Shown piece after piece: positions 1-33,648 of a stretch of DNA of 33,648 nt. Location: assembly GCA_016180805.1 (NCBI GenBank), contig JACPAM010000274.1, forward strand, positions 1-33,648, read 5' to 3'. The translations under genes and the position numbers were made by a program. The notes below the pieces were generated by a model that worked only from the letters and a program-made list of their open reading frames with translations, did no database searches and had not been told where the DNA came from. Source of the stretch: Deltaproteobacteria bacterium. GTDB lineage: Bacteria > Desulfobacterota > Binatia > UBA9968. Within the stretch, counting starts at the first letter, position 1, and each line of letters starts with the position of its first letter.

Positions 1-120
1 ATCACGGGGGTAGATGCCCTCGCGGTCCAGGCGGGAGGCCACGGGCCTTACCTCCTTCTCGACAAAGCCCCGCACCATCTCCTGGATCATTTGCTGTTCC
101 TCGGTAAGCTCAAAAATCAT
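1..120 (-). CDS. acyl-CoA dehydrogenase, N-terminal part (truncated by window edge)
   Basis: Reverse-strand ATG at 120 reads MIFELTEEQQMIQEMVRGFVEKEVRPVASRLDREGIYPRD..., the typical acyl-CoA dehydrogenase N-terminus. Too short and partial to appear in the ORF track. Confidence 0.8.
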   Translation of the reverse strand, partial: MIFELTEEQQMIQEMVRGFVEKEVRPVASRLDREGIYPRD

Positions 121-129
121 AGTCGCCCT

Positions 130-1155
130 TTACGGAACGAGCATGCTCTTGAGCTTAGGGATCATCTTAGGATCAATCTTGAACAGGCTGGCGACAATAT
201 TCTCTATCTCTTCGCCGGGTACAGGGTCGATGGCCATATTGCCCTTAGCAGCATCGGCAAGAAAAGCCGGATCCTTCGTTGTTTCTAGGAACGCCTTGCG
301 CAGGGTTTGCAGGCGCTCTTTCGGGGATCCAGGGGGCAGAAAATACAGATACTGGATGATCGTCACGTCATGAACAGCATACTTCAGCAACTGCCGCGCT
401 TCATCGGTCTTCGCAAATTCTACGGCTAGTGGCACATTCGGGAGCTCGGGGTGTTTCTTCGGCGCCGCCTGTAGCACCACCGAATAGTCGCCGGTCTCTA
501 GCGGCCGGCGCAACATGATTTTGGTTGCATCCCACGTCAAACAGAAGCCGTCCAACTCGCCACTGTCCGCAGCCAGCCGAACGTCGGCGGCCCCCTTGTA
601 TCCGTCGACCACTCGGATGGGTAGCCCCACAGCCGTCTTGAGCGTTCTCGCAATGTCAGACATGTTGCCTCCCGGCCCGACACCGCCCAGCTTCAACGGC
701 TCCTTAGCGCCAAGCCATTGCTGCGCGCTGTTGATGCCGCTGGCCTTGCGCAAAACGCAAACTGACTGCGGCACCTGGGGGACACCGAGGTACGCGAACT
801 TTCTCCCGTCAAACTCGATCCCTTTCGCGCCCATGAGCTGCTGGAGGTTCAGCCCGCCGATATTGTTGCCGATCGTGAGGCCGTCGGGTTTTGCCCTTTG
901 ATACATGTAGTTGGCGTGAATGAAGCCCCCGGCTCCGGTCATGTTTTCAACGATCACCGCCGGATTGCCCGGGACGTGCCGGCCGAAATGGCGTGCGATC
1001 GTCCGAGTGTAGGCGTCGAATGCGCCGCCGGGACTGAAGGCCACGATAAAACGGATTGTCTTGCCCGCGTAGAAGTCGTGACTTGATGCATAGAGAGGAC
1101 GAGCGGACCAAAGAACCCAACCTGCCGCAATGAGAAAGAAAAGTCTGCTGAACAT
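130..1155 (-). CDS. Bug/TctC-family tripartite tricarboxylate transporter substrate-binding protein
   Basis: Signal peptide, then FYAGKTIRFIVAFSPGGAFDAYTRTIARHFGRHVPGNPAVIVENMTGAGG, characteristic of the Bug family. Confidence 0.85.
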   Translation of the reverse strand: MFSRLFFLIAAGWVLWSARPLYASSHDFYAGKTIRFIVAFSPGGAFDAYTRTIARHFGRHVPGNPAVIVENMTGAGGFIHANYMYQRAKPDGLTIGNNIGGLNLQQLMGAKGIEFDGRKFAYLGVPQVPQSVCVLRKASGINSAQQWLGAKEPLKLGGVGPGGNMSDIARTLKTAVGLPIRVVDGYKGAADVRLAADSGELDGFCLTWDATKIMLRRPLETGDYSVVLQAAPKKHPELPNVPLAVEFAKTDEARQLLKYAVHDVTIIQYLYFLPPGSPKERLQTLRKAFLETTKDPAFLADAAKGNMAIDPVPGEEIENIVASLFKIDPKMIPKLKSMLVP

Positions 1156-1655
1156 TGGCGTACATCCCTCCTTAGTTTTCGCCTCTCGAAAAGACTTATC
1201 TGAAAATAACCCCTCCCGCCATTCTTTGAGAGCCCCGACCGGCTGCCAAGAGGAGCTGGCTGGCTCCAGATCGCTACTTTAGCGCGGAGACTATCCGATG
1301 ACGGACTGTTATGTCAATTTGGCTCCCTGATTTCAGATGGCGGCATACGCGTCAACCTATCCCCAGAGGCCCAGTCCTCGGGTTGACTTCAAGACTTTCG
1401 AAGATGACCTATAGGCCTTTGTCAGGAAGGAGGAATGGGCGCTTGGCTGATAGATCTTTTAACTGGCCGAACAATGCGTAGCCCGCATTCGTCTTCGGAA
1501 TAGCTTTTGAGGTTCGGGATAGCAAAAGCCCACGCCAGATCCCGCGCTCCAGTCGTGCGTTCCGGCTAACGCACTCTGAAAGTGAGATTAGGGGGGCGAC
1601 ACCTGCGGCGAATTTCCCTCCAAGCAGAGCTAGAATCCTTTTCGCGCATCGATCA

Positions 1656-2513
1656 TCATGTGCTCGCCACTTTCTCCCATCCGCACGAATGCTGGAGGTG
1701 CTTGGCCGCATCAAATTGGCTGGCAGCGAGTACGGCGTCGAAGTCTTCGATGTCCAGGAACGGTCCAAGGACGAAAAAGTCTGGCCCACTGGGAACGACC
1801 AGGCTACCATCGGGAAAGATCATGACGTAAAGCCGATCGAGAGTGGCATGGCTAAGGAAGTTGATGTGGAGGAGAGTGTGGCCGGCAAGCTCGCGCTCCA
1901 GGGCCGCAAACTCCTCGTCGCTGACCAAGAGTTCACCCCACGCCCGAGGTCGCATCGAACGAGGAAACGCCTGGAAGACGTTGTAGAAGACCCGCGCTTG
2001 CGTGGTTCGGGCGTAGTTCTCGGCCAGGCGGACGATGTTGGGCACGTCGGCCAGGTTGTGCTGGGTGACCGGCGTGCAGAGCTTGACGTCGATCTGGGGA
2101 TACCTCCGCAGCCAATCCAGGGCACGCAGGATCGCAGCCAAATGCCCCTGCCTTTTGGTGCGGGCGCTCACCTCCTCCGTAGCCCCATCCAGAGGCAGGG
2201 AAATGAGGTCGATGTACACCCCAAACTCTTCCAGAAAGGTCGTCGTCAGCTTGTCGCCCGTGGTGGACAGGGCGACCTGCAGGCCGATTCCCTTCGCGTG
2301 ACGCAACAGCGCGCCGATGTCGGTGCGCTGAAGAGGATCGCCGCCGGTGAAAACGATACGCCGAGCGCCCACTCCCTTCACCCGAGAGACGATGCGCCTG
2401 GCCGTGGCCGTGTCCACCGGGTGTACGAAGCCCTCGGGACCCCAGCAGTAAGCGCACTCCTGACTGCACTCGCAGGTCACGTGAAAGTCAATGGTCGCAA
2501 CTTGTGCTGACAT
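1656..2513 (-). CDS. radical SAM domain protein
   Basis: CX3CX2C motif (C-SQE-C-AY-C) near the N-terminus plus FTGGDPLQR (GGE-like motif). 285 aa. Confidence 0.8.
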   Translation of the reverse strand: MSAQVATIDFHVTCECSQECAYCWGPEGFVHPVDTATARRIVSRVKGVGARRIVFTGGDPLQRTDIGALLRHAKGIGLQVALSTTGDKLTTTFLEEFGVYIDLISLPLDGATEEVSARTKRQGHLAAILRALDWLRRYPQIDVKLCTPVTQHNLADVPNIVRLAENYARTTQARVFYNVFQAFPRSMRPRAWGELLVSDEEFAALERELAGHTLLHINFLSHATLDRLYVMIFPDGSLVVPSGPDFFVLGPFLDIEDFDAVLAASQFDAAKHLQHSCGWEKVAST

Positions 2514-2863
2514 ATTTGAAACCGGGCCCGACTTCTCCGGGCCACTTTCTTAAAGAGAAATCCTGTCACCAGGAAATCAATGACTCTCCATCCTTGAACA
2601 CAAGCCTATTATCCAACATCAACGTCACTTTTGTCATCATGCCGTCCCTTTCGCTGATTTACTGACCTGGTACAGAGTGCCAAATTCAGCGAGGGGAGCC
2701 CAGCGCTTTCATAACATCAACTTGATCAATTTGGGGTGGCTTCCAGACAAACCTGGACATTTCCACCGGCGTGGGGTAATGGGGTCTTTATGACTGGAGC
2801 AAAGAAGGGTCAAAAATAATTTCTCTTTTCAGACAGCTTTGCGGCGGGGCCTGAGGAGTTGAG

Positions 2864-3706
2864 ATGCCAACCGTCGCTCTTGAAGATATAGAGCTTTACT
2901 ACGAGGAGCATGGGCACGGGGAACCGGTGCTCCTGGTGCCGCCCTCCTGGTGGCCCTGCGATGCGTGGAAAGTAGTCGTGTTGCCCATTCTTAGTGAGCG
3001 ATACAGGGCCATCATCTTCGATCCAAGGGGCACGGGCCGCAGTCAGCGGCCCGATGGGGGCTATACGATCAGCCAGTTTGCTCAGGATTGCGGCGCTCTC
3101 CTGGCCCATCTGGGTGTCTCCCGATGCCATGCAGTGGGCTTCGCTCTGGGGGGACAGATTGCCCAGGCGATTGCTCTGATCCGTCCGGAATTAGTAGCCA
3201 CACTCACCATGGCGGGTGCGGGACCCGGAGAGAAATCAGGCCAAGGCGGCTTCCGGGGGCTAACCAAGGACGCGGACCAGGAGATCCGGGAAATGGGCTT
3301 TGAAAAATTTATTCGGTCACATGCCGATAATGACACGATGGCTTTTAGCTCCAGCTTCTACCGCGAGCATCGGGAAGTGGTGGTGGCTTTGGCCCAGGCT
3401 CTCTGGGAGCAGCAGGGTAGCCTCGAGCATTATCGTCACCACCAGGAGGCGCGCCGGACCTGGGACACGCTCGCAAACGCCAGCCGGGTGCGCGCGCCAA
3501 CACTCCTCCTGGTGGGCAGCGAGGATACCGTCGCCCGGGGGGATAGCACGCCTTTAGCCACGGCCCGGCGTCTGGCGGAGCTTATCCCTGGCTCAGAGCT
3601 GGTTTTGGTTGCCGGTGTCAAACACATGACTTTCTGGGACGGCACCCAGGCCCTGTCCATATTGATTGACTTTCTGCGGCGCCACCCCATCCCCGCCATC
3701 CCGTAG
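2864..3706 (+). CDS. alpha/beta-fold hydrolase
   Basis: IIFDPRGTGRSQRPDGGYT, LGVSRCHAVGFALGGQIAQAIA (degenerate nucleophile elbow), C-terminal VAGVKHMTFWD with catalytic-type His. SD-like gaggag upstream. Confidence 0.8.
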   Translation: MPTVALEDIELYYEEHGHGEPVLLVPPSWWPCDAWKVVVLPILSERYRAIIFDPRGTGRSQRPDGGYTISQFAQDCGALLAHLGVSRCHAVGFALGGQIAQAIALIRPELVATLTMAGAGPGEKSGQGGFRGLTKDADQEIREMGFEKFIRSHADNDTMAFSSSFYREHREVVVALAQALWEQQGSLEHYRHHQEARRTWDTLANASRVRAPTLLLVGSEDTVARGDSTPLATARRLAELIPGSELVLVAGVKHMTFWDGTQALSILIDFLRRHPIPAIP

Positions 3707-4026
3707 CGATACTAATTTTGCTGTCGCGCATATTACTGTTCGGCGGGCAGGCTTTCGCTTCCCGCCGTAGCCGCGCCGCGGATTAGCAAAAAGAAACAGC
3801 GACGCGTCCTACCTATCCGCGAGCCGGACGGCTGGCCGCGGCGCCGCGTCTCCTTACGGGGACAGAAGACTTTCTCCCGCTTTGGGGCGAGCAGCCCTTC
3901 TTACGCTCTCTGGAAAACGTGATTAGCGCCGCCAGGGAATTATTGGTTTAAGATCTAAGGGCGAGGGCAATATAGAAGAGGCTAAGCGCGGCGTTCGCTC
4001 AAGATCAGGGAGAGAATTCACCCGGT

Positions 4027-4545
4027 CTAAGCCTTGGCCGCCTGGGCCTCGCGGCGGGTCGGGACTTTCGCGGCCTCGCGGGCAATCGCGACCCGACCGG
4101 TACGCACGATCTCCTTAATCCCGAGGGGCTTGAGCAGATTGATCAGCGCTTCGACCTTGTCCACGTCTCCCGTCACCTCGATCGTATAGGTCGTCGGCGA
4201 GGAATCGACGATCTTCGCCCGGAAGATATCGGCGATTCGAATGGCCTCGTCGCGGTGCTCCGGACGGGTGTGGATCTTGATCAGAGCGGTCTCGCGATCC
4301 AGGAAGTTCGTCTCTGTGAGGTCCACCACCTTGAGCACTTCGATGACCTTATTGAGCTGTTTGATGATCTGCTCGATTATCCGGTCATCTCCCTGTGTGA
4401 CTATGGTGATCATGGACACCGTGGGGTCTAGGGTAGGCGCCACGGAAAGGCTTTCGATGTTATATCCCCGAGCGCTGAAGAGCCCCGCGACTCGCGCCAA
4501 GACGCCAGCCTTATTCTCCACCTGTACGGAAATGATGTGCTCCAT
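4027..4545 (-). CDS. ilvH: acetolactate synthase small (regulatory) subunit
   Basis: MEHIISVQVENKAGVLARVAGLFSARGYNIESLSVAPT, ACT domain. Adjacent to ilvB. Confidence 0.95.
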   Translation of the reverse strand: MEHIISVQVENKAGVLARVAGLFSARGYNIESLSVAPTLDPTVSMITIVTQGDDRIIEQIIKQLNKVIEVLKVVDLTETNFLDRETALIKIHTRPEHRDEAIRIADIFRAKIVDSSPTTYTIEVTGDVDKVEALINLLKPLGIKEIVRTGRVAIAREAAKVPTRREAQAAKA

Positions 4546-4662
4546 CAGGAACTCGTGATTGGCTATTCGCTGCTCGTCAATGGCTCACCATCAAAGCCGG
4601 AGCTTCGTGGTGGCGAAATAGGCCTCAACGAATAAGATGAGCGAATAGACGATTAACGAACA

Positions 4663-6453
4663 TCAGGCAGGAAGGACCCCTTCCCCCTCCTCAACCTTAT
4701 CCTTATCCTTCTTCTTGGCTTGCCCGCCGCGGTCCACTTTGCGCAGTTCGGGGGGATCCTCCAGCATCATCTCATGCTGCGCCCCGCCGGCAGGAATCAT
4801 GGGGTAGCAGTTCTCGAACGGGTCGACGTGGAAATCCATGAGAACCGGTCCGCGGTGTTTCAAGCCCTCGCGAATCACGGGTTCCACCTCGGCCGGCTTA
4901 CTCGCCCTGAGCCCGAGAATCCCGTAGGCCTCAGCCAGCTTGACAAAGTCGGGGACGTCACCCAGGTAACTCGAGGCATAGCGGCCCTCGTAGAACAGAT
5001 CCTGCCACTGGCGGACCATGCCGTGAAAGTTGTTATGGATGAGGACGATCTTGACCGGGAGCTTATAGATCGCGGCCGTCGAAAGCTCTTGAAGGTTCAT
5101 CTGAAAGCTACCCTCGCTGGTGATGCACAGAACGAGCTTGTCAGGATAGGCCTTTTGCGCCCCCAGGGCCGCCGGGAGGCCGAAACCCATTGTCCCGAGT
5201 CCGCCCGAGGTGATGAACGTTCGCGGCTTCGAACCCTTATAGTATTGGGCCGCCCACATCTGGTGCTGGCCGACGTCGGTCACGACAATGCCCTCGTGAT
5301 GGGTCATATCGAACACCCGGTCAATGACGAACTGCGGCTTGGTGACCTTGTCTCCTTGCTCATAGCGCAGCGGATGCGTCCGCTTCCACTCTTCGATCTG
5401 CTTCCACCACGGACGACGCAGCTCTTTGAGATCGCTCTGGTTCCCGTCGATCGACCGCAAATAAACATTCAACTGCTTGAGCACGGTTTTGACATCGCCC
5501 ACGATCGGGATATGAGCTTCCACATTCTTCCTAATCGAAGTCGGGTCGATGTCGACATGGACAACCTTGGCCTCGGGACAGAATTCCGAAAGTTTCCCGG
5601 TCACCCGGTCGTCGAATCGCGCCCCGATAGCGATCAAAAGGTCGGCATGGTGCATGGCCATGTTGCTCCAATACACGCCGTGCATGCCCAGCATGCCCAC
5701 GCACAGGGGGTGAGTGCCGGGGAAACTGCCAAGACCCATCAGCGTCATGGTCACCGGGACCTGGGCGGTCTCGGCGAGCTCGCGGATCTCGTTGGCCGCA
5801 TCGGAAAAGATCGCCCCGCCGCCGACATAAATGATCGGGCGGCGCGCTTTCGTGATCTCTTCGGCCGCCTGCTTGATCTGGTACTTGTTGCCTTCATAGG
5901 TGGGGTTATAGCCGCGAAGGCTGACTTTCTCAGGATACTTAAATTCAGCTTTGTCGGTGCTCACATCTTTGGGGATATCCACCAACACCGGCCCTGGCCG
6001 CCCGGTCGTCGCGATGTAAAAGGCCTCTTTGATCGTCCGCGCCAGCTCGCCCACGTCCTTGACCAGGACATTGTGCTTGGTACAGGGACGGCTGATCCCG
6101 ATATTGTCCGCCTCTTGAAAGGCGTCGTTGCCGATCAGGTTCGTGGAGACTTGCCCCGTGAAGGCCACCAACGGCACCGAGTCCATATAGGCATCGGCCA
6201 ATCCCGTCACGATATTGGTCATGCCGGGGCCCGAAGTGACGAGGACCACTCCGGGTTTCCCGGTTGCCTTAGCATAACCCTCGGCCATGTGGGCCGCTCC
6301 TTGCTCATGGCGTGTCAAAATGACTTCCACGTCTTTCTGCTGGTGAAGGACGTCAAAGATCTTGAGAACGACTCCACCGGGGATGCCGAAGACAACCTTG
6401 ACCCCCTCTTGCCTGAGGGAGTCAACAAAAATCTCTGCACCCGTTTTCTTCAT
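4663..6453 (-). CDS. ilvB: acetolactate synthase large (catalytic) subunit
   Basis: GAEIFVDSLRQEGVKVVFGIPGG, thiamine-pyrophosphate enzyme motifs, SGGLGTMGFGLPAALGAQ. Confidence 0.96.
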   Translation of the reverse strand: MKKTGAEIFVDSLRQEGVKVVFGIPGGVVLKIFDVLHQQKDVEVILTRHEQGAAHMAEGYAKATGKPGVVLVTSGPGMTNIVTGLADAYMDSVPLVAFTGQVSTNLIGNDAFQEADNIGISRPCTKHNVLVKDVGELARTIKEAFYIATTGRPGPVLVDIPKDVSTDKAEFKYPEKVSLRGYNPTYEGNKYQIKQAAEEITKARRPIIYVGGGAIFSDAANEIRELAETAQVPVTMTLMGLGSFPGTHPLCVGMLGMHGVYWSNMAMHHADLLIAIGARFDDRVTGKLSEFCPEAKVVHVDIDPTSIRKNVEAHIPIVGDVKTVLKQLNVYLRSIDGNQSDLKELRRPWWKQIEEWKRTHPLRYEQGDKVTKPQFVIDRVFDMTHHEGIVVTDVGQHQMWAAQYYKGSKPRTFITSGGLGTMGFGLPAALGAQKAYPDKLVLCITSEGSFQMNLQELSTAAIYKLPVKIVLIHNNFHGMVRQWQDLFYEGRYASSYLGDVPDFVKLAEAYGILGLRASKPAEVEPVIREGLKHRGPVLMDFHVDPFENCYPMIPAGGAQHEMMLEDPPELRKVDRGGQAKKKDKDKVEEGEGVLPA

Positions 6454-6695
6454 TCCGTCCCCCTTTGAACGCCGCTCTGCCGATACCTTCCCAAGATCTC
6501 CATGATCTTATCCTTGCCCGCAAGTTTCAGCTTTTGCAGCCGCTTTTTTTCCAGCTCCTCTACCGGGGTGAGGTGGGCTTTGTGCTGATAGCCGAGAAGC
6601 CTTTTTTCTAGCTCCTGATGCTCTTCGTAGTACTTCTTAAGTTCGGGGTCCTTGTCCAAAAGCGAGATGATTAGCTCTTCCTCTCCCCTCTCCAT
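6450..6695 (-). CDS. DUF465/YdcH-like small coiled-coil protein
   Basis: 81 aa; DPELKKYYEEHQELEKRLLGYQHKAHLTPVEELEKKRLQKLKLAGKDKIMEIL. Overlaps the ilvB start by 4 nt. Confidence 0.75.
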   Translation of the reverse strand: MERGEEELIISLLDKDPELKKYYEEHQELEKRLLGYQHKAHLTPVEELEKKRLQKLKLAGKDKIMEILGRYRQSGVQRGTE

Positions 6696-6735
6696 AATTA
6701 GCGCCTCCGCAATTTTTTTTTGCCCAGAAAATTTT

Positions 6736-6764
6736 CTTTTATCGCACTACACCTGTTTTGTCAA
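6736..6764 (-). promoter_or_regulatory. sigma70-like promoter for the DUF465-ilvB-ilvH operon
   Basis: Minus strand TTGACA (6764-6759), 17-nt spacer, TAAAAG (6741-6736), upstream of the DUF465 ORF. Confidence 0.5.
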
Positions 6765-6786
6765 CGGAAGGAAAAACCAGCTTTTT

Positions 6787-7533
6787 CTACAACTTATCCC
6801 TTCGTTCCCGTTTTATTTCTGCCTCGGCAGGGCGCAGATAGCGGAGCACCAAGGCGCCCAAGGGATCGGGCGCGCTGTGCGTGAGTCTTTGCGCGCCGAG
6901 CCGGGCAACCGCGCCGGCAGTCGAGACCAAAACCTCCCCCGACGAAAGCGCAGCCCGGGCGCCGAGGACGCCGCTGATTTGCTCACTGTAAGCCCGGGCC
7001 CCATCGCCAATAAAAAGGCAAGGGCTGCTTGTGTCGAGAGAACCAATTCGCTCGATCATCTGCTCGGGCGTGCACACCAGATCCTCCGTCAGCCGCTCGA
7101 TCGTCTCACTCCTCCGCCGAAAAAGTGCGGCATAAACCTCTCTTTTCCGCGCATCTAAAACCGGACAGATCAGGCCTTCCCATTTGGTGACTCTCGCTGC
7201 AACGGCTTCGAGAGTCGGGACCCCAACGACAGGGATCCCCCACCCGTAGGCAAGACCTTTGACCGTGCTCAACCCGATCCGCAGACCGGTAAAAGAGCCC
7301 GGCCCGATGGAAACCGCCAGGGCGGAGACATCCACCAGGGATAGGCCGGTTCCTTGCAAAAGCTGCCCGATCAAAGGGAGGAGGATCTCGGCGTGATTGG
7401 GTTTTTCCAGCCTGATTCTCGCGCCGTCCGCTCCAGATCCATTCGGATGCACCGCCTCCCCGACCAGCCTCCCGTCATCAACCAGAGCCACACTTGCCGT
7501 CGCAGTGGCGGTATCGATCCCGAGAACCTTCAT
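6787..7533 (-). CDS. tsaB: tRNA threonylcarbamoyladenosine biosynthesis protein TsaB
   Basis: MKVLGIDTATATASVALVDDGRLVGE..., SIGPGSFTGLRIGLSTVKGLAYG. Confidence 0.93.
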   Translation of the reverse strand: MKVLGIDTATATASVALVDDGRLVGEAVHPNGSGADGARIRLEKPNHAEILLPLIGQLLQGTGLSLVDVSALAVSIGPGSFTGLRIGLSTVKGLAYGWGIPVVGVPTLEAVAARVTKWEGLICPVLDARKREVYAALFRRRSETIERLTEDLVCTPEQMIERIGSLDTSSPCLFIGDGARAYSEQISGVLGARAALSSGEVLVSTAGAVARLGAQRLTHSAPDPLGALVLRYLRPAEAEIKRERRDKL

Positions 7534-7563
7534 CGCTCAGTAGGGGCACGGCGCGCCGTGCCC

Positions 7564-8643
7564 CTATCCTTCGAAGAACCTCGTGATGTCGTTGTAAAAG
7601 GCGTAGATCATGATCATGATGAGAATAAAAATCCCGATCTGCTGGGCGCGCTCGCGGTGTTTGAGTTCGACCGGATGCCCGAGAACAAGTTCCAGGAGAA
7701 AGAAAAGCAGGTGCCCTCCGTCGAGAACCGGAATCGGCAGCAGATTCAGCACGCCGAGGTTGACGCTCAAGATGGCAACGAAAATGAAAAAGCTCGTAGC
7801 CCCTTCACGGGCCTGCTGCCCGGCCATCTGCGCGATCAAGAGCGGACCGCCCAGGTTTCGCGGTGAGACGTCGCCGACAATCATCTTGTAGAGGGCCACC
7901 AGGGTCAAGACCGAATACTCTCCGGTTTTATAAAACGCCCGCCCCGTAGCCACCAGTGGATTGCTTCTCTCCATCCTCACTTCGGTGGCCTCGCTGGCCA
8001 CTCCAATCGCCCAAACTTCGATCCTCTCGCCGAAGACGTTTCTCCCTTCCCTGCGGGAGGGTTGCACGACGATTTCCATCTCCCGCCCCCCCCTGTCGAC
8101 GCGGAGGCTCAGGGCTTTTCCCCGGCTCTCTTTGATCCGGCTCGAAAGCTCCTCCCACTGCTTCACGGCTTGGCCGTCCACCGCAACGATCCGGTCGCCT
8201 TTCTGTATCCCTGCTCGGGCGGCCGGCGACTCCGGCTCGATGCGCCCGACAAGGGTGGTCAGTGTGGGGACGCCGTGAGCCATGAAAACCCACATGAACA
8301 CCCCAACCGCCAAAAGAAGGTTAAAGAGCGGCCCGGCGGCTACGATCGCGGTCCGCTTCGCCAGCCCCTGATGGGAAAACGACCGGTGGATATCCGCCAC
8401 GTCGACTTCCGCTTCCGGGTCTTCGCCGACCATCTTGACGTAGCCGCCCAAGGGAAAGGCGCTCAACGCATACTCGGTTTCCCCGAACTTTCTCGACCAG
8501 ATTTTTGGCCCAAAGCCCACCGAAAACGTCAATACACCCACTCCGGAAAGCTTCGCGATCAGGAAATGACCCAGCTCGTGGATGACAATCAGAATACCAA
8601 GCCCCACTACAGCCGAGATGATCGCGTAAATCACTGTCGCCAT
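7564..8643 (-). CDS. rseP: RIP metalloprotease RseP (site-2 protease, PDZ domain)
   Basis: HELGHFLIAK (HExxH), PDZ region, NLLPIPVLDGGHL. Confidence 0.95.
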   Translation of the reverse strand: MATVIYAIISAVVGLGILIVIHELGHFLIAKLSGVGVLTFSVGFGPKIWSRKFGETEYALSAFPLGGYVKMVGEDPEAEVDVADIHRSFSHQGLAKRTAIVAAGPLFNLLLAVGVFMWVFMAHGVPTLTTLVGRIEPESPAARAGIQKGDRIVAVDGQAVKQWEELSSRIKESRGKALSLRVDRGGREMEIVVQPSRREGRNVFGERIEVWAIGVASEATEVRMERSNPLVATGRAFYKTGEYSVLTLVALYKMIVGDVSPRNLGGPLLIAQMAGQQAREGATSFFIFVAILSVNLGVLNLLPIPVLDGGHLLFFLLELVLGHPVELKHRERAQQIGIFILIMIMIYAFYNDITRFFEG

Positions 8644-8660
8644 TCAGTCTTCTCCTTTAC

Positions 8661-8763
8661 CCCGTACCACAGAACGGCCCGTGCGCGAACACGGGAATGA
8701 CTGTTCTGAACTCTTTCCAAGAACAGCGCTCCTTTGCCACGGACGTCAATCCTGGGTACGGGG
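8661..8763. repeat. Structured dxr-rseP intercistronic element with terminal inverted repeats (MITE-like or attenuator-like)
   Basis: CCCGTACC (8661-8668) paired with GGTACGGG (8755-8762), flanked by direct repeats TTTAC (8656-8660 and 8764-8768). Nested CCCGTG/CACGGG hairpin and mutually exclusive CAGAAC/GTTCTG versus CTGTTCT/AGAACAG pairings. Confidence 0.5.
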
Positions 8764-8764
8764 T

Positions 8765-9916
8765 TTACTTATCGGTCAGGGCCGCCGCTTTTTCCCGGGC
8801 CCATCGATCGATTTCTAAAATCTCCTGAACCTCTCGTGGGTGGGTGCTCGCGTGAGCACCCATCGTCCGTTCGATGACGCGATGGATGTCGCGGAAACCG
8901 ACGCGCTTTTCCAGAAAAGCTGTCACGGCCACCTCATTGGCCGCATTGAGCACCGCGGGCATCGTTCCCCCCTCGACCAGAGCTCGATAGGCAAGGCTGA
9001 GCGCCGGGTATCTTCGCTTCTCCACCGGCAGAAACGTCAGCTCCCCGAGCCGGGTCAACTCCAGCGGCCGCCAGTTTGTCTTCAGCCGGCGCGGATACGA
9101 GAGCGCATAGGCAATCGGGATGCGCATATCCGGGATCCCCAACTGTGCGATGATCGATCCGTCTTGGTAGCGCACCATCGAGTGGACCACGCTTTGCGGA
9201 TGAATCACGACTTCCACTTGCGCAGGCGAGACGTCGAAAAGCCACCGCGCCTCCACCACCTCAAGCCCCTTGTTCATCATCGTCGCCGAATCGATGGTAA
9301 TTTTCGGCCCCATCTTCCAGTTCGGATGCTTCAAGGCCTCGCTAACGGTTGCACGGCTCAGGCGTCTGAGAGAAGCGCGCAGGAAAGGGCCGCCGGACGC
9401 CGTCAGGATGATGCGATCCACATCCTCGCGCCGGTTGCCCTGCAAGCATTGAAAAATGGCGCTGTGCTCGCTATCGACGGGAAGGAGCCGCACGCCCGTC
9501 CTCTTGGCCTCGCGCACGAACATTTCTCCCGCCATCACCAAAGCTTCCTTGTTGGCGAGCGCCACCTCCTTTCGTGCCCGGACCGCCTCAAACGTGGGAA
9601 CGAGGCCGGCGCCTCCCACGATCGCCGCCACCACCACATCGACTCCGCCGGCCGTCGCGACGGTCACGGCTCCCTCCTCGCCCGATAAGATCTCCACCCT
9701 GTGCGCTCCCAGAAGGCGTTTGAGCTCCGGCACGCCCTCCCTTTCGCGAATGCTGACGCACGCGGGCGAAAACTCCTTGATCTGCCCGGCCAAACGCTGC
9801 AAATTGCGCCCGGCGACGAGCCCCGTAACCTTGAACTCCTCCGGGAAGCGGCGGACCAAGTCCAGCGTGCTCAAACCCACCGAGCCCGTCGAGCCGAGGA
9901 CCGCAATCGATTTCAT
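8765..9916 (-). CDS. dxr: 1-deoxy-D-xylulose 5-phosphate reductoisomerase
   Basis: MKSIAVLGSTGSVGLSTLDLVRRFP, VDSEHSAIFQCLQG, ATMMNKGLEVVEARWLF. Confidence 0.96.
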   Translation of the reverse strand: MKSIAVLGSTGSVGLSTLDLVRRFPEEFKVTGLVAGRNLQRLAGQIKEFSPACVSIREREGVPELKRLLGAHRVEILSGEEGAVTVATAGGVDVVVAAIVGGAGLVPTFEAVRARKEVALANKEALVMAGEMFVREAKRTGVRLLPVDSEHSAIFQCLQGNRREDVDRIILTASGGPFLRASLRRLSRATVSEALKHPNWKMGPKITIDSATMMNKGLEVVEARWLFDVSPAQVEVVIHPQSVVHSMVRYQDGSIIAQLGIPDMRIPIAYALSYPRRLKTNWRPLELTRLGELTFLPVEKRRYPALSLAYRALVEGGTMPAVLNAANEVAVTAFLEKRVGFRDIHRVIERTMGAHASTHPREVQEILEIDRWAREKAAALTDK

Positions 9917-10719
9917 AGCCGGAGAAAGCGTAAATAGTAGACGGTAAACACAACGGAGAATATAAGACTATCCACTCGATCCAGCAACCCGCCGTGGCCC
10001 GGAAGCAGAGTGCCGGAATCTTTGACGGCGAACGCGCGCTTGATCCACGACTCGAAAAGGTCGCCCGCCTGCCCGAGCAGGCTCAGCACAAAAGATAAAA
10101 GCAACATCTCTGGCCACGGCGCCGACGGAAGCAAAACCCTGCCCCCGATCGCCCCGGCGAGCAGGCTCGCCCCGGTGCCTCCCACAGCCCCTTCGACGGT
10201 CTTGGCCGGGCTGATCTCGGCAGACAAACGGGTTCTTCCGAAATAGGTTCCGATGAAATAAGACGCCGTATCTCCCCCCATGATCACGAGGAGAACCCAG
10301 GTGACCCATTCCCTTCCATTCGGCATCTGATAGAGAACAAAAACATGGGGCAGCAAATACCCGACGTAGAAGACGCCGAGCAGTGTCCAGGTCAGGTATT
10401 GAAACCGCTCGCGCAGTCCCCCGCCGAAAAAGAGATAGGTCAAACACGCCACGACGGCGACGCCGCCCAACCACGATCCGGGATCCGGAAGACCCGGGAT
10501 GAGCAGACCGAAGGACACGACCGCGCCCAACAGAATCCCCAGAACCTGCTCCCGGCGCCGGCCCGGAAAGATCATAGAGAAATACTCGTACAGACCGATG
10601 GCGGTCGCGATAAAAACCAACAGCGAGAAGTGCCAAGAACGGCCCCAGCCGATGACAACGATCAAGAGGGGAATCCCCACTAGGGCAGTCGCCACCCTAG
10701 CTATGATCTTCGACCTCAC
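9913..10719 (-). CDS. cdsA: phosphatidate cytidylyltransferase (likely GTG start at 10719, overlapping the uppS stop)
   Basis: C-terminal SFVLSLLGQAGDLFESWIKRAFAVKDSGTLLPGHGGLLDRVDSL (CdsA signature). The upstream extension in the ORF track is out-of-frame uppS sequence. Confidence 0.93.
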   Translation of the reverse strand: MRSKIIARVATALVGIPLLIVVIGWGRSWHFSLLVFIATAIGLYEYFSMIFPGRRREQVLGILLGAVVSFGLLIPGLPDPGSWLGGVAVVACLTYLFFGGGLRERFQYLTWTLLGVFYVGYLLPHVFVLYQMPNGREWVTWVLLVIMGGDTASYFIGTYFGRTRLSAEISPAKTVEGAVGGTGASLLAGAIGGRVLLPSAPWPEMLLLSFVLSLLGQAGDLFESWIKRAFAVKDSGTLLPGHGGLLDRVDSLIFSVVFTVYYLRFLRL

Positions 10720-11483
10720 CGGCCTCCCTTTGCGGTGTGCAGGCTTTGGTTGACCTGTTCGTCGGTCCGGCCAAACCTCCGGTGCCGTCGTTGATACTCC
10801 AGCAGGGCCTGGAGGTATTCCCTCTCCCGAAAGTCGGGCCACAGGGTCGGCGTGACGTAGATCTCCGTGTAGGGAATTTGCCAGAGATAGAAGTTACTGA
10901 TGCGCATCTCTCCGCTGGTTCGGATCAATAGATCGGGATCCGGAATGGACCCCGTCTCCATGTGGGCCGAGACCATCGCCTCGTCGATGTCCTCCACCTT
11001 ATAAGTCCCTTCCTGAACTTTCCGCGCCATGGTCTGAACCATCTTGACGATGTCGTTTCGGCCGCTGTAACTGAGGGCTAAAAGGACCGTCATCCCCATG
11101 TTGTCGCGCGTGGCTCGCTCGGCATGCTCCAGCGTGCGCAGCACCGCCGGTGGCAGCCGCTCCTTCTCGCCGATCGCCATGAGACGGATGCCGTGCCGCA
11201 CCATCTTCGGCTGCTCCGCCTCAAGGTAGTGTTCGAGTAGGCTCATCAAGGCGTGGACCTCGTCTTTGGGGCGCAACCAGTTCTCCGTGGAGAACGCGTA
11301 CAGGGAGAGACAGGGGATACCCAGCCGGCGGCTCAACTCGACCACCGCTCGAACCGACGCCCGGCCGCGACGGTGGCCTTCGATCCGGCTCTTGCCTCGC
11401 AACCTAGCCCAGCGTCCGTTGCCGTCCATAATGATGGCGACATGCCGGGGCAACCGACTCTTGTCCAGGCCGTTTAGGTTCAT
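10716..11483 (-). CDS. uppS: undecaprenyl diphosphate synthase (likely start at 11483)
   Basis: LPRHVAIIMDGNGRWARLRGKSRIEGHRRG, LCLSLYAFSTENWLRP. The longer ORF start at 11678 overlaps frr and is unlikely. Confidence 0.95.
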   Translation of the reverse strand: MNLNGLDKSRLPRHVAIIMDGNGRWARLRGKSRIEGHRRGRASVRAVVELSRRLGIPCLSLYAFSTENWLRPKDEVHALMSLLEHYLEAEQPKMVRHGIRLMAIGEKERLPPAVLRTLEHAERATRDNMGMTVLLALSYSGRNDIVKMVQTMARKVQEGTYKVEDIDEAMVSAHMETGSIPDPDLLIRTSGEMRISNFYLWQIPYTEIYVTPTLWPDFREREYLQALLEYQRRHRRFGRTDEQVNQSLHTAKGGR

Positions 11484-11520
11484 CCTAAGATTGCTAAAGG
11501 TGGGAGGGAAGCTGCGGGCC

Positions 11521-12078
11521 TTAGACCTCCATGATCTCGTCTTCTTTGGCCTTGAGCGCCTTGTCGATCCTCCCGATGAAGTCGCCGGTGATCTTCTGAA
11601 CTCGCTCCTGACCATGCTTGCACTCGTCCTCAGTGATCTCCTTGTTCTTCTCCATCTCTTTGAGCTTCTCGATGGCAATCCGGCGATGATTCCTGACCGA
11701 GACGCGAAATTCCTCCGCGACCTTTTTGACGTGCTTCACCAGCTCCTTACGCCTTTCCTGAGTCAACTCCGGTATCGGGATGCGAATGATTTTCCCGTCG
11801 TTGCTCGGCGTCAACCCCAGGTCCGATTTCAGAATCGCCTTTTCGATGCCGCCAATGGCGCCGCGGTCGTAGGGCTGAACCACCAGCAAGCGGGGCTCCG
11901 GCGCCGATAGGTTGGACAAACGGTTTAAGGGAGTGGAGGCGCCGTAATAATCGACCATGATCCCTTCCAGGAGCGCCGTCGACGCGCGCCCGGTACGGAG
12001 CTTCGACAGGTCGCGACGGAAGGCCGCAACCGATTTGTCCATTTCCTTCTGGAGCTCGTTATAAAAGGCTTCGTTCAT
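11521..12078 (-). CDS. frr: ribosome recycling factor
   Basis: [48 protein letters not shown]. Confidence 0.97.
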
Positions 12079-12806
12079 TTTCTCCCCGTGCTCACAAGGG
12101 TTCCAATGTCTTCGCCGGCAACAACTCGCTTGATGTTGCCCTTCTGCAAGATATTGAAGACGATGATGGGCAGGTGATTGTCCATGCAGAGCGAAATCGC
12201 CGTGGAATCCATGACCTTCAGCTCCTTGTTCAGCACGTCGATGTAAGTGAGCTCCCCGTACCGCTTGGCGCCCGCGTGCTTCAGGGGATCGGCGTCATAG
12301 ACTCCGTCGACCTTGGTGGCCTTGAGGATAACCTCGGCGCCGATCTCCATGGCGCGAAGGCTCGCCGTCGTGTCGGTCGTGAAATACGGATTGCCCGTTC
12401 CGCCCGCGAAAATCACCACCCTGCCCTTCTCAAGATGGCGAGTCGCCCGGCGCCGGATGTACGGCTCCGCCACCTGACGCATCTCGATGGCCGACATCAC
12501 CCGCGTGGACACGCCGATCTTCTCCAGGGCGTCCTGTAAGGCGAGGCTGTTGATGACCGTCGCCAACATCCCCATCGTGTCCGCGGTGGCCCGTTCCATC
12601 ACCCACTCCCCCGCTTCCGCGCCGCGAAAGATGTTGCCTCCTCCCATGACCAAGGCCATCTCGCAACCAAGCGCCTTGACCTCTTTGATCTCCTCGGCAA
12701 ACGCCCGCACCATCGTGCCGTCGATGCCGAACTTCTGGGCCCCGGCCAAGACCTCGCCGGTCACCTTTAAAATGACCCGCCTATATTTAAGGTTGGAGAC
12801 AGTCAT
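12075..12806 (-). CDS. pyrH: UMP kinase
   Basis: [56 protein letters not shown] at 12806 preferred. Confidence 0.95.
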
Positions 12807-12837
12807 TGAAATGGAACCAAGCATGCAACTCGACGCA

Positions 12838-12908
12838 ATGCAAAATGAAAATTGTAAAATGCAGAATGCAAAATTTTTCCTTTTTCAATTTGCACTTTGC
12901 AATATGCC
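12838..12908. repeat. Imperfect inverted repeat of TGCAAAn words in the tsf-pyrH spacer (element A)
   Basis: Left arm AATTGTAAAATGCAGAATGCAAAA pairs imperfectly with the reverse complement of TTTTTCAATTTGCACTTTGCAATAT. Confidence 0.6.
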
Positions 12909-12911
12909 TTT

Positions 12912-13520
12912 CTAGATATTACGCTCTCTCGCCTCCCTCGCCCAAATGATAGCGTGAATGTTCTCCCCAAGCCGAGCGATCCCATCCCGAAGCAGATCCG
13001 CCACCTTGCGATCAGGATCTTTAATGAAGGCCTGCTCTAACAGACAGACCTCGGAATAAAACCGCTCCATCTTGCCTTCAACGATCTTGTCGACGACTCT
13101 TTGCGGCTTTCCGGAATCGATCGCCTGCTGCCGATAGATTGCCTGCTCTTTCTCCAGCTCCTCCGGCGAGACCTCCTCCGGCCGGATATAGCGCGGATTC
13201 GCCGCGGCAATCTGCATCGCCAAGTCCTTCAGCAAGGCTTGGAATTCCGGCGTGCGCGCCACGAAGTCGGTTTCGCAGTTGAGTTCGAGAAGAACTCCGA
13301 TTTTCCCTCCGGCGTGGATGTAGGCGCCCACGAGCCCTTCCGCAACCACCCGGCCCATCTTCTTCGCCGCGCTGGCCAGCCCCTTGCGCCGCAGAACATC
13401 GACCGCCTGTTCGACGTCTCCGCCGGACTCAGCCAGGGCCTTTTTACAGTCCATGATCCCCGCGCCGGTTTTCTCTCTGAGCTCTTTTACCGAAGCTGCG
13501 CTGACGTCCATCGAACTCAT
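12912..13520 (-). CDS. tsf: translation elongation factor Ts
   Basis: [50 protein letters not shown]. Confidence 0.97.
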
Positions 13521-14308
13521 GTGCCTCCGGCGGCAGAATCCTCAATCGCTCCGCCGCCTTCCGCTTCCGCCGCCGGCTCCCCGGGGTTCTCCTTCCCCTG
13601 CTCCTTGGTCAAGGCCTGTTCGTACAGGCTCTTGCCCTCGACCACGGCGTCAGCCATCGCCGAACAAAACAAGCGAATGGCACGGATGGCGTCATCGTTG
13701 CCAGGTATCTTGTAGTCGATCATGTCGGGGTCGCAATTGGAATCAATCACCGCCACGACAGGGATGCCAAGCTTTCTCGCTTCCCGAATGGCAATCTCTT
13801 CCTGCTTCGGATCGACCACGAAGATGGCGTCGGGGAGTTTCTTCATCCCTTTGATTCCGCCCAGGGAATGCTCGAGCTTCTCTTTTTCCCGTTTGAGCCC
13901 GAGCATCTCTTTCTTGGTGAGCGCCTCAACAATCCTGGGATCGTTTTCCATCTCCTCGAGTTTTCTCAGCCGCTCGATGCTCTGGCGAATCGTAGTGAAA
14001 TTGGTCAGCGTGCCGCCGAGCCAGCGATTGTGAACATAGAACATGCCGCAGCGCTCGGCTTCCTCTCGGATCGCGTCTTGGGCCTGCTTCTTCGTCCCGA
14101 CGAAAAGCATGTTCCCGCCAGAGGCCGCCAGATTGCGCACCACAGTGGCCACCTCTTTGAACATGGTCACTGTCTGCTGCAGATCGATGATGTGGATGCC
14201 GTTGCGCGCCCCGAAGATGTACGGTTTCATCTTTGGGTTCCAACGGCTGGTTTGGTGACCAAAATGGACTCCAGCCTCCAAAAGCTGTTTCATCGATAGA
14301 TCGACCAT
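13517..14308 (-). CDS. rpsB: 30S ribosomal protein S2
   Basis: [41 protein letters not shown]. Confidence 0.98.
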
Positions 14309-14349
14309 AAAGTAGACTCCTTCGGTTTTGTCCTCCCCTTTCCTCGCCT

Positions 14350-14449
14350 CCCCTCCGTTCCCGTCAGGGCACCTCGGAGGGGATCAGAAAGGGTGTGATT
14401 TCCGTGCTCGGTTGCGCCTCGTCCCCGGCACCCTCTAAGGAGTGCCGGG
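14350..14449 (-). promoter_or_regulatory. rpsB 5' leader with two strong tandem hairpins
   Basis: CCCCTCCG...CGGAGGGG (14350-14357/14375-14382) and CCCGGCAC...GTGCCGGG (14424-14431/14442-14449), directly upstream of rpsB. Confidence 0.45.
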
Positions 14450-14540
14450 AGGGTCGTGAAAAGGACTTAATAATCTTGCGCTTTTAACAAAGATCGGTGA
14501 TCTGTGCAAGGCAGCCTTACGGCTGGCAGCGCCGGGCGGG

Positions 14541-15878
14541 CTACTGGTTCATGGACTCAAGAAATTCTTTGTTGTCCTTGGTCCCATGGATCTTGTCCAG
14601 CAGGAACTCCATGGCCTCGACCGAGTTCAGTTGAGACAGAACCTTGCGCAGGATCCAGATCCGATTCAAATCCTCTTTGGGCAGCAGAAGCTCTTCTTTG
14701 CGCGTGCCCGACTTGTTGATGTCGATGGCCGGGAACACGCGCTTGTCCATCAGCCGGCGGTCGAGATGGATTTCCATGTTGCCGGTTCCCTTGAACTCTT
14801 CGAAGATCACCTCGTCCATGCGGCTACCCGTATCGATGAGCGCAGTCGCGATGATCGTCAGGCTTCCTCCATCCTCGATGTTACGCGCCGCCCCGAAGAA
14901 TTTTTTCGGCTTGTGCAGCGCGTTGGAATCGACGCCCCCGGAAAGGATCTTGCCGCTTGGCGGCACCACCGTGTTGTACGCGCGCGCCAGACGGGTGATG
15001 CTGTCCAGAAGGATGACGACGTCCTTGCCATGCTCGACCAGGCGCTTGGCCTTTTCGATGACCATCTCCGCCACTTGGACATGCCGCGTCGCCGGCTCGT
15101 CAAAGGTGGAACTCACCACCTCGCCTTCCACGGAGCGCTGCATATCCGTGACCTCTTCGGGCCGCTCGTCGATCAACAGGACTATGAGAATGACCTCTTG
15201 ATGGTTGCGGGCGATGGCCTTGGCGACGTTCTGGAGCATCATGGTCTTTCCGGTCCTCGGGGCGGCCACGATCAGCCCCCGCTGCCCCTTCCCGATCGGG
15301 GTCAGCAGATCGACGACCCGAGTCGTGTATTCATCGGGAGTGTACTCCAGCCGAAATCGCTCGTTGGGATAAAGGGGCGTCAGGTTATCGAACAGGATTT
15401 TGTCGCGGGCCCGCTCCGGGTCCTCGTGGTTGATCGCCTCCACCTTGAGGAGCGCAAAGTAACGCTCGCCTTCCTTGGGCGGGCGAATCTGTCCCGAGAT
15501 GATGTCTCCCGTGCGCAGGCTAAAGCGGCGGATCTGGCTCGGGGAGACGTAGATATCGTCCGGACCCGGCAGGTAGTTGTAGTCGGGCGCCCGCAGAAAT
15601 CCGAAACCGTCAGGAAGGGTTTCCAGCACGCCCTCGCCGAAGATATATCCGTTCTGCTCGGTCTGCGCCTGCAGGATGGCGAAGATCAGCTCTTGCTTGC
15701 GCATGTTGGCCGCGCCTTCGACATTGAAGCTCTTCCCGATCAGGGCCAACTCGCTGATCTTTCTTTCCTTTAACGATTTGAGGTTTAACCCGTTCTTGAG
15801 GTCGAGATCGCTGAGGTTGACGCTTGCTTCCTCAACCGCCTCCGATTCGACCCGGGTCCTGCCGCGTACCATAACCAT
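14541..15878 (-). CDS. rho: transcription termination factor Rho
   Basis: [70 protein letters not shown]. Confidence 0.97.
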
Positions 15879-15935
15879 GCCCCTCCTTTCATCCCTTACA
15901 GAGAAATACCGATGGCAAAAAATTCCATTAGATGA

Positions 15936-16136
15936 ACCACCACCCCGCCACTCAGCTTACCAGAACCGTTCTCCGATACGGCTTATAGGGTCGACAAGCT
16001 CTTTGACACGCAGGCTAATATCTCGTTCGGAATCACAATCAAACGGCTAGGCCGGACTTCAGTGAATGACTACCTTAATGTGGGGTTGGTTCCAAAGACT
16101 GTCGCTGAAATGGTTATCGAACAAAACTCATGTTAA
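15936..16136 (+). pseudogene. Possible C-terminal fragment of an unidentified protein
   Basis: Open frame without start codon: [63 protein letters not shown]. Protein-like composition; lies between rho and rluD on the opposite strand. Confidence 0.3.
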
Positions 16137-17188
16137 GAAAATCCGCCTTGCTTGTCAACCCCCTTGTCGGTTTTTCCGCCTCCCGGGACTTCCCCTCCCT
16201 TTAACAGGGCTAAAAGTTGCCTCATGTCTTCCGCCAGCGGCGCGCGAAATTCCATCCGCTTCTGAGTCCGCGGATGCTCGAAGGCAAGGCGCTCCGCATG
16301 GAGCGCCTGACGGGGAAATTCGTACAAGGGTCGAACCCCCACGGGGCCTTGGCAAGGCCAAGGTCGCTTCCCTCCGTACACGCGATCTCCTACCACAGGG
16401 TTTCCCCGCTCCGCGAGATGGACTCGGATCTGGTGGGTTCGGCCGGTTCGGGGTTTCAAGCGAAGGAAACTGACCCAGGACCATCGATCGCTATCGCGCG
16501 CAACCTTGAACGCGCCGATCGCCTCCCATCCGGTCACCGCCTCACGAACCTGCGCGACCGCGCGCAGGGTAGACATCCGTTTCCGATCGAAGCGGTGCCG
16601 GCCGATCGGTCGATCCATCAACCCCTTTGGGCCGGCCATTTTCCCCCACACCAAGGCGACGTACTCTTTGTCGACCCGCCGCTCCTTGAACTGGCGCACG
16701 AGGTGCTGGAATGCCAGTGCCGTCTTGGCGACCACCATCACGCCCGAAGTGTCCTTGTCCAGGCGATGGACAATTCCAGGACGGCGCTCGCCGCCCACGC
16801 CCGCGAGATCCGGACGGTGGTAAAGGAGCGCATTGACCAGCGTGCCGGCCGGCCGCCCGGCGCCGGGATGAACGGCGATCCCCGGGGGCTTGTTGAGGAC
16901 CAAGCAATCCCTGTCTTCGTAGAGAATGTCCAGGGGCCCTGCCTCCCGGGCCAACGAGGTCTCCCGCGCCGGCGGTAAACGAACCTCGACCCGGTCGCCC
17001 GCCTTCAATCGGGCCGCCGGCTTCGACGCCCGACCGTTTACGGTGATCTCCCCGGCGCCGATCATCTTCTGAACGGCGGACCGGTTCCAACCCTTCTCGG
17101 GGTAAAGCCCACCCAGATGGCGCGTCAGAAAAAGATCCAGACGCATTCCCTGATGGTCGCGCCCGACAGCAACGCGACAGACCGCCAT
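16133..17188 (-). CDS. rluD: RluA/RluD-family pseudouridine synthase
   Basis: S4 domain, then PGIVHRLDKDTSGVMVVAKTALAFQHLVRQFKERRVDKEYVALVWG. Confidence 0.9.
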   Translation of the reverse strand: MAVCRVAVGRDHQGMRLDLFLTRHLGGLYPEKGWNRSAVQKMIGAGEITVNGRASKPAARLKAGDRVEVRLPPARETSLAREAGPLDILYEDRDCLVLNKPPGIAVHPGAGRPAGTLVNALLYHRPDLAGVGGERRPGIVHRLDKDTSGVMVVAKTALAFQHLVRQFKERRVDKEYVALVWGKMAGPKGLMDRPIGRHRFDRKRMSTLRAVAQVREAVTGWEAIGAFKVARDSDRWSWVSFLRLKPRTGRTHQIRVHLAERGNPVVGDRVYGGKRPWPCQGPVGVRPLYEFPRQALHAERLAFEHPRTQKRMEFRAPLAEDMRQLLALLKGGEVPGGGKTDKGVDKQGGFS

Positions 17189-17196
17189 AATTCCAA

Positions 17197-18153
17197 TCAC
17201 TTCGCCGGCAGCAGGCCCCCGCCCGGTTCGATCTGGCGCAAGATGTCGCGTGCGTTGGCGACGTCTTGCTGGATCTGTTCGACCAAGAGCGCCGGAGAGG
17301 CGAATTTTTTCTCCTCGCGAATTCTTGCGACGAAAAAGAGCCGAACGGGCTGGCCGTAGAGATCTCCGTCAAAGTCGAAGAGGTAGCTCTCGACCGTCCG
17401 CGGGCCCGCGCCAAAAGTAGGGTTCAACCCGATGCTGGTGACGCTCGGCCACTGCTGCTCGCCGACTTGCAGGACCGTCGCGTAGATTCCATCGAGGGGG
17501 ACGACCTCGGTTCGCGCCGCGATATTGGCCGTGGGAAATCCCAGATCCCGACCCCTGCCGTGGCCCGCGACGACCCGCCCCGAGATAAAATGGTAGCGAC
17601 CCAGAAAACGGCGCGCTTGGTCTACTTGGCCGTGCTCGATCAGGGTCCGGATCCGACTGCTGCTGATACGCACCCCCCCCAACTCAATCGGCTCGACCAC
17701 TCCCACCCCAAACCCCATTTCGGCGCCCCAGCGCTTGAGATCCTCGACGCGCCCTTTCCTCCCCTTGCCGAAGCGCAGGTCCCTGCCCACCCAAATTTTC
17801 CGCACGTCGAGACGACCGGCCAGATAACGCCGCACGAACTCCTCAGCCTCCACATTGGCGAATGCCTGGTCGAAGTTCTGAATGATGACGATGTCGACGG
17901 CGAAAGATTGCAGCAGACGCAGCTTGTCCTTATGCGTCAAAATCAAGCGTGGCGCGCGCTCCGGCGCCAGCATCTTGAGCGGATGAGGTTCAAAGGTCAA
18001 AACCACCGACTTCCCCCCCACCGTCTTGGAATCTTCAACGACGCCGCGCAGGAGGGCCTGATGACCGAGGTGTATGCCGTCGAAGTTGCCCAGAGTCAAA
18101 ACTGGCTTGGGGATGGAAAAGCTTCCATGTTCGGTATGTCGCAAAACCTCCAT
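17197..18153 (-). CDS. ribF: bifunctional riboflavin kinase/FAD synthetase
   Basis: LTLGNFDGIHLGHQALLRGVVE; GRGRDLGFPTANIA; ESYLFDFDGDLYGQPVRLFFVARIREEKKFAS. Confidence 0.94.
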   Translation of the reverse strand: MEVLRHTEHGSFSIPKPVLTLGNFDGIHLGHQALLRGVVEDSKTVGGKSVVLTFEPHPLKMLAPERAPRLILTHKDKLRLLQSFAVDIVIIQNFDQAFANVEAEEFVRRYLAGRLDVRKIWVGRDLRFGKGRKGRVEDLKRWGAEMGFGVGVVEPIELGGVRISSSRIRTLIEHGQVDQARRFLGRYHFISGRVVAGHGRGRDLGFPTANIAARTEVVPLDGIYATVLQVGEQQWPSVTSIGLNPTFGAGPRTVESYLFDFDGDLYGQPVRLFFVARIREEKKFASPALLVEQIQQDVANARDILRQIEPGGGLLPAK

Positions 18154-18278
18154 GATTTCGCTTGGACGAGCCGCCCGCTTTCAGCTTTGCCCTCCGTCCA
18201 TGGGCGGATGGAAATGAGAGTCTAAAGAAAGATCGCTTAACAGCTCAGGAGGGATGGGGATCAAAGCTCACGGTTCGG

Positions 18279-19160
18279 TCATAACTCCAGTGTCTTAAGC
18301 TTTTGCTGCGCTTTCAGCGCCTCTTCGGATTGAGGATAGCGATCCATCAGTTCCTGAAGGATGAGGCGCGCATCGACCTTGTCGCCGAGCTCCGAAAAGG
18401 CGAATCCTAACTTCAGGAGCGCCGCCGGCACCTTGTCCCCCTTGGGATACTTCCGGCGAACCGCGTCGAACTCAAGAATCGCCTGATCGAACTCCCGCAG
18501 GGCGTAATGCCCCTCGCCGATCCAATACTGCGCGTTGTCCGCAAGGTCGCTCTCGGGATGCTTCTTGAGAAAGTCTTGAAAGCGAGCGATCGCGCCTCGA
18601 TAGTCTTTACGCTCCATCAACGCCAACGCCGCTTCGTAATCTTTTTTCGCCAGCTCGTCCGGGGAAAGAGTTGGCCCCGGCGACCGGGCTACAACGGGAG
18701 GCGCCGGAGCCGGCGGGGGCGGCGGTTTAGCCCTCTGGACGGTCGTCAGAGTCTCGCGCAGCAAACGCAACTCATCCTCCCGGGCTTTCAGGAGCGCGGC
18801 TTGAAGCTTCAGGTCGCTGTCGATTTTCGCCAGCCTGGACTCCAACTCTCGGATCCGCTGATCCCCCGCCCGAACCGATTCGCCCAACTGGCGATCCACC
18901 TGCGCCCGCACCTCCTCCAGATTTTCTTTCAAAACGCCGACCTCCCGCTGCGCCTGTTGCAGGTTGGCGCGCGTGTCCGCCAGCGTTTCCCGAATGCTGT
19001 CGATCTCCCCCCGTAACGCCGTGCTGTTTTTTTGCAGGTCGGCTTGCTCGAAGCGAAGGCGGCGCTGCTCCCGTTCAATAAGGTCAACCTGCTGCGGGAT
19101 GGCGCACGCCGAAACAACCCCTCCCCCGAGCAGGAGGAGTAGGGACAGAGACCGCATCAT
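18279..19160 (-). CDS. cpoB: Tol-Pal system protein YbgF/CpoB (coiled coil plus TPR)
   Basis: Lipoprotein-like N-terminus, coiled coil, then YEAALALMERKDYRGAIARFQDFLKKHPESDLADNAQYWIGEGHYALREFDQAILEFDAVRRKYPKGDKVPAALLKLGFAF. Confidence 0.9.
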   Translation of the reverse strand: MMRSLSLLLLLGGGVVSACAIPQQVDLIEREQRRLRFEQADLQKNSTALRGEIDSIRETLADTRANLQQAQREVGVLKENLEEVRAQVDRQLGESVRAGDQRIRELESRLAKIDSDLKLQAALLKAREDELRLLRETLTTVQRAKPPPPPAPAPPVVARSPGPTLSPDELAKKDYEAALALMERKDYRGAIARFQDFLKKHPESDLADNAQYWIGEGHYALREFDQAILEFDAVRRKYPKGDKVPAALLKLGFAFSELGDKVDARLILQELMDRYPQSEEALKAQQKLKTLEL

Positions 19161-19196
19161 GCGACGTGAAAGACCCGAGGAGCCTGTCGCGCGCTC

Positions 19197-19823
19197 TTAT
19201 GAGGCCGGCCGGGTGGGCAGGATCACAAAGCGGGTGCGGCGATTCCTCTGCCAGCACTCCTCCGTTTTATCCCGACACACGGGAACTTCTTCGCCGTAGC
19301 TGATCGTCGACAGCCGATTCGCCGCGATCCCCAAACTGACCAGATAGTCTTTGGCCGCTTGCGCGCGCTTGGCGCCGAGCGCCAGGTTGTACTCGTTGGT
19401 GCCGCGCTCATCGCAATGACCTTCGATCTCGACCCGCGCCGACGGATTGGCCTTGAGCCAGTCCGCGTTTTGCTTGAGCGTCTCCCTCGCGTCCGCCCTG
19501 AGGTCGTAGCGGTCGAAGTCGAAATAGACTTCCTTTAGCGGGCTGGCAGCGGGAGTCCTGGCCTGTTCGCCCCGGCGCAAGGCCTCAACGGTGCGTGGCC
19601 CGGTTGTGGCTTTGGCCTCTCGCTCCGCCTTCTCCCGCGCTGCCCTCTCTCGCGCAGCCTTTTCCGCCGCTCCAGCGGTCGGCCCCGCTCCCAGCGTCGC
19701 CCCGGGGCCACCGGCAGCAGCACCAGTCTCAGGTTTGGTGGTCGCAGGTGATGGACAACCAGCGAGCACTAGCAAACTGAGAAGTATCAACCCATGCAGT
19801 GCAGAAATCGGTCGATGACTCAT
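19197..19823 (-). CDS. pal: peptidoglycan-associated lipoprotein Pal (start at 19823)
   Basis: Lipobox LVLAGC; VYFDFDRYDLRADARETLKQNADWLKANPSARVEIEGHCDERGTNEYNLALGAKRAQAAKDYLVSLG. Strong SD AAGGAGG upstream of 19823. Confidence 0.94.
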   Translation of the reverse strand: MSHRPISALHGLILLSLLVLAGCPSPATTKPETGAAAGGPGATLGAGPTAGAAEKAARERAAREKAEREAKATTGPRTVEALRRGEQARTPAASPLKEVYFDFDRYDLRADARETLKQNADWLKANPSARVEIEGHCDERGTNEYNLALGAKRAQAAKDYLVSLGIAANRLSTISYGEEVPVCRDKTEECWQRNRRTRFVILPTRPAS

Positions 19824-19875
19824 CTTTTTCTCCTCCTTGATCGCTCTCTCACCCTTCCCTAGCCCCTGCCTGCGA

Positions 19876-21180
19876 TCACTCTGAGCGCGGGGACCACGAC
19901 GGGTTTGTATCATCTCCCCCTGAGGCTGTCAATCTTTGTTGGCTCTCTCCGTTCGCTTGCATAATGTGAATCTGATAGCGCCCCCTGCGGTTGGAGGTAA
20001 AGAGGAGAAAGCGACCGTCGGGAGACCATGAGGCGTCCTCGTTATCGCCGGAGTTCGAGGTCAACAACATCGGGTTCCCCCCTTGGGCATCTATGGTGAA
20101 GATGTTGAACCGGCCCCCGTACCTTCCCGTATACGCGATCCGGTCGCCTTTCGGCGACCAGTCGGGCGAGGTATTGTAGCCGCCGGAATACGTGAGACGG
20201 CGCGTTTTGCCGCTGGCAAGCTCCAGGATGTAAATCTGCGGCGTCCCGCTGCGGTTGGAAACGAAGGCCAACCGATTGCCGTCCGGAGACCATGAGGGAG
20301 AGACGTCGATAGCCATGTCGTCGGTAAGACGCCGCGCCGTTTTCCCCGAGCGATCCAAGAGATAAATGTCCGTGTTCCCCTCCCGCTCGAGAGAAACGGC
20401 AGCAAGACGCCCGTCCGGAGACCACTTGCCGCCCAAGCCGCCTCGGGAAGAAAATTTCGTATCCTTGCCGGCGAATAGATCGAACACGTAAAGGCTGGGG
20501 TTCCCTTCCTTATATGAGGTGTACAGGATCGACCGACCGTCCGGTGTCCAGGCGGGGGACAAATTGATCGTGCGGTTGTCAGTAACCTGCATTTTATCGC
20601 TCCCGTCCAGATGGGATACGTAGATCTCTTTGAAACGGCCCCCGCCGGTGGACACATAAGCAAACCTGCTGTCGAAGGCGCCACGCACCCCGGTAAACTG
20701 AAAAATGATCTCATCGGCGAATTTGTGGGCGATGCGGCGGAAGTCTTTTGCCTTGCCCGTGTATCGCTTGCCGACAACCTCCTTCGCCTGATAGACATCG
20801 AACAGGCGCAACTCCACCAAGAGATCCTCTCCTTGGGGGGTGAATCCGCCTTTGATCAACGCTTCGGCGCCGAGAATCGACCAGTCCCGGAAATCGAAGC
20901 TGCCGAGCGTGATTCCGGTGCGTTGAGGATCTTCAATATAGGCGGAGCGGTCGAGCACCCGAAACCATCCCGATAACGTCAGATCGCGGGCGATCGTATC
21001 GGCAATCCCTTCGGAGAACCGCTTTCCATCCGGCCCCGACCCCTGGTTCTTGAGCGGCGAGACCGCGATGGGGTAGCGCTCGGCCCCGGGGCCTATGATG
21101 AGGCCACGGACCTGCGCCTGAAGCGGGTGTGCAGCCAAACTAAAGCAGAGGAAAAAAAGCGCCAGGACTCGCCCGATCAT
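19876..21180 (-). CDS. tolB: Tol-Pal system beta-propeller protein TolB
   Basis: Repeated SPSWSPDGNRLAFVSNRSGTPQIYILELASGKTRRLT blades. Confidence 0.95.
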   Translation of the reverse strand: MIGRVLALFFLCFSLAAHPLQAQVRGLIIGPGAERYPIAVSPLKNQGSGPDGKRFSEGIADTIARDLTLSGWFRVLDRSAYIEDPQRTGITLGSFDFRDWSILGAEALIKGGFTPQGEDLLVELRLFDVYQAKEVVGKRYTGKAKDFRRIAHKFADEIIFQFTGVRGAFDSRFAYVSTGGGRFKEIYVSHLDGSDKMQVTDNRTINLSPAWTPDGRSILYTSYKEGNPSLYVFDLFAGKDTKFSSRGGLGGKWSPDGRLAAVSLEREGNTDIYLLDRSGKTARRLTDDMAIDVSPSWSPDGNRLAFVSNRSGTPQIYILELASGKTRRLTYSGGYNTSPDWSPKGDRIAYTGRYGGRFNIFTIDAQGGNPMLLTSNSGDNEDASWSPDGRFLLFTSNRRGRYQIHIMQANGESQQRLTASGGDDTNPSWSPRSE

Positions 21181-21184
21181 ACCC

Positions 21185-21956
21185 TTAACCCCCGAGGTCT
21201 TTCGGGCGAAAGGTCAGCTCCACATCCATAAACTCCTTTCGATAGTTCTCCGGCGGAGGAGGGAGCGGGCTCGCCTTGGCGACCGCTCGCAAAACCGAAT
21301 CATCGTACGAGGGGTCTCCTGAGAGACGGATGATCCTCAATCCCACGATCTGTCCGTTCTCGCGGATGCCAAAGCGGACCGTTACCTCAAGATCGCTCCT
21401 GGGTCCCACCCACGTCCAGCGATCTCGAATCACACGCAGCATTTGGTTGCGGTAAACCAAAAACTCAAATGCCTTAACTATGCCTCCGCCCTTCGGCCGC
21501 CTGCGCTTCCTCTTTAATCTTTGTTTTGGCCTTTTCCGGTTTCACGATCTCCTGCATCGCAGCCGGACTCTCTACGGGCTTGCTTATTTCCTTTTTCGGA
21601 GCCTCTTTCTTCGGCGGCTCTTGAACTACGACCTCTTTTGTCGCCGTTTTTTGCTGCGCCGCCTCCTTCTTCTTCGGCGGCTCCTTTTTCACCGGCTCGA
21701 GCGTGACTTTTTTCGTCTCTTTCTTCGCTTCCGCAGCCGGGAGCTCGGTCCCGAGAATCGTTCCACCCAGTTTCTCCCCGCCCACCAACTCCACGGTATA
21801 AACCGGATAGGCAGGCGCCGTGCGCACGGGCAGATGCGGCATCACCCACAGGCTCCAGATAAAGCCGGCGTGAAGCACACCGGAATAAGCAATACACTTC
21901 CACAGCCGTGACCCGCCCTCGTCAAAAGAAAAAATAGGGGGACGGTTGGTCGCCAT
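21185..21956 (-). pseudogene. tolA: TolA/TonB-like energy transducer split by a putative 1-nt frameshift: N-terminal ORF 21474..21956, C-terminal TonB-like ORF 21185..21460
   Basis: The N-terminal ORF has a TM anchor and a Lys/Glu/Pro-rich domain. The C-terminal ORF (WTWVGPRSDLEVTVRFGIRENGQIVGLRIIRLSGDPSYDDSVLRAVAKASPLPPPPE) is a TonB_C domain. Removing one G from the GGG at + strand 21489-21491 yields a continuous AAEGGGIVKAFEFLVYRNQMLRVIRDRWTWVG. Confidence 0.75.
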
Positions 21957-22379
21957 TTAGCCCTCGCGCGATACCGGCCGGGTCACCATACCCAGCTTTT
22001 CGATCCCTGCCTCCTTGATCTCCGCGATCGTTTTCACCACGATCCCGTACCGCACATCCTGATCCGCCCGGAGATAGACTTCCTGATACGGTCGGAGCTT
22101 GCGAACCGCCCTGAGTTTCCGCCCTAGTTCGGACAGCGACACCTGATTGTCGTTGAGATAGATTCTCCCGCTGCGGGCGATCGCCACCACCAATTGCTCT
22201 TCCTTCCCCGCCAGCGCCCCGGCCTTGGCCTGGGGCAGCGTGACCTGAACCCCTTGCTGGATGATGGGCGCCGTGACCATGAAGATGACCAGGAGCACGA
22301 GCATGATGTCCACAAAGGGAACGACATTGATTTGCGCCATCGTGGTCCCGCGACCCGAGGAAGAATTGTCGAAAGCCAT
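21957..22379 (-). CDS. tolR: TolR/ExbD-family protein
   Basis: QINVVPFVDIMLVLLVIFMVTAPIIQQGVQVTLPQA. Confidence 0.95.
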   Translation of the reverse strand: MAFDNSSSGRGTTMAQINVVPFVDIMLVLLVIFMVTAPIIQQGVQVTLPQAKAGALAGKEEQLVVAIARSGRIYLNDNQVSLSELGRKLRAVRKLRPYQEVYLRADQDVRYGIVVKTIAEIKEAGIEKLGMVTRPVSREG

Positions 22380-22393
22380 AAAATTACCTCCGA

Positions 22394-22448
22394 GGCATCA
22401 GGCATTAGGAATTTCCTAACCGTTGCCTTGCGCCTATTGCCTCATGCC
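22394..22448. repeat. Imperfect inverted repeat of AGGCAAT-type words in the tolQ-tolR spacer (element D)
   Basis: GGCATCAGGCATTAGG ... CCTATTGCCTCATGCC (14/16 complementary), plus inner TTAGGAA-T-TTCCTAA. Confidence 0.6.
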
Positions 22449-23209
22449 TATTTCAAGAAATGCCGCTCGGCGATATTCAGAAATTCCTGTGAGAAATTGT
22501 CCATCTCTGCGGCCAGAACCTTGATTCTCTGAACAAAGTGGTTGTAAGCCATCACCGCCGGAATGGCTGCCGCCAGACCCATAGCGGTGGCAATGAGGGC
22601 CTCGGCGATCCCGGGCGCGACGGCCTGGATGCTCGATGAGTGAGTTACACTGAGCCCGCGGAACGCATTCATGATACCCCAGACGGTGCCAAACAGGCCA
22701 ATGAAAGGAGTCGTGCTCGCCGTGGTGGCCAAAAACGTTAGCGACTTCTCCAATTTCGTGATTTCCACGCTCATCGCACGCTTCATCGCCCGGGCCACGT
22801 TATCCACGCCGCCGAGATCGGTGTTGAAGCCTTCGCTTTGCGACAATTCCTTTTTGCTGCGGGAAACCCGGACCAGCTCTTCGTAACCCGCGCGAAACAC
22901 CTGGGCCACCGGGCTCAACTTGAGTTCCCGACTGGTATCGTGAATGGACGAGAGATTGCGGCTATCCCAGAAAATCTCGATGAACTTTTCCGACTGGCCC
23001 TTGGCGGTTCGGACCTGGCGGAATTTGTAAAAAATAATGCCCCAGCTAGCCACCGAAAACAAAACCAGGACATAGAGCACCACCTGAACAAGCGGCCCTG
23101 AACCCTTCACCAAATCCAAGATCCCATGCTGCGGCGTCAAGGTCAGCTCGGGTTGAGCCAGCAACTGAAGCAACCAAAAGGAGGGCATCACCGGGTCCAA
23201 TGAATCCAT
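22448..23209 (-). CDS. tolQ: TolQ/ExbB-family protein (ATG start at 23209; ORF-track start at 23242 is a TTG)
   Basis: GLFGTVWGIMNAFRGLSVTHSSSIQAVAPGIAEALIATAMGLAAAIPAVMAYNHF. Confidence 0.95.
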   Translation of the reverse strand: MDSLDPVMPSFWLLQLLAQPELTLTPQHGILDLVKGSGPLVQVVLYVLVLFSVASWGIIFYKFRQVRTAKGQSEKFIEIFWDSRNLSSIHDTSRELKLSPVAQVFRAGYEELVRVSRSKKELSQSEGFNTDLGGVDNVARAMKRAMSVEITKLEKSLTFLATTASTTPFIGLFGTVWGIMNAFRGLSVTHSSSIQAVAPGIAEALIATAMGLAAAIPAVMAYNHFVQRIKVLAAEMDNFSQEFLNIAERHFLK

Positions 23210-23265
23210 TGAAAAAGTATTATAATCCCTGTATTTAGTCAAATGGGCTGCGGCACGGAGCGGTT

Positions 23266-24096
23266 ATGAGACCTCCACTTGTGGTCGGCAACTGGAAAAT
23301 GCACGGGACCCAAACCGAAGCCTATGCCCTGGCTCGCGCTATCGTCCGGGGATTCAATCATCTCGCGTCGTCCCTCGACTTCGCTCGGGACGACCCCGAG
23401 CGACGCTCCCGCGGCCGACGCCGCCGCGCGCGTCGAGGGGTCGAGGTCGCCCTCGCCCCTCCTTTCACCGCGCTCGGCGAGGTCGGCAAGGCCGTCCGCG
23501 GAAGCCGGATCGGGTTGGCCGGCCAAAACGCTCACTGGGAAAACGAGGGCGCTTTCACGGGCGAGATCAGCCCGACGATGCTCCGCGCGCTGGGCTGCAG
23601 GTTCGTGATCGTCGGCCACTCGGAGAGGCGACGACTTTTCAACGAAGGCGATGAGGCCGTCGCGAAAAAAATGCTAAGCTGCGCGCGCGCGGGTCTCAGG
23701 CCGATCCTGTGCATAGGAGAAACGCTCCCGGAGCGACATAAGGGTCTCACGTACCGGGTCCTTTCCCGCCAATTGCGGGCCGGATTGAAGGGGTTAGGCA
23801 AAAATGGTATAGAAAACTTCGACGTCGCCTACGAGCCCGTCTGGGCGATCGGGACGGGCCGCAACGCCTCCCCGGAGCAGGTGAGCGAGGCGCACCGCCG
23901 GATCCGGCGGATGCTTGTAGCGCTCTGCGGAAAGAAACTTGCCAAGGAAATCCGCATTCTCTATGGTGGCAGCGTGCGCCCGGATAACGCGCCGCAACTG
24001 GCTGCGGCAGCCGAAGTCAACGGATCGCTCGTAGGAGGGGCGAGCCTCAACGCGGAGGACTTTCTTAGTATCCTTTGTTGTTTTGTTTCGGCCTAG
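23266..24096 (+). CDS. tpiA: triosephosphate isomerase carrying an unusual ~26-aa N-terminal insertion
   Basis: LVVGNWKMHGTQTEA, VIVGHSERRRLF, VAYEPVWAIGTGRNASPEQ, ILYGGSVRPDNA. Insertion NHLASSLDFARDDPERRSRGRRRRARR before VEVALAPPFTAL. Confidence 0.95.
   Translation: MRPPLVVGNWKMHGTQTEAYALARAIVRGFNHLASSLDFARDDPERRSRGRRRRARRGVEVALAPPFTALGEVGKAVRGSRIGLAGQNAHWENEGAFTGEISPTMLRALGCRFVIVGHSERRRLFNEGDEAVAKKMLSCARAGLRPILCIGETLPERHKGLTYRVLSRQLRAGLKGLGKNGIENFDVAYEPVWAIGTGRNASPEQVSEAHRRIRRMLVALCGKKLAKEIRILYGGSVRPDNAPQLAAAAEVNGSLVGGASLNAEDFLSILCCFVSA
23367..23394. repeat. Palindromic repeat element inside tpiA
   Basis: GTCGTCCC-TCGACTTCGCTC-GGGACGAC, perfect 8-bp arms; encodes SSLDFARDD (complement strand reads VVPSEVEG). 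Confidence 0.7.
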
Positions 24097-24108
24097 GACT
24101 TGAGACCG

Positions 24109-24218
24109 CCATTGCAAAGTGGAGAGTGCAAATTGCAAAAGTCAAAATGAAGATGAATTCCGTTTGAGCCCGTTTTCTATTTTGCATTTTTCACTTTGCT
24201 CTTTGCATTTTGCAATGG
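24109..24218. repeat. ~43-nt-arm imperfect inverted repeat of TGCAAAn words between tpiA and secG (element B)
   Basis: CCATTGCAAAGTGGAGAGTGCAAATTGCAAAAGTCAAAATGAA versus reverse complement of the right arm CCATTGCAAAATGCAAAGAGCAAAGTGAAAAATGCAAAATAGAA. Confidence 0.8.
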
Positions 24219-24238
24219 AGCGATAAAAGGTTCACAAA

Positions 24239-24583
24239 ATGATTACTCTGGTAACCGTTGTGCATATCCTGGTGAGCATCGGCCTGATCTTGGTCGTGCT
24301 CCTCCAGACCGGAAAGGGCGCCGACATCGGGGCCGTCTTCGGCGGCTCGAGCTCGACCATTTTCGGCAGCAGCGGTGCGGGGAACTTTCTAACCCGTGTG
24401 ACCACCGGGATGGCGATCGTGTTCATGATCACCTCCCTCACCTTGGGCTATTTTTCCGGCAAGAGGCCCTCCGCCAGCATTTTCGACCGCGGCAGCGCCG
24501 GCGTGGAACAGCCCGCACCTAAACCCGCTCCTGCCCCTACTCAACAGGCGCCCGCTCCTAGCCCTCGGCCTCAGAAACCATAA
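24239..24583 (+). CDS. secG: preprotein translocase subunit SecG
   Basis: VHILVSIGLILVVLLQTGKGADIGAVFGGSSSTIFGSSGAGNFLTRVTTGMAIVFMITSLTLGY. Confidence 0.95.
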   Translation: MITLVTVVHILVSIGLILVVLLQTGKGADIGAVFGGSSSTIFGSSGAGNFLTRVTTGMAIVFMITSLTLGYFSGKRPSASIFDRGSAGVEQPAPKPAPAPTQQAPAPSPRPQKP

Positions 24584-24587
24584 GATG

Positions 24588-24667
24588 AGTTTTGAGTTTT
24601 TAATTTTGAGTTTTGAGTTAGAGGAGCCGAGAACCAACTAAAAACTTGAAACTCAAAACTAAGAACT
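24588..24667. repeat. Imperfect inverted repeat of AGTTTTn words between secG and tRNA-Leu (element C)
   Basis: AGTTTTGAGTTTTTAATTTTGAGTTTTGAGTT versus reverse complement of right arm AGTTCTTAGTTTTGAGTTTCAAGTTTTTAGTT. Confidence 0.75.
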
Positions 24668-24676
24668 TTTTGATGT

Positions 24677-24763
24677 GCGAGGATGGCGGAATCGGCAGAC
24701 GCGCTAGTTTGAGGGGCTAGTGCCAGAGATGGCGTGGGGGTTCAAATCCCCCTCCTCGCACCA
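24677..24763 (+). tRNA. tRNA-Leu (GAG anticodon), CCA encoded
   Basis: GCGAGGA...TCCTCGC-A-CCA acceptor stem, GGGGGTTCAAATCCCCC T-arm, anticodon loop TTGAGGG, long variable arm. Confidence 0.95.
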
Positions 24764-24813
24764 CAAAATAATTCCCGTCTCGCAAAATCACGGCCTGCAT
24801 TGCCCGGCAAACA

Positions 24814-26517
24814 ATGAAGATTAAAAAAGGCCCCCGCGGCGGTCAGAAAAGAAAACGGGGGGACCGTGGAGCCAGGATAGGTCCGGAGGTCAACGCTCGC
24901 GAACTCCGGAAGAGAATCTCCGCCAAAGACGCCGCGACCTTACAGAAAATCCTCAATCTGGTCCCAGCGCCGATCTTCGTTTATCAGGGAGATAAAAATA
25001 TTCTGATTAACCCAGCCGCTGAAGGGCTCACCGGCTATACGAAAAAAGAACTGCTCGACATGAAATACTGGGAGATCGTCCACCCGGAATTTCGGGAGCT
25101 GATCAAAACTCGGGGCACCGCCCGCCAACACGGAGATAGCGTACCCCCAAGGTATGAAGTCAAGATTCTCACAAAAAGCGGCGAGGAACGTTGGTTGGAT
25201 TTTATCGGCGGGCTGATTCGGATCGCCGGCAAACCCGCAGTGATCGGAACCGTCATGGACCTCACCGAGCGAAAGCAGGCGCAAGAGCGACTGCAACTGG
25301 AATCGCAGCGACTGAACGCCCTGCGCAAGATCAGCCTGGCCATCACCTCGACGTTGGATCTCAAAGGCGTGTTGGAAGTCCTGCTTAGAGAAATCGATCT
25401 CCTGCTGCCTTACGCTGCAACGACGGTAAGGCTAAAAAACCCTCAGACCGGCAAGCTTGACAACGTTGCCTGCCGCAACGTCAACGAAGAGGAGTGGAAG
25501 CAACGCGCCGGTCAGCTAGGGGGTCGGCTCTCGAAAACCGTTCTGCGAACCAAGGTCCCGTATGCGATTCGGAACCTTAACACCGGCTCGGGGGAAATGG
25601 TTTCGGACTTTTTCCGCGAGCAGGGGTTCATCTCCTATCTGGGAGTGCCGCTGATTGCCAAAGGGGAAGTCGTCGGCATCCTCTCCTTTTTTACCCGGGA
25701 GGAACACGATTTCACCCAGGAGGAGATCGAGTTTGTCACGACCCTCGCGGGCCAGGCGGCCGTGGCGATTCAAAATTCCCAGCTTTACGAAGCCAGCAGG
25801 AAGCAGGCCGCGGAGCTGGAGGAGATCAATAAGCTCAAAGATGAGTTTCTCGGCTTTGTATCCCACGAACTCCGCACGCCGCTCAATGCGGTCATCGGGT
25901 ACACGGGCATGGTTCAGGATGAAGTGTTCGGGGCGGTCACAGCGGAGCAGAAAAAAGTCCTGGGGAAGGTGTTGGAGCACGGCAAACACCTCCTCCGCAT
26001 GATCCACAGCCTGCTCGAGGCGACCAAGATCGAGGTGGGGGCAGCCAAACTCGAAAGCCGGGAAGTAAGCTTGCGCCGGTTGTTCGACGAGCTCAAAGGG
26101 TCCTATGACACGCCCTTGGATAAGGAACTGACCCTGGATTGGGAGTATCCGGACACTTTGCCCGCCATCGTTACCGACCGGGAGAAGCTCAGACACATCC
26201 TACAGAACCTGGTGGACAATGCGATCAAGTTTACGGACCGGGGGAAAATCACGATCTCGGCGCGAGCCCTGCCCGGTAACAAGGCAGTGGAATTCAAGGT
26301 AACCGACACGGGGGTAGGCATTTCGCCGGGGATACTGCCGGACATCTTCGACATGTTCCGCCAGGGGATAAACCCAGAGAGCAGCTCTTCCCCGGGGGTG
26401 GGCTTGGGCTTGCATATCGTCAAGAAGTTCACGGATATACTGGGCGGCGAGATCGAAGTAAAGAGCCAAGTGGGCAAAGGCTCCACGTTTACGGTCACCA
26501 TACCTTCCAACCTGTAG
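24814..26517 (+). CDS. PAS-GAF-HisKA-HATPase sensor histidine kinase
   Basis: PAS region (ILNLVPAPIFVYQGDKNILINPAAEGLTGYTKKELL), GAF, FVSHELRTPLNAVIGYTG H-box, N-box LVDNAIKF, GVGLGLHIVKKF. Confidence 0.93.
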   Translation: MKIKKGPRGGQKRKRGDRGARIGPEVNARELRKRISAKDAATLQKILNLVPAPIFVYQGDKNILINPAAEGLTGYTKKELLDMKYWEIVHPEFRELIKTRGTARQHGDSVPPRYEVKILTKSGEERWLDFIGGLIRIAGKPAVIGTVMDLTERKQAQERLQLESQRLNALRKISLAITSTLDLKGVLEVLLREIDLLLPYAATTVRLKNPQTGKLDNVACRNVNEEEWKQRAGQLGGRLSKTVLRTKVPYAIRNLNTGSGEMVSDFFREQGFISYLGVPLIAKGEVVGILSFFTREEHDFTQEEIEFVTTLAGQAAVAIQNSQLYEASRKQAAELEEINKLKDEFLGFVSHELRTPLNAVIGYTGMVQDEVFGAVTAEQKKVLGKVLEHGKHLLRMIHSLLEATKIEVGAAKLESREVSLRRLFDELKGSYDTPLDKELTLDWEYPDTLPAIVTDREKLRHILQNLVDNAIKFTDRGKITISARALPGNKAVEFKVTDTGVGISPGILPDIFDMFRQGINPESSSSPGVGLGLHIVKKFTDILGGEIEVKSQVGKGSTFTVTIPSNL

Positions 26518-26585
26518 CAATATTCGTTCCCTCACCATCCAAAGCTATCCAGATCGACTGCCAAATCCCCCTTGCGCTCGTAGCC

Positions 26586-26615
26586 TTGGCAGGTTTGCCG
26601 GGTACGGTATATAAT
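26586..26615 (+). promoter_or_regulatory. sigma70-like promoter for the second histidine kinase
   Basis: TTGGCA (26586-26591), 18-nt spacer, TATAAT (26610-26615). Confidence 0.5.
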
Positions 26616-26668
26616 ATCGGCTTTCGAGGCTACCGTCGGCTTGGGATGCTGAAACCAGTGGGATTCAC

Positions 26669-28864
26669 ATGAAGAGGATCACGACTCGCGGCGAAAAGAA
26701 CAAGCCCCCAACGGAACAAGCGCCCCCGCGAAAAGCCAAGGACGGCCCCCGGCCGCCGGTAGAGAGGGCCTTACAGCGCGAAATCCTCTTCGAGCGGCAT
26801 CCGCTCCCGATGTGGGTTTTCGATGAAAAGACGCTCAGGATTCTCGCCGTCAACGAAGCCGCGGTCGGCCATTACGGTTATACGCGGGAAGAGTTTCTTT
26901 CCATGTCCGTCCAAGACATCCGTCCACCGGAACACGTGCCCGCGTTGCTCAAATACTTACATGAGCAAGAACAATCGAAGCCGCCACGAGGCTTAGGCCG
27001 AACCGAACCTTGGGTGCACCGGAAAAAAGATGGGACGCTGATTGACGTCGAGATTAGCTGGAGCCGAATCTCCCTTCAGGGGCGGAGCGCGATACTCGCG
27101 ATGGCCCACGACGTCACGGAGCGCCGCAAGAATCAGGAGCAGATAGAGCAGCACCTTGACCGCCTGCGGATCCTCCACGAGATCAGCGCTGCAGTTACAA
27201 CCAGCTTGGATCTGAATACGGTCCTAGAATTTTTTCTAAGAAAGGCCAACCGGCTTCTCCCCTATTCGGTCTTTACCATCAGGCTATGGAATGAAAAGCA
27301 ACAAGCCTTGGAACCGGTCATTTGCCGCAACCTCAACGAACGGGAGTGGAAAGCCCAGTCGGGAATAAGCAGGGGGCTGACCACGGTGCCATTCGAAACC
27401 AACGAACCCCTTGCTATTAGGCGGATTGACATGGATCCACGAGCGAGCCGGCCAGAGTTCGCAAGAAAACAAGGGCTGGTCTCCTACCTGGGAGTTCCCC
27501 TGAGCGTCAAGGGAGAAGTGATTGGAGTTCTGTCCACCTACACGAGAGAAGAACACCGGTTCAGCGGCGAGGAAATCGAGTTTTTTTCGACCCTGGCAAG
27601 CCAGGTGGCGTTCGCGATCCATAACGCAAAAATTTACGAGCAGGCGCAGCAGGCGCTAAAGCGCATGCACGCGCTCTACGAAGTGAACGCAGCCATCACC
27701 CCACTGTTAGAGGTGGGGGCAGTTCTTGACACGCTATTAAAAAAAGCCGCTGAGCTCCTTCCCTATGCCACCGTGACGATTCGCGTATTTAATAAAGACA
27801 CGGGCAAACTCGATGCGGCGGCTTGCTGGAATATCGACGAAGAGGAATGGAAATCGGAAGAGGCCAACCCCCCTCATGGCTTTGCCAGCGCGGTCTTCGA
27901 GACCAAAGCTCCGATCATCATCCGCAACGTCCAGACGGACCCTATTGTACAGAACCATGACCTGTTTCGCAGACACGGCCTGGTCTCCTGCGTCGGCGTG
28001 CCGCTGGTCAGCCAAGAGGAAATCCTGGGCACCATAACCTTTTACACAAAGGAGGAGCGTGAATTCAGCGCCGAAGAGGTCGAATTCCTCTCCACGCTGG
28101 CCGGTTTGGCCGGGATCGCGGTGCAGAAATCCCGGCTATACCAGGAGATCAAAAAGACCGCGCAAGAACTTCAGAAAGCCAACCGGGTCAAGGACGAGTT
28201 TTTGAGCGTCGTTTCTCATGAGCTTCGGACACCGCTGAATGTGGTCATGGGATACGCCGGAATCATCAAGGACAAGATTTTCGGCGAGATCAACTCCCAA
28301 CAGCACGAAGCTTTGGGAAAGATCCTGGCTCGAACCAATGACCAGTTGACGCTGGTCAATAACATTTTGTACGCGACCGCACTGGAATCGAGCGACCTGC
28401 AAAACAAGATTTTTGCCGTATCTATGGGCGACTTCTTTGAGCAGTTAAAGGAGGCCTACCAGTTTCCCGTGGGCAAAGAGGTCACCCTCAACTGGAATCT
28501 CCCGCCGCGGGGGTTAGTCGTCAACACAGACCCGGACAAGCTGAAGCATGTCCTTCAGAACCTTATTGATAACGCCATCAAGTTTACCGAAAAAGGCAGC
28601 GTGACCGTCTCCTCCCGGGTCCGCCCGGGGAGCAGGGAGCTTCAAATCCGGGTCGCCGATACCGGCATCGGTTTAACCAAGGAGCAGATGTCTCTGATCT
28701 TCGAGAAGTTTTACCAGCTCGACGGCTCGCAGACGAGACTCTACGGCGGCGTGGGACTGGGACTTTACATCGTAAAGAGATTTACCGAGATGCTGGGCGG
28801 AAACATCGAAGTGGAAAGCGCAGTTGGGAAGGGCTCGACCTTCACCGTGACGATCCCGTGCTAG
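26669..28864 (+). CDS. PAS-GAF-GAF-HisKA-HATPase sensor histidine kinase
   Basis: PAS domain, two tandem GAF domains of the same family as the upstream kinase, VVSHELRTPLNVVMGYAG, LIDNAIKF, GVGLGLYIVKRF. Confidence 0.93.
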   Translation: MKRITTRGEKNKPPTEQAPPRKAKDGPRPPVERALQREILFERHPLPMWVFDEKTLRILAVNEAAVGHYGYTREEFLSMSVQDIRPPEHVPALLKYLHEQEQSKPPRGLGRTEPWVHRKKDGTLIDVEISWSRISLQGRSAILAMAHDVTERRKNQEQIEQHLDRLRILHEISAAVTTSLDLNTVLEFFLRKANRLLPYSVFTIRLWNEKQQALEPVICRNLNEREWKAQSGISRGLTTVPFETNEPLAIRRIDMDPRASRPEFARKQGLVSYLGVPLSVKGEVIGVLSTYTREEHRFSGEEIEFFSTLASQVAFAIHNAKIYEQAQQALKRMHALYEVNAAITPLLEVGAVLDTLLKKAAELLPYATVTIRVFNKDTGKLDAAACWNIDEEEWKSEEANPPHGFASAVFETKAPIIIRNVQTDPIVQNHDLFRRHGLVSCVGVPLVSQEEILGTITFYTKEEREFSAEEVEFLSTLAGLAGIAVQKSRLYQEIKKTAQELQKANRVKDEFLSVVSHELRTPLNVVMGYAGIIKDKIFGEINSQQHEALGKILARTNDQLTLVNNILYATALESSDLQNKIFAVSMGDFFEQLKEAYQFPVGKEVTLNWNLPPRGLVVNTDPDKLKHVLQNLIDNAIKFTEKGSVTVSSRVRPGSRELQIRVADTGIGLTKEQMSLIFEKFYQLDGSQTRLYGGVGLGLYIVKRFTEMLGGNIEVESAVGKGSTFTVTIPC

Positions 28865-28874
28865 TCACAGTAAG

Positions 28875-28909
28875 AGTGGTCGGGGTCAGGTAACCTGACC
28901 CTAACCACT
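28875..28909. repeat. Near-perfect 35-nt palindrome (REP-like)
   Basis: AGTGGTCGGGGTCAGGT-A-ACCTGACCCTAACCACT; 15 of 17 arm positions complementary. Confidence 0.7.
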
Positions 28910-29131
28910 ACGTATCTTCTTGAGTCAGAAAGTATCAGAATACGACGTATATGAGATAGACATCTCAGTATGAGACGGTTCTTTTTGCAAGGTAAAGATC
29001 GGTCTGGAGCGGCGCCAAGACTGTCTGCTGTAATAATTCTCTTTATTTTTTAAGGGATTACCATTTGGTCACGAAGGAAACTCACGATTGGCATGGAAGC
29101 TGCGAAACAGCCAAAACTAGAGGCGTCGATT

Positions 29132-29584
29132 ATGAAGCTACGAAAACACGGCCAAGACGATTCTGGTTTTACGCTGTTGGAGGTGTTAGTCGCGATCTCC
29201 ATCGCAGTAGCGCTGATGGCGATTGCAGTGCCCGGTTTCTTATCATGGCTGCCGACGCTTCGACTTTCGTCTGCCGCGCGTCAGGTCGCTACGGATCTTC
29301 AGGTAGCGCGCATGAAGGCAATTTCGCAGAATAATTCTAACACGGTTTCGTTCAATACCACGGATGGGACTTATTCTTTTAGTCTAGGCGCGGAGTCGCG
29401 CAATCTGAATGAACTTTATCCGGGGACATCGATCGTATCCGTCTCGCCGTCAAATCCGGTTTTTTATTCTCGCGGCACTGCGAATGCCGGGATAACCATC
29501 ACTCTAAGTAACGGCGGGGCGCACAAGGTGGTGTGCGTGAAGCCTGTGGGACGGGTCAACATCGCGGACACCACCTGCGTCTGA
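29132..29584 (+). CDS. GspH/FimT-type pseudopilin
   Basis: Type III signal DDSGFTLLEVLVAISIAVALMAIAVPGFLSWLP, then AARQVATDLQVARMKAISQNNSNTVSF. Likely ATG at 29132. Confidence 0.85.
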   Translation: MKLRKHGQDDSGFTLLEVLVAISIAVALMAIAVPGFLSWLPTLRLSSAARQVATDLQVARMKAISQNNSNTVSFNTTDGTYSFSLGAESRNLNELYPGTSIVSVSPSNPVFYSRGTANAGITITLSNGGAHKVVCVKPVGRVNIADTTCV

Positions 29585-29951
29585 TCTCGCGAACCAGCGG
29601 CGAGGAGCAACCCGCTTACTTCCTGGTTTTTCCCCGGCTTCGCTGAAGACACTGCTGTAGCTCCGTTCCAAGAGCCACCTGCGCGGCCTTTAACGCTTTC
29701 GTGCCCCGGCTTTCCGTAAAGCAAGACAAAACTCCGAGAGCTCGAAGGCAAGCCGTAGCCGCGCGCCTGGAGTAGGAGGGATGGTTGTCCTCGACTTAAC
29801 CGATGACGGCCGAGGTCGCCGCCGCTGGCGTAACGGAAGCAGACCTACATCGCGGTGCTGTCGTCGTGGGGCCATCCTTTTCTAACCGTAGCATAGCGAT
29901 AGGCCGCTTTCCAAGCACGTTCCACGGCATGCCATTCAACCTCAGCCTGCA

Positions 29952-30212
29952 TTAGCGCCGGCGGAAAAGGTTAAGAAAAATCACCTCATCGGCATCCACG
30001 TCAAAAGCAAGGTGGACTACGAATGGGTCGGATCGCGCAAGCCAGCTCGGACGCTGGGGATCGTAAAAAGACTGGACACGCTGCACGCCCTGCGGGTCAC
30101 CGATCACCGCAGCCAAAAGAGCATCCAAAATATCCTCATCGGCAGGACTCATGCCGGACTCCAGGGCCCGGAAATCCCGCAGGAACTGACGCGCGAGAGT
30201 ATAGCGCTTCAA
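29952..30212 (-). CDS. RelE/ParE-like type II toxin
   Basis: 86-aa [17 protein letters not shown]...; ATGA overlap with the upstream Phd/YefM-like antitoxin. Confidence 0.65.
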   Translation of the reverse strand: MKRYTLARQFLRDFRALESGMSPADEDILDALLAAVIGDPQGVQRVQSFYDPQRPSWLARSDPFVVHLAFDVDADEVIFLNLFRRR

Positions 30213-30523
30213 ACCCCTGCTCGACGGCGGGACGGCCTACGGGCGAGGCCCCGCAGTGAGCGCACGGTCAGGGGACCTCGCTTTGGAGGGCGAATAATCT
30301 TTCCATGCTGGAGTTCGCTCCATGCCTGGTGAAGGGCCGCCTGACGTCCCGGGTCCTGGAGCACCCAAGCCAAGTCCTCTAAAAGAGCATAACGCTCAAA
30401 ATTCACGAGAACGGCCTTGGGTTGTCCACGTTTGGTAAGGACCACACGATCGCCCTTTTGTAGCTGCTCCACCAGGTCCAGCAGCTCCTTGCGTGCCTCG
30501 GTTACATTAAGGTAGCGCTCCAT
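30209..30523 (-). CDS. Phd/YefM-like antitoxin
   Basis: [54 protein letters not shown] at 30523 preceded by AGAAGG. Confidence 0.8.
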
Positions 30524-30556
30524 ACAGCCTTCTCTCTGTACAGTTTGATGAGCATG

Positions 30557-30585
30557 AGTATAGACACTCGGTCTGACCGTGTCAA
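30557..30585 (-). promoter_or_regulatory. Toxin-antitoxin promoter with palindromic operator in the spacer
   Basis: Minus strand TTGACA (30585-30580), 17-nt spacer, TATACT (30562-30557). Inverted repeat GACACtCGGTC/GACCGTGTC spans 30563-30583. Confidence 0.75.
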
Positions 30586-30635
30586 ACAAGTTTCCCGAAG
30601 CGGTTTCTCAGCACTCAGCCGGTTCAGCCCAGGCG

Positions 30636-30862
30636 GTAGCCAGCGACCAGGGGTGAGGGGCCGGGGATCCCTTTGTGTTCGAAAGGTTCTGCCAGGTGGA
30701 CAGATGCTCCATGGAGGTGTGGGGATGGACCTTCACATCGTAAAGAGATTTACCGAGATGCTGAGCGGCAGCGTTGACGTGGAAAGCAAAGTTGGGAAAG
30801 GCTCGACCTTCACGGTGAGAATACCGTATGAGACACCGCAGAGAAGAGGCAACAGGCAATAG
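30636..30862 (+). pseudogene. Decayed C-terminal fragment of a histidine kinase HATPase domain
   Basis: [34 protein letters not shown], near-identical in DNA to 28760-28860 of the intact kinase. The upstream match [10 protein letters not shown] (cf. LIFEKFYQLD) lies in a different frame. Confidence 0.8.
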
Positions 30863-30892
30863 GCTGTGAAGTTAGATTCAACTTCACTCTGT

Positions 30893-30921
30893 TTGAAAAT
30901 CCCTTGTAATATCTGTATAAT
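30893..30921 (+). promoter_or_regulatory. sigma70-like promoter of candidate small RNA
   Basis: TTGAAA (30893-30898), 17-nt spacer, TATAAT (30916-30921). Confidence 0.65.
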
Positions 30922-30927
30922 TTGCCG

Positions 30928-31038
30928 TGAGCTTTTGCTCCCAAAAGACTAGGATTGATCCGCCGAGCTTTCGGTTGGAATCGCACCCCGGATGGTTTAA
31001 GAAAAAGCCCGACTGGATCGTTCCAGCCGGGCTTTTTT
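30928..31038 (+). ncRNA. Candidate small RNA (~110 nt), promoter to intrinsic terminator
   Basis: Lies between a consensus-like promoter and a strong terminator with no credible ORF. Contains short hairpins GAGC-TTTT-GCTC and CCGA-GCTT-TCGG. Confidence 0.5.
31002..31038 (+). terminator. Rho-independent terminator
   Basis: AAAAGCCCGaCTGGA-TCGT-TCCAGcCGGGCTTTTTT; 14/15 bp stem plus U-tract. Confidence 0.85.
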
Positions 31039-31174
31039 ATGATGTGCTTTCGGGTTTCAGGCTTCAGCGTATCCGTGTCCGTTCTGAACCACCCAGCCAC
31101 CATTTTGGCAAACGGTCTTGCCCATCACATGTTTTCGACATTCCACGCTCGTCTGCTGTCGAGCTAAAATTTAA

Positions 31175-31342
31175 CCACTAATTGTGCTGACCAACTACCC
31201 CTGCCCTCAGTGCCGTCAAGCCAGCATGGATGCCGGCGCGGATTTCTTTTTCGACAAGTCACCGGAATTCGAAAAACTCAGCGACGCCCTTCAAGGGCTG
31301 ATGCGGGATCCTAAAATGCGGGCCGGCGCAAAATCGGCGTAA
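31175..31342 (+). pseudogene. C-terminal fragment of a response-regulator receiver domain
   Basis: PLIVLTNYPCPQCRQASMDAGADFFFDKSPEFEKLSDALQGLMRDPKMRAGAKSA*, resembling the beta4-beta5/K region of receiver domains. In-frame TAA immediately upstream (31172). Confidence 0.6.
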
Positions 31343-31358
31343 ACCGAGGTTGAGACGC

Positions 31359-31811
31359 ATGAACAGTGGTAACCATCTCGTCGTTTTTACCCTCGACGAT
31401 CAGAGGTACGGACTGCATCTCTCCCCCGTGGAAAGAATTGCTCGCGTTGTGGACATCACCCCCTTGCCGAAAGCACCGGACATCGTCGTGGGCGTGGTGA
31501 ATGTTCACGGACAAATCGTTCCCGTCCTCGACATCCGCAAGCGTTTCCGCTTGCCCGAGAGAGCGGTAAGAGCCAGCGACCGCCTTCTGATTGCGCAGAC
31601 ACCGAGACGGACAGTGGCCTTTCTTGTGGACATGGTGAGCGAAGTCATCGAGCTGTCGGAGGAAACGATAATTGCGGCGGCAAAGATCGTACCCGGAATG
31701 GAGTACATAGAGGGAGTGGCAAAGTTGAAAGACGGGCTGATCCTTATCCACGACATCGATAAATTTCTTTCCCTGGATGAGGAAAAGGTCCTGAGCGGAG
31801 CGCTGGGATAG
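31359..31811 (+). CDS. CheW-like chemotaxis coupling protein
   Basis: VVFTLDDQRYGLHLSPVERIARVVDITPLPKAPDIVVGVVNVHGQIVPVLDIRKRF. Confidence 0.93.
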   Translation: MNSGNHLVVFTLDDQRYGLHLSPVERIARVVDITPLPKAPDIVVGVVNVHGQIVPVLDIRKRFRLPERAVRASDRLLIAQTPRRTVAFLVDMVSEVIELSEETIIAAAKIVPGMEYIEGVAKLKDGLILIHDIDKFLSLDEEKVLSGALG

Positions 31812-31881
31812 TTCCAAGCTTGGCGTTTTGCGTTTGAGGTTAAGAGCTGCGACTCGCAACTTGAAACTGGAAGCGAGAAAG

Positions 31882-33339
31882 ATGGAACACCTGTCGGAAA
31901 TACTGCTCTCTCGCCTGAGCGACTTCATCGCTAATCACATAGGATTGTATTTCCCGGAGGCGCGCTGGCGCGACCTGGAGCGAGGCATCCACGCCGCCGC
32001 GAGGGAGTTCGAATTCGACAGCGCGGAAGCATGTGTCCAATGGCTCATGTCCGCTCCCTTAACGAGACTGCAAATAGAGGTCTTGGCAAGCCATCTCACC
32101 GTCGGGGAGACCTATTTTCTCCGCGACAGAAAAACTTTCACGGCCCTTGAGGAAGAGATTCTGCCGCAACTGATTCGCTCCCGCAGAGGCGGTGAACGAC
32201 AGTTAAGGATCTGGAGCGCCGGGGGCTGCACGGGCGAAGAGGCTTATTCGATCGCCATGCTGTTCGACAGGATTCTCCCGGACGTAGCGAATTGGCACGT
32301 CACGATTTTGGCGACCGATATCAACCCGCGATTCCTCCGCCACGCCGCCGGCGGTAGCTACAACCACTGGTCCTTTCGCGACACTCCATCGTGGATGAAG
32401 GAGAGATACTTCCAGGAGAGGAAGAGCAGCCGCTTCGAGATCTTACCCCGGATCAAGCGAATGGTGACCTTTTCCTATCTCAACCTGGCGGAAGATAGCT
32501 ACCCGTCCCTTACGAACAATACCAATGCGATGGACCTGATTCTCTGCCGCAATGTCCTGATGTATTTCGCTCCAGACACGGTAAGAAAGGTCGTTGGAAA
32601 TCTCTATCGCTGCCTAGTGGACGGAGGCTGGCTGATCGTTAGTCCGACAGAGGTTTCCCATACCCTTTTTGGCCAGTTCGTGACGATTAATTTCTGCGGC
32701 ATGACCTTCTATCGAAAGGCTCAGAGTCTCGACTTGCAGGTTCCTACTTTCGAGTTCCGGCCTTTCTTGCCAGAAACGAAACTTGAAACTCCAAATATCG
32801 AAGTGGAGCCTGGTCTGGGAACTCTACCTCCAATGTCAGAAGTGGGAATCCCTGGGCGCGCACCTAGCCCCTCGGACAACTCGAAACCTGAAACCTCCTA
32901 CTCGCAGCCTGAGCCTAATCCGTACACCGAAGCCGTATCACTTTACGAGCAAGGCCAGTATTCCGCGGCGGTTCAAAAACTCGAAGAGCTTGTTATTCGT
33001 GGCCCCAACAGGCCTGAAGTCATGGCTCTTCTAGCCCGGACCCACGCCAATCAGGGAAAGCTCACGGAGGCGCAAGAGTGGTCTGAGAAGGCCATCGCCA
33101 CGGATAAGCTCAACCCTGGGTTTTACTATCTTCGCGCAACTATCCTTCACGAGCAGGGTCGAACTGATGAAGCCAGTCTCGCTTTAAAAAAGGCGCTTTA
33201 CCTTGATCAGAATTTTGTCCTGGCGCATTTTGCCTTGGGAAACATAGCCCGGCAGCAGGGGCGGCACAAAGAGTCGGAAAAATACTTTGGCAATGCTCTA
33301 ACGCTTCTCAAGAGGTTTTGCCGGAGGCAGATGGATTGA
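31882..33339 (+). CDS. CheR-type protein-glutamate methyltransferase with C-terminal TPRs; probable frameshift near 33309 (canonical frame continues to 33413)
   Basis: HLTVGETYFLRDRKTFTALEEEILPQL, IWSAGGCTGEEAYSIAML, DLILCRNVLMYF, followed by TPR repeats. Confidence 0.92.
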   Translation: MEHLSEILLSRLSDFIANHIGLYFPEARWRDLERGIHAAAREFEFDSAEACVQWLMSAPLTRLQIEVLASHLTVGETYFLRDRKTFTALEEEILPQLIRSRRGGERQLRIWSAGGCTGEEAYSIAMLFDRILPDVANWHVTILATDINPRFLRHAAGGSYNHWSFRDTPSWMKERYFQERKSSRFEILPRIKRMVTFSYLNLAEDSYPSLTNNTNAMDLILCRNVLMYFAPDTVRKVVGNLYRCLVDGGWLIVSPTEVSHTLFGQFVTINFCGMTFYRKAQSLDLQVPTFEFRPFLPETKLETPNIEVEPGLGTLPPMSEVGIPGRAPSPSDNSKPETSYSQPEPNPYTEAVSLYEQGQYSAAVQKLEELVIRGPNRPEVMALLARTHANQGKLTEAQEWSEKAIATDKLNPGFYYLRATILHEQGRTDEASLALKKALYLDQNFVLAHFALGNIARQQGRHKESEKYFGNALTLLKRFCRRQMD

Positions 33340-33455
33340 CGGCGGGCAGGCTGGCGGAAGTTATTCAAGCGACGGTAAGCGCAGGAGGATCGGGAACTGG
33401 CGGTCGAGGATAAGCTTATCCGCACCCGCCGACTCCTTTGGTCGAGGAGCCTGAA

Positions 33456-33648
33456 ATGAAAGATGAGAAGGAGATATCGCGAATCCTTAAAGAGAGGGCG
33501 AAACTGCTTGCGCGGGAGCCTAAGAAAGAGGAAGCGAACGCAGAGGCTATCGAGATTCTGGAATTCGCGCTCGCTTATGAGAGCTACGGAGTCGAGACCT
33601 CCTTTGTCCGGGAGGTTTACCCTCTCAAAGAGCTCACGCCGCTGCCGC
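33456..33648 (+). CDS. CheW-like protein, N-terminal part (truncated by window edge)
   Basis: MKDEKEISRILKERAKLLAREPKKEEANAEAIEILEFALAYESYGVETSFVREVYPLKELTPLP, CheW domain start; SD-like GAGGAG upstream. Confidence 0.85.
   Translation, partial: MKDEKEISRILKERAKLLAREPKKEEANAEAIEILEFALAYESYGVETSFVREVYPLKELTPLP

Follow-up and report, generated by a model that had tools for sequence, protein, structure and literature searches.

A dispersed family of palindromes built from seven-base words and a probable insertion between tpiA and secG in a deltaproteobacterium

The 110-nt element between tpiA and secG (24109-24218) is probably one copy of a dispersed palindromic DNA element that is non-autonomous, inserted here in this lineage only. 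We read it as part of a broad class of degenerate, bipartite 'heptad-word palindromes' that exists in several word dialects and resembles in kind the heptamer arrays published for Xanthomonas and Nostoc. This explanation was built on the dispersal of the family, homologous arms with variable loops, an empty orthologous site, the preference for certain gene junctions, the absence of strand bias and of RNA covariation, and the presence of several word families at common junctions. From these observations we infer that the element moves. Coordinates refer to the window, the whole stretch of 33,648 nucleotides that was analysed (Table 1).

Table 1. Features of the tpiA-secG region and related palindromes in the window.
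Feature	Positions	Strand	Remark
tpiA, gene upstream of the element	23266..24096	+	
12 nt from the tpiA stop codon to the element	24097..24108	no strand	missing from the empty site of G001
Left arm (arm 1)	24109..24148	+	CCATTGCAAAGTGGAGAGTGCAAATTGCAAAAGTCAAAAT; 7-nt words, the last being the family's GTCAAAAT
Loop	24149..24178	no strand	found in the tpiA-secG copy alone; without inner palindrome (p 0.55)
Right arm (arm 2)	24179..24218	+	ATTTTGCATTTTTCACTTTGCTCTTTGCATTTTGCAATGG
secG leader with AAAGG	24219..24238	+	empty site of the same genus: just ACA from tpiA stop to secG ATG
secG, gene downstream of the element	24239..24583	+	
Second TGCAAA-family member in the window	12836..12911	+	nearly without loop; tsf/pyrH junction, both genes on the minus strand
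Palindrome of another word set (GAGTTTT / AAAACTC)	24586..24668	+	interval between secG and tRNA-Leu(gag)

Two arms of 40 nt, 80% complementary, enclose a gap of 30 nt. The spacer from the tpiA stop to the secG ATG (24097-24238) has 142 nt, 110 nt of which are the element. secG starts about 21 nt past the right arm and is preceded by GAGCGATAAAAGGTTCACAAA. The plus strand of 24109-24220 folded as RNA with -45.1 kcal/mol (shuffled sequences -23.3 +/- 3.4 kcal/mol, z -6.4), and 0 of 200 shuffles folded as well. The minus strand reached z -2.9; this gap between the strands is due to G-T versus A-C mismatches. The hairpin that a preliminary description had placed between the two genes is therefore real. 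Its arms pair imperfectly as described and are 40 nt long instead of about 43 nt; the length of 110 nt, given there for the spacer, is that of the element. Windows in the arms passed the threshold at lag 7 and failed at lags 8 and 9, so that 7 nt remains from a word length given as 7-9 nt. Rfam matches in the window were limited to tRNA. Compared with the same-genus TpiA, the tpiA product has about 23 extra residues in frame (window 23352-23440), and the DNA that codes for them is the palindromic stretch TCGTCCCTCGACTTCGCTCGGGACGACC; judged by its sequence, it looks like a palindromic element within the open reading frame.

The element is one of a family, as had been assumed. A search of its own genome yielded 58 matching pieces at 41 places (our count), and a covariance model, a step already proposed in the preliminary description, found further copies. 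Together with finds beside fetched copies, the family occupies at least 50 places. The consensus of 40 paired copies extracted is CAATGCAAAATGAAAATTGCAAATTGCAAAAGTCAAAATG - loop - CATTTTGCATTTTTCAATTTGCACTTTGCATTTTGCATTG, and each arm has five to six TGCAAAA-like words of 7 nt. Arm columns are homologous from copy to copy, and the consensus of arm 1 differs from that of arm 2 (GTCAAAAT versus TGCAAAAT). Since the arms differ at fixed columns, the copies derive from one imperfect ancestral palindrome; the column-wise alignment and the arm differences argue for copies of one unit and against independent slippage. Except in the single paralogous pair L035/L036, loops are unrelated among copies; they range from 0 to about 100 nt. 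The four longest of 19 loops hold whole palindromes of other repeat families; this nesting accounts for these four only. A widespread palindromic repeat, GTCATCCTGAGC..GCGAAGGATCT, is nested in the TGCAAA loops of L027, L014 (3384-3559) and L097. A long repeat with GACCGAGGGGAGCGCGAGCGAGGCTGCGGAC / GGCCGCAGCCGAGAGCGCGCTCCCCGAGGGAGC arms is located at gene junctions in L162 (G001), L176 (G015) and the host-genome stretch L213.

Most copies are located in tight operon junctions. Neighbouring genes are co-directional for 38/39 copies, compared with 244/324 of all junctions (p 2e-4), and convergent for none; the 39 are the copies with both neighbours called, and the gene calls are our own, hexamer-based, so single cases may be off. 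After removal of the element, the spacer is at most 66 nt in 27/33 copies, while co-directional spacers of up to 60 nt contain 7% of the intergenic bases. This bias is not general to period-7 arrays, with 20/27 co-directional versus the background of 244/324.

The relatives provided the empty site. In G001, of the same genus, just 3 nt separate tpiA from secG, and every other relative examined lacks the element at this junction. By sequence comparison, the tpiA-secG copy is probably a recent, lineage-specific insertion. Palindromes in relatives were scored on both strands, and counts are those of the matches listed. At least tens of copies are present in several related genera, with high copy numbers in G005, G006, G008, G015 and G038; among the matches listed there were none in G007, G013, G019, G022, G025 and nine genomes of family f3. 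The earlier suggestion of a replicating intergenic element fits these data: at least 50 copies in the genome, tens in related genera and an orthologous junction that is empty in relatives.

The flanks of 20 other copies were looked up in five relatives. Several of these junctions, sites 1, 2 and 3 among them, are empty there, and others have hairpins of unrelated words, including GATTTTA, GGTCAAT and AGGCAAT. At site 5, G005 has GATTTTA words and each of G001, G008 and G023 has TTGAACG-type words of 9 nt; site 12 has AGGCAGT, AGCTGAT, GTAGGCA or GATTTTA words, and site 14 AGTCAAT or AGGCAAT words. With identical scoring, a period-7 insert was present in at least one relative at 13/18 element junctions versus 3/17 controls (p 0.002), and at 11/18 when only other word sets were counted (p 0.015). 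Control junctions were empty in the host genome (1/20 was dropped as it held an element); the junctions were tallied by hand on the basis of the scores, and for some control pairs the call as empty came from contiguous alignments alone. The shared junctions may reflect replacement in place, permissive junctions or hot spots of insertion.

Some copies are orthologous. Upstream of aspS, the same insertion is found in three genera (L023 of G000, L187 of G015, L193 of G005). Between G000 and G015, the element, its loop and a 14-nt leader are about 95% identical, compared with about 72-75% in the adjacent coding DNA; in G005, the arms are kept and the loop is different. Conservation above that of coding DNA looks like constraint or local transfer. 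At another site, a 7-nt indel in an arm separates the orthologues of G000 and G005. A single copy, L024 (about 2030-2132), is flanked by an 18-nt near-perfect duplication of the junction (GAGGCGTGGAGACGATAG / GAGGCCTGGAGACAATAG), which is single in G001 and G015.

The seven-base period extends beyond this family. The evaluation covered 365 kb of the host genome with 176 spacers of 50-600 nt and used a window threshold of at least 16/21 matches. Lag 7 reached the threshold in 23/176 spacers, lag 14 in 13, lag 21 in 3 and any other lag in at most 4; shuffled spacers gave 0 at lag 7 and almost never reached the threshold. The word sets TGCAAAA, GAGTTTT, GGTCAAT, AGGCAAT, ATTCGCC, AAATCTC and AGCTGAG coexist in the genome. 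Runs of three or more G, capable of G-quadruplex formation, are absent from TGCAAAA and the other word sets seen. Constraint on the TGCAAA word is uneven: departures from the consensus among 296 cells numbered 3 at position 6, 8 at position 4, 41 at position 5, 52 at position 3 and 78 at position 7. Such a pattern does not arise from plain neutral decay of inserted copies, and together with the conservation at aspS it is a point against the insertion of a mobile element as the best explanation.

The arms are also found far from the host. An exact 22-nt arm motif, TGCAAANTGYAAAAGTCAAAAT, was present in more than 110 genome-contig stretches among the matches listed, with about one to two matches expected by chance (rough estimate). 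Bacterial carriers are deltaproteobacterial MAGs, Phycisphaerales, Nitrospiria, Patescibacteria, Omnitrophota, WOR-3 and a Bacteroidota MAG; archaeal carriers are Methanophagales/ANME-1 and Methanosarcinales. Single phylum assignments are provisional because MAG contigs can be misbinned. The motif was followed by an inverted arm in 53/82 cases, compared with 5/240 random windows. Carrier contigs contain other period-7 arrays, 19 in 127 kb of Phycisphaerales and 17 in 101 kb of Nitrospiria; the same contigs have 0-2 arrays at other lags, lag 14 excepted. No lag-7 array occurred in 200 kb of Escherichia coli, and none in the stretches of G007 (40 kb) and G029 (80 kb); plasmid and phage collections gave no match. 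In the Nitrospiria MAG H41-bin024 (L236-L298), the copies have a common loop (CATGGCC..GGCCATACC), in contrast to the variable loops of the host genome.

In an unlikely alternative, the words would be sites arrayed for a DNA-binding protein with 7-bp steps, in the role of a nucleoid protein, a regulator or an uptake signal, and would be kept for this function after dispersal. This would account for the nearly invariant word positions 4 and 6 beside the variable positions 3, 5 and 7 in both arms, and binding to double-stranded DNA predicts the observed lack of strand bias. However, one genome has many unrelated word sets, each of which would require a protein or tolerance, the sites are lineage-specific, and the neighbours seen are varied housekeeping genes.

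Less likely again is a selected intercistronic RNA hairpin that stays in its position through sequence turnover and serves as an attenuator, a processing site or a stabiliser of the mRNA. The strong fold, the position within operons, the differing hairpins at common junctions across genera and the conserved aspS copy agree with such a function. However, pairing in 28 aligned copies comprised 75.8% of cells versus 76.5% with the 3' letters re-dealt, and pairs altered on both sides numbered 8 versus 9.6 in shuffles, so that the compensatory substitutions asked about in the preliminary description did not appear. Column-wise pairing was about equal to expectation. The transcript strand was the more stable one in 17/38 copies (Wilcoxon p 0.54), and element orientation showed no preference relative to transcription (17 against 21). 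Without a covariation or orientation signal, the arms appear to match by descent from a palindrome and not by copy-by-copy correction, which speaks against the 'family of RNA hairpins' suggested before; the lack of the element at tpiA-secG in all relatives examined also counts against a selected hairpin. Structured regulatory RNAs were rejected for the lack of compensatory changes and, in the window, of curated RNA families other than tRNA. An intrinsic terminator was dismissed since the tpiA-secG spacer has no terminator-like site and the copies are located in tight junctions of co-directional genes and never between convergent ones; the earlier statement that it is not a simple terminator holds as far as tested.

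Local origin is the least likely of the three: polymerase slippage by 7 nt and fold-back copying would create immobile palindromes, and like words would arise repeatedly. In its favour, period 7 outweighs every other lag in several lineages, a 7-nt indel distinguishes the G000 and G005 orthologues, and PMC4692102 reports a proposal that explains heptamer repeats by slippage linked to the polymerase footprint. Slippage may be the source of the 7-bp period and of word changes; it leaves unexplained the arm columns and the asymmetry of arms 1 and 2 that dozens of unlinked copies share, across phyla. The lack of arrays in 200 kb of E. coli is a further point against it.

For the dispersed, mobile element that we prefer, the unit would consist of two arrays in inverted orientation, with about six degenerate 7-bp words in each, and of a loop that can be exchanged freely. 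Copies would spread whole into tight co-directional gene junctions, where insertion leaves both neighbouring genes intact. A trans-acting enzyme or polymerase-based copying may act on the palindrome or on the 7-bp-phased words, and an RNA hairpin in the operon mRNA would be a by-product and not a selected function.

Known mobile palindromes share part of these properties. The bacterial MITEs Correia, ERIC and RUP are palindromic insertions of about 100 bp near genes. The present element differs from them, with no target-site duplication, parent transposase or conserved loop detected. A MITE of a DDE transposon agrees with the inverted arms and was rejected since the flank-to-flank match was little better than that of shuffled flanks, L024 excepted. 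Among the fetched copies, neither an autonomous copy nor a mobilising gene was seen; like the lack of a general target-site duplication, this also counts against the mobile element that we prefer. The surroundings of Y1 genes (20 stretches, 66.9 kb) contained 0 period-7 arrays in the lag test and one weak model match at the end of L373. Y1 genes and copy numbers are uncorrelated: G020 has 0 Y1 genes and 11 model matches, G013 has 7 Y1 genes and no model matches. REP/REPIN sequences with a RAYT agree as dispersed extragenic palindromes and were rejected, as the Y1 genes lack flanking repeats and the counts do not correlate. To our knowledge, REP/REPIN sequences have no 7-nt word structure. They are likewise short, dispersed, extragenic and non-autonomous palindromes, with the Y1-type RAYT (PMC2817692, PMC3116915). 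The view that the element belongs to no named REP/ERIC class was borne out as far as tested, by Rfam matches to tRNA only and by unlinked Y1 transposases.

Heptamer arrays themselves are already known. Arrays of GGGAATC or GGGGA(C/T)T in Xanthomonas and Nostoc consist of degenerate 7-nt words, in which some positions are fixed and others free, and have no known function; they are intergenic, mainly between co-oriented genes, with 70-75 inverted pairs per Xanthomonas genome (PMC4692102). Head-to-tail 7-nt units in intergenic DNA are found here as well, and degenerate words and co-oriented neighbours are common to both. In contrast to the single G-rich word set, variable array length and minority of inverted arrays reported there (PMC4692102), TGCAAA elements are A/T-rich, nearly always bipartite and inverted, and have homologous columns, and the host genome has several word sets with junctions in common. 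In the SPADE survey, tandem heptamers were the commonest intergenic period in prokaryotes, without a clear clue to function (PMC6344855); period and location are alike, whereas the survey concerns tandem repeats and the present arrays are palindromic, dispersed and junction-sharing. TAACTGA repeats of Beggiatoaceae are heptamers upstream of start codons and scattered over distant phyla; they are direct repeats of one word with a single inverted case and no bipartite palindrome (PMC4679880). No description of the bipartite, multi-dialect, junction-sharing form was found in the open-licence literature.

Tentatively, heptad-word palindromes might be an element class of bacteria and archaea in which a common mechanism writes or moves inverted arrays of 7-bp words and every genome has several dialects that take each other's place at the same operon junctions; such a class might explain much of the 7-nt excess in prokaryotic intergenic DNA. 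Here at least, dispersed palindromes have the period-7 arrays as their arms and apparently insert at operon junctions. Unrelated word sets use common junctions across genera, and some sampled genomes are without period-7 arrays. The statistical oddity of a 7-base repeat excess thereby becomes a set of insertions that have orthologues and empty sites and can be compared among close strains. The elements add spacer and a hairpin to otherwise conserved operons such as tpiA-secG and tsf-pyrH.

Follow-up and report, generated by a model that had tools for sequence, protein, structure and literature searches.

A promoter and terminator-bearing leader beside a chemosensory operon probably belong to an undescribed family of leader RNAs

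The window analysed here is a 33,648-nucleotide stretch of Deltaproteobacteria bacterium DNA (contig JACPAM010000274.1, forward strand), in which the interval 30893–31038 probably comprises a promoter followed by a terminator-bearing 5′ leader, representing one copy of an undescribed family of leader RNAs. Judged by sequence, the element is a full-length member of an RNA family that is absent from Rfam, and it probably works as a switch that turns sensor, transport and other genes on or off, not as a free-standing small RNA. The evidence readable in the DNA itself consists of membership of the family, a place before same-strand genes, a covarying hairpin and terminator, and the syntenic placement of a leader at a dCache-kinase operon in a relative.

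Promoter, predicted transcript and terminator in the window

The features of the locus, in order along the window, are as follows.

30704–30862, forward strand: kinase remnant, the final 52 codons of a histidine kinase gene (HATPase_c, 1.6e-7)
30866–30887, no strand assigned: perfect 8-bp inverted repeat GTGAAGTT-N6-AACTTCAC, operator-like, shortly before the −35 element
30893–30921, forward strand: sigma70-type promoter TTGAAA-N17-TATAAT (site scan and family-wide promoter enrichment)
30928–31038, forward strand: predicted leader RNA, type B family member (three covariance models, below)
30929–30940, forward strand: 5′ hairpin GAGC-UUUU-GCUC, predicted by folding, specific to the window copy and absent from the family alignments
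30956–30983, forward strand: conserved leader hairpin (CCGCCGAGCUUUCGGUUGG) continuing into a conserved UCGCAC segment (fold and covariance models)
31001–31038, forward strand: intrinsic terminator AAAAAGCCCGACTGGATCGTTCCAGCCGGGCTTTTTT (fold and models)
31190–31343, forward strand: possible remnant (C-terminal) of a receiver-domain gene, read by eye
31359–31811, forward strand: cheW, the first intact gene behind the leader (domain search and gene calls)
31882–33339, forward strand: cheR with TPR repeats; a second cheW begins at about 33456

The initial annotation had proposed an independent small RNA at this site, and its observation is confirmed, with promoter, interval of about 110 nt and terminator all at the coordinates that it gave. 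Its near-consensus promoter consists of a −35 element (TTGAAA, 30893–30898), a 17-nt spacer and a −10 element (TATAAT, 30916–30921), matching the consensus at 11 of 12 positions. Promoters of this quality occur at about the chance level in 2.2 kb (two sites found, 1.0 expected), and the feature stands above chance because it recurs in relatives: for 55 of 74 copies of the element, the 70 nt upstream hold a promoter with a score of 8/12 or more, where about 11 would be expected, and TTGAC is found upstream in 38 of these copies against an expected 4.9. The inverted repeat next to the −35 element has no second site in the host's own genome and none in 23 relatives.

The terminator, which had been described as strong and followed by T6, has a tetraloop and 16 pairs including one A·C mismatch, with its T6 at 31033–31038; a simple terminator scan of the window did not have it on its list. 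Folding of the 111-nt transcript gave −43.4 kcal/mol, compared to −30.6 ± 3.6 kcal/mol for shuffled sequences (z = −3.6), with most of the energy coming from the terminator. Between promoter and terminator no plausible open reading frame had been seen, in agreement with a codon model by which the remaining window genes are recovered but none is called from 30524 to 31358. The several GGA triplets remarked upon in the transcript number four, where 1.6 are expected (P about 0.05).

An RNA family with a covarying hairpin and terminator

BLAST of the interval against relatives returned mostly terminator matches; the stretch before several of the matched terminators was also window-like, reading GCCGAGCTTT-CGG..GGA-TCGCACC, followed after about 20 nt by the terminator. 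We refer to such window-like copies as type B, and to copies with GGCTGGGTC-N4-GATCCGGTCACATCTTTGAT before the same kind of terminator as type A; a third type, C (GCCGGCCGA..GGCAGCAACTTTGAT), seems from its sequence to bridge the two. Covariance models were built from 13 type A copies (R1) and from six type B copies (R2), with the window in neither, and a third model (R3) was restricted to the part before the terminator, again leaving the window out.

R2 matched positions 30952–31038 of the window with 65 bits (E=1e-14), whereas against the antisense strand of the terminator region it scored 37 bits, the level reached from terminator similarity alone. The window copy was matched over its full length by R1 (30.2 bits, E=1.6e-4 across the whole genome), and by R3 with 22.6 bits (E=2.7e-5 in 224 kb). 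Terminator similarity was in part selected for by the BLAST query with which the search for relatives began; because R3, which contains no terminator, still matches the window, membership of the family is independent of the terminator picked by that first search.

When conservation was checked in relatives, promoter, hairpin and terminator all recurred. Across 71 copies, 88.5% of the pairs in the leader hairpin and terminator are standard, and double changes are seen in 13 of 16 pairs, such that both helices covary. The covariation score was 0.250 compared to 0.150 ± 0.008 for shuffled alignments, a value reached by none of 500 shuffles, although this result leans towards structure, the copies having been aligned by fitting them to the model. 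Sliding the pairing partners by one column lowered pairing to about 50–56%. An additional helix that would close the type A leader from the outside was considered and set aside, being plausible in single folds but showing a weak pair excess. The stretch CCGAGCTTTCGG, taken alone, resembles parts of apparent coding genes, a similarity that we judged to be chance.

The window copy had no match in Rfam at gathering or relaxed thresholds, and searching the other copies against Rfam at E up to 0.1 returned one tRNA and nothing else. Our literature search found no description of the leader element, and BLAST of the interval against phages and plasmids gave short chance pieces only.

Host range

R1 gave at least 183 matches at E≤0.1 in the host's GTDB family, of whose 25 genomes at least 22 had a match, with at least 27 in genome G011, at least 25 in G007 and at least 11 in the host's own genome. 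Two good copies were found in G025, from a sister family within the order, and the remaining genomes among the 148 searched in the class had no copy at E≤0.001. Three weak hits outside the order, from a search of 297 phylum genomes, owed their scores mainly to the terminator, the conserved core being unmatched, and were left uncounted. By these matches, the element is common to one uncultured bacterial family; apart from the sister family, the searched genomes of the class and the phylum yielded no convincing copy. Contig L038 (Deltaproteobacteria bacterium NC_groundwater_697) carries the same DNA as contig C42 of G007 around the leader.

Copies of the element precede same-strand genes

Genes around the copies were placed with a codon-model gene caller that had been checked on the window. 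In 61 of 66 copies (92%), the gene that comes next shares the strand of the element, often 10–50 nt past the terminator, an excess with P=1e-13 against an expectation of 0.5 and P=5e-4 against the upstream-gene rate of 0.76 (Fisher P=0.016). Since the upstream neighbour is on the same strand in only 51 of 67 copies, the excess belongs to the downstream side. In twelve cases the start codon follows the terminator by 25 nt or less, and in several of them the T-run passes straight into a Shine-Dalgarno-like sequence, leaving hardly any room for another promoter, so that these genes must use read-through or a promoter inside the leader. Copies that sit just upstream of same-strand genes, sometimes with no space for a promoter between, are therefore read as 5′ leaders or attenuators. 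The short terminated transcript put forward by the initial annotation is well supported, whereas its independence is not, and for the family as a whole position depends on the downstream gene; the reading as an independent small RNA is only partly supported.

Several partner genes recur across genera, namely pntA (three times), DUF7718 (twice), ORF6N (three times) and dCache kinases (four times), and solute-binding proteins also recur in different genera. The best-conserved pairing is that of a type A leader with pntA, encoding a transhydrogenase, in three genera (L162, L174 and L138). Type B leaders precede dCache sensor proteins, four of which have a Pfam dCache match, two above the curated cut-off of 45 bits (50.7 and 91.7 bits) and two below it (42.5 and 27.5 bits). 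Two type C leaders precede ABC_sub_bind proteins, and the main subtype is followed by a very wide variety of genes.

Tandem copies of the leader, about 0.7–4 kb apart, occur in L165, L166, L168, L167 and L176, several with a small gene of their own, some of these phage-like (ORF6N).

Proposed mechanism and alternative explanations

The most likely reading of the element is a promoter-leader-terminator module that acts as a transcription attenuator, either riboswitch-like or protein-dependent. RNA polymerase would initiate near 30928 and transcribe a leader in which one hairpin and one single-stranded stretch are conserved; by default, transcription would stop at the intrinsic terminator, at 31038, and a signal, be it a small molecule or a protein, would permit read-through into the gene behind the leader. 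It is this conditional read-through at the leader terminator that we infer. Throughout the family, a conserved leader fold is coupled to a terminator before a gene, as a riboswitch would require. An RNA-only switch operating through an antiterminator is possible on the basis of pairing predictions: the arms of the type A hairpin could pair with those of the terminator at −10.0 kcal/mol, compared to −6.3 kcal/mol for shuffled sequence, and for the window copy, pairing between CGGUUGGAA and UUCCAGCCG is conceivable. Covariation for such an antiterminator, sought by partner swapping, was found neither in type A nor in types B and C.

Like terminator-type riboswitches and orphan candidates, the element combines a promoter, a structured conserved leader, an intrinsic terminator and a same-strand gene, and some of its partners are transport receptors. 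Unlike them, it shows a single hairpin and an unpaired stretch, with no multi-helix aptamer seen; moreover, its gene partners are very mixed, which is unusual for a metabolite riboswitch, and it lacks an Rfam match even at relaxed thresholds. More tentatively, and with doubt outweighing confidence, the family could constitute an attenuator class that has so far gone unrecognised, either riboswitch-like or dependent on a factor, and that serves as a general switch in one uncultured order, with subtypes for individual gene classes (dCache sensor kinases, substrate-binding proteins, and a broad set) answering one common cellular signal.

Among the alternatives, the one that survives best, though we consider it unlikely, is a family of trans-acting small RNAs, in which each copy would be a gene of its own, its product of about 100 nt would pair with mRNAs via the unpaired stretch (CACAUCUUUGAU in type A), and the downstream gene would be incidental. 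Most copies do have their own promoter and a strong terminator, the unpaired stretch of type A is highly conserved, and a genome may hold at least 27 paralogues. These properties are set against the downstream genes, which are 92% same-strand with many at 10–50 nt, against the conservation of gene partners across genera, and against the window copy itself, whose version of the stretch (CGCACCCCGGAUGG) is poorly conserved.

Less probable again is a dispersed or mobile promoter-terminator repeat, be it a non-autonomous element or an insulator, that would have landed between genes without any regulated function. Such a repeat would suit the high copy number, the tandem copies, and the transposase-like and toxin-antitoxin genes found among the neighbours; however, the paired helices are kept despite strong divergence of the copies, orientation relative to the next gene is fixed, and identical partner genes are found in different genera.

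Two known regulatory systems appear very unlikely, as searches of element-rich genomes did not turn up their genes. The first is control by an ANTAR-domain antiterminator, as in the eut, nas and ami leaders, which are defined by two hexaloop hairpins with A1 and G4 (PMC3369931). The new family shares with these leaders a hairpin followed by a terminator before genes, the partners of type B are two-component genes, and the terminator loop of the window (AUCGUU), when read as a hexaloop, has A1 and G4. These loop residues are, however, not kept in other copies, two hexaloop hairpins were not found, and no ANTAR protein was detected in G000, G001, G002, G011 and G013, most of which are rich in the element. 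The second, a CsrA/RsmA-binding sponge, is the least credible of all: the possible sites of this type suggested earlier recall RsmY/RsmZ/CsrB-type RNAs in offering several GGA triplets on a short transcript, but here they fall outside the small tetraloops and conserved loops and are not conserved across the family, the element has a fixed place upstream of genes, and the idea is left unsupported because csrA was not found in the assembly (91% complete), nor in two genus mates or G007.

What began as a guess at a single small RNA is now an RNA family not described before, for which about 180 copies, the range of hosts, conserved partner genes and covariance models that work are in hand. Should its leaders answer a common signal, they would make up a novel class of orphan riboswitches or attenuators, and their link to sensor kinases and transport receptors would indicate what these uncultured bacteria sense.

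The leader at the window locus

In G007 (contig C42), the gene order is tpiA, secG, tRNA-Leu, a type B leader, a dCache-PAS-GAF kinase that starts 49 nt behind this leader, a response regulator, a receiver, cheW, cheR and cheW. The order in the window is tpiA, secG, tRNA-Leu (98% identical between the two), two GAF kinases, a pseudopilin-like gene, a toxin-antitoxin-like pair, the kinase remnant, the leader, cheW, cheR and cheW. From this comparison, the window leader occupies the syntenic place, and the kinase of its relative is missing. The neighbouring CheW-CheR(TPR)-CheW locus named by the initial annotation was confirmed for the CheW and the CheR-TPR downstream, with a same-strand cheW 320 nt behind the leader in an operon that is damaged. 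The decayed signalling genes said to flank the interval were borne out on one side, by the HATPase_c tail at 30704–30862, which is 75% identical over 40 amino acids to the end of the kinase at 26669–28864. On the other side, the frame at 31190–31343 has no Pfam or PDB match and was recognised by eye only; that it is the end of a lost receiver gene is only suggested.

The leader is thus possibly orphaned at this locus. Because the kinase and response-regulator genes that would lie between leader and cheW are missing here, it may now either drive cheW-cheR-cheW or be a relic that gives a terminated RNA of about 110 nt.

Further genes of the locus deserve mention in their own right. The two tandem GAF sensor kinases (24814–28864) lie between tRNA-Leu and the chemosensory operon and are not found at this place in G007; in G001, from the same genus, a kinase with 76% identity runs into the contig edge, and the comparison of gene order accordingly leaves this genome out. 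At 29946–30585, a Phd/YefM-type antitoxin gene and a RelE-like small gene share 93.8% DNA identity with a pair on contig C103 of G007 (L169, 5408–6048), compared to only about 68% for the syntenic genes, and by this measure were probably transferred recently; in G007, the Phd/YefM and RelE-like pair sits between two copies of the leader RNA. A lone GspH-like pseudopilin gene (29093–29584) lies between the kinases and the toxin-antitoxin pair of the window.
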